From Pseudomonas fluorescens NCIMB 11764 (GTDB taxonomy: Bacteria; Pseudomonadota; Gammaproteobacteria; Pseudomonadales; Pseudomonadaceae), in assembly GCF_000293885.2 (NCBI RefSeq), contig NZ_CP010945.1, positions 5,538,001 through 5,602,000 on the forward strand: a DNA stretch of 64,000 nucleotides, written 5' to 3'. The position numbers were made by a program, and so were the translations under genes. The notes under the pieces were generated by a model that saw only the letters and a list, made by a program, of their open reading frames with translations, did no database searches and was not told the origin of the DNA. This document shows positions 1 to 64,000 of the stretch, one piece after another (position 1 is the first letter of the stretch; every line of letters starts with the position of its first letter).

Positions 1-486
1 ATGGACGATTTCACCGCTCAAGCGGGTCTGACCCGGGGTGCGCTGTACCATCACTTTGGCGACAAAAAGGGCTTGCTACAGGCCGTCATCGCCCAGATAG
101 ATGGAGAAATGATGGAACGGTTGTCGGTCATTATCGAAGAGGCCAGCACAACCTGGGACGGCTTCATCGATGAGTCCATCGCCTACATCAAGATGTCCCT
201 GGAACCTGAAATCCAGCGCATTCTCTTCCTCGACGGGCCAGCGGTACTGGGCGACCCGTCGCAATGGCCGAGCCAGAACGCGTGCATCCGAAGCACCCAA
301 CGCAGCATTCAAAAGCTGATTGACGAAGGAACGATCCGCGTGGTCGACACCGAAGCGACGGCGCGCCTGATCATGGGTGCCCTGCTCGGCGCTTCCTTGT
401 GGATTGCACATGCTGAGGATCCCCAGACCGCCTCTGAAAAAGCCGTCGAAAGTTTCCGGGCATTGGCGTCCGGATTGCTGCTGTAA
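1..486 (+). CDS. TetR family transcriptional regulator, 5' end outside window
   Basis: DNA-binding repressor-type protein. The 161 visible residues begin inside the N-terminal helix-turn-helix (TAQAGLTRGALYHHFGDKK, residues 5-23) and continue into a helical ligand/dimerisation domain. TetR proteins normally have 25-30 residues before this point, so the ATG at base 1 is probably an internal methionine and the real start lies left of the window. The next gene, an AraC regulator on the same strand, follows after 31 bp, so the two may be co-transcribed. The target is unknown; genes to the left are not visible. Confidence 0.85.
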   Translation: MDDFTAQAGLTRGALYHHFGDKKGLLQAVIAQIDGEMMERLSVIIEEASTTWDGFIDESIAYIKMSLEPEIQRILFLDGPAVLGDPSQWPSQNACIRSTQRSIQKLIDEGTIRVVDTEATARLIMGALLGASLWIAHAEDPQTASEKAVESFRALASGLLL

Positions 487-517
487 GGACAAGCGACAGG
501 CGTAACGGTGCCGCACG

Positions 518-1435
518 ATGCACAGGCAGACTCAACACTTCGACGAAATCATCGAACACGCCGCATCACTGGCGCACTGGTCGCAACACTACGACAAGCT
601 GACGCCCGGTGCTTTTCACGGTGCCCTGCAGGACGTGCAACTGAACGGCGTCCGATTGTTCCGTGAAACCCTGAGCAGCGCTGTTGCCCAGCACACGCAC
701 ACGCCTGCCCAGTGCATAAACCTGCTGCTGCCGGTGAACCTGCCGAGTCAGCCCGACGTGGCGCCGAATCGAAGCCTTCTTGCCGACGGGCTGAACTTCC
801 TGCCCTACGACGACGATTTTTTCTTCGTCACACCGCCGGACACTGACTACATTGTGGTTTCGTTAAATTGCCAGGTGCTTGAACAACTGTTGGTCGCTGA
901 GGACGTTGAACTGTTCTACCGTCGACCCAGGGGTTACGGGATGAAGCTGTGTGCCGGGGGTCTACAAGGTGCCCAGGTTGCCATGACCGGCCTGCTTGAT
1001 CAGCTCCAAACCCTTGACGACCTCAATGATCAAACCCTTCAGAACTGCGTACTCGATACGCTGCTCGACTTGCTGGAGCCGCAAAACCCGGTGCGCTTAC
1101 AGGGACTGGGCGGCAGCCACCAGCACATTGTCAAATACTGCCATGAGCGCGTGCTGCAAAGCCCTGCAGGGGAGTCGCTGTCGATCCTGGACTTGTGCAG
1201 GGAGTTGAAGATCCCCCGCCGCACGCTGCATTACAGCTTCGAAAAAATCGCCGGCAGCTCGCCTCTGACGTATCTGCGCGCCGTCCGTTTGAACGCCGCC
1301 CAGCGCAGCCTTACCGAGCACCCGGCCCCCAGCGTCGCCGATGTGGCGTACCGCTGGGGGTTCACCCATCAAAGCTATTTCAGCCAGGAGTACAAACGCC
1401 TGTTTGGCCATTCACCCTCGGCCCAACGGCGTTGA
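518..1435 (+). CDS. AraC family regulator, EutR/FeaR-like
   Basis: 305-residue activator-type protein. The N-terminal ~190 residues resemble the sensor half of EutR-like AraC proteins (A-x-W-x-Q-x-Y-x-x-L-x-P-G-x-F-x-G near residues 20-35). Two helix-turn-helix motifs occupy residues ~205-300 (SILDLCRELKIPRRTLHY and VADVAYRWGFTHQSYFSQEY). It shares this architecture with the AraC protein at 6890-7888, and the two bracket an amine oxidase, permease and dehydrogenase, so control of amine catabolism is likely. In E. coli the AraC protein FeaR controls the amine oxidase gene tynA, a parallel from established knowledge. The last 56 bp overlap the convergent CtaG-like gene. Confidence 0.85.
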   Translation: MHRQTQHFDEIIEHAASLAHWSQHYDKLTPGAFHGALQDVQLNGVRLFRETLSSAVAQHTHTPAQCINLLLPVNLPSQPDVAPNRSLLADGLNFLPYDDDFFFVTPPDTDYIVVSLNCQVLEQLLVAEDVELFYRRPRGYGMKLCAGGLQGAQVAMTGLLDQLQTLDDLNDQTLQNCVLDTLLDLLEPQNPVRLQGLGGSHQHIVKYCHERVLQSPAGESLSILDLCRELKIPRRTLHYSFEKIAGSSPLTYLRAVRLNAAQRSLTEHPAPSVADVAYRWGFTHQSYFSQEYKRLFGHSPSAQRR

Positions 1436-2144
1436 TAGTCGGCACAGGTTTGCGATGCATAACACGATCGACCCACAGCAGAAGCAACGCCGACAGGCAC
1501 ATCAGCGCGCCCCCCAAAAACTGATCCAGTTGAGCACTCATGTTCCCGACACCGTGCATGTGCATCATCGAGTGACCGTGCATGGGATACAGAGGTGGAC
1601 TGAGCAGCAGCATCAAACCGACCAGCACTTGCGGTAGCGCCACCCCCAGGCTGAAGCTCCACTGCTTGCGCAAGGGAACATCCGCGCGCTGGCAATAACG
1701 CCCCATTACCCGGCACAACCACAACCCACTCACGGCCATGGCCCATTTCATCAGCGCATACAGCGTGGCATCGTCCATCAATCGTTGATGCAATTGCGGC
1801 AGCATCCATACGCCGCTCATTGCACCAAACGCGATCACCACCCAAATTCGCACCGCCCTCCCTCCCTTTGTGAAACCCGCTTCACTGGCCGGCTCCCGGG
1901 CGACGGCAAACAGTAAAAGGATCGGCGCCAGGTGATGAATCAAGGCACTTTGCAGGCAGTGCAGCCAGACGCTGTGGCGCGCAGCGGCGTCCAGCGCCGG
2001 CTGCATGCCCAGCAAAAACACCAGCGCAGCACCGCCCAGCAACAACGGTTGACGCTTCCAACCCTTAGGCCCTCCGCTCACCCAGCAAACAAACACGGCT
2101 ATCGGCAATAACTCCAGCCAGGCCCAACTCGAAAATCCAGACAT
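1380..2144 (-). CDS. CtaG-like (caa3-type cytochrome oxidase assembly) membrane protein
   Basis: Polytopic membrane protein of about 254 residues with some seven hydrophobic segments. Histidines lie at membrane edges (LHCLQSALIHHLAPILLLF) and there is a His/Met-rich stretch (MHGHSMMHMHG), as in the caa3_CtaG family linked to copper delivery or oxidase assembly. I chose the ATG at 2144 because AGGGTGG lies just upstream; the longer frame from 2183 has no ribosome site. It follows the copper amine oxidase gene by 57 bp on the same strand, so a role in supplying copper to that enzyme is an attractive inference but not shown. Its 3' end overlaps the convergent AraC gene by 56 bp. Confidence 0.7.
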   Translation of the reverse strand: MSGFSSWAWLELLPIAVFVCWVSGGPKGWKRQPLLLGGAALVFLLGMQPALDAAARHSVWLHCLQSALIHHLAPILLLFAVAREPASEAGFTKGGRAVRIWVVIAFGAMSGVWMLPQLHQRLMDDATLYALMKWAMAVSGLWLCRVMGRYCQRADVPLRKQWSFSLGVALPQVLVGLMLLLSPPLYPMHGHSMMHMHGVGNMSAQLDQFLGGALMCLSALLLLWVDRVMHRKPVPTINAVGPRVNGQTGVCTPG

Positions 2145-2201
2145 GACAACCACCCTCGACCCAAGCGCAGAGCGCTTGGGCATTCATCGAAAGAGACCTG
2201 A

Positions 2202-4178
2202 TCAGGCGTTGTGTTTGCAGCAACTGGCCGGCTGACCGTCCTGGACACTGGCGTGGTCCCTGCTCGCCGGCAAGTCCATGGCCGGGTTGCCGTTGAAGAA
2301 GTTATTGGGCTTGAGTTTGAACCCGACGTATTCCACCGGCATCACCGGGAAATCCTCCGGTTTGCAGATGTGGGTATGGCCAAAGGTGTGCCATACCACC
2401 AGATCCTGGTTCTGGATCTCGCGGTTGTTCTGCGTGTACAGCGGGAGGCCGTCACCCCGATGCTGGTTGGGGTAATCGCCGGAGCCGTAACGCTCGCCGG
2501 GCGCGTAAGGCGTCACCCACAGGTGCTTGCTGGCAAACCCTGCACGTCGACCAAACGAGCTGTCGGGTTGGGCGAGCATGACCGGATTGTGCTCGGCCAT
2601 CAGCTTGTAGCCGGGGTGATTGCCGACGGCGTTCTTGACGTTCGGATTGATGATTTTCCAGAAGCGCCCGGTCTGGCCGTTGGCCTCACGGGCGGCGTCC
2701 AGCTCATGGGTAAACGTGGTGGTCACACTGTCGAAGACGTTGCCCCAGGTATTTCCCTCGCCTTGCGGGCGCGACTGGAAATTGGTTTCGGTCACAGAGT
2801 TGTGCTCGCCATCCACCATCATGTGCAAACGCGCACTGAAAAAATGCTGGTGGGTCGGGCCATAGAACTCGGGCGTGACCATGCCGCCCCCGCTGGCGGG
2901 GCGTTGACCGGGAGCCAACGCGGCGGTCTGGATGATCCCGGTCAGCTTGGCTTCGAGTTGAATCGTACCGTCCTGATAGAGGTACCAGAAAAACCCGTAG
3001 TCGTAGTTGGCCACGGTGCAGAAGAAGCTGATCACCAGGCGCCGGGAGCGACGCATTTCGAACACACCGGTACGAAACTCATAGTGTTTCCACAACGTGC
3101 CGTAATCTTCCTCGTGCATGCAGATAGCGTTCTTCATGACAAAAGGTTCGCCCTGATCATTGACCGAAGGCACATCGAAATAACGAATCGCCCCCAGGCA
3201 ATCACAGCCCAGCTCCAGTTGGTTGGCCAGACGACCGAGCCCGTATTCGCCGCCATCGAACGCGCATTTCCAGTAATGATTGAGCTCGTTGTCCGAATAG
3301 GGAACGCCCATGTCGGTGACACTGGCGCGATAGAGGATCGGGCGCACGACGTCACCGTCCTTGTAGCCCAGTTGGTGCAGAACCAGACCTTCGCGCGGCG
3401 TGAAGCCGACGCGGAACTCCCAGTTCTGCCAACTCACTTTCCAGTCATCGACGGTGAAGCTCACGCCCTCGGGCTGCGTGATGTGCAACGGTTTGAGTCC
3501 GTCACGCGGCTGGCCCAGGGACGCGGAATCGTAGTTGATCGTGGCTTTGGGAATCGGCGTCAGACGACCGTCGTCCAACAGCTCGATGACCTCGCCTTTG
3601 TTCAGGTCGATGATAGCAACCAGTCCTTCGATCGGGTGGGCGTAACCGTTGTCGGTCAGCTTGTCACGGTAGAACGCGACACCGCGCATCAACCGCTTGC
3701 CCTGATAACGTTCATCATCGCCGAAATGCCCGAATGACCAGGGATCGATCTGTACGTTTTCAATATCGGCATCGGTGAGGCCCCGGCGCTTGACAGCCGC
3801 ACGCCACGCGGGGTCGTTTTGCACAGCTTCCACGCACAGGTCGAACTCCTCAATCATGATCGGTGCATGACCCTGGGTTTCAATGTCGACCGCTTGCCAA
3901 TCGACAAGGGTTTGGCTGTTCAAATCAACCAGCGCTTCGAAGGTGTTGCCCGTCAATTTGTCCAGCACCAAGGCAAATGCACGCCTGGAAAATGCCTGGT
4001 CTGGCACATGGGCCAATACCTCACGCTTATCCGGCTCGGCGAGATGCAGGTACGGGAAGCGGCATTTGTCGTGAAGGTTTTTTTCCCGTTTCAGGATGCT
4101 GCTCGCCAAAGCAAGCTCCTCTAGCGAAAGCGGGTCAAGCGGGTGGGTCGCGGTGGTTATTTTAAGATTAACGTTCAT
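2202..4178 (-). CDS. Copper-containing primary amine oxidase (TPQ type)
   Basis: Oxidises primary amines (phenethylamine, tyramine or similar) to aldehydes, releasing ammonia and hydrogen peroxide. The 658-residue protein has the T-x-x-N-Y-D cofactor motif (TVANYDYGFFWY, Tyr near residue 391) that self-processes to topaquinone, the copper-binding H-x-H in GPTHQHFFSARL, and the C-terminal WHTFGHTH...EDFPVMP region carrying the third histidine. The length fits the non-secreted bacterial enzymes (about 640 residues), and no signal peptide is seen. The start at 4178 has GGAAGAG 8 bases upstream; the longer frame from 4223 lacks one. Neighbours are a CtaG-like protein downstream and an amino-acid/amine permease and SDR upstream, which together suggest uptake and stepwise oxidation of an amine. 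The exact substrate cannot be read from sequence. Confidence 0.93.
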   Translation of the reverse strand: MNVNLKITTATHPLDPLSLEELALASSILKREKNLHDKCRFPYLHLAEPDKREVLAHVPDQAFSRRAFALVLDKLTGNTFEALVDLNSQTLVDWQAVDIETQGHAPIMIEEFDLCVEAVQNDPAWRAAVKRRGLTDADIENVQIDPWSFGHFGDDERYQGKRLMRGVAFYRDKLTDNGYAHPIEGLVAIIDLNKGEVIELLDDGRLTPIPKATINYDSASLGQPRDGLKPLHITQPEGVSFTVDDWKVSWQNWEFRVGFTPREGLVLHQLGYKDGDVVRPILYRASVTDMGVPYSDNELNHYWKCAFDGGEYGLGRLANQLELGCDCLGAIRYFDVPSVNDQGEPFVMKNAICMHEEDYGTLWKHYEFRTGVFEMRRSRRLVISFFCTVANYDYGFFWYLYQDGTIQLEAKLTGIIQTAALAPGQRPASGGGMVTPEFYGPTHQHFFSARLHMMVDGEHNSVTETNFQSRPQGEGNTWGNVFDSVTTTFTHELDAAREANGQTGRFWKIINPNVKNAVGNHPGYKLMAEHNPVMLAQPDSSFGRRAGFASKHLWVTPYAPGERYGSGDYPNQHRGDGLPLYTQNNREIQNQDLVVWHTFGHTHICKPEDFPVMPVEYVGFKLKPNNFFNGNPAMDLPASRDHASVQDGQPASCCKHNA

Positions 4179-4524
4179 GCTTCGTACTCTTCCAGTCAAA
4201 TGTACTTTTGGGTTTAAAGGCATTCAGACGATGAAGAAACTGCAGCACTGCGGTAAGTCGGCCTATAAAGACTACGACCAACTACCGCAGGCGCATTAAC
4301 ACAAATTGGCAGAAACATAGCGGGCACTCGCCAAACTAAAAGAGCTGGCATGTTTCTGGCTTTTTAATCGCTCAAGGCACAGCGGATAAATGATCCGGCA
4401 ACGCTGCGGTCAGGTCGGCAACCCTCCTGCGCGTTCCAGTTATCCAGACTTTAGTCATCACTTCGCACTATCAAAGAGCAACCTGCACTAATGCGGTGCT
4501 TACAGCGTCCGACGGACTGTTGAA
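4179..4524. promoter_or_regulatory. Amine oxidase upstream region with an inverted repeat
   Basis: 346 bp without a credible gene between the permease stop and the amine oxidase start. It holds an inverted repeat, CAGAAACAT (4310-4318) and ATGTTTCTG (4350-4358), separated by 31 bp, which could bind one of the flanking AraC regulators. The promoter itself could not be assigned by eye; no convincing -24/-12 sigma-54 element was found. Confidence 0.35.
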
Positions 4525-5931
4525 TTAATTGTTCTTTGAACGGCCTTTAATCACGCCGTAAAAGAACAGCACCACCAGAAGTAATGGCGTTCCGTTCACC
4601 CAAGCGGATTCACTGCCGGTCAGCAGCCCGTAGTTCTCATAGATCAAGTAAACCGCCACGCTAAGCCCCGCCAGTGCAACCAGTGGGCTGACCAAGACTT
4701 TGAGATACTTGCGAGAGCTGACTTTCTTGAAATGGGCAACCACTGCCAGCGAAATGAATGCCTGAAGCCCGATGAGCCCAATCGTTCCCAAAGCCAGCGT
4801 CACCGGGAAAAGGAAGACAAACGCGTCGTAACCCAGCGACGATGGGACGGCGATGCAGACAGCAACCACCACCGTTACTAGAAGGCTCGCATTGGCCGGG
4901 GAGTTTTTTTGCGGATGAATGTTCGATAGCACACGCGGCAAATGTTTATCTTTGGCCAGCACATGCACGTAGCGAGTGGCCGCGTTGTGCAGCGACAACA
5001 AACAGGCAAAATTGCTGGTGCACAGCATGATCGAAACAAGGGTGGCCGTTGTGCCTCCCAGGCGTGTCGAGAACAGGTTGATGATCAGTTCGCCTTGCGC
5101 CGATGCCGCTTCGCCCTTGATCGCTTCTACCCCGATGCCACCTACAATCAGCCAGATAATCACAAAGTAAGCGACAGCCACCAAGGCTACTGCGAGACGC
5201 GTGGCACCCGGAATGGATTTTTCCGGCCGCTTGGCTTCCATCGCATACAGCGCTGCGGACTCGACACCGAGGAACGCTGCCAGCGCGACCATCATTCCGA
5301 CCCCGAGGCCGGGCGACGTTATTGCATCAATCGATACCGCTTCAACTGGAAACGCAGCGAGGCCTTTATCCATGAAAATGGAGATACCGAGCAGAAACAG
5401 CATGAAGAACTCAGCAAGCACCAATGGCACCAGGATCTTCGCGGCAAAATCAATGTTCGCCCGGCCGAGATAAGATGTCAGCGCCATGAGCAACAATGTC
5501 CATGACGTCCAGCCAATATCCACGCCAAATGTTTGCAAGGTCAAATTGGTGTAGTAGCCCGACACAATGGCCAGGGCAATGGTAATTGCCAGGTAGGACG
5601 CCAATGCTACCCATGCCGCGCCCGCGCCAACTCGCGGGCCAAACACCACCGATAGATACTTGTAAAACGCGCCTGCACCCGGGATCGCGCGAATTAACTC
5701 GCCATAGCCGACCGAGAAACAAACCATCAAGAATCCGGCCACCAAAAATGTTCCGGCCAGCCCCGGACCGTTGCCGAGTTGAAAGCCGATGGGCGCGGCT
5801 GTGAGAACAGCGCCCAAAGGTGCGGCGGCGGCAATCACCAACAATGCGATCTGATAAGTACCCAGGTTGCCCTTCAGCTTTTCACTGACTATAGGCGCCT
5901 CTTCATGCAGGGATTCGGTTAGCTCTGTCAT
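4525..5931 (-). CDS. APC superfamily amino acid/amine permease
   Basis: Secondary transporter of about 468 residues with roughly 12 hydrophobic segments. The first segment carries the APC-type glycine-rich stretch (AAAAPLGAVLTAAPIGF), and GELIRAIPGAGAFYKYLS matches the family's second/third helix signature. The ATG at 5931 has GGAG 8 bases upstream. Placement between an amine oxidase and an SDR points to import of the amine or amino acid consumed by this cluster; this is inference from context. It might equally be an ethanolamine or aromatic amine permease. Confidence 0.85.
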   Translation of the reverse strand: MTELTESLHEEAPIVSEKLKGNLGTYQIALLVIAAAAPLGAVLTAAPIGFQLGNGPGLAGTFLVAGFLMVCFSVGYGELIRAIPGAGAFYKYLSVVFGPRVGAGAAWVALASYLAITIALAIVSGYYTNLTLQTFGVDIGWTSWTLLLMALTSYLGRANIDFAAKILVPLVLAEFFMLFLLGISIFMDKGLAAFPVEAVSIDAITSPGLGVGMMVALAAFLGVESAALYAMEAKRPEKSIPGATRLAVALVAVAYFVIIWLIVGGIGVEAIKGEAASAQGELIINLFSTRLGGTTATLVSIMLCTSNFACLLSLHNAATRYVHVLAKDKHLPRVLSNIHPQKNSPANASLLVTVVVAVCIAVPSSLGYDAFVFLFPVTLALGTIGLIGLQAFISLAVVAHFKKVSSRKYLKVLVSPLVALAGLSVAVYLIYENYGLLTGSESAWVNGTPLLLVVLFFYGVIKGRSKNN

Positions 5932-6013
5932 CACAAAAGCTCCACTCTTTTATTGTTATGGATCACGCCAATGGGTCGATGCAGTAGCGTCCTTGCTGAA
6001 AACCCAACGTGGG

Positions 6014-6808
6014 TTACATCCCGATGCTGACTGTCTCAGGCAGCGTGCTGGCACCATCGATCACGATTTGCGCACCGTTGATGTAACTGGACTCGTCGGA
6101 CGCGAGGAATGCCGACAACTCACCGACTTCATCGGGCCTGCCCAGGCGTTTCATGGGAATGGCTGTGGCCAGTTCATCAAGAACCGACTTCGGATCGTCC
6201 GGATTGACTTGCCTGGCGACCTGCTCCGCCATCGGTGTCCATATGAAGCCCGGGCAAATGGCATTGACCCGAATGTGATGGGGAGCCATTTCCACCGCCA
6301 GCGCCTTGGTGAAGCCAATCAGCGCGGACTTGGACAAGGCATAGGCCACCTCACCCGGATCGGCCGTCAGGTCACCGGTGACGGACGACATGACGACCAC
6401 CGCACCGCCGCCGGAGTTGATCATGTGCGGCAGAACCGCCCGGGCGGTATGCCATGCACCTTTGACGTTAACGTTGATGTGCAAGTCGAGATCGGCATCG
6501 CTGGAATCCAGAAACTTCGCCAGTCGGCAAACGCCGGCATTGCAGACCAGCGCATTCAAGCGGCCAAAACGCTGCATGCCTTTTTCGGCAATCAGGCGCA
6601 TGGCCTGCGGATCGGTCACATCACCGACGTGCGCAAGTACTTCCACGCCGTAGGTATTTTGAATCTCTGCTGCCACTTCATGGATAGACTCATCAAGATC
6701 AACCAGGATCAAGCTGGCCCCATATTTTGCGTAGATGCTGGCATGAGATTTCCCCATTCCTTTTGAAGCCCCGGTAATCAAGGCCACTTTCCCGTTCAAC
6801 TTACTCAT
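6014..6808 (-). CDS. Short-chain dehydrogenase/reductase
   Basis: NAD(P)-dependent oxidoreductase of about 264 residues. It has the classic SDR features: TGASKGMG nucleotide-binding motif near residue 12, NAG near residue 90, catalytic serine in MSSVTGD, and Y-A-L-S-K as the YxxxK active site. GGAGGACATC directly before the ATG at 6808 fixes the start and discards 24 residues of the longer frame. It lies 82 bp upstream of the permease on the same strand, within the amine-catabolism cluster, where it could oxidise or reduce an alcohol or carbonyl intermediate. The substrate is not evident. Confidence 0.9.
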   Translation of the reverse strand: MSKLNGKVALITGASKGMGKSHASIYAKYGASLILVDLDESIHEVAAEIQNTYGVEVLAHVGDVTDPQAMRLIAEKGMQRFGRLNALVCNAGVCRLAKFLDSSDADLDLHINVNVKGAWHTARAVLPHMINSGGGAVVVMSSVTGDLTADPGEVAYALSKSALIGFTKALAVEMAPHHIRVNAICPGFIWTPMAEQVARQVNPDDPKSVLDELATAIPMKRLGRPDEVGELSAFLASDESSYINGAQIVIDGASTLPETVSIGM

Positions 6809-6844
6809 GATGTCCTCCGGTTTTTTTGAACAAAAAAATCCCGT

Positions 6845-6871
6845 CATGCCCGGGTCGTGTCCCCGGGCATG
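6845..6871 (-). terminator. Hairpin downstream of the AraC gene
   Basis: CATGCCCGGG and CCCGGGCATG pair perfectly around a 7-base loop. On the minus strand the hairpin is followed after six bases by a run of seven Ts, so it fits a Rho-independent terminator for the 6890-7888 gene. Confidence 0.7.
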
Positions 6872-6889
6872 CTGTTTCACAATCAGGTA

Positions 6890-7888
6890 TTAAGTAATTA
6901 CCGTCGAACGATGGTTCTTAAGTGTTTCGGACGGCCGTTCGCCAAACAGATGTTTGTAGTAGACGCTGAACATGCCCATATGCCAGAAGCCCCAATTGGC
7001 GGCCACTTCACTAATCAATGTTGGCTTATCGCTGGAGACAAGTTCTGCCCTGACGCCGTTCAAACGTATGTAGCGCAGATAAGTCACGGGGCTGATACCC
7101 AAGACTTTGTTGAAGGCATAATGCAGCGAACGATGACTGGTTCGCAGCCCCTCACACAAATCGGTCACCGTTAACGCTTCACTTTTTCTTGAAAGAATAT
7201 AATTGCGTGCACTGTCTACAACATGGCGATGAATGAACTGCTCTGCGTGAGATTTCTTCGATACGGGCAAGTCTGCTGTCATGCCAAGGAGCAATTGCAT
7301 GATGTCGAAGGTGAGTTGTTTTTTGGCTGACGCCGACTCGAGAATTGAAGGATTGTCCTCGACGGCACGGAAAAAGTTATCAAAGCCTTGCCGGAAGGCT
7401 GCACATTTTTCGGGCGCCAGTGCACTGACTTCCTTGGTCAGCGCGATGACACTCTTGTCATCAAACTCATCATCCAGCGAGTATTTCCTGAAGGCTTCAA
7501 CATCGACGGATGCACCATAAATATCCGAATAGCCGGGGGTCTTGAATTTGAGTTCGGAATCCGGCCGGAGAAAGAACACGGAATCAATGCAATCGAGCTC
7601 TTTACCGCACCAGTAACCGTGGCCGCGCAACGCGATGGGAATGCCCAAGGCAAACTTGCCAGGCAGGGTTTGCCCATGTTGATCCACCGCTTGATTCATC
7701 ACCTCACGGAAAATCTGCACCACACCCACGGAAATTTCAGTGACCGAACCTGCGAATTGCCCCGGGCTTATCTGCAGGTACTCTTGCTGCCACTCCGACA
7801 AAGAGTTCGCCAGCACATTGGCGTCGGTGACAGAAACGCTCTGTAATCCTGCTTGCTGAGATTTTTGCTGGACCGGTTGCGATCTCAT
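6890..7888 (-). CDS. AraC family regulator, EutR-like
   Basis: 332-residue regulator. Its middle and C-terminal parts follow EutR closely in layout: S-x-W-Q-x-x-Y near residue 32, P-G-x-F-x-G, then TDLCEGLRTSHRSLHYAFNKVLG as the first helix-turn-helix and NWGFWHMGMFSVYYKHLFGERPS as the second. EutR in enterobacteria activates ethanolamine genes (established), but no eutBC is visible here. AGGAGATATGCC precedes the ATG. It reads in the same direction as the SDR and permease, separated from them by a hairpin terminator, so it probably activates them from its own transcript. Confidence 0.88.
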   Translation of the reverse strand: MRSQPVQQKSQQAGLQSVSVTDANVLANSLSEWQQEYLQISPGQFAGSVTEISVGVVQIFREVMNQAVDQHGQTLPGKFALGIPIALRGHGYWCGKELDCIDSVFFLRPDSELKFKTPGYSDIYGASVDVEAFRKYSLDDEFDDKSVIALTKEVSALAPEKCAAFRQGFDNFFRAVEDNPSILESASAKKQLTFDIMQLLLGMTADLPVSKKSHAEQFIHRHVVDSARNYILSRKSEALTVTDLCEGLRTSHRSLHYAFNKVLGISPVTYLRYIRLNGVRAELVSSDKPTLISEVAANWGFWHMGMFSVYYKHLFGERPSETLKNHRSTVIT

Positions 7889-8061
7889 GGCATATCTCCT
7901 GGGCGCATCAGTGTTCTTTTTATTATTCGAATGGCGGCTTTACCGACTATCGAGCCTGTGCCTCGCGTCCTATGCTCAATGGCTACAGTTTCAAATTTAC
8001 ACGATGCTTATTGAGCCGGGGGGCAAGGGGCCCGAGATTGCGCATTTTTTTGATAGCCGCG

Positions 8062-8525
8062 TCATCCGGTTGCAACGGCGGCACCACTCACTGCCCCCTC
8101 GTTCTCCCAATCCGCCAGATCAACCGGATGACTCTGCACATACCTGCCAACGGCATCGTCTAGCGTGGGAAAATCCGTGCCTCCCCCAGTAACGTGTAAA
8201 CCCCGAATCGCTTGAACTCACCTTGACTGGGGTCTTTCATCTCGGTCACGCACAATGTGATGCCCGCTGCGCGCTGGGTTTCTTCCACTTCGACCAGAAT
8301 GTCGGCCAAGCTCACATCCACGTAGGTTCTGGTCCGCGCCGCGTAGACGCGAGACAGTAGGTCGGTGTCGGCGAAAGAAACCAGCGCCACGGCGCAACCG
8401 ACAATCAGCATGGGAACGATATTGGCGTTGGTAATCCAAGGGATGGTAAATCCCGGCATCCCTTGTGGGAGAGAGTCGAGGACCGACAGCCCGGAGCTTG
8501 CTGCAAGGTCCGGCACAGCCAAGCC
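8062..8525 (-). pseudogene. Remnant of a SulP-family anion transporter with STAS domain
   Basis: The frame contains two SulP blocks fused together: the central membrane block (LPQGMPGFTIPWIT, then VALVSFADTDLLSRVYAART) and the C-terminal STAS domain end (SLADILVEVEE, FGVYTLLGEARIFP). About half a transporter that should lie between them, and the whole N-terminal membrane region, are absent. The open frame stops at 8160, but in the next frame the expected STAS tail continues as TLDDAVGRYVQSHPVDLADW to a TGA at 8062, so a single base has also been lost near 8162. Function is certainly gone. Bases between about 8525 and 8636 read openly but match nothing recognisable. Confidence 0.8.
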
Positions 8526-8651
8526 AGACTTCTTTCTCCCGAGGCATCTCTTGGCTGAATTTTGCAGTTGCTGAACGTCAACTATGGGTCGATGGCTGTC
8601 CTTGGTGTCAGACAACAATCGCCCAAAAACACTCACTCACCCATGCCGCCA

Positions 8652-9578
8652 CTAATCATAAAACGGCTCAACCGACATCCGGCTCCCGACAAAAAAGCTG
8701 TCTGCAACCAAGCGCAGCGGCTGGAGATCCAGGTCGCTGGCCTTGTCGCCAATCAACTGCTGAAAATGTCGATACACCGCCGCGTACTCGCCCTCCTCCG
8801 ATACAGCCTGGCGCACGCCGTCGATACTCAACAGTGCGCCGCCGTTGTCCAGTCGCAGGATGCCTTCGGTGCAGCGAATCTCGATGCTCCAGAGTTCGTC
8901 ATGACCGTGGTCGAAATCGAACTCCGCGCGGACATCGAGGTGGCGCGCGTCGGACATTTTGATGGACGCGGCGATTGGCGACTGGCAGTTGCTCGGGACG
9001 CGCAGTTCGGCAGACTCGACAAACAGCGGCAGCGCCAGCAAATGGGTGGCAATCGACAAGGCGTTGATGCCGGGATCGAAGACGCCCAGGCCGCCGGGTT
9101 GCCAGATCCATGCCTGGCCGGGGTGCCACTTGCGCACGTCTTCCTTCCAGTCGATCTGTACGCTTTGCAGGGTGCGGGTGGCCAGCCAGTCACGGGCGGC
9201 TTCGATGCCGGGCGCGTAGCGTGAATGCCAGGCAAACAGACCGCTGACGCCTTGCTCACCGACCAGATTCACCAACGCCATCGCTTCGCCCAAGGTGGCG
9301 CACGGCGGTTTTTCGACCAGCACGTGTTTGCCGGCGGCCAGCGCTTGTCGCACCAGCGCGAATCGTCCTTGCGGCGGTGTGCAAAACGCAATTGCATCCA
9401 CCGGCGGGCCATTTTCGAGCAGCTCACCCAGAGACTGAAAGTTCTCTACCCCGGCGCAGGGCTGCCCTTGCGTTGCGACAGCGACCAACTGGAAGGCCGG
9501 GTTGGCGTTGATAGCGGGAACGTGTTGATCCTGGGCAATCTTGCCGTAGCCCACCAGACCGAGACGGATTGGTTGCAT
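8652..9578 (-). CDS. Gfo/Idh/MocA oxidoreductase, D-galactose 1-dehydrogenase-like
   Basis: NAD(P)-dependent sugar dehydrogenase of 308 residues. The N-terminal Rossmann fold shows GLVGYGKIAQDQH (residues 6-18), and the conserved E-K-P-P of this superfamily follows near residue 94. The C-terminal half includes W-K-E-D-V-R-K-W-H-P-G-Q and GGLGVFDPGINALS, which match my memory of the Pseudomonas galactose 1-dehydrogenase; it would oxidise D-galactose, and perhaps L-arabinose, to the lactone. AGGAGTCATTG precedes the ATG at 9578. No other galactose or arabinose genes are nearby, so it stands alone. Confidence 0.82.
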   Translation of the reverse strand: MQPIRLGLVGYGKIAQDQHVPAINANPAFQLVAVATQGQPCAGVENFQSLGELLENGPPVDAIAFCTPPQGRFALVRQALAAGKHVLVEKPPCATLGEAMALVNLVGEQGVSGLFAWHSRYAPGIEAARDWLATRTLQSVQIDWKEDVRKWHPGQAWIWQPGGLGVFDPGINALSIATHLLALPLFVESAELRVPSNCQSPIAASIKMSDARHLDVRAEFDFDHGHDELWSIEIRCTEGILRLDNGGALLSIDGVRQAVSEEGEYAAVYRHFQQLIGDKASDLDLQPLRLVADSFFVGSRMSVEPFYD

Positions 9579-9647
9579 CAATGACTCCTGGTTTTATTCT
9601 TGTCTTGAGAAGCGGATCAGCAAGAGTACGTTTGTCTGCCGGGGAAG

Positions 9648-10268
9648 TCATCGAGGATGTGCCGGGTTTTCGTGATCATTCCCTTCGCGCACAAAACGTC
9701 TGACTTCAGCCTGTATGGCATAAGCCGGCGCCTCCACCGCATTGAAATCCTGTGTATAGCGCTGGGCAAAACCTTCTACTCCCCATTCCTGAAACTGCTG
9801 CACATGCTTGAGTTCATGAGCCCAGAGCACGACGTTCTGTTCTGCGGTCTGGGCATCCCGAAAAAGGATGATGTCGATCAGCGTCACGGCACCCACATCG
9901 GGGTTTTGCAGCATGGCAGTGGCGGCGCTGAACTGGCCGTTGTCGCTGACTTTGTAGTACGCGGTATCGAGAATGCCGGGGGCGTACCAGCGCAGCAGTT
10001 GCTCGCGGATGTGCGGTGGCATGGGTTGAAGGCCGGCGTTGGCTGCCTCAGCGCGGGCCTGGGTCAGCCACAGCGCCAGGGCAGGTGCCGCGATCTGATA
10101 GATGCCATCAGGCACGGGGCCGAGCACCTGCCCGAGGTCTGGCAGGCAGATGCAGCCGTCCAGGCACACTTGTTTCTCGCCAGCCGGACAGGCGTTGTTC
10201 TGGGCTGGCACTTCAAGCGCCAGGCAAAGAACCAATAGCGCCGCCAGGCGCGTGGTGATAGACGGCAT
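9648..10268 (-). CDS. DUF4157-type secreted metallopeptidase-like protein
   Basis: A 206-residue protein with an N-terminal hydrophobic signal (TRLAALLVLCLALEVPAQ). It has a cysteine-rich segment (ACPAGEKQVCLDGCICLP), then a helical domain with H-E-L-K-H-V-Q-Q-F-Q-E-W-G near residue 150. This HExxHxxQ pattern is typical of DUF4157 proteins, often annotated as putative zinc-binding; catalysis is not established. GGAGGTCCG before the ATG at 10268 sets the start. It lies downstream of djlC on the same strand, with 77 bp between. Confidence 0.75.
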   Translation of the reverse strand: MPSITTRLAALLVLCLALEVPAQNNACPAGEKQVCLDGCICLPDLGQVLGPVPDGIYQIAAPALALWLTQARAEAANAGLQPMPPHIREQLLRWYAPGILDTAYYKVSDNGQFSAATAMLQNPDVGAVTLIDIILFRDAQTAEQNVVLWAHELKHVQQFQEWGVEGFAQRYTQDFNAVEAPAYAIQAEVRRFVREGNDHENPAHPR

Positions 10269-10345
10269 TCGGACCTCCAGGGACGGAAGCAGCGCGATCA
10301 GTGGATCACAAGTGATCGACGCCACGCACCCATTGGCGCCCCCTC

Positions 10346-11731
10346 CTAAACAACAGCCTGCAGATGCAAATGTATCCAGACCGCCATCGCCGCCACGGCC
10401 ATCAGAACCAGGATGCCTTCACGCTTGAGCATGTGCCAGGGCAGCCGCCCGACCTTCAGCTTGATTGCTCGCAATGCCCGAGCGCCCAGCGAGACCTTTC
10501 CGCCACTCAGCGCTGAATTCGTGAAATAAATCGTGCCGAGGAACACCACCACCGGGCTGAACCACCGCAGCCACGGCACATTACCGGACCAGGCGCACGC
10601 CAAGGCTGCGGGCACTGCACTGGGCAGTATGTGTCGAAGCACCAGGAGCCCGGCGCCTTGCCGGTACCAACGGCGCGGGAGTAACCATCGGCTAAGCAGC
10701 ACATCCAGCCGCCCCGCCGCCACGGCCACCATGGCCCAAAACTGGTAGGCCTTCATGCCGAACCACATCAATACCGGCATCATCAGCGGCAGTATAACCA
10801 CGGAGGCCAGCCCATTCCTTTTCGCCGGCACAGCAAGCAAGGAAGAAACAACCAAAGCGGACAGCGTCAGCCACAGGAAAAGATAGACCCCTCGATAGCT
10901 TGAGGCCGGCAACCAGTCCCGCCAGTTGTCGAGTGGTTGCAGCCCAAGACGTTGGGGCACCTCGGGGTATTGGCATTCGATGGTTTGAGCGAGCTGCGTA
11001 AAGCGTTGCCAGTCGAGGCCGGTAAAGTAGTCGGCCATTCCACGACGGCGGTGGTCACTCATGGGTTTGAGCAGCAAGGCGGCCGCCTGCCCATGGATTT
11101 TATCGGCGTCGAATCTGGCCAGATCGCCGCGTACGGTCTCCTCCATGGCTTGCACCTCGCACCGTCGGATCAGTCTGTCCCAACGCCAATACTCGCAAGG
11201 AAGGGTGCCCTGGGCCTCGTCCCACCCCATGACCTTGCACACGCCATCGAAGAAGGCTGGCGACCATTGCGGGGCGGATTCGAGCCAATCCAGTACGCTC
11301 TGCTCGAATTGCTGGCGGCGCTCGAAAGGTATTAGCCAGTCGCTGGCCATCCAAACGCGCAGCGCGTCCACGAGCTGACGGTCTTTACCCTCGGCCAACC
11401 ACTGCTGCATTTGCCCCATGGACGGTTCCGGTGGGCTGATGGCCGGTGTGATATCGAGGCGTTCCAGGGGGATGGCTAGCGGGGAGACTTCCGCTGGCTG
11501 GGGGCATTCAGGGGTTGGCGCGCTGACGGCGATCGGGGCCTCAACGACTTCCTCATCCGCCTGCGCGCGCCAGCGAGCCTCGGCCAGCGAGGCTTCATAG
11601 GCTTCACGCAGGCGCTGGAACTCATCGGGGTTTTCGTCCGGGCGGTGGGTTTTGAGCAGCCGCGCATAGGCGCGCTTGATGCTGCGTTCGTCCGCATCCG
11701 GGGTAAGGCTGAGCAATTGCCAGTGGTTCAT
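10346..11731 (-). CDS. Membrane-anchored J-domain protein, DjlC-like co-chaperone
   Basis: 461 residues. The N-terminal J-domain (residues 1-60) contains helix II (RSIKRAYARLLKTHRPDENP), with H-R-P-D in place of the usual H-P-D tripeptide. A long soluble middle is followed by four or five hydrophobic segments from about residue 290. This is the layout of E. coli DjlC (YbeV), the J-protein partner of HscC. The gene starts 6 bp after the hscC stop, so the two are translated from one message and almost certainly act together, stimulating the Hsp70 ATPase at the membrane. Confidence 0.83.
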   Translation of the reverse strand: MNHWQLLSLTPDADERSIKRAYARLLKTHRPDENPDEFQRLREAYEASLAEARWRAQADEEVVEAPIAVSAPTPECPQPAEVSPLAIPLERLDITPAISPPEPSMGQMQQWLAEGKDRQLVDALRVWMASDWLIPFERRQQFEQSVLDWLESAPQWSPAFFDGVCKVMGWDEAQGTLPCEYWRWDRLIRRCEVQAMEETVRGDLARFDADKIHGQAAALLLKPMSDHRRRGMADYFTGLDWQRFTQLAQTIECQYPEVPQRLGLQPLDNWRDWLPASSYRGVYLFLWLTLSALVVSSLLAVPAKRNGLASVVILPLMMPVLMWFGMKAYQFWAMVAVAAGRLDVLLSRWLLPRRWYRQGAGLLVLRHILPSAVPAALACAWSGNVPWLRWFSPVVVFLGTIYFTNSALSGGKVSLGARALRAIKLKVGRLPWHMLKREGILVLMAVAAMAVWIHLHLQAVV

Positions 11732-11737
11732 GGTCGC

Positions 11738-13435
11738 TTAACCCTCTCGCTCGAAATGAGCAAGGCGTTGAGTAATGTCGCTGCGGGCTTCGCGTATCTG
11801 GCGTTCGTCCTGAGTGTCGAGCATTTGCTGGAAATGGTTCGCCAGCCCGGCAATAAGCTGCCGGCCATCGCCGAGGCTTTCCTGATACAAGCGGTCCAGT
11901 CGGGCCAGCAGCAGGGTGTTGATCTGCTGATCGCGGGGGTGCACTTTCAGCGCTTCGAGGGCAGCCAGACGCTGGGCGACTTCTTCTGGAGCCAGTACAC
12001 CCGGGTTGTTCTCGATGACCAGCCGGCGGGTTTCGCCGTTGATCGGCAGGTGCACCTGGGCTTCGAGCAAACCGTTGTTGTCGTAGGTGAAGCGGACATC
12101 CAGGGTGACTTCACCGGCCTTGCGCGGCGGCACGGAGATTTCCAGCTCACCGAGGAAAATATTGTGACTCACCAAGCGGTTTTCGCCCTGATAGATACCG
12201 AGGTTGACCACCTTCTGGTTGTCACTGAGGGTCGATACCGTACGGGAGCGGCTCACCGGCACCACGGTGTTGCGCTCGATGATCGGCAAGTAGTGGCCGC
12301 TTTGGAAACCGGCACCTGCCTGCACCGACGTCTCGATTCCCAAGGTATAAGGGCACACATCGGTGAGCACCACTTCTTCAAGGGAGGCATGGCGCGCCAG
12401 TAGCGCCGCCTGAATGGCCGCACCCTGCGCGACCACTTCGTCCGGGTTGAGCTGCATCGCCGGGATTCGCCCGAACAGCGCCGCGACCAGCTTGCGCACC
12501 AGCGGCATGCGCGTTGTGCCACCGACCAGCAATATTTCGTTCAGGTCCGCGACCTTGATCCGGGCGTCGCGGAGCGCGCGTTCGATCGGGGCGCGCAAGC
12601 GGTCCAGCAAGGGACGGAAGATGTCCGCAAGGTCGGCCTGGGTCAGTTCAATGCTCCACTCACGCGCTTGCTCGCGAAGGGTAAAGCGTGCGATCTGCGC
12701 CTGCCCCAGAGCGTGGCGAACTCGCTGCGCTTCTCGCCGCAACCGCTGTGCGGTGGCAGGGAGGGCCGTGTCTGGCAGGTCAGCGGCGCCGATTTTAGCG
12801 ATGAAAAACTCCACGAGCAGGTCATCGAAGTCTTCACCGCCAAGGAAGTTGTCCCCCGCGCTGGCGCGAACTTCCATGACGCCTTCGAACAGCTCCATGA
12901 CGGACACGTCAAAGGTGCCACCGCCGAGGTCGAACACCAGGAAGGTCGCCTCGTTTCGCTGTTGAAGCCCATAAGCCAGGGCTGCGGCGGTGGGTTCGTT
13001 GACCAGTTTTTCGACTTTCAGCCCCGCCAGTTCGCCGGCAATACGCGTAGCCTTGCGCTGAGCATCGCTGAAATACGCAGGCACGCTGATCACCGCTTCG
13101 TGAACAGGCTCGCCCAAGGCACGCTCGGCGTCGGCCTTGAGACTGCGCAGCAGCATCGCCGAGAGTTCTTCAGCGCGGTAGGCGCGCCCGCCGAGTAGGG
13201 TTTCACGGGCGCTGCCCATGTAGCGCTTGAACAAAGACGCGGTGAGGTGCGGGTGGGTGTGCAACCGCTCGCGGGCGATATCCCCGACCACCAGTTGGCC
13301 ATGGTCGTCGAGGCCAACGACGCTCGGCGTGAGAAGGTTGCCCACGGCATTGGGGAGTATTCGGGCACGTTCGCCATCCCAGGCAGCCACGAGGCTGTTG
13401 GTGGTGCCCAGGTCGATACCAATGATCACAGTCAC
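11738..13435 (-). CDS. hscC: HscC-type Hsp70 chaperone
   Basis: Hsp70-family ATPase of 565 residues, shorter than DnaK (about 640), as expected for HscC. It shows IGIDLGTTNS (phosphate 1), VFDLGGGTFDVSVME (phosphate 2) and LLVGGTTRMPLVRKLV (adenosine), and the substrate-binding domain starts near residue 370. The start codon appears to be GTG at 13435, with AAGGA just upstream. It is followed immediately by its J-protein gene. HscC is a specialised Hsp70 with a poorly defined substrate range in other bacteria. No nucleotide-exchange factor is encoded nearby. Confidence 0.92.
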   Translation of the reverse strand: MTVIIGIDLGTTNSLVAAWDGERARILPNAVGNLLTPSVVGLDDHGQLVVGDIARERLHTHPHLTASLFKRYMGSARETLLGGRAYRAEELSAMLLRSLKADAERALGEPVHEAVISVPAYFSDAQRKATRIAGELAGLKVEKLVNEPTAAALAYGLQQRNEATFLVFDLGGGTFDVSVMELFEGVMEVRASAGDNFLGGEDFDDLLVEFFIAKIGAADLPDTALPATAQRLRREAQRVRHALGQAQIARFTLREQAREWSIELTQADLADIFRPLLDRLRAPIERALRDARIKVADLNEILLVGGTTRMPLVRKLVAALFGRIPAMQLNPDEVVAQGAAIQAALLARHASLEEVVLTDVCPYTLGIETSVQAGAGFQSGHYLPIIERNTVVPVSRSRTVSTLSDNQKVVNLGIYQGENRLVSHNIFLGELEISVPPRKAGEVTLDVRFTYDNNGLLEAQVHLPINGETRRLVIENNPGVLAPEEVAQRLAALEALKVHPRDQQINTLLLARLDRLYQESLGDGRQLIAGLANHFQQMLDTQDERQIREARSDITQRLAHFEREG

Positions 13436-13649
13436 TTTTCCTTAAATGACGCGGCCGGGCAGCAGAGCGCATGGGTCGCAAGGTCAGTCATTACAGTCGT
13501 ACCGGTGGTACGCAAGTCTATGGCTGGGGATATCGGCAACGCTGGCGCTAGCTTTAACATGCTCGAAGACGCGACGAAGCCCTCTCACTCCCTGGGCCTC
13601 GCACGCAAACCTCTGTCATCATTGAAGAACTGACAAGCCGGGTACAAAC

Positions 13650-13811
13650 ATGAATCGTCAAAAAAAAATAAAGCAGTTATTAAAGGCTCACGCCAAAAAG
13701 GCCAGCGCCAAACTGGCACCGAAAAGCAAGTCGAAATACATCAGCAAGGCTGACCGGTTGAAACTGGATGCTGAACCCAGTCAAGACTCAGACACTTCCC
13801 CTGAGAACTGA
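13650..13811 (+). CDS. DUF2986-like small basic protein
   Basis: A 53-residue frame rich in lysine (MNRQKKIKQLLKAHAKKA, then SKSKYISKADRLKLD) ending with an acidic tail. The pattern M-N-R-x-K-K-I-x-x-L-L followed by K-x-K-Y-I-S-K-A-x-R is what I associate with DUF2986 proteins, found mainly in gammaproteobacteria and of unknown function. It is read divergently from hscC; the intervening 214 bp would carry both promoters. Confidence rests on the motif rather than on length. Confidence 0.7.
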   Translation: MNRQKKIKQLLKAHAKKASAKLAPKSKSKYISKADRLKLDAEPSQDSDTSPEN

Positions 13812-13973
13812 TCTGCCTGGCTTGAACACCACCAACGCTATGGCAATGCTTTACCGCTCTCTGCAAGCGTGTGCCGCCGGCAGGATCGAGGTCGCCAATG
13901 CGACACCGGAACGCCAGGCGAAGCTCGATGCTGCGGGAGCGTTGATGTCTCTGTGTAGGTTCAATCAGCCGTG

Positions 13974-14723
13974 TCAATAACCAACACCGCGAACACCACC
14001 GGCAGCCCTGATGGATTCGCCTGTCACCCAGTGCGAGTCGTCGGACGCCAAAAACACGGCCAACGGTGCGATATCTTCGGGCTCGCCGAAGCGACCCAAC
14101 GGAGTTCCCGCGAGAAGTTTTACGCCCAACTCACCGGCAAAATTTCCGTCTGTCGCGGGTGTGTTCGTGTGCCCGGGCCGGATGGCGTTGACCCGGATGC
14201 CACGCGGTCCCAGCTCCCTGGCCAATGCGAGGGTCAAGGTATCGACGGCGCCCTTGGTCGCCGAGTACACACTCGAAGCCAGGTAGGGGTCGGTGCTGAG
14301 AATTGAGCTGATATTGATAATGCTCCCCTTGGCTCCCAGCAGTTTGACAGCCTCTCGCACCGAGAGAAGGTAACCCAGCACATTCAGATTGAATTGCTTA
14401 TGGAAGGCTTCCTCTGTCAGGTCATCGATCATCTGGAACACCGCGACACCTGCGTTGTTGACCAGGACATCCAAGGTCCCGAACTTCGTCCGGACCGTGT
14501 CAAACAGGCGCACAACATCGGCCGCCTGGCTCATATCAGCCTGTAGGGCGAAGGCTGAGCCGCCACGCTCCGCAATGTGAGCAACCACCGCATCGGCGTC
14601 GCCCTTACTCGAGGCATAGTTGACGATGACTGTTGCGCCCTGCGCACCCAGTGCCTTGGCAATACCGGCACCTATGCCTTTGGACGCACCAGTGACAACC
14701 GCTATTTTTCCTACGAGCTTCAT
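13974..14723 (-). CDS. SDR family oxidoreductase (module 1)
   Basis: 249-residue NAD(P)-dependent dehydrogenase/reductase: TGASKGIG near residue 12, NNAGVA near 90, catalytic Ser in INISSILS and Y-S-A-T-K active site. It resembles the 3-oxoacyl-ACP reductase/glucose dehydrogenase branch. AAGGTCACTTT precedes the ATG. The AraC gene at 14920 is divergent, an arrangement repeated with the next SDR/AraC pair (17022-18798). Substrate unknown. Confidence 0.9.
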   Translation of the reverse strand: MKLVGKIAVVTGASKGIGAGIAKALGAQGATVIVNYASSKGDADAVVAHIAERGGSAFALQADMSQAADVVRLFDTVRTKFGTLDVLVNNAGVAVFQMIDDLTEEAFHKQFNLNVLGYLLSVREAVKLLGAKGSIINISSILSTDPYLASSVYSATKGAVDTLTLALARELGPRGIRVNAIRPGHTNTPATDGNFAGELGVKLLAGTPLGRFGEPEDIAPLAVFLASDDSHWVTGESIRAAGGVRGVGY

Positions 14724-14919
14724 AAAGTGACCTTCTTTAAGTTAAGTGATATCGCATCGAGCGTTCGCTGCTATCGCGTCAACAACGGGAATGCAACGAA
14801 CCTTGTGTCATCAGTATTCCGGCAACGAAGGGGCCGACGTTTGCCGGTTACTCGCGCATCCTTGCCTATTCTTCTCAGCTGGCTTGCTATGCCCCGGCAT
14901 TTAGCCCACGGTGGGCCGC

Positions 14920-15825
14920 ATGGAAAAGTCGATGGCAGAACTGCGCAGTATCGTGATGCGCGCGCAAGACAAGTGGACGGAAACCGGATTGCCCCGGGTG
15001 GCGATGGTCCGGGCCGAGGCTTGTGCATCTCAGGTTTATCAGCCGATGTTGCATCTGGTGCTCCAGGGCACCAAGACCCTGTCCATAGGGGAAGAGATTT
15101 CCCGGTACACGGCCGGCAGCTATTTTCTGGTGCCTGTCGATATACCCGCTACGGGCCAGATTCACTCCAGCGCCGTGGATCAGCCCTATCTCGCGATCAG
15201 CCTGACCCTGAACCCCGACGTGATCGCTACACTGCTGATGGACGAAGGCAAAGCGCCAAGGGCAGCGCAAAATTCGTGTTTTGAAGCCGTGCTCGCGCCT
15301 GCTGAAATGATTGACGCGTGGCTACGCATGATGCGGCTGATGGATCGACCGCACGAGGCTGCACTACTCGCCCCGATGATTGAACGTGAGATCTTGTTCC
15401 GCGCCTTGCAGGGCCCCCTGGGGGGTATTCTCCGTGACGTTGCACGGCCAGATGGCCGGATGACGCAGATCCGCCGTACCACCCAGTGGATACGTGAGCA
15501 CTACACCGAGCCTTTTCGCGTCGAACCCCTCGCGGTCATGACCGACATGAGCGTTGCAGCCTTCTACAGGCATTTCAAATCCGTGACGGCCATGACCCCG
15601 ATTCAATACCAGAAGCGCTTGCGCTTGCTGAGGGCGCGCTGGTTGCTGCTGTTCGATACGCTGGATGCCACGTCCATCGCCTACCAGGTGGGTTATGAAA
15701 GCGCCTCGCAATTCAATCGCGAATACGCGCGACTGTTCGGGCTGCCGCCTGTGCGGGACGCGGCGAGATTCAGGTCTCCCCAGCCCGTAAAGAGCCCTGC
15801 CAGTGAGCTGACGACAGCCTCTTGA
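14920..15825 (+). CDS. AraC family regulator (AraC_N type, module 1)
   Basis: About 301 residues. The N-terminal cupin-like AraC_N domain includes PRVAMVRAE, LVLQGTKTLSIGE and YLAISLTLNP, and two helix-turn-helix motifs follow (VEPLAVMTDMSVAAFYRHFK; AYQVGYESASQFNREYARLFG). The frame opens with GTG at 14911, but ATG at 14920 gives the family-like start. It is divergent from the SDR at 13974-14723 and probably controls it. It is paralogous to the AraC gene at 17905: both carry GIPRVAM/GLPRVAM, LQG(T/S)K and the same C-terminal spacing. Confidence 0.88.
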   Translation: MEKSMAELRSIVMRAQDKWTETGLPRVAMVRAEACASQVYQPMLHLVLQGTKTLSIGEEISRYTAGSYFLVPVDIPATGQIHSSAVDQPYLAISLTLNPDVIATLLMDEGKAPRAAQNSCFEAVLAPAEMIDAWLRMMRLMDRPHEAALLAPMIEREILFRALQGPLGGILRDVARPDGRMTQIRRTTQWIREHYTEPFRVEPLAVMTDMSVAAFYRHFKSVTAMTPIQYQKRLRLLRARWLLLFDTLDATSIAYQVGYESASQFNREYARLFGLPPVRDAARFRSPQPVKSPASELTTAS

Positions 15826-15832
15826 GCAACAG

Positions 15833-16819
15833 TTATCGGTCCTGGAGATCGGTAATCACCGTCCCGGCAATACTCTGGGCAAATCCACCACCGAAGACCT
15901 GCGCCGGGGTTGCAAAACCCGGCCGCCGTTCGCCATTCAAAACCCGGCGCGCTGCTTCGACGGCGGCCAGTGGCGTGAAGGAATAGCCATTCATCGTTTC
16001 AATGACCGAACGTGCGATGACGCCGTCTGCTCCCGTAACCTCCACCGCCGCACGTGCCCGATGGCCATCCCTTTCCTCTGCGGTGGGGCCATCAGGAAGT
16101 AGCGACAGGTCGCCTTCGGGGAACGCATCGCCAGAGAGATGCACGAACATCGCAATATCAGGGATACCAGTCGAATGCCAGCCCGTCACCAGGTCACCGA
16201 AAGACAGCGGCGCGCAGAGGACCGGTCCCTCACCAAAATCAAAGTGACGTGGCTGGGCCTCAGGCGTTGCAACGAGTTCGCCATCGACCCTTGCGAGCAC
16301 GCCGGCACCGATGATTTCACTGACGCTCCTGGCCGAGCCACGGGACATCGACCCTGGGACCTGAAGCGCGATGTTCAGAGCGCGAGGCTGTTGGACCCGC
16401 TGAGCGACGTGCACCGCCAGCGAGTCAGTAGGGACGACGTCCCAGCCGACGCCTGGCAACAACAGGGTCTGTGCCCTGGCCGCTTCAACGTGCAGCGTTT
16501 CGGCCAGCCGGTAAACGTTGATCTCGGCGGTAATGTCCAGATAGTCGATCCCGGCCTTGATGCAGGCGCGCATCAACGCCTCTGCCGTTTGCGCAAATGG
16601 CCCCGCGAAGTTCAGCAATACCGTGATGCCAGACAAGGCATTCTCGGCATCCGGGCCCGCATCAAATACGCGAAAAGGCACGTCCAGATACGCGGCGAGT
16701 GTCGCGAGTGGCGAGTGACTGCGCCCGCCGATTTCGAAGTTCAGACCCAGCGCTTTCGCGTGTTCTGCTGCCATGCGACCGGTATAACCTGTCGCTCCGT
16801 AGATCAGAAGTGTGCTCAT
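15833..16819 (-). CDS. Saccharopine dehydrogenase-like NAD(P)-binding protein
   Basis: 328 residues with an N-terminal Rossmann fold (LLIYGATGYTGRMAAEHAK, residues 4-22) of the kind found in saccharopine dehydrogenase-like and trans-acting enoyl reductase proteins. VLLNFAGPFAQTAEALMRAC follows near residue 90, and LLLPGVGWDVVPTDSLA near 145. The reaction is unknown. Its ATG overlaps the stop of the VOC remnant (ATGA), so it is translationally coupled to the third gene of an SDR-VOC-dehydrogenase operon. Confidence 0.82.
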   Translation of the reverse strand: MSTLLIYGATGYTGRMAAEHAKALGLNFEIGGRSHSPLATLAAYLDVPFRVFDAGPDAENALSGITVLLNFAGPFAQTAEALMRACIKAGIDYLDITAEINVYRLAETLHVEAARAQTLLLPGVGWDVVPTDSLAVHVAQRVQQPRALNIALQVPGSMSRGSARSVSEIIGAGVLARVDGELVATPEAQPRHFDFGEGPVLCAPLSFGDLVTGWHSTGIPDIAMFVHLSGDAFPEGDLSLLPDGPTAEERDGHRARAAVEVTGADGVIARSVIETMNGYSFTPLAAVEAARRVLNGERRPGFATPAQVFGGGFAQSIAGTVITDLQDR

Positions 16820-17004
16820 TGGACGTGCTGCCCTTTTTTGTAGACAAATTCCAGGCTATTCCCATCCGGGTCCAGCACATTGGCGGCGTAGTAATCGGGG
16901 TCATACTGCAAGCGTGCGGTGATACCCAATGACACCAGGGCAGCCTCGTAGAAATTCATGGAACGTGCGATGGCGCTCACCGACAGGAAAATATGATCCA
17001 GCAT
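16816..17004 (-). pseudogene. VOC/glyoxalase-like protein with in-frame internal deletion
   Basis: Only 62 residues against about 125 for the family. The N-terminal block (MLDHIFLSVSAIARSMNFYE) joins directly to the C-terminal strand (YYAANVLDPDGNSLEFVYK), so about 60 central residues, including half of one betaalphabetabetabeta module, are missing. The frame is preserved and the stop still overlaps the next gene's ATG, which would keep translational coupling. The two potential metal ligands (His in LDHIF, Glu in SLEFV) remain, but a folded enzyme is unlikely. It starts 17 bp after the upstream SDR stop. Confidence 0.75.
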
Positions 17005-17021
17005 GTCAAACCCTCGCTTGT

Positions 17022-17765
17022 TCAGATGTTGTAGCCGCCTGCGACTTCGATGGTCTGGGCATTGATCCAGGCGCCCTCCTCGGACAGCAACATGGCGATC
17101 ACTCGCGCGACGTCTTCCGGCTCGCCGACCCTGCCGAGCGCCGTTTGCGCCGCCAACATTGCCTCGAATTCATCATTCAGACCGCCACCCAATTCGGTGC
17201 GGATAGCGCCGGGGGACACGGCATTGGCACGGATGCGTCGTTCGCCAAACTCTTTGGCCATGTAACGGGTCAGTACTTCGAGCCCGCCCTTGAACGCCGC
17301 ATAGGGTGCCACTCCGGCAGTGGCTACGCGGGTGGTGGCACTGCTCAGATTGACGATACTGGCGTGCTCCGCCAGCAAGGGCAGCAAAGCCTGGGTGAGA
17401 AAAAACGGGCCTTTGAGGTGGACATTGAACAGGCCATCGAACTGCGCTTCGCTGACGGTTGCCAAGGGGTTGAACAGGCCGTAGCCCGCGTTATTGACCA
17501 GGCCGCTCAGCGTGGTGGAGCCCCAGGTTTCCCCCAGGGCCAGGCGCACTGACTCCCGAAATGCCTCGAAGCTGCCGACATCAGACACATCGAGCTTGAG
17601 CGCAACAGCCTTGCCACCGTGTCGCTCGATGCGCCCCACGACCGTAGCGGCCGCCTGGGGGTCAGAGTTGTAGGTCAGGATGACCCCCATACCTCGTTGA
17701 GCCGCGTGTTCGGCTGTACTCGCACCGATGCCACGGCTGCCGCCAGTAATGACGATTACGCCCAT
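17022..17765 (-). CDS. SDR family oxidoreductase (module 2)
   Basis: 247 residues from the ATG at 17765, which has AGGGGAAATTTGAT upstream; the 50 extra residues of the longer frame look non-coding. Motifs are TGGSRGIG, NNAGYG, NLSSATTRVA and the Y-A-A-F-K active site. It is the first gene of the minus-strand operon with the VOC remnant and the saccharopine dehydrogenase-like gene, and lies divergent from the AraC gene at 17905. Substrate unknown. Confidence 0.9.
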   Translation of the reverse strand: MGVIVITGGSRGIGASTAEHAAQRGMGVILTYNSDPQAAATVVGRIERHGGKAVALKLDVSDVGSFEAFRESVRLALGETWGSTTLSGLVNNAGYGLFNPLATVSEAQFDGLFNVHLKGPFFLTQALLPLLAEHASIVNLSSATTRVATAGVAPYAAFKGGLEVLTRYMAKEFGERRIRANAVSPGAIRTELGGGLNDEFEAMLAAQTALGRVGEPEDVARVIAMLLSEEGAWINAQTIEVAGGYNI

Positions 17766-17904
17766 ATCAAATTTCCCCTGTGGTTCAAACGTGCCTCCAC
17801 AGTACTCATCGTTCTCGCCAGGGACGTACCCGTTCCTGCTCGAAACCTGCCTGTTTCTGCTTTTTGCTTGCACGGCTTCGTGCTCCGCCCGCAACATGCT
17901 GCGC

Positions 17905-18798
17905 ATGGACAATCAATTGAATGAACTCAGGTCGCTAGCGGCCAAGGCTGAAAATCGCCGCACTGAAACGGGCATCCCGCGAGTGGCCATGGTCCAGGGC
18001 AAAATCCCCGAGCACATGCTGGCGGCGGTCTATGACCCGATGATCAACCTGATCCTGCAAGGCAGCAAAAGCATGACGGTGGGCGACCGGACGCTGCGGT
18101 ATGACCCGGCGACCTATTTCGTCATGTCCATTGGCTTGCCAGCGGTGGGGTCGGTGCACCCAGCGGTGTCAGGAGAGCCGTATCTGGCGGTCAGCCTGAC
18201 GCTTGATCCTGCAGTGTTGTCCACGCTGTTCGCCGACCTGCCCAAACCTGCCGCACGCTACGAAAACAATGCCGGGTTTTCAGTGGCGTCGGTCACGACC
18301 GAGCTGATGGATGCGTGGGTGCGCATGCTGCGGCTGATGGGCGACCAGGATGCCATAGCCGCCCTCGCCCCGGTATACGAACGTGAAATTCTGTTCCGTG
18401 TCCTCAAGGGGCCCCATGGCTGGATGCTGCGGGATATAGCAGCGCCGGATACCGCCATGGCCCGAGTGAATATGGCTATCCAATGGATCCGCCGTGACTT
18501 TGCTGAACCCATCGGGATCGAGCGCCTGGCGGAACGCGCGTCGATGAGTGTCTCGGCGTTTCATCGCCACTTCAAGGCGGTCACCAACTTGAGCCCTTTG
18601 CAGTACCAGAAAAGGGTTCGCCTGCTCCAGGCCAGAACCCTGATGGTGGCCAGCGCGAAGAGCGTCATGGCTGCGGCCTTCGAGGTCGGCTATGAAAGCG
18701 CGACGCAATTCAGCCGAGATTACGTTCGGGTGTTCGGGCTTCCTCCCGCACAAGATGCCGGCAGAATCCTCAGGGAGACCCGAGCTTTCAGAAGTTAG
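17905..18798 (+). CDS. AraC family regulator (AraC_N type, module 2)
   Basis: About 297 residues beginning MDNQLNELRSLAAK; ATG codons at 17896 and 17905 are both possible. The AraC_N domain includes RTETGIPRVAMVQGK and LILQGSKSMTVG. Helix-turn-helix motifs are ERLAERASMSVSAFHRHFK and AAFEVGYESATQFSRDYVRVFG. Divergent from the SDR at 17022-17765, the likely target. Strong resemblance to the regulator at 14920 suggests duplication of an SDR-plus-regulator module. Confidence 0.88.
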   Translation: MDNQLNELRSLAAKAENRRTETGIPRVAMVQGKIPEHMLAAVYDPMINLILQGSKSMTVGDRTLRYDPATYFVMSIGLPAVGSVHPAVSGEPYLAVSLTLDPAVLSTLFADLPKPAARYENNAGFSVASVTTELMDAWVRMLRLMGDQDAIAALAPVYEREILFRVLKGPHGWMLRDIAAPDTAMARVNMAIQWIRRDFAEPIGIERLAERASMSVSAFHRHFKAVTNLSPLQYQKRVRLLQARTLMVASAKSVMAAAFEVGYESATQFSRDYVRVFGLPPAQDAGRILRETRAFRS

Positions 18799-18880
18799 TC
18801 CCGGCCTGTGACAGGCGGAACAAAACCAGGCGTGGTATTTCGACACGAGTGCCTCATACCCCGCCATCCGGAATCGACAA

Positions 18881-19822
18881 TCAGGCTGCGGCCAGCCCTC
18901 CATCAATCAGGTAGATCGCGAAAGAAAAAGTCACGATCGACAGCACCGTACTGACCAGAATGGAGGTCGCGGCTTCACTCTGATAGGCGCCCGTCTGGTT
19001 CGCAAACATCGCCGGGATCGTCGCCGACGGCAGCGCGCAAAGCAGGATCATCTGTTGGGCGTAAAGTCCATGTGTGCCCAGCAATACAGTGGCGGCGAAC
19101 ATCAACACCGGGTGAATAAACAGCTTGAGCCCGAGGTTGCCCCACACTTCACCCGACATTTTCAGTTTCTCGGACGACATGATCAGTCCGAGGCACAACA
19201 GGGAGACGCCAGGCGTCGCCTTGCCGAGAAGGTTGAGTGACTCCACAGCAATGGGCGGCATTTTGACCTGCAGCAGTGAGATCAATATGCCAAGGGCCGG
19301 CGCCCACATCAGCGGACGGCGTACCGCTCCCGACAGGCTCGACACGAACGCCTGGGTGCCACTGCCCTTTCCATCGGCGATGGTCAGCAACATGGTCGTC
19401 AGCGGGATCATGACCAGGCTCGCAACCAGATTCAGCACAAGCACTGAATAGATGCTGCCGGCCCCGTACATCGTCGCGAGAATAGGGATGCCCATGAAGG
19501 CCGCGTCCGGGTAACCGTTGACGAAGCCCTTGAGCGTTGCAACCTTGAGATTGCGCGTGGTGAACCAGCCGATCGCCAGCGCTATCGTGTACATGCCCAT
19601 GATGCCGATGAACGTGGCCACGACGAACTTGAAGTCGAACAACTGCTCACGGGGCGTACTCGCCATCCCGACAAACAGCAGCGCCGGGAATATCCAGCCG
19701 AGTACCAACCGGCTGATCAGCAGGCTGTCCGAATGGGTAAGCCGTCCGCGCTTGCCGGCGATATAGCCAAGCGCAATCACAAAGGCGACGGGCAAGATTG
19801 GCCCTACGATCCTGTCTAACAT
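18881..19822 (-). CDS. AEC (auxin efflux carrier) family transporter
   Basis: About 313 residues with ten hydrophobic segments arranged as two five-helix halves. It starts MLDRIVGPILPVAFVIALGY and contains the family-like GKATPGVSLLCLGLIMSSEKLK and PSATIPAMFANQTG. GAGGATTGAG precedes the ATG at 19822. Members move carboxylates such as malate or malonate in characterised bacteria. Here it lies downstream of an enolase-superfamily gene in the same orientation, so it may once have imported that enzyme's sugar-acid or carboxylate substrate. Confidence 0.85.
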   Translation of the reverse strand: MLDRIVGPILPVAFVIALGYIAGKRGRLTHSDSLLISRLVLGWIFPALLFVGMASTPREQLFDFKFVVATFIGIMGMYTIALAIGWFTTRNLKVATLKGFVNGYPDAAFMGIPILATMYGAGSIYSVLVLNLVASLVMIPLTTMLLTIADGKGSGTQAFVSSLSGAVRRPLMWAPALGILISLLQVKMPPIAVESLNLLGKATPGVSLLCLGLIMSSEKLKMSGEVWGNLGLKLFIHPVLMFAATVLLGTHGLYAQQMILLCALPSATIPAMFANQTGAYQSEAATSILVSTVLSIVTFSFAIYLIDGGLAAA

Positions 19823-19939
19823 GTGCTCAATCCTCGTATTTATTTTTATCAAGAATGTCGTCGTGGCTGATCGAGGCCGACACGGCGGCGGCCGCATTGG
19901 CGTCGATCAAACGAGGCAATGACCTGGCGGTCTTTGCGA

Positions 19940-21045
19940 TCAGGGTTTGAAGCGGTAGTCCTGAATGACGTCCTGGTCCGGCTCGATGCCAAGCCCCGGC
20001 CCTTGCGGTACGTCGATACGGCCATTGCGCGGAATGATGGCGTCGCCATAGAGCTGCGCTTCGAGATCGAAGTAACGCCATTCGACCAGTGACTTCGCAC
20101 CGCCGAGGGCGGCACTTCCATGCACGGCGGCCAGCAGGCCTGGACCGTCATAAAAGGCGTGGACCATCACGGTGACGCCGTGGGCATTGGCCAGCGCGTA
20201 GACTTTTTGCAGTTCGGTGATGCCGCCCATTTTTGCCGGGCTGGGTTGAACGAAGTCGACTGCACCGGCTTCAAGCAGATGCTGGAAGTCCATCAGCGTC
20301 GACGCATTCTCACCGGCCGCAACCGGAATACCGCCTTGCTGACGTACCCTCGCCAGACCCGAATAGTCTTCCGGCGGCCACACCGGTTCTTCGATCCAGC
20401 GCAGGTTCAACGGGCGAAGTTTCTCGGTCATATCGAGCGCTTCGCGCACCGTCCACGGGGCGTTGACGTCGAGCGTGATTTCCACGCCAGGACCCGCGGC
20501 TTCGCACGCGGCACGGATGACATCGACATCAACCTCATGCAGCTTCAAGTGTCGAAAACCGCTGTTGACCGCGCGCTGCACATTGATGCGAATGAGCTCG
20601 GGGTCGGCATAGCGGATCAAGCTTGCATACGCCGCGAGTGAAGTAGCCTCGCTGCCGCCCAGCAGTTGGTAGACCGGTTTACCGGCCGCTTTGCCAGCGA
20701 TATCCCAGAGCGCGATATCAATCGCCGACAGACCATAAATGAACGCACCGCTGCGACCGAAGACGTGGAACTTCTTCTGCAGATCGCCCTGCAATTTCTC
20801 GCGACGCGTGACATCACTGCCGATCAGCTCGGGCGCAAGGATCGTGTCGATCACGACTTTCACTGCAGGGATCGCGGTGAAACCGAAGGTCTCGCCCCAA
20901 CCGACGATACCGTCATCCGTGGTGACTTTAACCACGAGGGAATCGACCATCTGAAGGTCTTCGGCCCCCAGACTCCGCCGGCCGACCGCCCGCCCGTGGT
21001 GAAGGGAATCCGAAGCGGAATGGTTTCAATGCTGGCAATTTTCAT
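19940..21045 (-). pseudogene. Mandelate racemase/muconate lactonizing enzyme family, frameshifted
   Basis: Enolase-superfamily enzyme split by a single-base loss. The N-terminal part starts at ATG 21045 (MKIASIETIPLRIPF, then GGRSAGGVWGPKTF), and the expected continuation (MVDSLVVKVTTDDGIVGWGE) lies in the adjacent frame from about 20950. The remaining 336 residues look intact: catalytic K in HLKLHEVD, metal ligands in LDVNAPW, WIEEPVWPPED and VAAGENAST. An enzyme from an internal start would lack the capping-domain first strand. This may be a genuine pseudogene or a sequencing error. The FadR-type gene at 21309 is divergent. Confidence 0.82.
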
Positions 21046-21308
21046 AAGGCTGCGCCTCAAGCAGGTTGCGAAGGTGATGCGGCGTTTTGGGGGGTTCGCC
21101 TACATCAGACTGAGGACAACGTACATGACGTTCTGTTGTCCTTCAACTGAACAACTGCTGCCTTACGTCGGACCTTGGCCTAGGTCAAACTTAACTTATT
21201 GTTATTAAAGTGTTTTTTATTTTATGCAGTTAATGAAATTCAGTTTTAACTGACGGGAACAAGTCGGCTGATGTAGATTAAGAAGACAAGTGAAACGGAT
21301 GAACACGC

Positions 21309-22043
21309 ATGAGTGAAATGAATGTACAACCCGTAGCGCGGCGACCTCATCTTGCCGAGCACATCGCCCGCTCGTTGAGCGACGAGATTGCATCGGGACG
21401 TCTGCGGCCGGGCGACCGTTTGCCCACCGAGCAGTTTCTGTCGCAAAACTTCGGCGTCAGCAGGAACGTCGTACGGGAAGGGATCGCGACGCTTCGAGCG
21501 CAGGGGCTGATCCAGTCTCGCCAGGGCGTTGGCGTATTCGTCTCGGCCGCGACCCAATCGCCGGAGCCTTCCCCCCAGCGCGAGAACGTGCCGTTGCTTG
21601 ACGGTGACAATACGATGCGCAACATGTTCGAAGTGCGGGCCGTACTGGAAAGCCAGGCTGCCGCGCTGGCGGCGTCGCACATGACGCCCCAAAAGCTGAA
21701 AATGATCCAGGCTGCGGTCCTGCGAATGCAGTACGTAGGCGAACCGACGCTGGACACTGTCAATGCCGACCTCGACTTCCATCGGGCTGTGGCCGCAGCG
21801 TCTGGCAACGACTATCTCGAGACGATGATTCGCACGGTGCTCGAGCCGATGCGGGCACTGATCACCATGAACTTTGCGCGGCGCGGCCCGGTGTTCAGCA
21901 ACATTCCGCATGCGGCACGCGGTGAGCATGAAGACCTCGTGCAGGCTTTGACCGACCGGAACGCGACGGCGGCACGTCAGATCATGGGGCAGCACATCGT
22001 CAATGCAGCCTCACGATTCGGCTACGAAATCAATTTCTTCTGA
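21309..22043 (+). CDS. GntR family regulator, FadR/FCD subfamily
   Basis: 244 residues. The winged helix at residues 15-80 shows RPGDRLPTEQFLSQNFGVSR and VVREGIATLRAQGLIQSRQG. The C-terminal FCD domain (residues ~100-235) has the Asp/His metal-binding pattern of this group (D-L-D-F-H, then H-I-V-N). Such proteins usually repress sugar-acid or carboxylate catabolism. It is divergent from the frameshifted enolase-superfamily gene with 263 bp between, which is AT-rich and should hold both promoters and the operator. Confidence 0.88.
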   Translation: MSEMNVQPVARRPHLAEHIARSLSDEIASGRLRPGDRLPTEQFLSQNFGVSRNVVREGIATLRAQGLIQSRQGVGVFVSAATQSPEPSPQRENVPLLDGDNTMRNMFEVRAVLESQAAALAASHMTPQKLKMIQAAVLRMQYVGEPTLDTVNADLDFHRAVAAASGNDYLETMIRTVLEPMRALITMNFARRGPVFSNIPHAARGEHEDLVQALTDRNATAARQIMGQHIVNAASRFGYEINFF

Positions 22044-22118
22044 CGTGCACTGCCGACGGCGGTTGTTTCGTTGTCCTACAAGAAAGACAGGGGATGACAC
22101 GCCGCTATCGCGGTATCC

Positions 22119-23213
22119 CTAGAATGCCTTCTGCGCATCTTGCGACGCGTAAGCAGGATAATCGATGTAGCCTTGAGCGCCGCCGCCATAAAACGCTTCA
22201 CGACCTGCTTCGGCCAATGGCCAGCCATGCTGCAAGCGATCGACCAGATCCGGGTTGGCAATGAACGGTCGACCGAAAACCGCCAGGTCTGCCAACCCGT
22301 CATCGATGGCTTGTTGCGCGGTTACGTGGGTGAACCCGCCCGACAGGATCAAGGTGCCGCAGTAAGCCGCGCGGATGGCTTTCTGAAAGTCTGGCGTGCC
22401 CAAGTGGCTGGCGTGCAGATGAGCGATCTCGCGTTGGGACAGGGCTCCAGCCAGTGCAAGCCACGTTGCCTCTTCTTCATCGAACGCGTGCAGATCGGCC
22501 AGCCGCGCAAAAGGCGATATGCGCACGCCCACCTTCGATCGGCCGATCTGCGCACTCACCGCGTCGACCGTTTCAAGTAACAAACGCAAGCGATTGGCAA
22601 TTGTGGCGCCACCGTAACGGTCTTCACGGGTGTTGAAGCCGCCGTTGATGAACTGTTCAAACAGGTAGCCGTTACCCGCATGAATTTCGACGCCGTCAAA
22701 ACCCGCGGTCATGGCATTTTTTGCGGCCAGTCGAAAGTCTGCGATGACCTGCCGAATACCCTCGGCATCCAAAGCAACGGGCGCGCTCACCGGCACCTGC
22801 GCAGGCTGACCTTCATTGTCATAAGCGTGTACCAACGTTTGCGCGGCAGTTACCGCCACAGGTGCGACCGGCGCCCTCCCCTCCAGCAAGGATGAGTGCG
22901 AGACCCGCCCCACATGCCAGAGCTGAATGACAATGCGCCCCCCGGCAAGGTGAACCGCGTCAGTGACGCGTTTCCAGCCTTCAATCTGCGCGGGTGTGTG
23001 GATCCCCGGGGTGTACAGGTAGCCACGCCCCTGCGCCGACACTTGGGCGCTTTCGGTGATGATCAGACCTGCACCCGCGCGCTGGGCATAGTAGATCGCC
23101 ATATCCGCAGACGGCACGGTGTCCTTGACGCGGGCGCGGGTCATCGGCGCCATGACGATGCGATTGGGCAGTCGCTGACCCGCCAGATCGTAAGACTCAA
23201 AAAGAGATGACAT
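22119..23213 (-). CDS. Old yellow enzyme family NADH:flavin oxidoreductase
   Basis: FMN-dependent ene-reductase of about 364 residues. It begins MSSLFESYDLAGQRLPNRIV with MAPMTRARV, and has GFDGVEIHAGNGYLFEQFI (active-site H-x-x-N variant H-A-G-N) and NTREDRYGG. The C-terminal GGFT and FGRPFIANPDLV bind FMN phosphate. GGAGGATCGATAC precedes the ATG at 23213. It reduces activated C=C bonds of enals, enones or nitro compounds. The LLM flavin oxidoreductase lies immediately upstream (29 bp), so the two probably form an operon controlled by the LysR gene at 24372. Confidence 0.92.
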   Translation of the reverse strand: MSSLFESYDLAGQRLPNRIVMAPMTRARVKDTVPSADMAIYYAQRAGAGLIITESAQVSAQGRGYLYTPGIHTPAQIEGWKRVTDAVHLAGGRIVIQLWHVGRVSHSSLLEGRAPVAPVAVTAAQTLVHAYDNEGQPAQVPVSAPVALDAEGIRQVIADFRLAAKNAMTAGFDGVEIHAGNGYLFEQFINGGFNTREDRYGGATIANRLRLLLETVDAVSAQIGRSKVGVRISPFARLADLHAFDEEEATWLALAGALSQREIAHLHASHLGTPDFQKAIRAAYCGTLILSGGFTHVTAQQAIDDGLADLAVFGRPFIANPDLVDRLQHGWPLAEAGREAFYGGGAQGYIDYPAYASQDAQKAF

Positions 23214-23242
23214 GTATCGATCCTCCGAGGGTGGGCCAAACC

Positions 23243-24265
23243 TCAAACATGCGACGGGAAGAACGGCAAGATGTGCTCAGCGAGCTCGTCAAGAATCTCG
23301 CCGTAGGGTTGCCGGCTGACCTTGGGGTTGAGCGCGATATGCGAAATCCCGGCAGCCTGCGCTTGCTCCAGGTAATTGCGCAGACCGTTACGCCCCGCCC
23401 GGAAGCCTCCCTGGATGCGCTGGAATGGCTGGTCCGGGTTGTCGCTGAGGTCGAAATAGCCGCCTAGCCCTAACGGCTTGAAAGCATTTCGGCCTTCGAT
23501 TTCACGCACTCTGGCGTGCCAGCTCTCGCCCAACGATGCCAACCGCTCGGGGCTTTGCACGCCGGCCAGATAGCCATCAAGGTGTTCAGCCAGCCACTCA
23601 ATGCTCTGCTGCGCCTGGCCGACAGCAATTGAAGGGACGCGTCCAAACGGCGCTTTCGGCACCAGGTCGAGGTTTCCAGGCGAGCCGCCGAATCGCTCAG
23701 AGCGAAAGCGCGGAAAGTCCTGCTCAATCAAAGTGCGAAACACCGAGAAGGCATCACGGTAGCGATCACCACGGGTTTCATAATCGATACCCAGCATCGG
23801 GTAGTCGCTGTATCGATCGCCCGAGGACAACCCCAACACCAGGCGCCCTTCGCTCAACTGATCGAGGGACGTCGCTTGCTTGGCCAGATACATAGGCTCA
23901 TGGGTAGGCAGCACGATGCCGGTGGTTCCCAGGACTATGCTGCGTGTAGCTGCGGCCAGGAAGCCGATGTAAACCAGGGGCTCAAAGATGTGCGCCACAT
24001 CGTTGTAATCCGGATCGTAGAAAGGAATGTCACGCATCCACAGCGCCCCAAAACCAAGCGCCTCCGCGCGTTGCGCCATTTCCACGTGACCACGCATGGT
24101 GGGTGCCGCTCGGCCAGCATGGGTTTCGAGGGGCAAAATCAGGCCAACCGTCAGCGTCTGTGGTTGAAACAGGCGTTGAAAACCAGGGTGACGCTCAAGC
24201 GAAGGATCGGCGGTCGGTAAGGCGGCAGGTTGCACTTGTGGCGAGAGTTGGGTGGCGATAGTCAT
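23243..24265 (-). CDS. LLM class (luciferase-like) flavin-dependent oxidoreductase
   Basis: 340 residues of the bacterial luciferase-like TIM-barrel family. Recognisable stretches are TVGLILPLETH near residue 40, LGFGALWMRDIPFYDP, ATRSIVLGTTGIVLPTHEP and LSEGRLVLGLSSGDR. These enzymes use reduced flavin, either FMN or F420-like, in monooxygenation or reduction. It precedes the OYE gene by 29 bp on the same strand. The specific subfamily and substrate are uncertain. Confidence 0.87.
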   Translation of the reverse strand: MTIATQLSPQVQPAALPTADPSLERHPGFQRLFQPQTLTVGLILPLETHAGRAAPTMRGHVEMAQRAEALGFGALWMRDIPFYDPDYNDVAHIFEPLVYIGFLAAATRSIVLGTTGIVLPTHEPMYLAKQATSLDQLSEGRLVLGLSSGDRYSDYPMLGIDYETRGDRYRDAFSVFRTLIEQDFPRFRSERFGGSPGNLDLVPKAPFGRVPSIAVGQAQQSIEWLAEHLDGYLAGVQSPERLASLGESWHARVREIEGRNAFKPLGLGGYFDLSDNPDQPFQRIQGGFRAGRNGLRNYLEQAQAAGISHIALNPKVSRQPYGEILDELAEHILPFFPSHV

Positions 24266-24371
24266 GATGGCAGTCTCGGTGAGTGACGATGACTGACATA
24301 TTTATTGAATCCTCAAACCGGATAAACAACACCGGCAGACCATCACACGGTCCAATGAGTCCCCAATATGC

Positions 24372-25280
24372 TCAGGTTTCCCAAGGCACTCCTGATTCCC
24401 AACGCTCGATCAACAGATCGATAAATGCGCGGACACGCGGCGACAACTGACGCTTGCTCGGGTAGACAACCCGGATGGGGTCGGGCGCTGCTCGATAAGG
24501 CTTGAGTACTTCCACCAACGTTCCGTCGCGCAAGTCGTTACCGGTGATATAGGTCGGCAAGTGAATCAGGCCAATGCCCGTCAGCGCCGCTTCGCGCATG
24601 GCTTCAGAACTGTCGATGTTCAGCCGCCCGGGTTGTTCATATAAATAAAGGCCGGTGGGCGTCTGGTAACGCCAGACACTGGCCTGGCCACTGATGAACG
24701 CGATGGTGTCATGCCCTACAAGATCTGCAGGCGTTTGCGGTACACCGCAACGGGCCAGATACGAGGGCGAGGCACATGTTGCGAACTGCTGCCAACCCAC
24801 GGTTCTGGTCAACAGTTGTGAATCGTCTTTGGGCGTGCCAATGCGGATGGCGATGTCGACACCCTCTTCGACGAGGTCGACAAAGCGATCGGTAAACCAG
24901 ACGTCCGCACGCAGTTCAGGCCACTGTTTCAGATAAGCATCCAGAATCGGCAGGATATGGCGCTGACCGAAGGAAAGGGGCGCTGTGAGTTTAAAAGTGC
25001 CGGTCGGCCGTCCACGGCGCAAGGCCATGGTTGCATCCACCTCATCAAGATCCTCGAGAATCTGCTTCCAGCGTTCGTAGGCGACCTGCCCCTCGTCAGT
25101 CAGGCTCAGTTTGCGCGTCGTGCGATTCAGAAGCCGTGCTCCCATCCGGCCTTCAAGACGAACGATACTTTTACCGACAGCAGATCGGGTCAGACCCAGT
25201 GAAGCGGCCGCGGAGGTAAAACTTCCAGCCTTCACAGCGCAGACAAACGCGGCGATGTCACCGAATCGGTTGGCTTCCAT
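24372..25280 (-). CDS. LysR family transcriptional regulator
   Basis: 302 residues from the ATG at 25280. The N-terminal winged helix is FVCAVKAGSFTSAAASLGLT followed by RSAVGKSIVRLEGRMGARLL. A substrate-binding domain follows (residues 90-295) with IRIGTPKDDSQLL and the family's GIGLIHLPTYI near the end. It belongs to the subgroup often associated with aldehyde or quinone reductases. It sits upstream of and in the same direction as the LLM-OYE pair, with a 106-bp gap, so it probably regulates them. Confidence 0.88.
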   Translation of the reverse strand: MEANRFGDIAAFVCAVKAGSFTSAAASLGLTRSAVGKSIVRLEGRMGARLLNRTTRKLSLTDEGQVAYERWKQILEDLDEVDATMALRRGRPTGTFKLTAPLSFGQRHILPILDAYLKQWPELRADVWFTDRFVDLVEEGVDIAIRIGTPKDDSQLLTRTVGWQQFATCASPSYLARCGVPQTPADLVGHDTIAFISGQASVWRYQTPTGLYLYEQPGRLNIDSSEAMREAALTGIGLIHLPTYITGNDLRDGTLVEVLKPYRAAPDPIRVVYPSKRQLSPRVRAFIDLLIERWESGVPWET

Positions 25281-25498
25281 GGGTAGCTTGACTCCAGTGC
25301 ATGGATACGTTGTAGCGGGACATAAAGCCCGAAAGAGTGGTCTTTGCTGCCAGGCCGGGATCACAAATTATTACCCTGCCAAGGAGGTAATGTCACAGAA
25401 TCACAAGCGGTGTCGAATCAAGACCTGTCTTGTGCTGATTGGCCATTGAGCGGTCCCTGGTGTCAGAATCCCTGAACTTGATCGTTTCGGTGACCACC

Positions 25499-27358
25499 AT
25501 GCTTCGCGTATTTGAACAAAGACTCGACCCCTTCCCGCCCGACGAGGTACCGCCACCACCCGACGGCCTGGCTCGGTTCTTGTGGGCATGCACCCGGGGT
25601 GCGCGCGGCTACATTCTTGCGTTTGCGCTGCTCAGTGCCGCGGTATCGATCTACGAAGCCTGGCTGTTTTCTTTCCTCGGTCAGGTCGTGGACCTGCTCT
25701 CGACCTGGCAGGCCGGCGGTGAGGCGGCTGCGCAGGAAAGTCGCGTGTTGTGGGGCATGGGCATCGTGATGCTGACCAGCATCGGGCTGGTGGCGTTGCG
25801 TACCATGGTGCAACACCAGATATTGGCGATCAATCTGCCATTGCGGCTGCGGTGGGACTTCCACCGCCTGATGCTGCGGCAAAGCCTTTCGTTCTTTTCC
25901 GATGAGTTCTCCGGCCGGGTCACCACCAAGGTGATGCAGACCGCCCTGGCCGTGCGCGACGTGCTGTTCACCCTGATCGAGATCGCACCCGGAATCGGGG
26001 TGTACTTCATCGCGATCATCGCACTGGCCGGCGGCTTCGCACTGAAACTGATGCTGCCCTTCGTTGCCTGGATCGTGTTGTTCGGGCTGGCCATGCTCTA
26101 CTTCGTCCCCCGCTTGGGGAAGGTCGGTCAGGAACAGGCCAACGCGCGCTCCTCGATGACCGGACGCATCTCCGATGCCTACACCAACATCACGACCGTG
26201 AAGCTGTTCTCCCATTCCAATCGTGAAGCGCACTTCGCGCGCGCGGCCATGGAGGACTTCAAGCAAACCGGCTTTCGCCAGATGCGTCTGGTCAGCCAAT
26301 TCGAGATCGTCAACCAGGCGTTGGTGGTGGCGTTGATCATGGCCGCTGGCGGTTATGCCCTGTGGCTATGGCACCAAGGCGATGTCGGCGCAGGTGCCGT
26401 GGCGGCAATCACTGCCATGGCGTTGCGTATCAACGGCATGTCGCACTGGATCATGTGGCAGATGACCTCGCTGTTCGAGGGTATCGGCACGGTGCAGGAT
26501 GGCATGGCCACCCTGACCCGCGGCCCCAAGGTGCAGGACGCGCCGGACGCAGGCGTGCTGGTGACCTCGGGCGGAGCAGTGACCTTCGACAACGTGAGCT
26601 TCAACTACAATGGCGAACGCCAGGTGCTCGATGGCCTGAGCCTGAACATTCGTCCGGGCGAAAAAATCGGCCTGGTGGGCCGCTCCGGCGCAGGCAAATC
26701 CACGCTCATCAACTTGCTGCTGCGCTTCTATGACGTCGACAGCGGGCAGATTCGCATTGACGGGCAAGACATTGCGCACGTGACACAAGACAGCCTGCGC
26801 AGCGCGATCGGCATGGTCACCCAGGATACGTCCCTGCTCCACCGCTCCATTCGCGACAACATTGCCTACGGTCGCCCCGATGCGACCGACGCGCAAATCC
26901 ACAGTGCCGCGGCCAATGCCCAGGCCGATGAGTTCATCAGCCAACTGAGCGACCGCCAGGGACACACCGGCTACGACACCTTGGTCGGCGAGCGCGGCAT
27001 CAAACTGTCGGGCGGTCAGCGTCAGCGCGTCGCCATTGCCCGAGTGATGCTCAAGAACGCCCCGATCCTGCTACTTGACGAGGCGACCAGCGCGCTGGAT
27101 TCGGAAGTCGAAGTGGCCATTCAGGAAAGCCTCGATGAAATGATGAAGGGCAAAACCGTCATCGCCATCGCCCATCGGCTGTCCACGATTGCGGCGATGG
27201 ATCGACTCATTGTCATGGACGATGGACGCATCATCGAACAGGGCACCCACACCGAATTGCTCGCCAGGAACGGCCTCTATGCGCGGCTGTGGCACCATCA
27301 GAGTGGCGGGTTCCTGGGAGAGGATCGGGGGGTGCCCGAGGCGATGGATCAGGTATGA
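25499..27358 (+). CDS. ABC transporter, fused membrane and ATPase domains
   Basis: Exporter half-transporter of 619 residues. Six membrane segments lie in residues 30-330, and the nucleotide-binding domain (360-610) has Walker A GRSGAGKST, Q-loop TQDTSLL, signature LSGGQRQRVAIAR, Walker B ILLLDEATSALD and H-loop IAHRLSTIA. The start at ATG 25499 (MLRVFEQRLDPFP) is the family-like one; the frame is open 20 codons further up. It probably works as a homodimer exporting lipids, peptides or drugs. The gene is divergent from the LysR gene at 24372. Context gives no clear substrate. Confidence 0.92.
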   Translation: MLRVFEQRLDPFPPDEVPPPPDGLARFLWACTRGARGYILAFALLSAAVSIYEAWLFSFLGQVVDLLSTWQAGGEAAAQESRVLWGMGIVMLTSIGLVALRTMVQHQILAINLPLRLRWDFHRLMLRQSLSFFSDEFSGRVTTKVMQTALAVRDVLFTLIEIAPGIGVYFIAIIALAGGFALKLMLPFVAWIVLFGLAMLYFVPRLGKVGQEQANARSSMTGRISDAYTNITTVKLFSHSNREAHFARAAMEDFKQTGFRQMRLVSQFEIVNQALVVALIMAAGGYALWLWHQGDVGAGAVAAITAMALRINGMSHWIMWQMTSLFEGIGTVQDGMATLTRGPKVQDAPDAGVLVTSGGAVTFDNVSFNYNGERQVLDGLSLNIRPGEKIGLVGRSGAGKSTLINLLLRFYDVDSGQIRIDGQDIAHVTQDSLRSAIGMVTQDTSLLHRSIRDNIAYGRPDATDAQIHSAAANAQADEFISQLSDRQGHTGYDTLVGERGIKLSGGQRQRVAIARVMLKNAPILLLDEATSALDSEVEVAIQESLDEMMKGKTVIAIAHRLSTIAAMDRLIVMDDGRIIEQGTHTELLARNGLYARLWHHQSGGFLGEDRGVPEAMDQV

Positions 27359-27499
27359 GCGTGAATGCTCGGGGATGAGACCGCTCCTCGTGCTGCGGAC
27401 AATGGATGTTATGGTGTTTTGGCTGTATCACGCACGACGATGCCGCGGCGATTCTCTTCCGAAGGCTCACCATTTTTTTCAACAAACGGAGTCACCTGC

Positions 27500-27820
27500 A
27501 TGGAAGTCATCAATCAGTTGCAACCCGCAGACTGTGCGGGCATGGAGGACATCCGACGCGAAATCGACGCCCTTGATCAGGTCGTTATCAAGCTGTTAGG
27601 CAAGCGTTTTCACTACGTGCTGGCTGCCTCGAAGTTCAAGACCTCGGCGACTTCGGTGCGTGCTCCGGAGCGTTTCAAGGCCATGCTGGCGACACGTCGC
27701 GAGTGGGCCGAGGTCGAGGGACTGAACCCGGATGCAATCGAAAAGATGTACAGCGACCTGGTAAACCACTTCATTGCCGAAGAGATGAAACACTGGGTGA
27801 CTCATCAATCCGAGACCTGA
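27500..27820 (+). CDS. AroQ-fold chorismate mutase, PchB-like
   Basis: 106-residue all-helical protein aligned by eye with isochorismate-pyruvate lyase PchB: C-x-G-M-E-D-I-R-R-E-I-D, LGKRFHYVLAASKFKTS, RAPERFKAML, then HFIAEEMKHW. Catalytic Arg19, Arg36 and Lys47 match PchB Arg14, Arg31 and Lys42. PchB Gln90 is replaced by Glu95, a residue type also seen in some chorismate mutases, so mutase rather than lyase activity is possible. No isochorismate synthase gene is nearby. It lies 141 bp after the ABC transporter. A salicylate/siderophore role is therefore not supported by context. Confidence 0.78.
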   Translation: MEVINQLQPADCAGMEDIRREIDALDQVVIKLLGKRFHYVLAASKFKTSATSVRAPERFKAMLATRREWAEVEGLNPDAIEKMYSDLVNHFIAEEMKHWVTHQSET

Positions 27821-27945
27821 TTCTGGTGTCCGGACTTTCCGCTTTGGGTGATGGATTTCACTCCGTCGCGACATGCAGAAAACGGCCAAAAGCGGGTGTT
27901 GGTTACCAACACTGGCAATGACCCAGAAGCGTTTCGATGGCTCAC

Positions 27946-28395
27946 TCAGCGCAGAGGGGATCTGCTTAAAGTTTTCCGCAGGTAGCTTGCTGACGAAGGA
28001 CACAAATGCTGGAACTGAGCTGTCTGGGCAATTGCGACAGGCGCTTTACCCCTATCAAGCAGTTCGTACCCGTTGGCCGTGAAAAAATCAACAGCGCTTT
28101 GGGTCAACAAATGCAGTCGGGCTGCGCCTCGGGAGACCGCGTGTTGTTCCAGTTCCGACAACACCGCTGTACCCAGTCCCGCTCCACGATGCTCCTCGCA
28201 AACGACCATAGAGCGCAGCAGGAGATCGGGGCCACTACCCTCCAACCCTCCATAAGCAACCAGTTTCCCATCCACGTCGAATCGGTAGAACTGCCGCCCG
28301 GGTTCGCTCACATCATCGCAGGGCAATCCAGCTTGACTCAAAGACGCACGGAGCTGATTCAAACCGCTCGCTCCAACTTTAATCATCTGCATCAT
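27946..28395 (-). CDS. GNAT acetyltransferase, ArsN2-like
   Basis: About 149 residues. The acetyl-CoA binding motif is E-E-H-R-G-A-G-L-G-T-A-V. The pattern RFDVDGKLVAYGGLEGSG, LLLRSMVVCEEHRGAG, RLHLLTQSAVDFFTANGYE and Q-F-Q-H-L-C-P-S-S-A resembles ArsN2, an acetyltransferase named from arsenic-resistance operons. No other ars gene is visible, so an arsenic role is unproven. Start is ambiguous between ATGs at 28395, 28389 and 28386. Confidence 0.72.
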   Translation of the reverse strand: MMQMIKVGASGLNQLRASLSQAGLPCDDVSEPGRQFYRFDVDGKLVAYGGLEGSGPDLLLRSMVVCEEHRGAGLGTAVLSELEQHAVSRGAARLHLLTQSAVDFFTANGYELLDRGKAPVAIAQTAQFQHLCPSSASYLRKTLSRSPLR

Positions 28396-28831
28396 CAGTG
28401 CTCTTATAGGCTCTCTGACACTCAATGCTAGCAGGCTCAATCCTTGTCGCCGATCAATCGACAACGGCACTTAAATTCGTCCGTTTTAGGTCGGATAGCG
28501 ACGGTCGCATACTAGCAATAGTGTTCATGGCTCGTCCTCCACGTTGAGGGGAGAACAGGGGTGGATCAGTCACAATTGCTGGTGGTCGCTATTCGACCCA
28601 AAGCCGACGTCGAGGACTCTTGTTTTATGCCATTCAGAAACGGTTTAAATGGTGCCGCCAGGGAGCATGGCGAACGCTTTAGACCTGAATGAGTCGAGAC
28701 GATCTGCACCGAACGCAATACGTTCAGACGCCACGAGCGTGCGGACAAAGGCAACACTGTATCGACTCCCAACGCACACCGCGCAGGGATGCTGATTAGC
28801 GTTCCTCACCACACTCTTGGAAGCATTGATC
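28396..28831. other. 436-bp gap without a credible gene
   Basis: Lies between the ArsN2-like and RclC-like genes. Short frames on the minus strand (for example 28645-28833, with YSVAFVRTLVASERI) have a protein-like look and could be a decayed gene end, but I recognise no family. The last part must contain the promoter of the 28832 gene; GGAAGC precedes that start. Confidence 0.3.
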
Positions 28832-29341
28832 ATGAAAACCTTCAGAATCGAGAACTACGAAACCAACAGCGCACAAAACCCTTCAACGCTCGGGTTCAAA
28901 ACCATGGCGCTTGGCATCTACGGGGCCTATTTTGCGCTCGCCGTCATTTACTTCTGGTTCGGCGGAATGAAGTTCACACACTACGAAGCGGTCGGGCTGG
29001 TTCCGCTGGTGAGCAACAGCCCTTTCCTGGGTTGGGTTTATGAGATTTTCAGTGTCGACACCTTCTCCAATCTGCTTGGCGTTCTGGAGGTCTCGATCGG
29101 AATACTGATTGCAGGTCGCTTGCTGTCACCGAAGCTTTCTTTGGTAGGTGGCGTGCTCTCTGCCGGACTCTTTTTCACCACCTTGAGCTTCATGTTCTCG
29201 ACCCCCGGCGTGATCGAACCCGGCCTCGGTTTTCCCGCTATTACGGTCGCTCCAGGTCAGTTTCTACTTAAAGACATCGGGTTACTTGCCGCTTCGATTT
29301 TCGTGGCCGGCCATTCTCTGACGGAGCTGGAACGCCGTTGA
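28832..29341 (+). CDS. DUF417 membrane protein, RclC/YkgB-like
   Basis: 169 residues with four hydrophobic segments. The family's signature F-W-F-G-G-M-K-F-T-x-Y-E-A is near residue 35, followed by SPFLGWVYEIFS, LGVLEVSIGILIAGR and a C-terminal PGQFLLKDIGLLAA. E. coli RclC belongs to this family and is part of the reactive-chlorine resistance operon. A convergent AraC gene (29386) resembles RclR, which strengthens the link. Start chosen at ATG 28832 (GGAAGC upstream) over a TTG five codons earlier. Confidence 0.85.
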   Translation: MKTFRIENYETNSAQNPSTLGFKTMALGIYGAYFALAVIYFWFGGMKFTHYEAVGLVPLVSNSPFLGWVYEIFSVDTFSNLLGVLEVSIGILIAGRLLSPKLSLVGGVLSAGLFFTTLSFMFSTPGVIEPGLGFPAITVAPGQFLLKDIGLLAASIFVAGHSLTELERR

Positions 29342-29385
29342 GCCGATGATCGACCACCCGGGATGGCCCGGAGCAGTTAGATGTT

Positions 29386-30231
29386 TCAGGCCATCGCTCC
29401 ATCATCTGAACCTGCCAGGTCTTTAATCCAGTCCCGAGGACTGTAGCCCGTCTTGCGTCGAAACGCGCGCGCAAGTGCCGAAGGACTTTCATAACCGACT
29501 TCGGAGGCGATCAGTGTAATCGACCGTCCTTCACGAAGTCGCTTCTGCGCCAGGCTGATACGCCAACTCAGCAGATAATCGGCGGGCGTCTGCCCGATAA
29601 CGGCCCGGAAATGCACCGCGTAGGCCGCGCGAGACATGTTCGATTCGCTCGCCAGTTCCGCAATTGACCAAGCACGATGAGGTGCGTTGTGAATCTGCAC
29701 CAAAGAGCGCGACAACCGCGGGTCAGCCAGTCCAGCCATCATTCCAGTACGCAACTGGTTGTGATCAAGCAGATGTCGAAACAACAGGATGACCAGCAGT
29801 TCGAATAACCGTCCCAGCGCTGCCTCCCGGCCACAATGTGCACCCGCCGCCTCGCCGAACATCCATTTCAACGTATCGGCCAGCATTGGCAGTTCATCCA
29901 GGGACAACACCAGACAATCGGGTAACGAAGCCGACAGCGGGTTATCGACCCCACCCTCAAACTCCATTGACGCACACAACAACTGAGCTCCCTCGGACTC
30001 ACCGGCAAACAATTGATGCCGGCTGGGGCGCGGCATAAAAATCAGGCTGGGCCGGATCAGCAGCAATTCCTTACGATCGGCTCCCAGTAACGTAACACTG
30101 CCAGCCTGTAGCAGATGGATATACCCACGACCGTCAGCGCCGTCGTAAGACGACAAGCCGCACAGTTTGCCACTGTAAAACAGGTTTGCGCGCACGCCGA
30201 ACTGTGACAACAAGGTAGACAAGCGATCCAT
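29386..30231 (-). CDS. AraC family regulator, RclR-like
   Basis: 281 residues from the ATG at 30231 (AGAGA upstream). The N-terminal cupin domain carries cysteines at 24 (GKLCGLS) and 86 (QLLCASM), close to the spacing of the redox-active Cys21/Cys89 of E. coli RclR. The C-terminal helix-turn-helix pair is SIAELASESNMSRAAYAVHF and LIASEVGYESPSALARAFRR. It converges on the RclC-like gene with 44 bp between the stops. It likely senses oxidants such as HOCl and activates the membrane protein gene. RclA and RclB homologues are not in the window. Confidence 0.82.
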   Translation of the reverse strand: MDRLSTLLSQFGVRANLFYSGKLCGLSSYDGADGRGYIHLLQAGSVTLLGADRKELLLIRPSLIFMPRPSRHQLFAGESEGAQLLCASMEFEGGVDNPLSASLPDCLVLSLDELPMLADTLKWMFGEAAGAHCGREAALGRLFELLVILLFRHLLDHNQLRTGMMAGLADPRLSRSLVQIHNAPHRAWSIAELASESNMSRAAYAVHFRAVIGQTPADYLLSWRISLAQKRLREGRSITLIASEVGYESPSALARAFRRKTGYSPRDWIKDLAGSDDGAMA

Positions 30232-30499
30232 GGGCAATCTCTTGGCAGAAATAGACGCCCAGATCATAACACCGCCGGATTGCGCCCCATCGTGACTCAA
30301 ATGCTGTATTACCTGATGGGCTAAGTTCGATCAATCTTTGCCTGAAGTGACGGCCGCTTAGCGTCGATTACTACCCGTCACGACATGCAGTAATCGGCCA
30401 GGAGCTGACACTTAAAAAGCGTCCTGAACGATCAGGTTCTCATGTCATGAAATCATCCTGCTGTCGTACCATCGGCACATCGACAGAACGGAGGTTGAT

Positions 30500-31573
30500 A
30501 TGGGAAATGGTCAGGGCAAACGAGTCGTTGTCATTGGTGCAGGCATCGTGGGCGCGTCATTGGCGTATCACTTGGCAGGTAAAGGCGCGAATGTCACCTT
30601 GGTCGAGGCTGAAGGTATAGCTTCCGGAGTGACTGGCAGCTCATTCGCCTGGATCAATACCGCACACCCCGAACCTGACCCAATTGCGCAACTGCGCGGT
30701 TCTGCCATCAAGGAGTACCGCCGGCTCGAAACGCAGCTGCCTGGTCTGAAGATACGATGGACAGGTGCCTTGTCTTACAGCGTGATGGCGAGTGGAGCGC
30801 TGCCAATCTCAGGTCACCAGGCTTCGGCAAACCTGGTGTCTCGATCGCAGATTCTCGACCTTGAACCAAATCTCAAGAACCCTCCCCAGTCTGCTCTATA
30901 TGCGGCTGAAGAAGGAGCGCTGGACGCAGTACCAGCTACGCATGCGTTGATCGCAGGTGCCCAGGCGTATGGGGCGAATATTCTCACTCAGACGCGAGTG
31001 CTCGGTTTTGTAACCCAGAGTGCAACGGTGACCGGAGTCGAAACAACAATAGGCATTATCGATGCCGATATTGTCGTATTGGCAGCCGGGACAGGCATCA
31101 CGAAGCTGACAGACATGCTTGGAGTGTCCCTGCCTATAGAAGCCTCGCCTGCCATTTTCATCCGTTACAAGTCACAACCCAACCTCGTGCACACCCTCAT
31201 CTCCAGCCCTGAAATAGAAGTGAGGCAAAGTTCGGATGGTGCATTGCTGGCGGCAGAAGATTACCTGGACGACGCCATGGACAATCAGCCGGCAGCGATA
31301 GCGCTTCGAACTGCCAAGACAATACAGAACGAACTCCATGGTGTTGTTTCCATAGATCCGGAAAGGGCTTGTATCGGACTTAGGCCGATGCCTACCGATG
31401 GCATCCCCATCATCGGTTATCTACCCAAAGTGGGTGGCGTCTACGTTTGTGCAATGCACCCTGGAATTACTTTGGCGGCGGCAGTGGGACGTCTAGCCAG
31501 CGAGGAGATCATCGATGGCAAGACGTCCAGTGCCCTTTGGCCATGCCGGCCCGACCGATTCTTCCAAGCGTAG
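30500..31573 (+). CDS. FAD-dependent oxidoreductase, D-amino acid oxidase/DadA type
   Basis: 357 residues. The FAD-binding Rossmann motif VVVIGAGIVGASLAYHLAG is at residues 9-27, with a following acidic residue (LVEAEG). A DAO fold runs to the C-terminal GLRPMPTDGIPIIGYLP and M-H-P-G-I-T-L-A-A-A-V-G motif that contacts FAD. Members oxidise amino acids or secondary amines. CGGAGGTTGAT precedes the ATG. It converges on the EamA transporter gene with 30 bp between. A role in D-amino acid or amine use is inferred only from the family. Confidence 0.88.
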   Translation: MGNGQGKRVVVIGAGIVGASLAYHLAGKGANVTLVEAEGIASGVTGSSFAWINTAHPEPDPIAQLRGSAIKEYRRLETQLPGLKIRWTGALSYSVMASGALPISGHQASANLVSRSQILDLEPNLKNPPQSALYAAEEGALDAVPATHALIAGAQAYGANILTQTRVLGFVTQSATVTGVETTIGIIDADIVVLAAGTGITKLTDMLGVSLPIEASPAIFIRYKSQPNLVHTLISSPEIEVRQSSDGALLAAEDYLDDAMDNQPAAIALRTAKTIQNELHGVVSIDPERACIGLRPMPTDGIPIIGYLPKVGGVYVCAMHPGITLAAAVGRLASEEIIDGKTSSALWPCRPDRFFQA

Positions 31574-31603
31574 GGTGATCCTCTTCAGACCGCTTAGCGA
31601 CTG

Positions 31604-32590
31604 TTAGGAGTTAACGGAGTTGATTTTTCTTATCGCGCAGGATGGGTTACCGATTGAAGTCAGGATGATACGAACAGCCATAATCACACCTACTAGAATG
31701 GCAGCAAGACCTGACGCTTCTAAAGGTGTTGGCAGCCGGCTATGAAACAACAGGCCGAGTAATGTAGCGAACAGCGATTCAAGGGAGATCAGTTGTCCAG
31801 AAAGCACCATGGGAAGGCGACGGGACGCTGCGTTCCAGGCCCAGGCCCCGACGAGTGAGGACATCATCGCAATAACGAGGCCCCAGACGTACAAATGTCC
31901 TGCCGGGGAAACACTGAAACCAAGGATTGGCAGCTTGAGAAGGTCGAGCGCCTGCACAACCGGTAACAAGCACACGGTGCCCATTCCGGCACCGGCCATC
32001 ATGAGGCCTGTCCAGACACCTGACGAATTGGCCGGGAGTTTCTCCAGTGCACTCTGGTTCAGCAAGCTGAATGCGAGCCACAAGACCACGGCGCAGACAG
32101 AAAAAATCAACCCCATCAACCACGACCCATGGCCCGCAACGGGTTGATTGATACTGCTGATGTTCGTCAGCACAAGCCCGCCAGTCAAGAATGTCAGCGG
32201 TATCATCAGTCTGCGCCATGGAAGCGTTTTTTTCGTGGCGTTGCTGAGCAGTGCCAACAAGACTGGCACCATGCCAATGAACGCTGGAGTCAGCACGGGG
32301 CCGCCAAAAATAACACCGGCGGCAATGCAGGTGCTGTACCCGAGATATCCGATCACGCCCAGACCGGCGGCGAGAAATTGCTGATTGCGACGCAGGCACC
32401 GTAGCTGGGCGCGACAGAGCACCATGACAACCACGCCCAGCGCACCCGAGATCAGAAACCGGATAACCATCAAGTCATAGATGCTGTAGGCGCCAGTGAC
32501 GTAAGGGGCTATGAAATTCAGAGCCCAGCTCAGGGTCGCGACCACGGCAAGGATCACTCCGGCGATGATGTTTGAGTGAGCAATGGTCAT
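31604..32590 (-). CDS. EamA/DMT family transporter
   Basis: 328 residues with about ten hydrophobic segments in two EamA repeats (LSWALNFIAPYVTGAYSIYD in the first; LVGAWAWNAASRRLPMVLSG in the second). The ATG at 32590 replaces the longer frame from 32626. These proteins export amino acids or other metabolites. A LysR gene (32683) is divergent 92 bp away, the usual arrangement for regulator and exporter. Substrate unknown. Confidence 0.88.
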   Translation of the reverse strand: MTIAHSNIIAGVILAVVATLSWALNFIAPYVTGAYSIYDLMVIRFLISGALGVVVMVLCRAQLRCLRRNQQFLAAGLGVIGYLGYSTCIAAGVIFGGPVLTPAFIGMVPVLLALLSNATKKTLPWRRLMIPLTFLTGGLVLTNISSINQPVAGHGSWLMGLIFSVCAVVLWLAFSLLNQSALEKLPANSSGVWTGLMMAGAGMGTVCLLPVVQALDLLKLPILGFSVSPAGHLYVWGLVIAMMSSLVGAWAWNAASRRLPMVLSGQLISLESLFATLLGLLFHSRLPTPLEASGLAAILVGVIMAVRIILTSIGNPSCAIRKINSVNS

Positions 32591-32682
32591 CAGGCATATC
32601 CGCGAGGTATTCAGCTCATGTTGCACAGCGCCAGGGGTATGCTACAAACGAGTTCTCGGTCTTGGATGCATAACGTCTGATT

Positions 32683-33591
32683 ATGAATACGCTTGGGAAG
32701 TCATTGCCGCCGCTTGCCAGTTTGCTGCCCTTTGAAGCGGCTGCTCGACTGGAAAGCTTTTCGAAGGCTGCCGATGAATTGCACATCACTCAAGCGGCGA
32801 TCAGCCGCCAGATCCGTGGGCTTGAAGAAAATCTTGGGTTGAAGCTTTTTTGCCGCCGCAACCGTGCAGTCTTCCTGACGCAGGAGGGGCGTGAGCTAGG
32901 GCGCGTGGTGAGCACCGCATTGCAAAGTATCAGCGACAGTGCCGTCACCCTTCGTGAATCACCCCGTAAAAACCGCGTCGTTTTACTGTGTCAGTTGTGC
33001 GAAGCGTTCTATTGGTTGATGCCGCGCCTTTCGACGTTCCACCAGCAACACCCGGAAATCGAGATCCAGGTCGCGACATCCACCAGACCGTTGACTGAAT
33101 TCAATGACCATTTTGACGTGGCCTTACAAAGCACCGGACGCCCCAGCGGCTTGCATGTTCTGGCGTTTACCGCCGCTGATGAAGTGTTTCCAGTGTGCAG
33201 TCCTCATTACCTGACTGCCCGACAGTCACTCGGGATCAGTGAACTTCGCCTCCACACGCTTTTACACCATCGCGCCACGCCACCGCACTTGATGGAATGG
33301 GATAGCTGGCTGCAGGCATTTGGGCAGACATTGGAGGGTTGTTCTCAGGGCACTTTGTTTGACAGTTACCCCTTGATGCTTCAGGCCGCCGTTGAAGGGC
33401 ATGGAATTGCAATGGGGTGGCGTCGAACCGCCGGGAGGCTTATTGAAAACGGTACGCTGGTGAGACCTTGCGCAGAAAGTGTCCCTTTACCTAATGCGAT
33501 ATCGGTTTTCAGACTGCAGGGTGGGGAAGACCGAATTGAGGTGCGCGCTCTGATTGAGTGGCTTGCAGAGGAATTACGTAATGAAAGCTAA
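32683..33591 (+). CDS. LysR family regulator, GcvA-like
   Basis: 302 residues. The N-terminal part PPLASLLPFEAAARLESFSK, then ADELHITQAAISRQIRGLEE, is typical of the GcvA/AmpR subgroup. The effector domain contains FDVALQSTGRP and EGHGIAMGWRRTAGRLI. Divergent from the EamA transporter, its probable target. It is the last ordinary gene before the repeat-rich patchwork that starts near 33.6 kb. Confidence 0.88.
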   Translation: MNTLGKSLPPLASLLPFEAAARLESFSKAADELHITQAAISRQIRGLEENLGLKLFCRRNRAVFLTQEGRELGRVVSTALQSISDSAVTLRESPRKNRVVLLCQLCEAFYWLMPRLSTFHQQHPEIEIQVATSTRPLTEFNDHFDVALQSTGRPSGLHVLAFTAADEVFPVCSPHYLTARQSLGISELRLHTLLHHRATPPHLMEWDSWLQAFGQTLEGCSQGTLFDSYPLMLQAAVEGHGIAMGWRRTAGRLIENGTLVRPCAESVPLPNAISVFRLQGGEDRIEVRALIEWLAEELRNES

Positions 33592-33628
33592 CAGATCAAT
33601 TCCCCTGTTTATGACGTTTGAGTAACGA

Positions 33629-33808
33629 CCGCTTTTGGCCGAGGCTGTGTAAAAACGTTTTTCAGTGCGACAGGTACTCAAAACCGGATTGAAAATCGCG
33701 CTTCTACGCGAAATCTACATCTGCTGACGTGCCGATAAATTTCAGATTTAACGTAGACGCGCACACTTCAATTTTGGCGAAGCTTTTTTACACACTCTGG
33801 GCCGATTG
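33629..33808. repeat. 180-bp element bounded by inverted repeats (TGTGTAAAAACG family)
   Basis: CCGCTTTTGGCC...TGTGTAAAAACG at 33629-33657 is matched in reverse orientation by CTTTTTTACACACTC...GGCCGATTG at 33783-33808. About 125 bp of non-coding sequence lie between. To its right, GATTGTTGC (33803-33811) and GCAGCAATC (33825-33833) form a further imperfect hairpin. This resembles a miniature mobile element or a paired REP unit. Together with 33592-33628 and the stretch to 33909, it fills the gap before the next gene. Confidence 0.6.
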
Positions 33809-33909
33809 TTGCCTGTCGCGAAGAGCAGCAATCGACCCACAGCGGCCTTTCTTAAACACTGACACCACGGTCGTCACACCGCCCATTTTCCCTTATGCAC
33901 TGCTCAACG

Positions 33910-34494
33910 TCAGAAGTTCTCGAGACTGACTTTAATGCCCGCACGGCCGGCCAACTCAATGGTCTCTTCCACCCGGTCAGCGTCAACAATAAAACCATCG
34001 TAATTTTCACCACCGGAGTCCAAGTGAAGATAACGTTTACCAAACCGAACCAACCATCGGTCGAATTCATCAAGCACCTCTGGCATTGATGAGGCACCGT
34101 TTCGCACGTAGACGTAGGGCTCTTTCAATTGGTTGGCGCTAACCAGATAAGGAGCCTGATATTCAAACACATCAAAACCTTTCCAATCCAGGCTCATTAA
34201 AACGAGGTGTTCAAGTTTTTGCGCCTTTGAACCATCCAACAATCCATCTGTGAAAGCACTACATGCGTCATCTCCCATCGCGTATCTACGCATGACGCGC
34301 CTGACAAGTCTGGCGCCTTCTTTTTCCGGAACCACCGCCAACAGCGCCTGGGCAAAAGTCTCGAGTGCCTTTTTTTGTGCGGGATCGGGTGGGCCGGGCC
34401 GTAATTCTTTCATGATCGCTGAAGCGCTGAGGTTAGTTTCCTCGGGTGGAGGCATGGTAAAGCGCCCACCAAACAACCGATCCAAAATGCCCAT
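33910..34494 (-). CDS. Hypothetical protein
   Basis: 194 residues starting MGILDRLFGGRF; AAGGAGTGGT before the ATG at 34494 sets the start. No family recognised with confidence. The C-terminal half has LMSLDWKGFDVFEYQAPYL, EVLDEFDRWLVRFGKRYLHL and an acidic GGENYDGFIVDADR stretch, giving the feel of a small globular cytosolic protein, perhaps immunity-like. It is enclosed between two inverted copies of the TGTGTAAAAACG repeat, as is the next gene. Confidence 0.6.
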   Translation of the reverse strand: MGILDRLFGGRFTMPPPEETNLSASAIMKELRPGPPDPAQKKALETFAQALLAVVPEKEGARLVRRVMRRYAMGDDACSAFTDGLLDGSKAQKLEHLVLMSLDWKGFDVFEYQAPYLVSANQLKEPYVYVRNGASSMPEVLDEFDRWLVRFGKRYLHLDSGGENYDGFIVDADRVEETIELAGRAGIKVSLENF

Positions 34495-34649
34495 ACCACT
34501 CCTTGGAATACCTTGGGGCAAGCGACTTTTCTTTTACCGGCGACAGTCGCTGCTTGTTTTGAGATTTGTGTTGTAGTTGAGCCTAAGGCTCCAAGTGAGG
34601 TTTGTCGATCGACCGCCTTTTTTACTGCCAAATTGGACCTGATCCGACC

Positions 34650-34680
34650 GTCCGCTTTTGGCCCAGAGTGTGTAAAAACG
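34650..34680 (+). repeat. TGTGTAAAAACG-family repeat, forward copy
   Basis: GTCCGCTTTTGGCCCAGAGT followed by GTGTAAAAACG. It is a near match to 33629-33657 and to the reverse complement of 35267-35297, so the gene at 34773-35165 is enclosed by an inverted pair. Confidence 0.7.
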
Positions 34681-34772
34681 CCTTCGTGAACCCTTGCTAT
34701 CAGAAATCATAGCAAGGGCTCTCGACAATGTTTTGTTCACGATTTCAGCCAAAAATAGATCCTACACTTGAC

Positions 34773-35165
34773 CTACTCCGAATCGTGACAACAGACGCAA
34801 AGCTTGTTTCCTTCAGGGTCTCGAAAATACGCCCCATAAAAATTCGGGTGGTATTCGGGTCGCAAGCCCGGAGCGCCTTCACATGTTCCATCCAATGCCA
34901 ACGCCAAGGTATGGGCGTTGTGTACGATCTGTCGATTAGGTGCCAGCAGAGCAATCATTTGCCCATTTCCTAGCGTCGCAGATTCGCCGTCGAACGGTTT
35001 GCCCACCACGAAAAGAGGGCGTGCAGTGTCGGGGTGTTTCCAGCCCGCCCATGGGCGTTCAAGTTCTGTGAACTTGAGATCAAGTCCGAGTATCTGCATG
35101 ACCCCTTGATAAAACACAAATGCTCGATTGAAGTCATTCACTCCGATGAATACATGTGAAATCAT
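34773..35165 (-). CDS. VOC family (glyoxalase/dioxygenase-like) protein
   Basis: 130 residues starting MISHVFIGVNDFNRAFVFYQ, the typical first VOC strand with metal-ligand His4, and ending FYGAYFRDPEGNKLCVCCHD, the typical last strand, where Cys replaces the common Glu region. AGGACAAAAA precedes the ATG at 35165. Members detoxify electrophiles or bind antibiotics. The gene is framed by inverted copies of the TGTGTAAAAACG repeat, suggesting it moved as a unit. Confidence 0.8.
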   Translation of the reverse strand: MISHVFIGVNDFNRAFVFYQGVMQILGLDLKFTELERPWAGWKHPDTARPLFVVGKPFDGESATLGNGQMIALLAPNRQIVHNAHTLALALDGTCEGAPGLRPEYHPNFYGAYFRDPEGNKLCVCCHDSE

Positions 35166-35266
35166 TTTTTGTCCTAAAAAGAGGAAGCCTTCTCGCACCA
35201 TACCAAGAATTTTTCAGGCTGTTTTCAACTCCTAGCCCGAAACATACTCCGTCGGTCTTGGAAGCT

Positions 35267-35297
35267 GTTTTTACACACTCTGGGGCCGAAAGCGGAC
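35267..35297 (-). repeat. TGTGTAAAAACG-family repeat, reverse copy
   Basis: GTTTTTACACACTCTGGGG, then CCGAAAGCGGAC: the reverse complement of the 34650-34680 copy with two or three differences. It marks the right edge of the VOC gene unit. Confidence 0.7.
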
Positions 35298-35348
35298 GAC
35301 CATGAATGCTCGCTTGTGACCAAAGCTGACGGTTGACTTGGTTAGGAT

Positions 35349-35780
35349 TCAACTTGAGCAGGCTGGTCGCTCGCCTAACCGCTCTACCAACCTTACGAGA
35401 TAACCGTCGACATCCTGAACGATGAACTCGCGCTGCCCTACTTCTACATTTTCAGCCCGATACCAGGTGTCTTTGCATTCTCGATAGAGTGGAAATCCAG
35501 CCTGATCAAGTTTTTGGATGATGGGTGCAACGGCCTCGACATCAATCTGCAGGTTGATGCCTCTTCCAAACGGTTTAGTCAACGGCGCAGTCAGCCATTG
35601 CCCGGCATTCGAATCAATCTGCTCAAGCATTACTTGAGCGCCATTTAAATCAAGGTATGCGAATCCATCTTCCGGACGTTGATAAGCTATTTTGAACCCC
35701 AGGCAAGAAACCCAAAAAGCCATACTGCTACCCAGATCGGTGACCATCAGCTCCGGCACCAGTTTGTTACGTTCGAACAT
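35349..35780 (-). CDS. Bleomycin resistance-like VOC protein
   Basis: 143 residues, beginning MFERNKLVPELMVTDLGSSM and continuing with FWVSCLGFKIAYQRPEDGFA and Y-L-D-L-N-G-A-Q-V-M-L-E-Q. This is the layout of bleomycin-binding proteins of the VOC superfamily, which act by sequestering the drug as a dimer. The C-terminal GQREFIVQDVDGYLVRLVE matches the last strand. Function as drug binding is an inference from the family. The following ~160 bp carry the 35267 repeat. Confidence 0.82.
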   Translation of the reverse strand: MFERNKLVPELMVTDLGSSMAFWVSCLGFKIAYQRPEDGFAYLDLNGAQVMLEQIDSNAGQWLTAPLTKPFGRGINLQIDVEAVAPIIQKLDQAGFPLYRECKDTWYRAENVEVGQREFIVQDVDGYLVRLVERLGERPACSS

Positions 35781-35789
35781 GAGATGACT

Positions 35790-36121
35790 TCCATTTCAAA
35801 AGGCTTACATGGCGGGCTGCGGCTTTCAGCTGGCGTCCCTTCAGAATCTGGGTGCCGATACCCTTGGCTTGAAATTCGTGTGAAACCGCGATGTTCTGAA
35901 TATGGATTCAGATCGTCTTTGTCCAGAACTTGAAAGTAGCCAACAGTCTGGCCGTCGACTTCAATAACCGACGTGATTGCATATGCGAATTAGGTTGCAA
36001 AATTAGAGCGCTGCCAACTTTCACCCCAGCCCCAAATTTTCTCGATGTGCCCGTGGAAAACTGCTCGATGCAAGTCAAACAGGGCTGTTCGATCACTGTC
36101 AGTTGCGGGGCGTACCGTCAT
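35790..36121 (-). pseudogene. Decayed GNAT acetyltransferase
   Basis: Three frames together read as one GNAT. MTVRPATDSDRTALFDLHRA from 36121 (first beta-strand and helix) runs to WGWGESWQRSNFAT. A second frame gives SVIEVDGQTVGYFQVLDKDD, then LNPYSEHRGF. A third gives HEFQAKGIGTQILKGRQLKA, the degraded acetyl-CoA loop. At least two frame breaks and a short 3' end show it is dead. It abuts the start of the VOC gene at 35780. Confidence 0.75.
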
Positions 36122-36505
36122 ATCGCTTATCAATCCCTGATAACGCATGCCCTCCAGTGCTGCGCTATATCGGCATAACTTTGATTTGTGCTGAAGTCCG
36201 GAGAGGCTAGCGCCTGTAAAAACAAACAGCAACACCACTCAATAAACCGACTGCTGAAAACACCTTTTTTGCGCGCAGCTACGCGAAATCCGAGCCCGGA
36301 ATGCTCTGCTCAAAGTGAAGGTGTCAATCTCAAGCGCGTACTTCTCTACCGTCGAAACCAAGGCCGATTTTTTTCAACAGGACCCAAAGCTGCTCTTTGA
36401 CCCATGCAGCCTGACTGATTGCTCATAGAAATTTTACGGAGAATTTACGGAGCCTTTAGGGTGGGCATCCGATACTGCGCGGTGCTAATTTGGAACGCTA
36501 CTGTG
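36122..36505. promoter_or_regulatory. trkH upstream region with 11-bp-spaced direct repeats
   Basis: 384 bp without a convincing gene. TTTACGGAG occurs twice in direct orientation, at 36433-36441 and 36444-36452, an 11-bp (one helical turn) spacing typical of response-regulator or activator sites. Position about 55-70 bp before the trkH ATG fits a regulatory role. Near 36281 ACGCGAAATC echoes a sequence inside the 33629-33808 element. Confidence 0.4.
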
Positions 36506-37960
36506 ATGTCCCTCGCAGCAATTCGGCTTATCGGCTTCATCTTAGGTATTTTTTTGATCACGCTGGCCGTGAGCATGGCTATTCCCATGATCACACTGGT
36601 GATCTATGAGCGTAGCGACGATCTCTCGGCCTTCCTCTGGTCGAGTTTGATTACCTTCATCTGTGGTCTCCTGTTGATCGTGCGGGGGCGCCCGAATACT
36701 GGCGATCTTCGGCCGAGGGACATGTACTTGCTGACTACCGCAAGCTGGGTAGTTGTGTGCACCTTCGCAGCTTTACCCATGGTGTTCATCAGCGATATCA
36801 GCTACACCGACGCATTCTTTGAAACGATGTCTGGCATCACGACCACTGGCTCGACTGTACTCACCGGTCTGGATAGCTCATCTCCCGGCTTGCTGATCTG
36901 GCGCTCCATGCTCCACTGGTTGGGTGGCATCGGCTTTATCGGCATGGCTGTGGCGATTCTTCCACTGTTGCGAGTCGGCGGCATGCGTCTGTTCCAGACA
37001 GAGTCCTCAGATTGGTCGGAGAAAGTGACACCGCGCTCCCATGTGGCAGCCAAGTACATTCTTTTGCTCTATCTGTGGCTGACGGGCATCGGAGCTCTAG
37101 CGCTCTGGCTCGCGGGAATGACGCCATTTGAAGCGGTCAACCACGCGATGTCGCTAATCTCTACCGGAGGGTTCTCAACTTCGGATTCCTCTCTCGGGCA
37201 TTGGACTCAACCAGCGATTCACTGGGTGGCGGTAGTCATCATGATTCTGGGCAGCCTGCCATTCACCTTGTATGTCGCGACATTGCGGGGTAATCGGCGT
37301 GCGCTGATCAAGGATCACCAGGTACGCGGATTTATTGGATTCTTGCTCGTCACATCGCTGGCTGTTGGTACCTGGCTGTATTTTCACAGCGATTACGGAT
37401 GGTGGGATGCGTTTCGTATCGTGGCTGTCAATGTGACCTCGGTCGTCACGACCACCGGAATTGCGGTTGGCGACTACACCTTGTGGGGCAGTTTCGCTGT
37501 TTTGCTGTTTTTCTATTTGACCTTCGTCGGTGGCTGTTCCGGCTCAACGGCAGGCGGTCTTAAAATCTTCCGTTTTCAGGTGGCTGCCGCTCTGCTGGTC
37601 AGCAGCTTGAAGCAGTTGATCCATCCTCGAGCCGTGATTCAGAAAAAATACAACGGTCACCCCATCGACGAGGAGATCGTGCGCTCGCTTTTGACCTTCT
37701 CGTTTTTCTTCACCATCACGATTGCCGCCATCGCTTTGGGCCTGGCTTTCATTGGGCTTGATTGGATAACCGCGTTGAGCGGTGCCGCTACGGCGGTGTG
37801 TAACGTCGGGCCAGGCCTGGGCACGATCATTGGGCCGGCAGGTAATTTCTCGTCATTACCGGATGCCGCCAAATGGCTACTCACCGTTGGAATGCTTCTG
37901 GGAAGGTTGGAAATCCTGACTGTGTTGGTGCTCGTAACTCCAGTTTTCTGGAGATATTGA
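36506..37960 (+). CDS. trkH: TrkH family potassium uptake protein
   Basis: 484 residues from the ATG at 36506 (MSLAAIRLIGFILGIFLITL), the canonical TrkH start; the frame is open 29 codons further up. Four K+-channel-like pore loops are visible: SGITTTGSTVL, SLISTGGFSTSD, NVTSVVTTTGIAVGDY and TAVCNVGPGLG. It forms the membrane subunit that works with the cytosolic NAD-binding TrkA, not encoded nearby. Its position between a broken GNAT and a 3' gene remnant, and outside any trk operon, suggests it is an accessory second copy. Confidence 0.92.
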   Translation: MSLAAIRLIGFILGIFLITLAVSMAIPMITLVIYERSDDLSAFLWSSLITFICGLLLIVRGRPNTGDLRPRDMYLLTTASWVVVCTFAALPMVFISDISYTDAFFETMSGITTTGSTVLTGLDSSSPGLLIWRSMLHWLGGIGFIGMAVAILPLLRVGGMRLFQTESSDWSEKVTPRSHVAAKYILLLYLWLTGIGALALWLAGMTPFEAVNHAMSLISTGGFSTSDSSLGHWTQPAIHWVAVVIMILGSLPFTLYVATLRGNRRALIKDHQVRGFIGFLLVTSLAVGTWLYFHSDYGWWDAFRIVAVNVTSVVTTTGIAVGDYTLWGSFAVLLFFYLTFVGGCSGSTAGGLKIFRFQVAAALLVSSLKQLIHPRAVIQKKYNGHPIDEEIVRSLLTFSFFFTITIAAIALGLAFIGLDWITALSGAATAVCNVGPGLGTIIGPAGNFSSLPDAAKWLLTVGMLLGRLEILTVLVLVTPVFWRY

Positions 37961-37961
37961 C

Positions 37962-38081
37962 CCCGCTAGTCGAGGGCAGGTTTTGGCCGATTTCATCAAT
38001 GGGGCCGATGAGGTACAGGCCGTACTCGCTCGTGAAGGTCAGGAAACCGCGATAAGGGCGCAATACCTCAACAACCCCTAA
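37962..38081 (+). pseudogene. 3' remnant of an unidentified gene
   Basis: Directly after the trkH stop, one plus-strand frame reads VLADFINGADEVQAVLAREG, then QETAIRAQYLNNP and a stop at 38079-38081. It has protein-like codon use and composition, no start codon of its own, and begins abruptly at trkH. It is best read as the C-terminal end of a core gene whose 5' part was lost when the accessory patchwork to its left arrived. Family not recognised. Confidence 0.5.
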
Positions 38082-40882
38082 CCCTCAATCAACGAACTCG
38101 TCAACAACGCCTCCAACCCCATCGGCTTGGCAAAGTAATAACCCTGGGCCTGCCCTGCGCCCATTTCGCGCAGCAGGTCCAGCGTCGCTTGATCCTCGAC
38201 GCCTTCGGCCACCACACTCAGGTCCAGCGATTCGGCCATCCGCACAATCGCCCGGACAATCGCGCGACTGCGAGGGCTGGCGGTCAATTCGAGGATGAAC
38301 GACTTGTCGATCTTCAGGCCGCTGAAACGGTATTGATGCACATAGCTCAGGGATGAAAACCCGGCACCGAAGTCATCAAGCACCACCGACATGCCGTTGT
38401 CGGCCAATTGCTGCATGGTCAGTCGGGCAATCGCCGGTTCGGCGACCAACGCCCCTTCGGTCAACTCCAGGCAGATCCGCGACGGCTCGACCCGGTGCCG
38501 CGCCAGCAAGGCAAGCACATCACTGGCGAAGTCCGGACGCGTCATGCTGTAGCTGGAGCAATTGACGTGCACCGGCGGCCAGTTCGCGTGCTCGGGTTGC
38601 GCGAGGATCATTGCGATGCTGGTCAGCATGTACAGGTCCAGGCGACCGATCAGGCGCAAACCCTCGACGTCCGGCAAAAACTCGCCCGGCGCGATCACCC
38701 GGCCGCCCGGCTGGTGCCAGCGAATCAGCGCTTCGAGGGCAACCAGTTCGCCGCTTTCGACGCTGACGATCGGCTGGAAATACGGCAGCAATTCGTCGGT
38801 ACGCTTGAGCGCGTTGCGCAAGGCCCCTTCCCGCTCGACCTGGTCCGAGACTTCACGGCGCACTTCCTGATTGAACACCGCGTAGCTGTCGCGTCCGGCA
38901 CTCTTGACCCGGTACATCGCCGCATCGGCATCGCGCAGCAAGTCGGCGGGCTCCATATGAAACTGGCTGTCGGCGCTGACGATACCGATGCTGCAGGACG
39001 AAAAAACCTCATAGCCATTGATCAAAAACGGCAGGTCAAACGCCACCAGAATCCGTTCGGCGATTTCGATCACCACGTCCAGCGGCGCGTCGGGTGCCAG
39101 CACGGAAAACTCATCGCCGCCCAGGCGTGCGAGCATGTCGGTGTCGCGCAGGCAACCGCGTAAACGGTGGGCGGCCTGCCTCAACAGCAGGTCGCCAAAA
39201 TGGTGGCCGAGGCTGTCGTTGACCAGTTTGAAACGGTCGAGGTCGATGAACATCACCGCCAGGTGCCCGCCTTCGCTGCCGAACTGCGACCAGGCCAGAT
39301 TGAGGCGCTGTTGCAGGTAGGTACGATTCGGCAGCCCGGTCAGCGCATCGTGGGAGTTCTCGTGCTGCAACTTGGCATTGGCGTGATCGAGCTCGCGAGT
39401 GCGGTTCTGCACCCGGGCTTCCAGCTTGAGGTTGGCGGCATGGATCGCTTCGGCGGCCGTGCGGCGCGATAACGCGGTGTCGATGTGCCGCGACACGAAC
39501 GTCAGCAATTCCTGGTCACGCAGGGTATAGCGCACCTGCGAGGTATAGCTTTGCACTGCCAGCACGCCACGCACCACATCGCCATCGAACAAGGGAATGC
39601 CCAGCCAGGAATAGGATTGGAAATACGCATCGGCCACTTCGATTTCACCGTGCGCAGTCAATCGCTCGGCTTCGTCGGCGTCAATCAGGCAAGGTCGGCG
39701 CTGACGGATCACGTACTCGGTCAAGCCCCGGCTCCCACGCCGTGCCACCGGGCAGGTCGTCTGCCGCTCATCAACGTAATAGGGAAAGGTCACTTCACTG
39801 GTCGCGTCGTCGAACAGCGCAATGTAGAAGTTCCGCGCGAACAACAGATCACCGACGATGCCATGCAGGGTTTGAAACAACTCAGCCATGTCGCCAGGCT
39901 GGCTGGACAGTTCAGCGATCTGGAACAGCGCGCTCTGCAGATGCTCGGCGCGCTCTCGTTCTGCCACTTCCTGCCGCAATGCGTCGTTGAGTGCCGACAG
40001 CTCCAGGGTACGACGTATCACCGTCGCTTCCAGGTCCTCTCGGTGCAGGATCCGGTCCAGCGCCATGGCCACGTGGCGTGCCACCACCAGAAACAGCGCG
40101 CGGTCCTCGGCGCTGTAGGTTCGGGAAACCTCGTAGACCTGCATCGCGAGCATGCCGAACACGTCATCCGAGGCATTTTTCAACGGTGCCCCCATCCAGA
40201 ACTCGGGACGATCACCCACGCAGTAAAAACGCTCCTCGGCCTGAGCCGCGAGAATGCCTGCGGCGTCGATCAGCAACGGCTGGCCCGTGGTCAACACTTG
40301 CCCGGTCAAGGACAGGTGTGACGGGTCAAGGTATTCGTAGTGCTGGGACTCGACGGCATCAACGTCGATGATGTCGACGTAATACGGATAGTCGATCTTG
40401 CCACTGTGCGGGTCATACAACGCGAGATAAAAGTTCTCGGCATCGATCAGGCTCGCCAATAGTTGGTGAACCCCCACCAGAAACACTGACCGGTCGCGGG
40501 TCGAACTGGCCAGGTAGGTAATTTCATACAGCACACGCTGAGTAATCTGCGCACGGGCAAGCGTATTGGTCTGTACCTCAATGCCCAGGCGCTGGGCAAA
40601 TTCGGCGAGCGCCGGTTCAGCGGCATCGTCGACTGGCGCAAGCAGCCAACCCAGTTCACTCTCGCCCTTGCCGGTCGGCCAGCGGTGCAATCGCCAGGTC
40701 AGGCAAAAGGCTTCGAACTCGTCATTCGCAACACTTGAAGGCCACCGCGCACGTGGATCGCCCTGCCCGACCAAATGCATTTGTTCACCGGCGCGGTAAA
40801 CCACCCACGCGGTGGTGTGCCCCCAGTTGCGCGCTGAATCCAGCAATTGTTCGATCGTATTTTCGTTGCCAGCGTACGCCAT
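38078..40882 (-). CDS. GAF-GAF-GGDEF-EAL cyclic-di-GMP signalling protein
   Basis: 934 residues from the ATG at 40882 (GGAGACTGTCGGC upstream). Two GAF-like sensor domains occupy about residues 110-290 and 330-490. A short coiled linker follows, then a GGDEF domain (DALTGLPNRT, MFIDLDRFKLVNDSLGH, RLGGDEFSVL) and an EAL domain (VALEALIRWHQP, LDDFGAGFSSLSY, KIDKSF). Both catalytic signatures are intact, so synthesis and hydrolysis of c-di-GMP are both possible. No membrane segment is seen. Its last bases overlap the convergent remnant at 37962-38081. Confidence 0.93.
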   Translation of the reverse strand: MAYAGNENTIEQLLDSARNWGHTTAWVVYRAGEQMHLVGQGDPRARWPSSVANDEFEAFCLTWRLHRWPTGKGESELGWLLAPVDDAAEPALAEFAQRLGIEVQTNTLARAQITQRVLYEITYLASSTRDRSVFLVGVHQLLASLIDAENFYLALYDPHSGKIDYPYYVDIIDVDAVESQHYEYLDPSHLSLTGQVLTTGQPLLIDAAGILAAQAEERFYCVGDRPEFWMGAPLKNASDDVFGMLAMQVYEVSRTYSAEDRALFLVVARHVAMALDRILHREDLEATVIRRTLELSALNDALRQEVAERERAEHLQSALFQIAELSSQPGDMAELFQTLHGIVGDLLFARNFYIALFDDATSEVTFPYYVDERQTTCPVARRGSRGLTEYVIRQRRPCLIDADEAERLTAHGEIEVADAYFQSYSWLGIPLFDGDVVRGVLAVQSYTSQVRYTLRDQELLTFVSRHIDTALSRRTAAEAIHAANLKLEARVQNRTRELDHANAKLQHENSHDALTGLPNRTYLQQRLNLAWSQFGSEGGHLAVMFIDLDRFKLVNDSLGHHFGDLLLRQAAHRLRGCLRDTDMLARLGGDEFSVLAPDAPLDVVIEIAERILVAFDLPFLINGYEVFSSCSIGIVSADSQFHMEPADLLRDADAAMYRVKSAGRDSYAVFNQEVRREVSDQVEREGALRNALKRTDELLPYFQPIVSVESGELVALEALIRWHQPGGRVIAPGEFLPDVEGLRLIGRLDLYMLTSIAMILAQPEHANWPPVHVNCSSYSMTRPDFASDVLALLARHRVEPSRICLELTEGALVAEPAIARLTMQQLADNGMSVVLDDFGAGFSSLSYVHQYRFSGLKIDKSFILELTASPRSRAIVRAIVRMAESLDLSVVAEGVEDQATLDLLREMGAGQAQGYYFAKPMGLEALLTSSLIEG

Positions 40883-41099
40883 GCCGACAGTCTCCGAATT
40901 TCCTTTTCGTTGAGATGCAACCACGTGGCAATCGTTCGATTGCCGCGCAGAGTCGTTGCATGGACGAACACTCATCAGCGCTCCCTGAGCCAGTAACTGG
41001 CGATACTTACTGAGTGATTGCTAGCATTGCGCCAGTGAGCATCCCGTTTAAAGCTTATAGAGCTTTTATTCAATAGATTTTTTCGGTTTGCTACACACG

Positions 41100-41327
41100 T
41101 TAGTCCAGGACCTGTATCTGCGTCAGCCCTACCCGCTCGGCCTGCTCTGAAATCTCCGCTGGCGTCGCATCCGCATTGGGCATGATCAGGCTGTTCTCTC
41201 CATCCCCAAAATGCAGTTGCAACAGATGCATCGCCGCCTCATGGACAGGAAGCAGAGGCTGATTGAACTCGAACACGTGAGTGCGGGGCTCGCCGTTGAA
41301 CAGGTATTGCACAGTGTAGTGGCGCAT
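41100..41327 (-). CDS. Small hypothetical protein
   Basis: 75 residues beginning MRHYTVQYLFNGEPRTHVFE and ending with E-I-S-E-Q-A-E-R-V-G-L-T. AGGATCCCGGC precedes the ATG. Composition suggests a small soluble alpha/beta protein. I recognise no family. It stands alone between the GGDEF-EAL gene and the divergent epoxide hydrolase gene. Confidence 0.6.
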   Translation of the reverse strand: MRHYTVQYLFNGEPRTHVFEFNQPLLPVHEAAMHLLQLHFGDGENSLIMPNADATPAEISEQAERVGLTQIQVLD

Positions 41328-41419
41328 GCCGGGATCCTCGTAATGGGAGAAGTGCGCACGGTTGAACTAACCTTCAATTTCCAATGATGTCCAGCATGCC
41401 CTCATTCGAGGAAGTGAAT

Positions 41420-42691
41420 ATGAAATTCGCATTCGTCGCTGCCGCAGTCGCCGTCATGCTCACCTCATCGCTTCCCGCCAATGCGGTCGCCACTGAAGAG
41501 ACCGAAGCCATCCGCCCTTTTCAGATCCACGTTCCTGACCGCGATCTGGCGGATCTGCGTGAGCGCATTGCGGCGACCCGCTGGCCGGATAAAGAGACGG
41601 TTTCCGATCGGTCCCAGGGCGCTCAACTGGAACAATTGAAGGCGCTGGTTCACTACTGGGGCACGAGTTACGACTGGCGCAAAGTGGAGGCCCGGCTCAA
41701 CGCCTTGCCGCAGTACGTCACGACGATCGATGGCGTGGACATCCATTTCATCTGGGTGCGCTCTCCCCGTCCGAACGCTTTGCCGTTGATCATGACCCAC
41801 GGTTGGCCAGGCTCCATTCTCGAGTTTATTGATGTCGTCGGCCCGCTCTCCGACCCCGTCGCTCACGGGGGCAACGCGGCGGATGCATTTGATGTGGTGA
41901 TTCCGTCGATCCCTGGCTATGGCTTCTCCGGAAAACCGACGGGGATTGGCTGGGACCCGGATCATATTGCACGGGCATGGGCGCAGTTGATGAAACGCCT
42001 CGAGTACACGCGGTACGTCGCCCAGGGTGGCGACTGGGGTGGCCCGATCACCAGCGCGATGGCGCGCCAGGCACCGGCCGGATTGCTCGGCATTCACCTC
42101 AACCTGCCGGCCACAATTCCGCCGGAAGCGACTGCGGCACTCGCTGCGGGCGGGCCGGCACCGGAGAACTTCTCCGCGCAGGAACGCGCCACCTTCGACG
42201 CCGTTGCCACACTGATCAAGCAGGGCAACCTGGCGTACAGCGCAATGATGGCCGCAAGACCGCAGATGATGGGCTACGGCGTAGCGGATTCACCGAGCTT
42301 TCTCGCGGCGCTCCTGCTCGTTCACCCGGGATTTTCAAAATGGATGTACGGCGCCGACGCTCAACAGCTGCCGACAAAGGATCAAGTGCTGGATAACTTC
42401 ACGTTGTACTGGCTCACGAACAGCGCCGCTTCGGCAGGACGGCTGTATTGGGAAAACAAAGGGCGCAGCCCCCTTTCCTCTGCGGCACAGAAGACCACCG
42501 AGATTTCCCTGCCAGTGGCGGTCACAGTGTTTCCAGATGACGTTTATTTCCCTCCGGAAACCTGGGCCCGACGCGCCTACAGCCGTCTGATCTACTTCCA
42601 TCAAGCCGACAAAGGCGGTCACTTTGCAGCCTGGGAACAGCCCCGCCTCTTTACTGAAGAACTTCGCACAGCGTTCAAGTCTCTGCGTTAG
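41420..42691 (+). CDS. Secreted epoxide hydrolase (EHN domain, alpha/beta hydrolase)
   Basis: 423 residues with a Sec signal peptide (KFAFVAAAVAVMLTSSLPANA). The EHN domain follows (FQIHVPDRDLADLRERIAAT), then the alpha/beta hydrolase core. The oxyanion motif HGWPGS is at about residue 130, the nucleophile Asp is in QGGDWGGPI, and the catalytic His is in KGGHFAAWEQP. Such enzymes open epoxides to diols; the best-known secreted relative is the CFTR inhibitory factor type, although this one has the EHN layout of the microsomal-like family. GAGGAAGTGAAT precedes ATG 41420. Confidence 0.9.
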   Translation: MKFAFVAAAVAVMLTSSLPANAVATEETEAIRPFQIHVPDRDLADLRERIAATRWPDKETVSDRSQGAQLEQLKALVHYWGTSYDWRKVEARLNALPQYVTTIDGVDIHFIWVRSPRPNALPLIMTHGWPGSILEFIDVVGPLSDPVAHGGNAADAFDVVIPSIPGYGFSGKPTGIGWDPDHIARAWAQLMKRLEYTRYVAQGGDWGGPITSAMARQAPAGLLGIHLNLPATIPPEATAALAAGGPAPENFSAQERATFDAVATLIKQGNLAYSAMMAARPQMMGYGVADSPSFLAALLLVHPGFSKWMYGADAQQLPTKDQVLDNFTLYWLTNSAASAGRLYWENKGRSPLSSAAQKTTEISLPVAVTVFPDDVYFPPETWARRAYSRLIYFHQADKGGHFAAWEQPRLFTEELRTAFKSLR

Positions 42692-42789
42692 CGGTGCCTG
42701 GTATGTGTGAGAGGATGCTGGCGGCCAGGAGCGGACCGGTGTCCCACTGCACAATGATCCAGGTTGTTTACCAAGGAGGGAGCGTACTT

Positions 42790-43290
42790 ATGAAGCCCGT
42801 CAGAATCAGGACTCTGGAAAGCACGGATGCTGAAGCGTTGCTGACATTTGAATTGGACAATCGCGAGTGGTTCGAGCGCCACATTGACGCGCGTGACGCT
42901 GCTTTCTACTCGACGCGGGGTGTCACCGAGCACATCACGGCTTATTTGTCCGATTATGCCGCCGGAACCTGGCACCCTTTTGTCATCGAAGACGCTGGCA
43001 GGAAAATAGTGGGTCGGGCGAACCTGAAAGGCATCGATACGGCAGAACGGTCGGCAGAAGTCGGCTATCGAATTGCTCAAAGTGCGTGTGGTCAAGGACT
43101 GGCCACGCAGGCGGTGGAGCATCTGATCCAGGAGGCGCGGTTGCGTTGGAACCTTAAACAACTGGTTGCCAATGTCTACGCCGCAAATATCGGCTCGGCA
43201 AAGGTACTTGCGCGCTGTGGCTTCTTGATCGAGCATCCATCCGGGCAAGAAGGGACAGCCCAGGAATATCGATTTGGCCTGTCGATTTAG
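42790..43290 (+). CDS. GNAT acetyltransferase, RimJ/RimL-like
   Basis: 166 residues from ATG 42790, preceded by a strong AAGGAGG. Sequence starts MKPVRIRTLESTDAEALLTF; the acetyl-CoA loop is Q-S-A-C-G-Q-G-L-A-T-Q-A, followed by N-V-Y-A-A-N-I-G-S-A-K-V-L-A-R-C-G-F, typical of the ribosomal-protein acetyltransferase branch. Substrate unknown. A bidirectional terminator lies 43 bp after its stop. Confidence 0.87.
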   Translation: MKPVRIRTLESTDAEALLTFELDNREWFERHIDARDAAFYSTRGVTEHITAYLSDYAAGTWHPFVIEDAGRKIVGRANLKGIDTAERSAEVGYRIAQSACGQGLATQAVEHLIQEARLRWNLKQLVANVYAANIGSAKVLARCGFLIEHPSGQEGTAQEYRFGLSI

Positions 43291-43332
43291 ACGAGTGGAA
43301 AAACAGCTATCGTTTATTCGCAGACAAAAAAA

Positions 43333-43359
43333 GCCCCGCCACCGAATGCGGTGCGGGGC
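43333..43359. terminator. Bidirectional Rho-independent terminator
   Basis: GCCCCGCCACCG and GCGGTGCGGGGC pair around AAT. Seven As precede it and six As follow, giving U-tracts in both directions. It serves the convergent genes ending at 43290 (+) and 43421 (-). Confidence 0.85.
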
Positions 43360-43420
43360 AAAAAATTGGTTGGTTGCGGCCAACCAAAGGAGCTCTGTAG
43401 AAAACGTTTACGTACCGGGG

Positions 43421-43753
43421 TTAGATGCAGTCCTGTGCGGCGCGTTCAAAACTGGAAGGCAACAAGTTCGAGGCCAACAGATGCCGCTCGTAGATGAACA
43501 CCTTGCCGCCGTTGCCGGCCTTGTAGGCTTCCAGCACGTTGTCCGCCGAGACTTTGCTCGGCACCACGATCCGGTAGCTGCGCTGGGTCTGCGAGACGGT
43601 CGGGTTGCCCTGCAATTTCGGTACGACGCATTCAGCGTATTGGGCCGGGGTCTTGCTGGTCTGCAAGGTCAGGGTCGGGTCGTTCGGCGCGGAGGCACAA
43701 CCGGCGAGCAACAAGGCGCCGAAGGCCATGGCAGGCACACTTAAAAGACGCAT
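43421..43753 (-). CDS. Small lipoprotein
   Basis: About 110 residues. The N-terminus MRLLSVPAMAFGALLLAGC is a lipoprotein signal with lipobox L-L-A-G-C. The mature part contains QYAECVVPKLQGNPTVSQTQ and KVSADNVLEAYKAGNGGKVF. Two cysteines besides the lipid anchor could form a disulfide. The start at 43753 has AGGATGAGACCG upstream; an ATG three codons earlier is possible. Function unknown; the pattern looks like a conserved Pseudomonas envelope protein. Confidence 0.75.
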   Translation of the reverse strand: MRLLSVPAMAFGALLLAGCASAPNDPTLTLQTSKTPAQYAECVVPKLQGNPTVSQTQRSYRIVVPSKVSADNVLEAYKAGNGGKVFIYERHLLASNLLPSSFERAAQDCI

Positions 43754-43909
43754 CGGTCTCATCCTGAAAGGTTCGTTCATCAAATCACGCAAATTTTCGT
43801 GAGTGGTGTGTCGTTGGAGGTGATTTTCCGGGTATTGCGAACAAAGTAGAACTTGCGTTTCTTGATGGTCACTATTACCTCTAACAATAGTTGCGCGCCG
43901 TGCCGGCGG

Positions 43910-44206
43910 ATGAATACTCAATCGCCACTGGAAACGATGGATGAGGAACTCTCCTTGAGAACGTTTGACTTGATTCGTGACGCTGTTTTGCCCGATTTCC
44001 GTGATCGGGTGGCCGAGTACCTGGTGCAGTACGAAACCGTACTACTGGGCAAACCGGCGCCCGACCTGAAGCTGGAGCAGGCCACCGCCAATCAGTTGCG
44101 CGGGTATTTGCGCGGGCTGAATACCACGCGGGTGCTGGGTATGGCGGATTGGGAGGAGCTGGATCGGCGGGTGGTGAATACGTGGCTTTTAACGATCGAC
44201 CAATGA
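43910..44206 (+). CDS. Hypothetical protein
   Basis: Up to 98 residues, acidic and helical (SLRTFDLIRDAVLPDFRDRV, then AEYLVQYETVLLGK). Start uncertain: ATG 43910 or, with the better ribosome site GGAAACG, ATG 43937. No family recognised. It precedes the DUF4287 gene by 37 bp on the same strand, so the two may be co-transcribed. Confidence 0.55.
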   Translation: MNTQSPLETMDEELSLRTFDLIRDAVLPDFRDRVAEYLVQYETVLLGKPAPDLKLEQATANQLRGYLRGLNTTRVLGMADWEELDRRVVNTWLLTIDQ

Positions 44207-44243
44207 CAGAAGCAGCACACAAAACCAAAAAGGAGTTTGCGTC

Positions 44244-44462
44244 ATGACCGACGATTCAAAACTAAAAGGACCAGCGTCGTACTTCCCCTCTATTGAAAAA
44301 AAGTATGGGCAGCCGATCACCCACTGGCTAACCCTGCTCACAACAGTCAGCGGCAAGAAGCATATGGAAATGGTGGCCTTGCTCAAGACTGAACACGGCA
44401 TGGGCCATGGCCATGCCAACGCATTGGTTGCGTACTTTTTAGCGAGCGCTAAAACCGACTGA
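44244..44462 (+). CDS. DUF4287-type small protein
   Basis: 72 residues: SYFPSIEKKYGQPITHWL followed by K-H-M-E-M-V-A-L-L-K-T-E-H-G-M-G-H-G-H-A-N-A-L-V-A-Y. This F-P-x-I-E-K-K-Y-G...H-G-x-G-H-G-x-A-N-A-L-V pattern is the DUF4287 signature; function unknown. AAAAGGAG lies upstream of the ATG. Confidence 0.82.
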   Translation: MTDDSKLKGPASYFPSIEKKYGQPITHWLTLLTTVSGKKHMEMVALLKTEHGMGHGHANALVAYFLASAKTD

Positions 44463-44517
44463 CGAGAGGGGTCGCATCGATATCGCAGCATTCGATACCA
44501 AGCCTTTGAAATGACTG

Positions 44518-45372
44518 TCAGGCCCTGCGCGCAGAGCAATACGCCACAATAAGCTGAGTGAACGCTGCCACTATCGCCTGGTCCGCTTCAGGTGAGGTAA
44601 ACAACCGAAACTCCGCATCAGGCAACTCCGGCAACCCTTGTTCCGCCCCAAGAACCACCAGTCCTTGCCTCAACTGGCTGAGTGGCATGGGCGCTACCGC
44701 GAAGCCTGCAAGCGCCGCTGCCTGCAACCCGGCCGTGCTGCTGCATAACATGGCCGTGCGTTGGGCGATGCCCGCCTGAGCCAGTCGCTTCAGCGCTGCT
44801 TCGCGATAAGGGCACGGCTCGGGGAACAGGGCCAGCGGCAACGGCGTCGGTAGCTGCGTGACGGGTTGCGCCGACCAGGCCCACACCAGCGGTTCTTGCC
44901 ATAGCAAAAGACCCGCTTCGCTGGTTTCGCACAGCGAACCGATGACCAACTCCAGATGCCCTTGCTTCATCAGCGCCAGTAACGTGCCAGGAATGCTCAC
45001 TTGCACGTCGATCTCCATCCCTGGGTACTGCGCGGCGAAATCCTGAAAAGTGCGCAGCAGGCGAGATTCGACAAAATCCTCGGACACCCCGATCCGCAGT
45101 CGCCCGTGAAATGGCGTACGCGTCAGTTCTGCCCAGGCATCACGATTCAACACAAGGATCGTGCGCGCATAAGACAGCAGGCGCTCGCCATCGGGCGTCA
45201 GTTGCTGGGAGCGGGTGGTCCGCGTCAACAGCGGTTTACCAATCTGCTCTTCCAGTCGCCGCACATGGCCACTGACCGCAGATTGAGTAAGGTGCAGCTT
45301 TTCAGCTGCGCGACTGAAGCCTTCTTCATCGACGACAGCGACAAATGTTTTGAGCAGCAGGGTATCGAACAT
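44518..45372 (-). CDS. LysR family regulator divergent from azoR
   Basis: 284 residues beginning MFDTLLLKTFVAVVDEEGFS with the helix-turn-helix AAEKLHLTQSAVSGHVRRLE. The effector domain ends with a short, proline-rich FAVAPMPLSQLRQGLVVLG. It is divergent from azoR with 96 bp between, an AT-rich interval containing TTGATCAATCGAGTAC-like sequence near the expected LysR site. It probably controls azoR. Confidence 0.87.
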   Translation of the reverse strand: MFDTLLLKTFVAVVDEEGFSRAAEKLHLTQSAVSGHVRRLEEQIGKPLLTRTTRSQQLTPDGERLLSYARTILVLNRDAWAELTRTPFHGRLRIGVSEDFVESRLLRTFQDFAAQYPGMEIDVQVSIPGTLLALMKQGHLELVIGSLCETSEAGLLLWQEPLVWAWSAQPVTQLPTPLPLALFPEPCPYREAALKRLAQAGIAQRTAMLCSSTAGLQAAALAGFAVAPMPLSQLRQGLVVLGAEQGLPELPDAEFRLFTSPEADQAIVAAFTQLIVAYCSARRA

Positions 45373-45468
45373 AGTTTTATACGTGATCAATCGAGTACTA
45401 ATTTACGATTTATATTTCAAATACAACTATGTTGCAATGCCTCCCTACCCCACCACTCGAGGCGCGCC

Positions 45469-46110
45469 ATGACTACTCTTCTGCATATTGAATGTTCTCC
45501 ACGCAAGCAGCGTTCGGCGTCCCTTGAAGTCGCCCGCCGCTTCATCTCGCGTTATCAAGAACACATCCCGAACACCGAAATCCTCACGCTCGACCTCTGG
45601 AACATGGCGTTGCCGGAATTCGATGACCTGGCCATGGAGGCCAAATACGCAGGACTCAATGGCACCGCCTTGACCCCGGCGCAACAGGAGGCCTGGAACA
45701 CTTTGAAAGACCTGGCTGCGCACTTGCACCGCGCGGATGTGCTGGTGATGTCCGTACCGCTTTGGAATTTCAGTATCCCGTACAAACTCAAGCACTTCAT
45801 CGACCTGGTTTCGCAGAAAGACATCCTGTTCAGCTTCGACCCGGAACGCGGCCTGGAAGGCATGCTGCACAACAAAACCGCCGTGGTGGCGTACGCCCGC
45901 GGCCTGGATTTTTCGGCGCAGTCGATCACGCCGGCGGAGCGTTTCGACTTTCAGAAGCCTTATGTGGAAGCCTGGCTGCAATTCATCGGCGTGACCGATG
46001 TGCATTCGGTGATTGTGGAAAAAACCATTTTGGGGGAAGACGTTGATCGTGGCGCGCGCGAGGCTGCGACTCGGCAGGCCAGGAAACTGGCAGATGAGAT
46101 CTGTCGCTGA
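45469..46110 (+). CDS. azoR: FMN-dependent NADH-azoreductase
   Basis: 213 residues of the flavodoxin-like azoreductase family. The FMN phosphate loop is SPRKQRSASLEVA (residues 9-21), followed by VPLWNFSIPYKLKHFIDLV near residue 100 and the C-terminal VEAWLQFIGV. It reduces azo dyes and quinones using NADH. The long open frame upstream of ATG 45469 is the antisense of the LysR gene and is not real. Divergent from that LysR regulator, an arrangement common for azoR in Pseudomonas. Confidence 0.92.
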   Translation: MTTLLHIECSPRKQRSASLEVARRFISRYQEHIPNTEILTLDLWNMALPEFDDLAMEAKYAGLNGTALTPAQQEAWNTLKDLAAHLHRADVLVMSVPLWNFSIPYKLKHFIDLVSQKDILFSFDPERGLEGMLHNKTAVVAYARGLDFSAQSITPAERFDFQKPYVEAWLQFIGVTDVHSVIVEKTILGEDVDRGAREAATRQARKLADEICR

Positions 46111-46211
46111 CGCTTCAGCATCAAGGCCCCCATCGCGACTGCATGCCCAACCCCATTCGCCCATCAACATTTGACCTATCCTTTATCCAACCCAGAACGC
46201 CGGTATCCGCC

Positions 46212-46889
46212 ATGTCCGCCCCCGAATCCACCCTCCTCCAAAGTTGGCACCTTAATGCCCGGTCCTGGATCGAAGCCATCCGCGCCGGCACCATAGAAAG
46301 CCGCCACACGGTCACAGACCAGGCCATCCTGCTGGCGGTGCTGGGCCGTCAGCCCGAGCGCGTGCTCGACCTGGGCTGCGGTGAGGGCTGGCTGTTGCGT
46401 GCGTTGACGGAACGTTCCATCGAGGCGGTCGGTGTGGATGGCGATGCGACGCTGGTCGAAGCGGCCCGTGCGGCGGGAACTTCTGTGGTGCATTTGGCGA
46501 GTTATGAAGCGTTGGCGGAGGCAAAAGTCGATATCGGTCGTGACTACAACCTGATCTGCGCCAACTTCGCCTTGCTGCACCAGGACATCATCCCTCTGCT
46601 CGCCGCCATGCCTCCCCTGCTCGCCCCAGACGGTGCGCTGGTGATCCAGACACTGCATCCGTGGGCCGCAGCGGCGGGGGATTATCAGGATGGCTGGCGC
46701 ACAGAGACCTTTGCCGGGTTCAAGGGGCAGTGGCAACCCATGCCCTGGTATTTCCGCACCTTGTCCAGCTGGCTCAATGCCTTGGACATGGCCGGTTTTC
46801 GGTTGGCCGGCCTGCAAGAGCCGCAGCACCCACAAAGTCCCGTGCCGCAGTCGTTGCTACTGATCGCCGAGCCTTCAGGCCGAGAGTAA
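46212..46889 (+). CDS. Class I SAM-dependent methyltransferase
   Basis: 225 residues. Motif I is R-V-L-D-L-G-C-G-E-G-W-L (residues ~50-61), the acidic residue after strand 2 is GVDGD, and the post-motif is NLICANFALLHQD followed by LVIQTLHPW. This is a typical small-molecule methyltransferase of the Methyltransf_11/23 type. Substrate unknown. It converges on the TetR gene at 46906, with 16 bp between stops. Confidence 0.87.
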   Translation: MSAPESTLLQSWHLNARSWIEAIRAGTIESRHTVTDQAILLAVLGRQPERVLDLGCGEGWLLRALTERSIEAVGVDGDATLVEAARAAGTSVVHLASYEALAEAKVDIGRDYNLICANFALLHQDIIPLLAAMPPLLAPDGALVIQTLHPWAAAAGDYQDGWRTETFAGFKGQWQPMPWYFRTLSSWLNALDMAGFRLAGLQEPQHPQSPVPQSLLLIAEPSGRE

Positions 46890-46905
46890 GCGATGGCGCC
46901 CGGCA

Positions 46906-47556
46906 TCACTTTCGCTTTTGCCGCGCCTGTTCCTCCTCCGCCAGCGCCTGACGAACCAGCGCCCTCGCCGCCCAGGCAGCGGCATCGAGTGATTCTTCAA
47001 CGCTCGCGCCACTGATATCGCGCACGGCGATCAACGCTTCAGTGCCGATGACGATCGACAGCGCCTGCTTCAGACGTTTGCGCGCACGGGGTGTGAGCAC
47101 GTCCTTCAGCGAGTCGACGATCGGCTCGATGTAGCTCATCCGTCGGCCCGGCCGCAGGGGTTCGTGGGTCTCGCTTTCCAGCCACACCGACATGAACGAA
47201 CGTTCCATCACGTGCAGGCCGATCTCGTCGTCGATCAAGAGTGTGTTCAACGCGTTCGCGGCCAGGCCAATGCCTTTTACCGGATCGTCTCCCGGCCGCC
47301 AGAAGCTTTCCAGCGGCTTCATTTCGCGATCGGCGGCCAGCTCGCTGATCAACGCCTCGGTCGAGGGAAAGTAGCGATAGGCCGTGGCGCGCGAAACCAT
47401 TGCGCGCTCGGCCACTTGCGCAACCGTCGGGTGAAGGCCCTCGTCGCGCAAGGCGACGGCGGCATCGATCAGCGCCTGGCGAGTTCGCAGCTTCTGGTTG
47501 GTGCGACCTTGCGTACCGCCGTTGGGGTTCGACGGGCTTGACTTCGGTATGGACAT
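46906..47556 (-). CDS. TetR family regulator
   Basis: 216 residues from ATG 47556. The helix-turn-helix is TVAQVAERAMVSRATAYRYF (residues 44-63), preceded by the basic RTRQALIDAAVAL helix. Divergent from the membrane protein gene at 47683, and the 126 bp between them hold a strong palindrome (47582-47598) that is the probable operator for both promoters. Ligand unknown. Confidence 0.88.
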   Translation of the reverse strand: MSIPKSSPSNPNGGTQGRTNQKLRTRQALIDAAVALRDEGLHPTVAQVAERAMVSRATAYRYFPSTEALISELAADREMKPLESFWRPGDDPVKGIGLAANALNTLLIDDEIGLHVMERSFMSVWLESETHEPLRPGRRMSYIEPIVDSLKDVLTPRARKRLKQALSIVIGTEALIAVRDISGASVEESLDAAAWAARALVRQALAEEEQARQKRK

Positions 47557-47581
47557 GGAATATATGAGACTCTGTCTTTTC

Positions 47582-47598
47582 GTGAGATATAGTCTCAC
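47582..47598. promoter_or_regulatory. Probable TetR operator palindrome
   Basis: GTGAGA-TATAG-TCTCAC, a perfect 6-bp inverted repeat with a 5-bp spacer. A further half-site TGAGAC lies at about 47565. Placement midway between divergent start codons fits autoregulation and repression of the 47683 gene. Confidence 0.7.
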
Positions 47599-47682
47599 AA
47601 TAGACGTACAGCAACCAACCTGCAAGGTTGCCCATTATGTTTCAGCAACTGAACGCGCCTCAGGGCGCATGAGGTGTATGCC

Positions 47683-48108
47683 ATGAATCACAACCTCCGT
47701 TCGCGGACCTGGTTTCGGCTCGCTGCGATCTACTTTGCGCTTGGCGTGATGCTGGGCGTGGCGATGGGCGCTTCCGGCGACCACTCGCTGTTCGCGGTAC
47801 ATGCCCATGTCAATCTGTTGGGATGGGTGTCGATGGCCCTGTTCGGCATCATCGGCTCCGCGCACCCGTCAATCACCGAAGGGCGCTTGGCGGCTGCTCA
47901 GTTCTGGACGTACAACGTGGGCGTCCCGGTGATGCTCGGCGCGCTGACGCTGCGCCTCAAGGGCTTTGCGTCGGTCGAGCCATTGATTGCTGGCGCATCC
48001 GTCCTGATTGGCTGCAGTGTGCTGCTGTTTGTGTGGCTGGTGTTTTCGCGCATCGGTGTCACGGCGGAGCACTTGAACAGCGCGACACGGGAATCGCGCC
48101 TGTCATAA
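47683..48108 (+). CDS. Four-helix membrane protein, heme-copper oxidase subunit I-like fragment family
   Basis: 141 residues with four hydrophobic segments. F-A-V-H-A-H-V-N-L-L-G-W-V-S matches the histidine-bearing helix seen in NorB/cytochrome oxidase subunit I-like proteins. Short proteins of this kind are common in Pseudomonas; their function is unclear. GAGGTGTATGCC precedes ATG 47683. Regulated presumably by the divergent TetR protein. Confidence 0.7.
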   Translation: MNHNLRSRTWFRLAAIYFALGVMLGVAMGASGDHSLFAVHAHVNLLGWVSMALFGIIGSAHPSITEGRLAAAQFWTYNVGVPVMLGALTLRLKGFASVEPLIAGASVLIGCSVLLFVWLVFSRIGVTAEHLNSATRESRLS

Positions 48109-48301
48109 CGCGAAGGACCCGCAGGCGTTTTTGGGCAGCGTATCGGTGCGAGGGAGATTGACCTCGAATTGGCTGCTGCCCTTCTCACTTCGCCGACATC
48201 TTGCACAAAAGGTTCGAAGATAAAGGGCAGCGCGTTGGCGGAAATACCGATGCCGTTATCGCTGGGGCGCCCCTCTGAAACACTATCGAAGCTCCGCCCT
48301 C

Positions 48302-48760
48302 TTACTCCCTGTCTTTCGTCGAACGGATGAGATTGCCCCGCAATTTCACAATCGCCTTCTGCATTTTCACGAAGTCGTCGGGGTCAAGACCGGTTTGCGG
48401 GAAGCCCTCTTCCGAGAGCCCTTCACGCAGCTTTCGCCCCTCTTTCGTGAGGCTGATCCGCACCTGGCGTTCGTCTTCCGGGTCGCGCTGGCGCAGCACA
48501 TAACCCATCGCTTCCAGCTTCTTCAGGATCGGCGTGAGGGTGTTGGACTCCAGGAACAGCTTTTCGCCGAGGCTGCCAACGGTCTGGTTGTCTTCCTCCC
48601 ACAGTGCAACGAGGGTGATGTATTGCGTATAGGTCAGCCCGAGCCGTTCGAGCATTGGCTTATAAGCCTTGCCGAAGGCGAGATTGGAGGAATAGACCGC
48701 AAAACACAGGAATTCGGAGAGCTTCAGGTCGAGGGCGGCTGGCTTGTCGGTGGTTTTCAT
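48302..48760 (-). CDS. MarR family repressor, OhrR-like
   Basis: 152 residues. The N-terminal LSEFLCFAVYSSNLAFGKAY has the redox-sensing cysteine (Cys19) in the context conserved in OhrR, and LGLTYTQYITLVALWEED supplies the tyrosines that hydrogen-bond it. The winged helix is GEKLFLESNTLTPILKKLEA and QRDPEDERQVRISLT. OhrR releases DNA when that cysteine is oxidised by organic hydroperoxides. No ohr peroxidase gene is found beside it in this window. Confidence 0.87.
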   Translation of the reverse strand: MKTTDKPAALDLKLSEFLCFAVYSSNLAFGKAYKPMLERLGLTYTQYITLVALWEEDNQTVGSLGEKLFLESNTLTPILKKLEAMGYVLRQRDPEDERQVRISLTKEGRKLREGLSEEGFPQTGLDPDDFVKMQKAIVKLRGNLIRSTKDRE

Positions 48761-48886
48761 GGGGCGTTCTCTTTGGCCAATCTTGCAAGGCTGAAACTCT
48801 ACATCGTATGCGATGGTATCGGAAGTGCGTCAACCATCGACGGGTGCGGCGCGGGCGTTCCAGGCCTGTAGCAGCCGACGGCCGGT

Positions 48887-48922
48887 TGACCGGGATGAAC
48901 CGGGTGAACCGGGTGAACCGGC
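48887..48922. repeat. Four 9-bp tandem repeats
   Basis: TGACCGGGA, TGAACCGGG, TGAACCGGG, TGAACCGGC in succession, about 130 bp upstream of the OhrR-like gene. Minisatellite-like; function unknown. The surrounding 253-bp gap (48761-49013) holds no other gene I can see. Confidence 0.75.
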
Positions 48923-49013
48923 CGTGACTAGCATGCTGACTACTTACTCGCGCTTGCGTCACCGGGCCAAGGGGTAAGCCACGAGTCGGCACTCACCCTT
49001 CCATATCCGTCCC

Positions 49014-49505
49014 TTAAAGACCTGCAGCACGCCCAACCGCCGCTTCAATCGCCGCAACATCAATCTTCCCCATCGTCATCATCGCGTCGAATGCGCGCTT
49101 GGCTGTCGCTCGATCGGGATGTTTGATCGCCGCTGTCAGCACACGCGGGGTGATCTGCCATGACAGTCCCCACTTGTCCTGGCACCAGCCGCAGACGTTT
49201 TCCTGGCCGCCGTTTCCGACAATCGCGTTCCACAAGCGGTCCGTTTCGGCCTGGTCGTCGGTCGCCACCTGGAACGAGAACGCCTCGTTGTGCTTGACCC
49301 CCGACCCGCCGTTCAGCCCCAGGCACGGGATGCCCATCACCGTGAATTCGACGGTCAGGACATCGCCCTGCTTGCCCGCCGGGTAGTCGCCGGGTGCGCG
49401 AAGGACAGTGCCCACCGCGCTGTCGGGGAACGTCTTGGCGTAGAAGGTCGCGGCGTCCAGTGCGTCGCCGTCGTACCAGAGACAAATGGTGTTTTTACTG
49501 GTCAT
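49014..49505 (-). CDS. PhnB-like VOC protein (3-demethylubiquinone-9 methyltransferase domain)
   Basis: 163 residues beginning MTSKNTICLWYDGDALDAAT followed by F-Y-x-K-T-F-P-D-S, with L-T-V-E-F-T-V-M-G, GGSGVKHNEAFSFQVATDD and the hallmark CGWCQDKWGLSWQITPRVL. These proteins share the VOC fold despite the methyltransferase name, and their role is unclear. GGAGAAGCAAA precedes ATG 49505. Immediately upstream lies a RibD/DHFR-type pseudogene, a family often seen next to PhnB-like genes. Confidence 0.87.
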   Translation of the reverse strand: MTSKNTICLWYDGDALDAATFYAKTFPDSAVGTVLRAPGDYPAGKQGDVLTVEFTVMGIPCLGLNGGSGVKHNEAFSFQVATDDQAETDRLWNAIVGNGGQENVCGWCQDKWGLSWQITPRVLTAAIKHPDRATAKRAFDAMMTMGKIDVAAIEAAVGRAAGL

Positions 49506-49591
49506 TTTGCTTCTCCAACAATGGGCTGACATTTCATTCTAGCCAAGCAGTCAGCCAGGCAAATGAAGGCGGCCAATACTGGCGCCTGTTG

Positions 49592-49881
49592 CTACTCAAC
49601 GTCTTCGAACGTTCCGGTGCGCACCTCGCCGCTGCGCAGGTATCGGGTGATCAGTACTCCCGTCGGCGTGGTGCTCGAATGCACCAATGTGAAGGCCGAT
49701 GCCACTGCAGTGTCGTCAAACAGGCGCTTGCCACGCCCCGGCACGACGGGAAAAATCATCAGCCGAAGTTCGTCCACCAACCCGGCTGCCAGCCGCCGCG
49801 AAGATGTCATAGGTGCGACGCCCCAGCAGCAACTCGAACGGCTGCGAGACTGATGAACGCGGCAACGATGAGTGTGCGCAT
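49592..49881 (-). pseudogene. RibD C-terminal/dihydrofolate reductase-like pseudogene
   Basis: Three pieces of one protein lie in three frames. They are MRTLIVAAFISL (from ATG 49881), QPFELLLGRRTYDIFAA, and LAAGLVDELRLMIFPVVPG continuing through GKRLFDDTAVASAFTLVHSS to a stop at 49592. A functional member is about 200 residues; here around 110 residues have been lost in two deletions, each changing frame. The active-site and cofactor regions between the pieces are absent. Confidence 0.82.
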
Positions 49882-50089
49882 GGGTCTTCTCCCAGTTCGT
49901 CTTCGTAAACGTTTGTGTACAGGGAACGCCGACAGGCGCAGTGACCGTGCAATGCATTCCCTGCCCCATAGTCGAACGGGAAACTGCGGGATCGACAGTG
50001 CGATATCCAGATAACGAGCCACTGCGAAAAAGAGTCTCGAACGCTACAATCACAGCCCTTAACCGCAAATCAGGCAAACCCGTCAGGCT

Positions 50090-51268
50090 ATGGCGCTCGA
50101 CCCTCCAACGATGTTGACCCTCTCGATCGCCCTGGCAGCGGCGGCCGCGCTGTATCTGGCGGTGGAGTGGCGCAGCATTCGTGAGCCCTCGCTGATGTTC
50201 TGGAGTGCGGGGTTTGCGACGATCACCGTGGGCTCGACACTTGCGTTGCTGCGCGGCAGCGGGCTTTTGCTGATCGGCATCTGGTTCGCCAACGGCCTGT
50301 TGGTGACGGCCCACTGGCTTTTTCTGCTCGGCGTGGCGCGCTTCACGCAGGTGCGTCTTTCTCGCGCCTGGTACCTGATCTTTGTCGCCTGGCTTGCCAT
50401 GCTGTTGCTGCCCGACGAACCGTCCTGGTCGAAGATCATGCTGGTGGCCAACTCGCTGCTGGTCGCCCTGCCCACGCTCAGGGCCAGCTTCCTCCTGCGC
50501 CCCCACGGCAAGTCGTTGAGCGTGGGGGCGGTGCAGCTGCGTTATGTGCTGCTGACTCACGGGCTGTTCTACTTCATCAAGGCGATATCGGTTGTCGTTC
50601 CGGGCACGCTGATCGACCTGGCGGCCTTTCGTGGCGAGATCATCCAGATTTCTTTGGTCGAGGGTGCGATGGCGATCATGTTGATCGCGCTCTCGATGAC
50701 CGGCACCGAGCGCTATCGGCGGGAGAAACGGATCGCCCGACTGGCCGCGCGTGATCCGTTGACCGCCCTGTACAACCGCCGTGCCCTCGAGGTACGGGCG
50801 TCGCGTCTGCTGGACGACGTCTCGAACACTCGACCGGGCGCCCTGCTGCTGATCGATATCGATAACTTCAAACTGGTCAACGACCTCTACGGCCATACCG
50901 CCGGCGACCAGTTGCTCATCGCGCTGAGCGAGATGATTCGTTCGGTGCTGCCAGAAGGCGCGCTGGCCGCGCGGTTGGGGGGTGACGAGTTCGTCATTCT
51001 GTTGAATAACACATCAAGCGAACAGATCGTGGGGCTGGGCAACGCACTGCGTGAGCAGTTTCACCACACGGCCTCACAGACATTCGCCACGCCTGAACGG
51101 GTCACCTTGAGCATCGGTGCCAACCTGTTTGACCAGTCGCCAACGAGTCTGGCGGCATTGATCGAGCAAGGCGATACCGCGCTGTATGAATCCAAGCGTG
51201 GCGGACGCGACCGCATCCGCCTGGTGGATCGGACCCTCGCGAGCAGCGAGCCGCAGCAGGCCCGTTGA
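50090..51268 (+). CDS. Membrane diguanylate cyclase (GGDEF)
   Basis: 392 residues. About six hydrophobic segments in residues 1-205 form a membrane sensor, followed by a GGDEF domain: DPLTALYNRRAL, LLLIDIDNFKLVNDLYGH, and active site RLGGDEFVIL near residue 305. An allosteric inhibitory site (RxxD) is not evident at the usual place. Makes c-di-GMP, the second such gene in the window after 38078-40882. It may begin at ATG 50090 or 50111. Confidence 0.9.
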   Translation: MALDPPTMLTLSIALAAAAALYLAVEWRSIREPSLMFWSAGFATITVGSTLALLRGSGLLLIGIWFANGLLVTAHWLFLLGVARFTQVRLSRAWYLIFVAWLAMLLLPDEPSWSKIMLVANSLLVALPTLRASFLLRPHGKSLSVGAVQLRYVLLTHGLFYFIKAISVVVPGTLIDLAAFRGEIIQISLVEGAMAIMLIALSMTGTERYRREKRIARLAARDPLTALYNRRALEVRASRLLDDVSNTRPGALLLIDIDNFKLVNDLYGHTAGDQLLIALSEMIRSVLPEGALAARLGGDEFVILLNNTSSEQIVGLGNALREQFHHTASQTFATPERVTLSIGANLFDQSPTSLAALIEQGDTALYESKRGGRDRIRLVDRTLASSEPQQAR

Positions 51269-51385
51269 TTGGCCATTTGTTGCATTGCTGATACATGGAA
51301 ATGCCAGATTCACACTTTCAGCGTACCTTGTCCCCCATTGAGCATCTCAACGCGGCCGCCTGGGCCTCCTCGTCAAGGAAGAACA

Positions 51386-52234
51386 ATGATCATTGCTTCA
51401 ACTTCAACGAATGCGGCGATGTCTGCCTACACCTCTGCCGTCGATGCAAAGGCTGCGGCCGATGCGCAAAAACGCGTCACGCAAGATGATCAGGCCAAGC
51501 CGCAGAACGATGATTCAGTGAGTCTGTCCAGCACCTCTACCGAGTACAGCAACTCGATCGCGGGCAACGCGCCGTTCTTCCCGGTGCGTTCGGGGATGAA
51601 CGCCGATGCACTTGTCCTGGGCGCCTCCAAGCCTGGTGCGATCTCCAGTTCCAAGGACAAGACCTTTGCCGAAGTGGCCGCTGATGCCCGCAAGCGCATG
51701 GACGAAAAATACGCACTGATGACCGCCAGCGGCAAACCGTACACCGGCAGCGATGAAGACCGTAATGCGTTGATGGGCGATCTGGACCGACGTTCGCTGA
51801 ACGCCGTCGCCACCAATCAGGGCGGGAAATTCACCGCGCAGGAACAAGCCTCGGCGCAAGCCTTGATGCGCCAGCAAGCCCGGCTCGCCACCGGTTATTA
51901 CAGCGGCCCGGCGGATCAGCAAAAAAACTGGAAAGACCCGTTCATCAATGATCCTTTCGGTCGAGCCACAGCGGCGCTGGCTTTTATGGACAACATGAGT
52001 CCTGAAGAAAAAGCCACCCCTGAGTGGCTCTCCCAGCATTTGTCGCTGGAAGCGGCATTGAATCAGAGCGGTGGCACGGACCCTGCCGAGAAAAAGACCG
52101 GGCACTTTCACAACCTGGCTGAAATTCTTGCGGGCATCGTGACGGACGGATCTGACAGCGAAAAATCCAGTGCAGCCAAGCATGCAGATCCAAGCGTCGA
52201 GATTCTGAAGAAGCTGCAGTCGTTGACGTCGTGA
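51386..52234 (+). CDS. Hypothetical protein
   Basis: 282 residues; AAGGAAGAACA precedes ATG 51386. Low-complexity, Ser/Thr-rich N-terminus (ASTSTNAAMSAYTSAVDAKA), then helical regions with ADARKRMDEKYALMTASGKP, TAQEQASAQALMRQQARLAT and MDNMSPEEKATPEWLSQHLS. No signal peptide, no known domain. The disordered Ser/Ala-rich start followed by a helical bundle is reminiscent of exported accessory proteins, but this is weak. No evident link to the neighbouring genes. Confidence 0.7.
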   Translation: MIIASTSTNAAMSAYTSAVDAKAAADAQKRVTQDDQAKPQNDDSVSLSSTSTEYSNSIAGNAPFFPVRSGMNADALVLGASKPGAISSSKDKTFAEVAADARKRMDEKYALMTASGKPYTGSDEDRNALMGDLDRRSLNAVATNQGGKFTAQEQASAQALMRQQARLATGYYSGPADQQKNWKDPFINDPFGRATAALAFMDNMSPEEKATPEWLSQHLSLEAALNQSGGTDPAEKKTGHFHNLAEILAGIVTDGSDSEKSSAAKHADPSVEILKKLQSLTS

Positions 52235-52308
52235 CACTGGTGGAACGCGGGCTTGCTGGCTGAGCGTTCCGGACATTGGCGTGACGCCCTCGCGCCTTTC
52301 GTTGCGCC

Positions 52309-52701
52309 CTACTCCTCAAAACGCCCCGTGCCCTCACGGTCGCGCGCGTATTTCCTCCTGAGCGGAAACGACGGCAACCAGGACTCGCGACGGGTGATCC
52401 AGCTTTCGTAAGTGGGCGTCAGTTGGTCGGGAGCATCCAGGGATCCCAGGCTCACTTCGATTTCGTCGTCGCTGCGGGCGAAAACCGAAGAGCCGCAGCG
52501 CGGACAGAAACACCGCCCGGCGTAGTCGCGAGTTTCACCGGTGATCGTCACCGCGTCCTGCGGGAATATCGCGCAAGCGTGAAACAGCGCGCCATGGTGC
52601 TTGCGGCAGTCGAGACAGTGGCACAGGCCAACCCGGTAAGGGCGTCCCGACGCTTCAATTCGAACGTTGCCGCACAGGCAACCGCCGGTAAAACGGTCCA
52701 T
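52309..52701 (-). CDS. GFA family zinc protein (formaldehyde-activating enzyme-like)
   Basis: 130 residues with the CENP-V/GFA zinc ligands: C-L-C-G-N-V-R at residue 8, CHCLDCRKHHGALFHACA and FCPRCGSSVFAR. The C-terminal segment has LGSLDAPDQLTPTYESWITR followed by R-E-S-W-L-P, conserved in this family. AGGAGGCGCAAC precedes the ATG. True glutathione-formaldehyde activity is shown for few members, so the name is nominal. Confidence 0.9.
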   Translation of the reverse strand: MDRFTGGCLCGNVRIEASGRPYRVGLCHCLDCRKHHGALFHACAIFPQDAVTITGETRDYAGRCFCPRCGSSVFARSDDEIEVSLGSLDAPDQLTPTYESWITRRESWLPSFPLRRKYARDREGTGRFEE

Positions 52702-52798
52702 GTTGCGCCTCCTCTCATTCGTACGGTCGCTAGGTTTATAACGATAGCAGCCTCCACTGGTCGCGATGAACTTGCTCTATAGACGCTTTTTACCTAAC

Positions 52799-52818
52799 TT
52801 TGAATCCATGGATTCAAA
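52799..52818. promoter_or_regulatory. Perfect 20-bp palindromic operator of the RES-Xre locus
   Basis: TTTGAATCCA followed by its exact reverse complement TGGATTCAAA, ending 14 bp before the antitoxin ATG. Location over the promoter/leader fits autorepression by the Xre-type antitoxin. Confidence 0.78.
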
Positions 52819-52832
52819 AAGAGGTATTGGAT

Positions 52833-53237
52833 ATGGCCGTTGCCCTCCAGCAACAAGCCTTCAGCAAGCGCCAGTGTGTAACGGGCCTGCGGGCCGCTGT
52901 TGGCATCCTCGAAAAGTGGGGAGCGTCCAGCGATCAGGCCTGCCGTATCCTGCGCATTTCCCGCAGCACCTACACCCGCGCACGGCAGCTCGATCCCGAC
53001 TGGGCCGTGGCGCTGGACGCGGACCAGATGCAACGCATCAGTTTTGTGCTCAACATCCACGCCGCCTTGCGCCTGGTGTTCGATAACCCGGAGAACGTCT
53101 ACGGTTTCCCGTCGATGGCCAACGATAACGAATTCTTCAACGGTCGCTCGCCGCTCGAGATCATGGCTCAGGGCGATATGATTTCGCTGTATGAAACCTT
53201 TCGGCGCATCGACGTGCTGCGTGGTGCGCAATGGTGA
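52833..53237 (+). CDS. Xre/MbcA/ParS-type antitoxin
   Basis: 134 residues from ATG 52833 (GAGGTATTGGAT upstream). The N-terminal Xre-like helix-turn-helix is at ILEKWGASSDQACRILRISR with STYTR. The C-terminal MbcA/ParS toxin-binding domain includes VLNIHAALRLVFDNPENVYG, then F-F-N-G-R-S-P-L-E-I-M, the usual short motif. It neutralises the RES toxin and with it represses the operon. Its stop overlaps the toxin start by 7 nt, giving tight translational coupling. Confidence 0.92.
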   Translation: MAVALQQQAFSKRQCVTGLRAAVGILEKWGASSDQACRILRISRSTYTRARQLDPDWAVALDADQMQRISFVLNIHAALRLVFDNPENVYGFPSMANDNEFFNGRSPLEIMAQGDMISLYETFRRIDVLRGAQW

Positions 53238-53923
53238 GGCTGAGCGAACTGGCAGAACTTGCCGGTGAGCCATTGCAGGCCTATCGACTGGTCAATTCCA
53301 AGTTCCCGCCGGTGGCGTTGTTTGATGATGTCGCCGACGCCGACGAGTTCGAGGTGCTGTATCAGATACAGGAACTCACCAACCCCAGGTTGAAAAATGA
53401 AGTGGGTCGCCTTGAGCTGATTCGCCGCAGTGAAATCCCGTTCGGTATTCCAGGCTGCTCTTACGCCACAGCACCATTCACCCACGTCAACCCCGCGGGT
53501 TCGCGGTTCAGCGATGGCCGTTTCGGGGTGCTGTACCTGGCGGACACACTGGAAACGGCATTGGCCGAAGTGAAGCATCACCAGAGTCTGTACTGGTCGA
53601 ACGTGCCGGGCCTGAACTATGAGCGGTTCGTTTTCCGGGGGTTGTCCTGCTCTTTTGTGGATGCAGGGATGAAGGATGCGACGTCCATTGCGATGACCGA
53701 CCCTGTTTATGATCCGGACGATTACACGCATTCCCGGCATTTGGGGAAGTTGGTCAAAGAGGCGGGTTGTCCCGGGCTTCGTTACAACTCAGTGCGAATG
53801 CACGGCAGTCATTGCTGGGCACTGATGACGCCGAAGCCGGTTTTATCGGTTGTTCAGGCGGCGCATTACGAGATGATCTGGAATGGGCAGGTGACGAGTG
53901 TCAGTCAGATCAGTGAAGCATGA
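53231..53923 (+). CDS. RES domain toxin (NAD+-degrading)
   Basis: 230 residues. The RES fold shows AYRLVNSKFPP near the start, NPAGSRFSDGRFGVLYLADT, then LETALAE (the conserved R...Y...E catalytic set), and a C-terminal G-L-R-Y-N-S-V-R segment. Characterised RES toxins consume NAD+ with phosphate or by ADP-ribosyl transfer. Paired with the Xre antitoxin upstream. Followed by a strong terminator. Confidence 0.92.
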   Translation: MVRLSELAELAGEPLQAYRLVNSKFPPVALFDDVADADEFEVLYQIQELTNPRLKNEVGRLELIRRSEIPFGIPGCSYATAPFTHVNPAGSRFSDGRFGVLYLADTLETALAEVKHHQSLYWSNVPGLNYERFVFRGLSCSFVDAGMKDATSIAMTDPVYDPDDYTHSRHLGKLVKEAGCPGLRYNSVRMHGSHCWALMTPKPVLSVVQAAHYEMIWNGQVTSVSQISEA

Positions 53924-53942
53924 CGGCGTAATGCGGGAATGA

Positions 53943-53975
53943 AAACGGGCGCCTTGATAGGCGCCCGTTTTTTTT
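53943..53975. terminator. Rho-independent terminator between RES and tli copy 1
   Basis: AAACGGGCGCC, loop TTGATA, GGCGCCCGTTT and a T tract. It works strongly for the plus-strand RES gene and weakly for the minus-strand lipoprotein gene. From 53949 rightwards it is part of a duplicated block (see 56061). Confidence 0.88.
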
Positions 53976-54032
53976 GTGCGGTGATGATTACCAGCTGCCG
54001 TAGGGGATGCCGAATTGTTCGACGTAGCGTTT
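53949..54032. repeat. Duplication block L (84 bp), partner 56061-56144
   Basis: These 84 bp, from inside the terminator hairpin to codon positions near the lipoprotein C-terminus, recur exactly at 56061-56144. Beyond them the two lipoprotein genes diverge clearly. This is one anchor of the roughly 2.1-kb tandem duplication. Confidence 0.85.
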
Positions 54033-54644
54033 CGCCTTTTCACTGACTGGATAGGCGTACTGCCCCTGACTTTTTCCTTGGTCTGGGCCCAACGGTTCTA
54101 TTTCTGCTTGAGCATGAGCGACCTTGATTGCCTTCATACATTTGTCCGCGACCCACACCTGAACGACGCCCCCCGGCGCTACACCGACATACACCAGCGC
54201 GACATTGCCTGCTGGTTCATCCGGCGTTGAAGGACAAGGCTCATTCAGCGTATCGCGCATGATTTGTCGGGCTTGCTCTGGAATGTCGACCCAGGCGCGG
54301 TACGTTTGTGGCTCCACGATGGACTGCCAACGGACGAAGATTCGTTTCGGTAAGTCTGCACCGACAACTTCGCGAATCCCCCCCGTAATCTCACCCCACC
54401 CTCTTGCGGACTCCGTACCATTTTCTGGCTCGCCCCCCGCTGCCGTACCGCCACCCGTGCGACGGAACAATTTGCCGTTAACGTCTTCGACCGCACTGTC
54501 TTCAACCCAGGCTTTCATGTAATACGGTTCGTTGAAACTGAGGCTCCACCATTTTCTGGTGAGCTCCGTTTCGGGCGTTGCGAGATTTGTGGCCTGGCAG
54601 CCAGAAACCAGTAACAGTCCTACAAGCAATCCCAACAAACGCAT
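53988..54644 (-). CDS. DUF2931-like lipoprotein, probable immunity protein (copy 1)
   Basis: 218 residues with lipoprotein signal MRLLGLLVGLLLVSGC. The mature part includes WWSLSFNEPYYMKAWVEDSA, DLPKRIFVRWQSIVEPQTYR and the C-terminal RYVEQFGIPYGSW. It is a clear paralogue of 56100-56756. Periplasmic lipoproteins of this sort sit next to Tle-type phospholipase effectors and neutralise them; that role is inferred from the neighbour. Its ATG overlaps the truncated effector's stop (TAATG), so the pair is coupled. Confidence 0.85.
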   Translation of the reverse strand: MRLLGLLVGLLLVSGCQATNLATPETELTRKWWSLSFNEPYYMKAWVEDSAVEDVNGKLFRRTGGGTAAGGEPENGTESARGWGEITGGIREVVGADLPKRIFVRWQSIVEPQTYRAWVDIPEQARQIMRDTLNEPCPSTPDEPAGNVALVYVGVAPGGVVQVWVADKCMKAIKVAHAQAEIEPLGPDQGKSQGQYAYPVSEKAKRYVEQFGIPYGSW

Positions 54645-56176
54645 TAAAATGTTCTCCAGCTTGAATCCGGTACATGAGGGTGACGTACGCGCACACCACT
54701 TTCGGTCGGTGCATTCGTGTAGCGGAGATTCACCCCGCGCTCACGAGTCGATCCCACTGGATTGCTCCAATTGGCAGACATATGGATGTAGCGCAATCTG
54801 AGCAGTTTCTCCTCCGCAGGCATAACCTGGTAATTGCCCCCGAGGAACCTGTCGCAGAGTGGTTGAAGCTCTGATGGAACGGAATACTGAGAGGTTTTCG
54901 GAACATCCTTGAACTGCACCCCCTTCTCCTTGGCCAGTTTATGCATCAAGTGCAGATACACCACTGACAGCTTCCCACTAACCGGACGCTTGAGTTGCAA
55001 ACCTGCGTACACCCGCACCTGCCTGAACCCGGATGTCTGCTCTTCCCTCGACAATGAACTCGGTTTCGGAGTCACGATTTCCAGCATTGCTTCTGGCCAG
55101 CCATTGGCGACCCAACTCGCTTTCTGCTGCTGGGCATCACGATAAATCGAAGTGGTTTGAATGTCGGTTCCCTGTCGCACCGTCATGGCCTGCATTGGGC
55201 TGACCAGTACGCACTCTTCCACTTCCTCTCGATAACCTCCACCGATATCCGAATGCACACCGGGAACGGGTATTTCCGTATGCGCGGGAATGACTGTGCT
55301 TAACGCAAAGTTGGCCCGATGCTCGTCCCGCGCAGTCAATTGAATGACATCGGTAAAGTACTTGCGGTCAAGGTACAGTTTGATCCCCGGTGCTACCGGA
55401 CTTTGGATGTTACCTATGTTTGTGACCCCCGCGACCGAGGGCACGGTATCGAACAGGCCGATGAACCCCATGATGATTTCGCTGTTGTACCGGGCATCGA
55501 AACTGGAGCTGAACCCCTTGGGGTTGCTGCGGAGCACTTCGCCCAGAGGCCCTAGTTTGCAACGTACGATTTCATTGGCGAAATGTCGGGCAGCGGCGGC
55601 GCCTCGACTGAACCCGAAGGTGTCGAATGTGAGCGATGTAATCTCACCGTCAGGATTGCGATCGATTGCTTCCTTGATCAGTGCTTTCATGGCGACAAAC
55701 GCTTTTTGTACCTTCCCCGCTACGCCTGCGTCTCCTCGCCCGGTCGCCGCGGCACCCATGCTGTCTTCAGCGCCCGCATCGGTGCCGATCCCGTCTACGT
55801 AGAGACTGCGCTGTACGAGTTTGGATGACGCATCGTTTCCGGCTACTTCCGCTGTCGGATAGAGCTCATACAGCTTGAAAACATTACTCACATCATTCCC
55901 ATAACTCCCCTCCGGATCCGCCATATACGGCTTGCAGCTCGCATCGACGTCTTCCGGGCGAATCGGGTGATGGGCGCCGCACAATAATCCTGACGCAGAG
56001 TTACCCGCATTGTTCAGCGTTCCGTCAAAGAACACGCCAATGCGCAACGCAACTCTGAATGCGCCTTGATAGGCGCCCGTTTTTTTTGTGCGGTGATGAT
56101 TACCAGCTGCCGTAGGGGATGCCGAATTGTTCGACGTAGCGTTTGGACTCGTCGGACAACGGGTAATAGTTGCCAC
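54644..56176 (-). CDS. N-terminally truncated DUF2235 (Tle1-like) lipase, orphan effector copy
   Basis: The native sequence begins at about base 56058 (RVALRIGVFFDGTLNN) and keeps the whole catalytic core: GxSxG in TFGFSRGAAAARHF, and VHSDIGGGY. Roughly the first 43 residues of the intact copy (56756-58306) are missing. They are replaced by 39 residues read out of frame through the end of the second lipoprotein gene and its broken terminator, opening with a GTG at 56176 that has GGAAAATCC upstream. It may be silent or make an undelivered toxin. Followed directly by its own lipoprotein gene. Confidence 0.82.
   Translation of the reverse strand: MATITRCPTSPNATSNNSASPTAAGNHHRTKKTGAYQGAFRVALRIGVFFDGTLNNAGNSASGLLCGAHHPIRPEDVDASCKPYMADPEGSYGNDVSNVFKLYELYPTAEVAGNDASSKLVQRSLYVDGIGTDAGAEDSMGAAATGRGDAGVAGKVQKAFVAMKALIKEAIDRNPDGEITSLTFDTFGFSRGAAAARHFANEIVRCKLGPLGEVLRSNPKGFSSSFDARYNSEIIMGFIGLFDTVPSVAGVTNIGNIQSPVAPGIKLYLDRKYFTDVIQLTARDEHRANFALSTVIPAHTEIPVPGVHSDIGGGYREEVEECVLVSPMQAMTVRQGTDIQTTSIYRDAQQQKASWVANGWPEAMLEIVTPKPSSLSREEQTSGFRQVRVYAGLQLKRPVSGKLSVVYLHLMHKLAKEKGVQFKDVPKTSQYSVPSELQPLCDRFLGGNYQVMPAEEKLLRLRYIHMSANWSNPVGSTRERGVNLRYTNAPTESGVRVRHPHVPDSSWRTF
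55892..56058. repeat. Duplication block R (167 bp), partner 58010-58176
   Basis: An exact 167-bp match between the truncated and intact effector genes, covering residues around RVALRIGVFFDGTLNN. Immediately left of it the genes differ at many positions. The abrupt right edge at 56058 is the duplication junction. Confidence 0.85.
56061..56144. repeat. Duplication block L, second copy, with broken terminator
   Basis: Exact repeat of 53949-54032. The left arm of the terminator hairpin is cut at the junction, so on the minus strand only a 5-bp stem without a T tract remains. Transcripts from the intact module could therefore run into the truncated module. Confidence 0.8.
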
Positions 56177-56756
56177 CGGATTTTCCGAGGTGGGGTCCCA
56201 AGGGTTCTATTTCTGCTTGGGCACGAGCAACCTTGACTGACTTCAAGCATTTATCAGTCACCCACACCTGTACGATGCCGCCGGGGGCAAGTCCGAGGTA
56301 AACCATGGTTATGTAGTTGGCTGGCTCGTCGGGCGTCGCCGGGCATCGCTCATTGACCGAGGCGTGCATGATCTGCCGTGCTTCTTCGGGTATATCGACC
56401 CACCCACGATAGGTCTTCGACTCGACAACCGACTGCCATCGGACAAAGATGCGTTTCGGTAGATCTGCTCCAACTACGCCACGGATGCCGCTGCTTATAT
56501 ATTTACTCCAGCCACGAGCTGCTTCGGTACCGTCCTCGGAGTCATGGCTACCTGCTGTGCCTCCACCCGTTCGATTAAACCGCTTGCCGTTGATGTCTTC
56601 TACGGCAGAGTCTTCCACCCATACCTTCATGTAGGCGGGCTCAACGAAGCTGAGGCTCCACCATTGATCTTTAGGGTCGTTTTCGCTGGAAAGTGGGTCG
56701 GCTGCCTGACATCCGGCTACAAAAAACGCGCCCAGTAATATTAGGATCGAGCGCAT
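56100..56756 (-). CDS. DUF2931-like lipoprotein, probable immunity protein (copy 2)
   Basis: 218 residues; signal MRSILILLGAFFVAGC, then WWSLSFVEPAYMKVWVEDSA, DLPKRIFVRWQSVVESKTYR and the same terminal RYVEQFGIPYGSW as copy 1. Directly downstream of the intact effector, with its ATG overlapping that gene's stop (TAATG). Expected to protect the periplasm from the cognate lipase; the diverged middle of copies 1 and 2 suggests each matches its own partner. Confidence 0.86.
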   Translation of the reverse strand: MRSILILLGAFFVAGCQAADPLSSENDPKDQWWSLSFVEPAYMKVWVEDSAVEDINGKRFNRTGGGTAGSHDSEDGTEAARGWSKYISSGIRGVVGADLPKRIFVRWQSVVESKTYRGWVDIPEEARQIMHASVNERCPATPDEPANYITMVYLGLAPGGIVQVWVTDKCLKSVKVARAQAEIEPLGPHLGKSGGNYYPLSDESKRYVEQFGIPYGSW

Positions 56757-58306
56757 TAAAACGTTCTCCAGTTAGAGTCAGATACATGAGGATGTCGCAC
56801 CCGAATGCCATCGTCAGTGGGTGCATTGGTGTAACGAACAGTCACGCCGCGTTCGCGGCTAGCGCCAATAGGATTATTCCAATTGGCAGAAGTATGAATG
56901 TATTTGAGTTTCAATAGCTTTTCTTCACCGGGATCAAGTTGGTAATTCCCGGCGAGGATCTTGGCGCAAATTGGTTGAAGCTCAGAAGGTAAACTGTACG
57001 CGGGATCGTTCTCATCAAGCGCTTCAAACTGAACGCCGTTCTCTTTAGCCAATTTGTACATCAAGCGTAAATACACCAACGATAGTTTGCCGCTGACTGC
57101 GCGCTTGAGTTGCACTCCTGCATACACCCGTAGTTCCTTTGGTCCTAACCTCCGCTGCTCATTGTCATGTGCCAATGTTGGCTTTGGAGTGATCACATCC
57201 AGCATCGTCTCAGGCCAACCGTCGGCGACCATTTTTGCTTTTTTCTGTATTGCATCCCGGTAGATGGATGTAGTTTTGACATCGGTACCATTGGGGACCG
57301 TGAGTGCCTGCATAGGGCTGACCAGCACGCACTCCTCCACTTCCTCACGGTAACCACCGCCAATATCGGAGTGCACCCCTGGTACCGGGATTTCAGTATG
57401 CGCAGGAATCACTGTGCTCAACGCAAAATTGGCACGGCGTTCGTCACGGGCGGTAATTTGAACGACATCGGTAAAGTATTTGCGGTCCAGGTAAAGCTTG
57501 ATTCCAGGAGCGACTGGACTCTGGATATTCCCAAGATTGGTGAATCCCGCGACAGAAGGAACAGTATCAAACAGACCGATGAAGCCCATCAGAATTTCGC
57601 TGTTGTACTGACCTGTAAAGCTGGCGCTAAAACCATTGGGACTGCTACGCAACACCTCTCCCAGTGGCCCCTGCTGGCAGCGCACGACCTCATTTGCAAA
57701 ATGCCTGGCCGCCGCAGCTCCTCGACTGAAACCAAACGTATCGAAGGTTAGCGAAGTGATTTCACCGCAGGGGTTTTGATCGACGACTTGTTTGATCAGG
57801 ACTTTCAGCCGAGAAAATGCGTTTTGGACCTTACTCGCGACACCCGTTTCACCCCGTCCGGTGGCGGCATTACCAAAGCTGTCTTTGCTCCCGCTTTCCG
57901 TACCGATGCCGTCGATGTACAGACTTCGCAACGCCAGTGTAGGCGTGCCTTCCCCCTTCACATCTTTGTTGGCTGGGTACAGTTCATACAGTCTGAAAAC
58001 ATTACTCAAATCATTCCCATAACTCCCCTCCGGATCCGCCATATACGGCTTGCAGCTCGCATCGACGTCTTCCGGGCGAATCGGGTGATGGGCGCCGCAC
58101 AATAATCCTGACGCAGAGTTACCCGCATTGTTCAGCGTTCCGTCAAAGAACACGCCAATGCGCAACGCAACTCTGACTTTTTCCTTCGCCGTCGCCGGTG
58201 CCTTGCCGTATTTCTCATACTCGGCCCAGCGCTTGGCGTGGATGTCGACGGGTTTGGCTTCGTCGTAGCGGAAGTTTTTCGGGGGGTTGGGTACGTATCC
58301 ACTCAT
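56756..58306 (-). CDS. DUF2235 Tle1-like lipase, probable type VI secretion effector
   Basis: 516 residues from ATG 58306 (MSGYVPNPPKNFRYDEAKP), which has AGGTGATCAAGGA upstream; the frame is open 37 codons further. Domain DUF2235 shows IGVFFDGTLNNAGNSASG, the nucleophile serine in TFGFSRGAAAARHF (Ser near residue 194), and the catalytic region PGVHSDIGGGYREEVEE. Relatives are phospholipases injected by type VI secretion. No VgrG, PAAR or other secretion gene is visible in the window. Paired with the lipoprotein at 56100. Confidence 0.88.
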   Translation of the reverse strand: MSGYVPNPPKNFRYDEAKPVDIHAKRWAEYEKYGKAPATAKEKVRVALRIGVFFDGTLNNAGNSASGLLCGAHHPIRPEDVDASCKPYMADPEGSYGNDLSNVFRLYELYPANKDVKGEGTPTLALRSLYIDGIGTESGSKDSFGNAATGRGETGVASKVQNAFSRLKVLIKQVVDQNPCGEITSLTFDTFGFSRGAAAARHFANEVVRCQQGPLGEVLRSSPNGFSASFTGQYNSEILMGFIGLFDTVPSVAGFTNLGNIQSPVAPGIKLYLDRKYFTDVVQITARDERRANFALSTVIPAHTEIPVPGVHSDIGGGYREEVEECVLVSPMQALTVPNGTDVKTTSIYRDAIQKKAKMVADGWPETMLDVITPKPTLAHDNEQRRLGPKELRVYAGVQLKRAVSGKLSLVYLRLMYKLAKENGVQFEALDENDPAYSLPSELQPICAKILAGNYQLDPGEEKLLKLKYIHTSANWNNPIGASRERGVTVRYTNAPTDDGIRVRHPHVSDSNWRTF

Positions 58307-58435
58307 TCCTTGATCACCTGGCTCCTTGGTGCAACGGGCGCTGAGGGTGCCACTGTGGATCCAATCAAGCAACGCGTAGCCAGGTGCCATCACTCGGACG
58401 ACATGGGCCTCGTCCATCTATTGGTTTCGTCAATG

Positions 58436-58524
58436 GTCACCATTAATTCAATGAAGTTCTCTTAAAAATTCTGCGGCGTAACATCGCCTCCATACCAAAC
58501 AACTACACCCCGGAGCACACACTC
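58436..58524 (+). promoter_or_regulatory. Conserved leader of the 13-residue repeat gene A
   Basis: About 89 bp nearly identical to 62624-62712 upstream of gene B, including TCAATGAAGTTCTC, GCGGCGTAACATC and CAACTACACCCCGGAGCACA. It contains the ribosome site GGAG and, by position, the promoter (TAACAT as a possible -10). Confidence 0.65.
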
Positions 58525-58965
58525 ATGAAACGCCAAATCCTTCTCAGCATCGCTTTCTCGGTTTTTGCAGTTAACGCTTTCGCCGCTTCTTCTGCTCACC
58601 CGGTTGTCGCTGAAGGCGGCTCGGATCGTCTGATTGAAAGCCGTGTGGCTGAGGGTGGTTCGGATCGTCTGATCGAAAACCGCGTCGCCGAAGGAGGTTC
58701 CGACCGCCTGATCGAAAACCGCGTTGCCGAAGGTGGTTCCGACCGCCTGATCGAAAACCGCGTCGCCGAAGGTGGTTCCGACCGCCTGATCGAAAACCGC
58801 GTCGCCGAAGGTGGTTCCGACCGCCTGATCGAAAACCGCGTTGCCGAAGGTGGTTCTGACCGTCTGATCGAAAACCGCGTTGCCGAAGGTGGTTCCGACC
58901 GCCTGATCGAAAACCGCGTCGCCGAAGGTGGTTCCGACCGCCTGATCGAAAGCCGCGCTGTATGA
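58525..58965 (+). CDS. Secreted tandem-repeat protein A, nine 13-residue repeats
   Basis: 146 residues: a Sec signal peptide (MKRQILLSIAFSVFAVNAFA), a short S-S-A-H-P-V linker, nine copies of V-A-E-G-G-S-D-R-L-I-E-N-R (first and last with E-S-R) and the end A-V. Nothing else is present. Repeats differ in DNA only at silent positions. No enzymatic domain or family is recognised. The uninterrupted frame on the opposite strand is a shadow of the repeats. Has a paralogue at 62713 with ten repeats. Possible roles are a structural periplasmic protein, a repeat ligand or a precursor of a 13-residue peptide; none is supported beyond sequence. Confidence 0.85.
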   Translation: MKRQILLSIAFSVFAVNAFAASSAHPVVAEGGSDRLIESRVAEGGSDRLIENRVAEGGSDRLIENRVAEGGSDRLIENRVAEGGSDRLIENRVAEGGSDRLIENRVAEGGSDRLIENRVAEGGSDRLIENRVAEGGSDRLIESRAV

Positions 58966-58992
58966 ATGAATAGCCTTAACGCAGTACTCGAC

Positions 58993-59023
58993 AAAAAGCC
59001 CGGCCTGATCAGCCGGGCTTTTT
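58993..59023 (+). terminator. Rho-independent terminator of repeat gene A
   Basis: AAAAAGCCCGGC, loop CTGATCA, GCCGGGCTTTTT. The same hairpin, with a different loop, ends gene B. Confidence 0.9.
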
Positions 59024-59393
59024 CTTGCTCAAAATAAATGAATGTCCTTCATTGAGGTGAAGCCGCAACACGCCTCTCGCGTATCGCGCCAGCCCGATCT
59101 TGATGCCGACCAGGATGGGCCCGGCGCGCTGCGACGTTAACGATAACGCCTGCTGAATGAACGCGCTGTGAACCTCCATCGCTGGCAAGCCAGCTCCCAC
59201 AGCGGATTTTTAGCGAGCATGACATGGGTGTTCACCGCCGATGACCTACTGTCGTCCGGTTGATTCGGGCTGGTGCCCACACATTCTTTCTCGGAGAAGT
59301 GCGAACCTTCAGATACTGTTCGTCTGCCGAGCCGAATTCGCCACCGGGTCACTGGTCACACCGGAATCAGCGTCAACCGCTCCGGAGATTCCC
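59024..59393. other. Gene-free interval containing a REP-like element
   Basis: 370 bp without a credible gene. At 59176-59202 lies CATCGCTGGCAAGCCAGCTC continuing CCACAG, the sequence of a widespread Pseudomonas REP-type palindrome (GCTGGC-AA-GCCAGC). The right part holds the promoter of the cupin gene. Confidence 0.65.
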
Positions 59394-59945
59394 ATGGCAC
59401 GTTCGCATTCCCTCCCCGCCCCCGCGCAACCCCTGTTGCTCGAAGCCAACGACTGGGTGCCCAACAATCCGCGCCTGCCGCTACTCATTTACCCCAAGGC
59501 CATTGCCGTCCAGGGCAACGATCCGGCGGCGCTGTTCGAGAAAACGTTCAAGGCCAATGGCTGGCCACCGCAATGGCGTTACGGGGTCTACGACTTTCAC
59601 CACTATCACACCGAAGGCCATGAAGTGCTTGGCATCGCCAGCGGTCATGCGCGTTTGATGCTGGGCGGTCCGGACGGTCATGTACTGGAAGTCAGTGCGG
59701 GTGATGTGGTGCTGCTGCCAGCGGGCACGGGCCACTGCAACCTGGGTTCAAGCGACGATTTTCTGGTAGTCGGTGCCTACCCGCCCGGGCAGCACGCCGA
59801 TATTTGCCGCGAGGCACCGAGTGCCGAGCAACAGGCAAGCATCAACACGCTGCCGTTTCCCGAGCGCGATCCGGTGCAGGGCGAGGATGGTGCGGTCGGC
59901 CAGCATTGGGTCAGCCAGCATTGGGTCAGCCAGCATCAGCCATGA
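59394..59945 (+). CDS. Cupin-domain protein with C-terminal short repeat
   Basis: 183 residues from ATG 59394 (CGGAGATTCCC upstream). The single cupin has RYGVYDFHHYHTEGHEVLGI with the metal-ligand pattern H-x-H...E, and GDVVLLPAGTGHCNLGSSDD as the second motif. The C-terminus ends in tandem W-V-S-Q-H units arising from a 15-bp DNA repeat (about 59903-59938). It resembles YjlB-type cupins of unknown substrate. Convergent with the MHS transporter, 42 bp between. Confidence 0.85.
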   Translation: MARSHSLPAPAQPLLLEANDWVPNNPRLPLLIYPKAIAVQGNDPAALFEKTFKANGWPPQWRYGVYDFHHYHTEGHEVLGIASGHARLMLGGPDGHVLEVSAGDVVLLPAGTGHCNLGSSDDFLVVGAYPPGQHADICREAPSAEQQASINTLPFPERDPVQGEDGAVGQHWVSQHWVSQHQP

Positions 59946-59987
59946 CAACCTCGCCCTCTCCCCCGCGAGAGAGGGCGAACGCCAGCC

Positions 59988-61661
59988 CTAGGTGTGATGA
60001 ATTTCCCGATCCTTGGTTTCCGGCAGGAAGAACGTACCGAGTATTGCAGTCAACACCGCAATGACAATCGGGTACCACAACCCGTAGTAGATATCCCCCG
60101 TGGCCGCGACCATGGCAAATGCCACCGTCGGCAGGAAGCCGCCAAACCAACCGTTGCCTATGTGGTACGGCAGCGACATCGAGGTGTAACGGATGCGCGC
60201 CGGGAAGAGTTCCACCAGCCACGCAGCGATCGGACCGTAGACCATGGTCACGTAGATCACCAGGATAGTCAGCAGTAACAACACCATCGGGTAATTGGTC
60301 TTGGCCGGGTCAGCCTTCTCGGGGTAACCGGCGTCCTTGAGGGCAGTGCCGAGGGTGGCGGTGAAGGCGTCGTTGCGGGTCTTGAAGTCGGCGGCCGGCA
60401 TGCCGGTGCCTTCGAAGCTCGGGATCACTTTGTCGCCGATACGAACCTGGGCGACTGCGCCCGGCTCAGCCTTCACGTTTTTATAGGGAATGGCCCGCTT
60501 CGCCAGCACCGTTTTGGCGAGGTCGCAGGAACTGGTGAATCTGGCTTTACCCACCGGGTCGAACTGGAACGAGCACTGGTCCGGATCAGCGACCACCGTG
60601 ACCGGATTCTTCTCCTGGGCGATGAACACGTCAGGGTTACCGTACTGGGTCAACGCGTGGAAGATCGGGAAGTAGGTCACCGCCGCCAGGATGCAGCCCG
60701 CCATGATGATGCCCTTGCGACCGATGCGGTCGGACAGGCTGCCGAATATCACGAAAAACGGCGTGCCGATCAGCAGGGAGCCGGCAATCAGCAAGTTGGC
60801 GGTCTGCGCGTCGATCTTCAGGGTCTGCAGCAGGAAGAACAGCGCGTAGAACTGCCCGGTGTACCAGACGACGGCCTGGCCAGCCGTACCGCCGAGCAAA
60901 GCCATGATCACAATCTTCAGGTTTTCCCAGCGAGCGAAGGATTCCGTCAGCGGCGCCTTGGACGCCTTGCCCTCAGCCTTCATCTTCAAGAACACCGGCG
61001 ACTCACTGAGTTGCAGGCGGATGTACACCGAGACGATCAGCAACAGGATCGACAGCAGGAACGGAATCCGCCAGCCCCAGGCCTCGAAGGCTTCAGTGCC
61101 GAGAATCGTGCGGCAGGCGAGGATCACCAGCAGCGACAGGAACAGACCGAGGGTCGCGGTGGTTTGTATCCACGAGGTGAAATAACCGCGCCGCCCCTTC
61201 GGCGCATGCTCGGCCACGTAGGTCGCCGCCCCGCCGTATTCACCGCCCAGGGCCAGGCCTTGCAGCAGGCGCAGGGTAATCAGGATGATCGGTGCCGCCA
61301 CGCCGATGGTCGCGTAGCCCGGCAGAAAACCGACGATGGCAGTGGAGACACCCATGATGACAATGGTGATCAGGAAGGTGTGCTTGCGCCCGATCATGTC
61401 GCCCAGTCGGCCGAACACAATCGCGCCGAAGGGCCGCACGGCAAACCCCGCCGCGAACGCGAGCAGCGCGAAGATGAAGGACGTGGTCTCGTTGACGCCG
61501 GCGAAAAAGTGCTTGGCGATGATCGCCGCGAGGGAACCGTAAAGGTAGAAGTCGTACCATTCGAACACAGTGCCCAGGGACGAGGCGAAGATGACTTTGC
61601 GCTCCTCCCTGGTGATCCCGTGGTTGGGCACGTTGCCCGTGGTGGTGTCGATTGCGGCCAT
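59988..61661 (-). CDS. MHS-type MFS metabolite:H+ symporter with large inserted loop
   Basis: 557 residues with 12 membrane segments in the MHS layout: SLGTVFEWYDFYLYGSLAAI, the A-loop motif GRLGDMIGRKHTF and LRLLQGLALGGEYGGAATYV. A soluble insert of about 115 residues (from near residue 345, with NPDVFIAQEKNPVTVVADPD and two cysteines) separates helices in the second half; ordinary MHS proteins are about 430 residues. Members carry carboxylates, proline/betaine or shikimate. ATG 61661 chosen over the longer frame. Confidence 0.9.
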   Translation of the reverse strand: MAAIDTTTGNVPNHGITREERKVIFASSLGTVFEWYDFYLYGSLAAIIAKHFFAGVNETTSFIFALLAFAAGFAVRPFGAIVFGRLGDMIGRKHTFLITIVIMGVSTAIVGFLPGYATIGVAAPIILITLRLLQGLALGGEYGGAATYVAEHAPKGRRGYFTSWIQTTATLGLFLSLLVILACRTILGTEAFEAWGWRIPFLLSILLLIVSVYIRLQLSESPVFLKMKAEGKASKAPLTESFARWENLKIVIMALLGGTAGQAVVWYTGQFYALFFLLQTLKIDAQTANLLIAGSLLIGTPFFVIFGSLSDRIGRKGIIMAGCILAAVTYFPIFHALTQYGNPDVFIAQEKNPVTVVADPDQCSFQFDPVGKARFTSSCDLAKTVLAKRAIPYKNVKAEPGAVAQVRIGDKVIPSFEGTGMPAADFKTRNDAFTATLGTALKDAGYPEKADPAKTNYPMVLLLLTILVIYVTMVYGPIAAWLVELFPARIRYTSMSLPYHIGNGWFGGFLPTVAFAMVAATGDIYYGLWYPIVIAVLTAILGTFFLPETKDREIHHT

Positions 61662-61737
61662 GAGTCTTCTCCGTCTTGCTCTTGTTGTAGGCCGGAGCAC
61701 CTCACTACCATCGTCGTACCCAGGCCCTGGGCTGAAG

Positions 61738-62445
61738 TCATCGGATTACCGATTTCATGAAGCCTGGCAACAGGCTGACCGCCTCACATCGCTGCAAGGT
61801 TTCCTGAAGCATAATCACCTTCGCGCAGATATCCACTCGCCATCCGGCTTTGTCCGCTACCCGCCGCATCGCCTGCTCCAGCACGGCCAGCGCTTCCAGG
61901 GTGTCGGCACCCGGCGCGGGCTCGCCGGTTTTCAGATCCCACAGCAGCCAGGGTGTGCGGTCGATCAAGGCTTCGGCAAACAGCGCCGCCACATCCGGAT
62001 CGTCGGGAAAGGCTTTATAGACATCGCGCATCGACGCCGCGTAGGCATCGTTCCAGTCGAAAAGTTGTTCAACGCTGGCGGCCTCGTCAGCCTGATAGCG
62101 TTGCTCCAGCGCCCGGATCAGCGCCTGTTCCACCGGTTTTGCACCCTCGCCATGCGCAAGCGCGGCACGCGTCGCCAGCCGGGCCTGGGTGACGGCGTCT
62201 TTCAATTCCTGTTCGATAAACGCATCCCAGCGTTTGTTGTAATTGGGGCCGGAAGCATAGGCGATGCCCCAGTAGGCCATCGCGCAATCGTGGTCATGTT
62301 CGATCGCCTCGCGGAAACAGCGGATGGATTCGTCGTGGTTGTAGCCGTAGCACCATAACAATCCCCGGTCGAACCAGAGCTGAGCCTGTGGTGAACGGGT
62401 CGTTACGGGGCGGCTGTAAGTGCCCAAATCGTAATAGTCGTGCAT
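61738..62445 (-). pseudogene. 3'-truncated TPR protein
   Basis: 235 residues. The first ~200 follow a long TPR-rich protein (LWFDRGLLWCYGYNHDESIR, then REAIEHDHDCAMAYWGIAYA; TLEALAVLEQAMRRVADKAG). The family is normally about 550 residues, continuing with an H-P-G-x-x-H-x-Y-I-H-x-x-E region. Here the match breaks after ADKAGW and 35 unrelated residues lead to the stop, so over half of the protein is lost, probably through a deletion joining it to foreign sequence. Confidence 0.7.
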
Positions 62446-62623
62446 CGGTTTACCCTCTCGATCAGAGCCTGGAACCTCTCAGGAAACGCCTTGCCACGGT
62501 CTGATTTCCTGGAGACCGTCGATCGTTCAAGAGATCCAGCATACCCCGCAGGTTCTGCCCCAGCACTGCAACCGACGACAGGCTGGCGCAATGGAAGTCC
62601 GAGGACCATTGCCGACGTCGATA

Positions 62624-62712
62624 GTCACCATCAACTCAATGAAGTTCTCATAAAAAATCCGCGGCGTAACATCAGCTCCATACCCAACAACTACACCCCG
62701 GAGCACACCATC
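62624..62712 (+). promoter_or_regulatory. Conserved leader of repeat gene B
   Basis: Near-identical to 58436-58524. Differences are scattered substitutions without length change in most of the block, which is what one expects of a duplicated promoter under selection. Confidence 0.65.
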
Positions 62713-63192
62713 ATGAAACGCCAACTCTTCCTCAGCATCGCTTTCTCGGTTTTTGCAGTTAACGCTTTCGCCGCTTCTTCTGCTCACCCGGTTGTCGCTG
62801 AAGGCGGCTCGGATCGTCTGATTGAAAGCCGTGTGGCTGAGGGTGGTTCGGATCGTCTGATCGAAAACCGCGTGGCCGAAGGTGGCTCCGACCGCCTGAT
62901 CGAAAACCGCGTCGCCGAGGGTGGCTCCGATCGTCTGATCGAAAACCGCGTCGCCGAAGGTGGCTCCGACCGCCTGATCGAAAACCGCGTCGCCGAAGGT
63001 GGCTCCGACCGCCTTATCGAAAACCGCGTCGCCGAAGGTGGCTCCGACCGCCTGATCGAAAACCGCGTCGCCGAAGGTGGCTCCGACCGTCTGATCGAAA
63101 ACCGCGTGGCCGAAGGTGGCTCCGATCGTCTGATCGAAAACCGCGTGGCCGAAGGTGGTTCCGACCGTCTGATCGAAAGCCGCGCTGCATGA
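62713..63192 (+). CDS. Secreted tandem-repeat protein B, ten 13-residue repeats
   Basis: 159 residues: signal peptide MKRQLFLSIAFSVFAVNAFA, the same linker, ten V-A-E-G-G-S-D-R-L-I-E-N-R units (first and last ending E-S-R) and terminal A-A. The open frame extends upstream to 62440, but ATG 62713 matches gene A and has CCGGAG upstream. The first two repeats are identical in DNA to those of gene A. Interior repeats here use GGTGGC where gene A uses GGTGGT, so each array has homogenised separately. Function unknown. Confidence 0.85.
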   Translation: MKRQLFLSIAFSVFAVNAFAASSAHPVVAEGGSDRLIESRVAEGGSDRLIENRVAEGGSDRLIENRVAEGGSDRLIENRVAEGGSDRLIENRVAEGGSDRLIENRVAEGGSDRLIENRVAEGGSDRLIENRVAEGGSDRLIENRVAEGGSDRLIESRAA

Positions 63193-63219
63193 ATGAATAG
63201 CCTTGCCGCAGTACCCGAC

Positions 63220-63250
63220 AAAAAGCCCGGCCTGACCCGCCGGGCTTTTT
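63220..63250 (+). terminator. Rho-independent terminator of repeat gene B
   Basis: AAAAAGCCCGGC, short loop, GCCGGGCTTTTT; same stem as at 58993-59023. Confidence 0.9.
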
Positions 63251-63342
63251 CATGCACAAAAATCAGCCCCTGCTTAATGTCGCTGTCTCACTTGTGATAA
63301 ATAGCACCTGATTGCGAGTCCCGTACCCAATGAGGTTTGCCC

Positions 63343-63912
63343 ATGTTGTGTTTCCCACGCCTGCCGCTGCTGCTGACCTGCGCCCTGTCCGGTTTACTCG
63401 CTTGCGGTGCACACGCCGCCACGCCATCCCCGGCGCCCGACAGTCTGCAGCCGCTGCTGGTGACGATGAACGAACGCCTGAACATCGCTGACCTGGTGGC
63501 ATTGACCAAATGGGACAGCCACAAACCGATCCAGGACAGCGTCCGGGAAGCGCAGGTCATCGCCAACGCCAGGAAGCAGGCCGTTACCCGTAATCTCGAC
63601 CCGGACGAGGTCGCGGAGTTGATCGCCGCACAGATCGAAGCCAACAAGCTGGTGCAATACGGACTGCTCGCGCAATGGCAAGCGTCGGGCAAGGCGCCGG
63701 ACACGCCACGGCCGGACCTTGCCCATCAAATCCGCCCACGGCTGGATGAGCTGCAAAACCGCCTGTTGCAGCACTACGCCGATTTCGCGCCTTATCGCAA
63801 AGACCCGAACTGTGCCCATTGGCTGGCCAAGGAGCGATCCGCGCTGATCAAGGATGGCCTGCATGGCCAGGCACTGATCCGCGCCACCGGGGATTTGTGC
63901 GTGACGGATTGA
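63343..63912 (+). CDS. Periplasmic chorismate mutase (gamma-AroQ)
   Basis: 189 residues with a Sec signal (LPLLLTCALSGLLACGAHAA). The AroQ domain follows: LLVTMNERLNIADLVALTKW (Arg near residue 46), DSHKPIQDSVREAQVIANAR with the catalytic Lys, DEVAELIAAQIEANKLVQYG. The C-terminal extension carries two cysteines that can pair. Secreted *AroQ enzymes convert chorismate to prephenate in the periplasm of pathogens and soil bacteria; their purpose is unclear. GAGGTTTGCCC precedes ATG 63343. Convergent with the cytochrome c gene. Confidence 0.88.
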   Translation: MLCFPRLPLLLTCALSGLLACGAHAATPSPAPDSLQPLLVTMNERLNIADLVALTKWDSHKPIQDSVREAQVIANARKQAVTRNLDPDEVAELIAAQIEANKLVQYGLLAQWQASGKAPDTPRPDLAHQIRPRLDELQNRLLQHYADFAPYRKDPNCAHWLAKERSALIKDGLHGQALIRATGDLCVTD

Positions 63913-63916
63913 TGGG

Positions 63917-64000
63917 CTACTGCGGCTGAAACGTCTGCAAGTACGCCAGCACATCCTCGATCTTCTCTGGATCGCTGAGCCCCCAGAAAATCATCCGGGT
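63917..64000 (-). CDS. Cytochrome c C-terminus, gene cut by window end
   Basis: 27 codons and stop. The frame reads T-R-M-I-F-W-G-L-S-D-P-E-K-I-E-D-V-L-A-Y-L-Q-T-F. This is the last part of a class I cytochrome c, with the axial methionine in the (K/T)-M-x-F-x-G-L context and the final helix. The heme-binding CxxCH lies beyond the window. Confidence 0.72.
   Translation of the reverse strand, partial: TRMIFWGLSDPEKIEDVLAYLQTFQPQ

Follow-up and report, generated by a model that had tools for sequence, protein, structure and literature searches.

Predicted exported 13-residue repeat proteins of Pseudomonas fluorescens are encoded by a recurrent cassette with a putative MexT-type box

Two genes in a 64,000-nucleotide stretch of the Pseudomonas fluorescens NCIMB 11764 genome (termed the window) are, judging from the limits of the DNA that they share, copies of one self-contained cassette comprising a regulatory box, a promoter, a coding region for a signal peptide plus tandem repeats, and a terminator. 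MexT is a redox-responsive LysR regulator, and the 24-bp box fits a 15-position pattern that we take to be its consensus. The combined account, in which such cassettes carry members of a PA4881-type family, are read by MexT or a close LysR relative and specify an envelope product, is in our estimation probably correct. The features of the two cassettes in the window are as follows.

58420-58443, + strand: MexT-type box of cassette 1, matching 12 of 15 positions of the assumed consensus, at -105 from the ATG
58444-58524, + strand: promoter and ribosome-binding region of cassette 1, common to the other three cassettes
58525-58965, + strand: gene 1, encoding a signal peptide and 9 units of 13 residues (146 aa)
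58606-58956, + strand: gene 1 repeat array, 9 contiguous 39-bp units (Tandem Repeats Finder, 9.0 copies)
58998-59023, + strand: hairpin and T run resembling an intrinsic terminator, end of cassette 1
62608-62631, + strand: MexT-type box of cassette 2, matching 13 of 15 positions of the assumed consensus, at -105 from the ATG; the top-scoring site of the window
62632-62712, + strand: promoter and ribosome-binding region of cassette 2
62713-63192, + strand: gene 2, encoding a signal peptide and 10 units of 13 residues (159 aa)
62794-63183, + strand: gene 2 repeat array, 10 contiguous 39-bp units (Tandem Repeats Finder, 10.0 copies)
63225-63250, + strand: hairpin and T run resembling an intrinsic terminator, end of cassette 2

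The unit of both genes reads VAEGGSDRLIE[N/S]R, with arginines at positions 8 and 13. Units were located by means of a peptide anchor, and the gapless arrays imply that none was overlooked. The original prediction described each protein as a signal peptide followed by nothing but exact copies of the unit. The 9 and 10 units do lie behind a signal peptide (approximately residues 1-20 of gene 1, read by eye), but each protein also has a short ASSAHPV linker and a two-residue tail, and the first and last units of each array finish ESR instead of ENR.

It had further been claimed that interior differences among the repeats are silent and that the peptide is under purifying selection, and this description holds. 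Among the 15 interior units of genes 1 and 2, all nine variable columns are third codon positions (hypergeometric P 3.4e-6), and the interior pS values of 0.28 and 0.30 are accompanied by a pN of 0 in both genes. A further copy in the same genome (copy 3) has a non-silent EKR in one interior unit. In the 33 closest genes, Gly5, Asp7 and Leu9 are constant across 314 consecutive units. Copy number varies from 7 to 11 units, probably through unequal recombination.

The two genes had been regarded as a pair. In fact they are two of four near-identical cassettes dispersed in this genome, with 9, 10, 11 and 7 units. The DNA common to all four extends from the box, approximately 105 bp upstream of the ATG, to the terminator, and beyond these limits similarity falls to background. 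This extent indicates that the entire transcription unit was duplicated. Terminator-like sites in the region are near the shuffled expectation (7 found versus 4.9 expected), and the two terminators are better supported by their conservation in four copies than by site count. A sigma-70 scan yielded a single site, at 60067 on the other strand, leaving both genes without a promoter-like site, a result that says nothing about an activator-dependent start.

The box also keeps a fixed position. In 33 of 33 homologues, a site matching 12-15 of the 15 assumed positions lies at -104 to -107, whereas shuffled promoters gave 11-12 of 15 as the best of 200 each; for two homologues (L028 and L030) the box does not score above its own best shuffle. 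Because the copies share ancestry, these boxes do not count as 33 separate tests. In the aeruginosa/nitroreducens group, each of the 13 PA4881-type genes that stand first in line likewise carries a box (13-15 of 15) at -107 to -113, and the tandem second gene of L062 has 11 of 15. The window genes combine such a box, its fixed position and tandem repeats with a modest sequence relation to those of the PA4881 type, with the reservation that the gene 1 box is degenerate, its 12 of 15 assumed positions being equalled at three other sites in the window.

Scanning the whole NCIMB 11764 genome with up to two mismatches to the assumed consensus gave 51 sites, compared with five for the reversed pattern; six of the 51 are copies of one repeated sequence. 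Three of the eight best sites (zero or one mismatch) lie upstream of family genes, and one of the three perfect sites lies 5′ of unrelated ORFs. In three other genomes, ten sites with at most one mismatch were found (reversed control, none). Two precede PA4881-type genes, and five (L145, L146, L148, L150 and L151) have no tie to any listed MexT target. Another (L149) adjoins a Pfam-recognised LysR gene and a small lipoprotein-like ORF, presumably PA2758-PA2759. Two perfect sites precede an ArsR-MFS-Oxidored_FMN operon, an order that we take to be the layout of PA4354-PA4356 (xenB). In the published tables, xenB expression is down in the absence of mexT (log2 -2.4), and PA4354 and PA4356 expression is down in parS/parR mutants.

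A candidate regulator is present in the same genome. A mexE equivalog (751.6 against a cut-off of 714) is accompanied by genes for an RND permease, an adjoining LysR protein and a divergent oxidoreductase. The LysR gene occupies the mexT position, and its assignment as MexT is positional; of the 25 NCBIfam models displayed for this gene, not one passes its cut-off. The best box in the gap between this gene and mexE matches 11 of 15 positions, equal to shuffled sequence. The conserved boxes and the presence of a LysR gene at the mexT position suggest that MexT may control genes 1 and 2.

The original prediction knew of no enzyme or adhesin family resembling these proteins. Relatives are in fact spread over the genus: they occur in 283 of 298 sampled Pseudomonas genomes, where named records call them 'hypothetical' or 'phage infection protein'. 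Two records bearing the latter name, AL066_13550 (32.4-fold up with Rhizoctonia) and C0J56_00080, were set aside as evidence because they are known by product name alone. One gene (G497) lies at the expected position of PA4881: it is flanked on one side by a ferritin-like gene and on the other by a gene with 96% identity to the PA4882 leader, and its identification as PA4881 rests on this placement. A window protein matches the G497 protein at E 2e-7 and the G390 relative (modelled as helical with low confidence) at E 7e-15, pairwise values that repeats inflate; a relative from the NCIMB 11764 genome (L005) matches the G497 protein at only E 2e-4. L005 has a divergently oriented AsmA gene as its neighbour, an arrangement shared by the repeat genes of L061 and L062. 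Position and sequence together identify PA4881 as a diverged relative of the window genes. An earlier publication (PMC3557286) describes PA4881 of P. aeruginosa as a 'tandem repeat protein' controlled by MexT. In the published material drawn on here, PA4881 is the one member of the family for which MexT control is described, and it shows the greatest decrease among the mexT-deletion table entries considered. PA4881 is otherwise described there as uncharacterised; its promoter is also bound by PA2206, another LysR protein, and its loss gave no peroxide phenotype.

The proteins might be peptide precursors, cut by a protease (trypsin-like in the original prediction) after the arginine at the unit border to release identical 13-mers for signalling or antimicrobial action. 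Identical units, arginines at positions 8 and 13, a signal peptide and the lack of any other domain would suit such a role, as would the retention of Arg13 in 312 of 314 units of the 33 closest genes. This cleavage residue is, however, present in only 78.8% of 637 units from 120 wider homologues, some subfamilies of which end the unit without arginine, and by eye no dedicated protease or exporter lies beside the copies, although an MFS transporter gene does lie between cassettes 1 and 2, and in the vicinity of copy 3 there is a hydrolase gene that weakly matches peptidase S9. We consider processing into peptides improbable, and give the same standing to a folded solenoid or adhesin-like surface array binding a repetitive ligand. 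Such a fold is favoured by the three invariant residues and by a period that is strictly 13 residues in 460 of 518 spacings. Against it, an AlphaFold model from 42 sequences (mean pLDDT 43) contains the signal helix as its only element, the repeat proteins match no Pfam family at E 0.001, RTX or calcium-binding repeats included, and a PDB sequence search gave nothing better than E 0.44. This counter-evidence is weak because repeat alignments make poor models; the solenoid suggested in the original prediction is not backed by the model, which is not proof against one.

A periplasmic copper/zinc stress protein of the PtrA kind, with multiplied PtrA N-terminal motifs, is slightly less credible still. 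PtrA is described as a periplasmic protein of copper tolerance, inducible by copper and by zinc, on whose gene CopRS and CzcRS act in P. aeruginosa, and the window proteins reach 83.4 and 89.9 with NCBIfam NF041599 (PtrA N-terminal domain), whose cut-off is 31. These scores are sums over repeats; no single stretch passes, the best covering 25 of 46 positions (6-30). We did not file the proteins as PtrA, as no single continuous match spans most of the model. The mature gene 1 chain contains a single His and is devoid of Cys, Met and Lys; a Cys past residue 25 occurs in 16 of 120 homologues. The box is missing (9 of 15) from three PtrA-proper genes of this genome. A CzcR motif compared by eye did not fit the cassette promoter, and the 'PtrA' of the In5 paper is a distinct protein, a LysR regulator of P. 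chlororaphis. Least credible is a selfish or phage-derived cassette of no use to the cell. The cassettes do occupy gaps that have no relation to one another, and genomes vary in their number of matches, but strong purifying selection and a conserved box argue against selfishness, and phage origin is opposed by matches to none of 50,697 phage records and one of 72,556 plasmid records, PHROG matches being weak and of unknown function.

Our best guess is an envelope protein, flexible and multivalent, that the cell makes under electrophile or disulfide stress. MexT, or a close LysR relative reading the same box, would turn on transcription when the cell is exposed to electrophiles or to disulfide or nitrosative stress. 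The resulting protein would reach the periplasm, or go beyond it, as a probably disordered chain bearing many copies of a short recognition unit with the core A-E-G-G-S-D-R-L, and the repeats might bind envelope components multivalently or protect them. Unequal recombination would alter unit number, and whole-cassette duplication would alter dose. More tentatively, the cassette could be a portable stress module specifying a new kind of exported protein, an unfolded multivalent string of one strongly conserved octapeptide core. In the thiol/electrophile response this string would protect the envelope or act as a decoy at a tunable dose, the chain being adjusted by repeat number and the dose by cassette number. 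If correct, this account would reveal an envelope-side product of the electrophile/disulfide response, and it ties the uncharacterised PA4881 to a widespread family with a defined box, unit and cassette.

Several known systems resemble the window genes in part. Hydrophilin/LEA-like proteins, as we understand their definition, share a high glycine content (14%), hydrophilicity and a stress context; the window protein has Gly 14.3% where that definition asks for >6%, but its GRAVY of -0.63 falls short of what we take to be the hydrophilicity threshold (>1). Two other genes of the same genome, L006 (with an EFGSKYQRY end) and L007 (with SDGADHVGAGKLA units), have leaders recognised by eye, a similar period and a G-x-D core, but differ in lacking the box (8 and 10 of 15) and in their leaders and ends. 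PtrA (PA2808, NF041599) shares a signal peptide followed by AEGGxDR and exceeds the curated cut-off, whereas in the PtrA-type proteins of this genome a single motif directly follows the signal peptide and the rest of the chain is different. PA4881, as represented by the G497 gene, has about four units of approximately 23 residues (18 residues in the G390 relative), rather than an exact 13-mer. Like the window genes, it encodes a signal peptide and then short tandem repeats, its A-x-N-G-S motif resembles A-E-G-G-S, and the G497 gene carries a box at -107 matching 13 of the 15 assumed positions.

The two repeat genes in the window lie on the forward strand, and both begin with a signal peptide (MKRQ...NAFA, assigned by eye):

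58525-58965, +, gene 1: signal peptide, short linker, 9 units of 13 residues
62713-63192, +, gene 2: signal peptide, short linker, 10 units of 13 residues

Tandem Repeats Finder recovered identical arrays. The original prediction had described proteins made of nothing but a signal peptide and 9 or 10 units ending in ENR; the unit counts stand, while the short linker and the first and last units of both genes, which end in ESR, depart from it. Its statement that every interior difference is silent was confirmed. Among the 15 interior units (all but the first and last of each gene), all nine variable columns fall at the third codon position (P 3.4e-6), with pN at 0 and pS at 0.28 and 0.30; when all 19 units are taken, the figure is 11 of 12 columns. 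The pN/pS ratio is 0.027 across the 37 units of the four cassettes of this genome and 0.115 across 248 interior units from 33 genes, one per locus, comprising the best genus-sample matches and our four (locus L044 is represented by a neighbouring copy). Units were placed with peptide anchors for these counts; when the 33 genes were read without anchors, 13 residues at a time starting at the first unit, the set stayed unchanged at 314 units. Because silent sites have diverged and the peptide has not, the identity of the units is not explained by mere recent copying.

Rather than the pair of genes originally proposed, the genome (one contig, 6,998,154 bases) contains seven matches. Four are near-identical copies of 9, 10, 11 and 7 units; L005, L006 and L007 are more distantly related. 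We aligned the four copies, including 400 bp of upstream and 300 bp of downstream sequence, and computed mean pairwise identity per 20 columns. Identity is 0.81-0.93 from about the position of a 24-bp box to the ATG, 0.72-0.84 from the stop codon to a T run, and 0.08-0.54 outside these limits. With homology confined between box and T run, the duplicated unit amounts to a complete transcription cassette. The gene neighbourhoods of the copies differ. Copy 1 has a Tle1-like gene on one side and, on the other, a cupin-like gene whose Cupin_2 match is slightly below cut-off. Flanking copy 2 are an ORF with no Pfam family and the gene for a chorismate mutase; copy 3 is flanked by two cupin-like genes (one below and one above cut-off), and copy 4 by other genes. 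The cupin-like gene between the window cassettes carries a 15-bp short tandem repeat at its 3′ end (59894-59936). Two similar adjoining modules, each with a gene resembling Tle1-type type VI phospholipase effectors and a small lipoprotein-like ORF, occupy 53988-58417, a layout that would fit duplication of an effector-partner module:

53988-54644, -, small lipoprotein-like ORF
54644-56176, -, Tle1-like gene
56100-56756, -, small lipoprotein-like ORF
56756-58417, -, Tle1-like gene (the one run against Pfam)

Searches with the products of the repeat genes gave no Pfam family, no match in phage records, and a best E of 0.44 in the PDB; the cut-off of NF041599 (PtrA, a periplasmic metal-stress protein) was reached only through summing over repeats. 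Seven genes of this genome (L008-L014; G000 0.21 Mb and 1.06-1.10 Mb) match the PtrA model nearly full-length and above cut-off. The mature chain of gene 1, with cleavage assumed after residue 20, has no Cys, Met, Lys or aromatic residues, one His and a net charge of -9, only just crosses the charge-hydropathy boundary into disorder (0.43 vs 0.439), and has an AlphaFold mean pLDDT of 43. Given this composition, the low pLDDT and the lack of Pfam or PDB matches, the simplest guess for the product, and a tentative one, is a flexible multivalent chain.

Matches occur in 283 of 298 genomes of a genus-wide sample, with 1 to 13 per genome; no more than 13 candidates were scored in each, which makes these counts minimum values. 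An order-wide sample gave matches in 11 of 194 genomes, seven from the same family (both samples count our genome) and four weak ones outside it (E 8e-5 to 9e-4). The protein search found at least 485 relatives among 7,997 candidates scored. From 120 of these we collected 637 units, with a period of 13 in 460 of 518 spacings; the anchor restricts unit positions 3-8, which leaves free counts for the remaining positions alone (A2 98%, L9 94%, I10 55%, E11 58%, N12 56%, R13 79%). The 33 closest genes supply 314 units, in which G5, D7 and L9 are invariant, A2, E3 and S6 are each kept in 313, G4 and R13 in 312, and R8 in 300, and positions 10-12 vary. L006 and many of the homologues P0046-P0120 belong to a subfamily that has EGGSDR units and ends in a strongly conserved C-terminal EFGSKYQRY. 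L007 (1501-1968; G000 ~6.48 Mb), which has neither the box nor an NCBIfam match, encodes a predicted exported protein of SDGADHVGAGKLA-type 13-residue units.

The 24-bp sequence that opens the cassette homology fits the MexT consensus, which we take to be ATCA-N5-GTCGAT-N4-ACYAT. Scored at 15 positions against this consensus, a box lies at -104 to -107 in 33 of 33 genes (15/15 in 11, 14 in 11, 13 in 7 and 12 in 4). In 200 mononucleotide shuffles per promoter the best score was 11-12, which the boxes of L028 and L030 equal for their own shuffles. The window holds five sites of at least 12/15, with the box of gene 2 (13) at the top and that of gene 1 one of four at 12. L005 has a 14/15 box at -109; none was found before L006 (8/15), L007 (10/15) or three PtrA-proper genes of this genome (9/15 each). 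Across clades, box identity is 0.60 vs 0.39 for the remaining promoter and 0.33 for shuffled sequence (25 pairs, 5 by 5 genes), a contrast biased upward because boxes were chosen by consensus fit; their constant position carries more weight.

Genome-wide, 51 sites have at most two mismatches vs 5 for the reversed pattern, and six of the 51 are copies of one repeated sequence. Copy 1, with three mismatches, is missing from this list; copy 2 has two and L005 one. Two of the three perfect sites precede copies 3 and 4, and the third lies at L081. At L081 (1501-1524; G000:5306495) the box is 109 bp 5′ of a small ORF resembling a membrane protein, behind which comes another short ORF; both are unrelated to the repeat family, and the locus may be a further regulon member. 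Three other genomes gave 10 sites with at most one mismatch vs 0 for the control pattern. Two precede PA4881-type genes; two perfect ones precede an ArsR-MFS-Oxidored_FMN operon, the layout of PA4354-xenB; one has a tentative assignment, and five have no assigned target. Our genome has the mexS-mexT-mexEF order (mexE by equivalog model, RND permease, LysR gene and divergent zinc-binding dehydrogenase, with mexF, mexT and mexS named by position), and the best box in the mexT-mexE gap scores only 11/15, which counts against this reading of the box. A literature text search, with subscription papers mostly outside its reach, found no occurrence of VAEGGSDRLIE or of four related words, and no link of these cassettes to MexT.

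We compared 25 genomes of the aeruginosa/nitroreducens group; a close ferritin-like gene is present in 13 of them, and the others have distant matches only. A repeat gene is next downstream in 12 of the 13 loci; at the exception, L116, which lies at a contig end, none was seen. All 13 first-in-line repeat genes tested (12 loci and genome G418) have a box of 13-15/15 at -107 to -113. Behind the PA4881-type gene, L062 (4388-4882) and L061 (3690-4217) carry a second, different repeat gene in tandem, whose box in L062 scores only 11/15. In G497, which is among the 25 genomes, one gene shows 96% identity to the PA4882 leader of PA14 (printed in PMC6085387), and a 113-residue repeat protein with a 13/15 box is encoded between this gene and the ferritin-like gene; by position, this protein is PA4881. 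Its pairwise E values, like the others here inflated by repeats, are 2e-7 with the window protein, 2e-25 with a relative from G390 and only 2e-4 with L005; window protein and G390 relative give 7e-15. A divergent AsmA gene stands beside L005 and likewise beside the L061 repeat gene; in L062 the ferritin-like gene lies in between. The family assignment and MexT-type regulation are probable.

PA4881 has been described as a tandem repeat protein controlled by the redox-responsive MexT; PA2206 binds its promoter as well, and its loss gave no peroxide phenotype (PMC3557286). Other reports list it with genes lost when parS or parR is mutated (PMC3848899), as induced by an enynone (PMC10848761) and, in a signature that mostly rises in anr mutants, as one of the uncharacterised genes with the strongest differential expression (PMC5700673). 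MexT is also the subject of a study in P. poae (PMC11432991). PA4881 changes by log2 -6.5 in the absence of mexT (PMC12607905).
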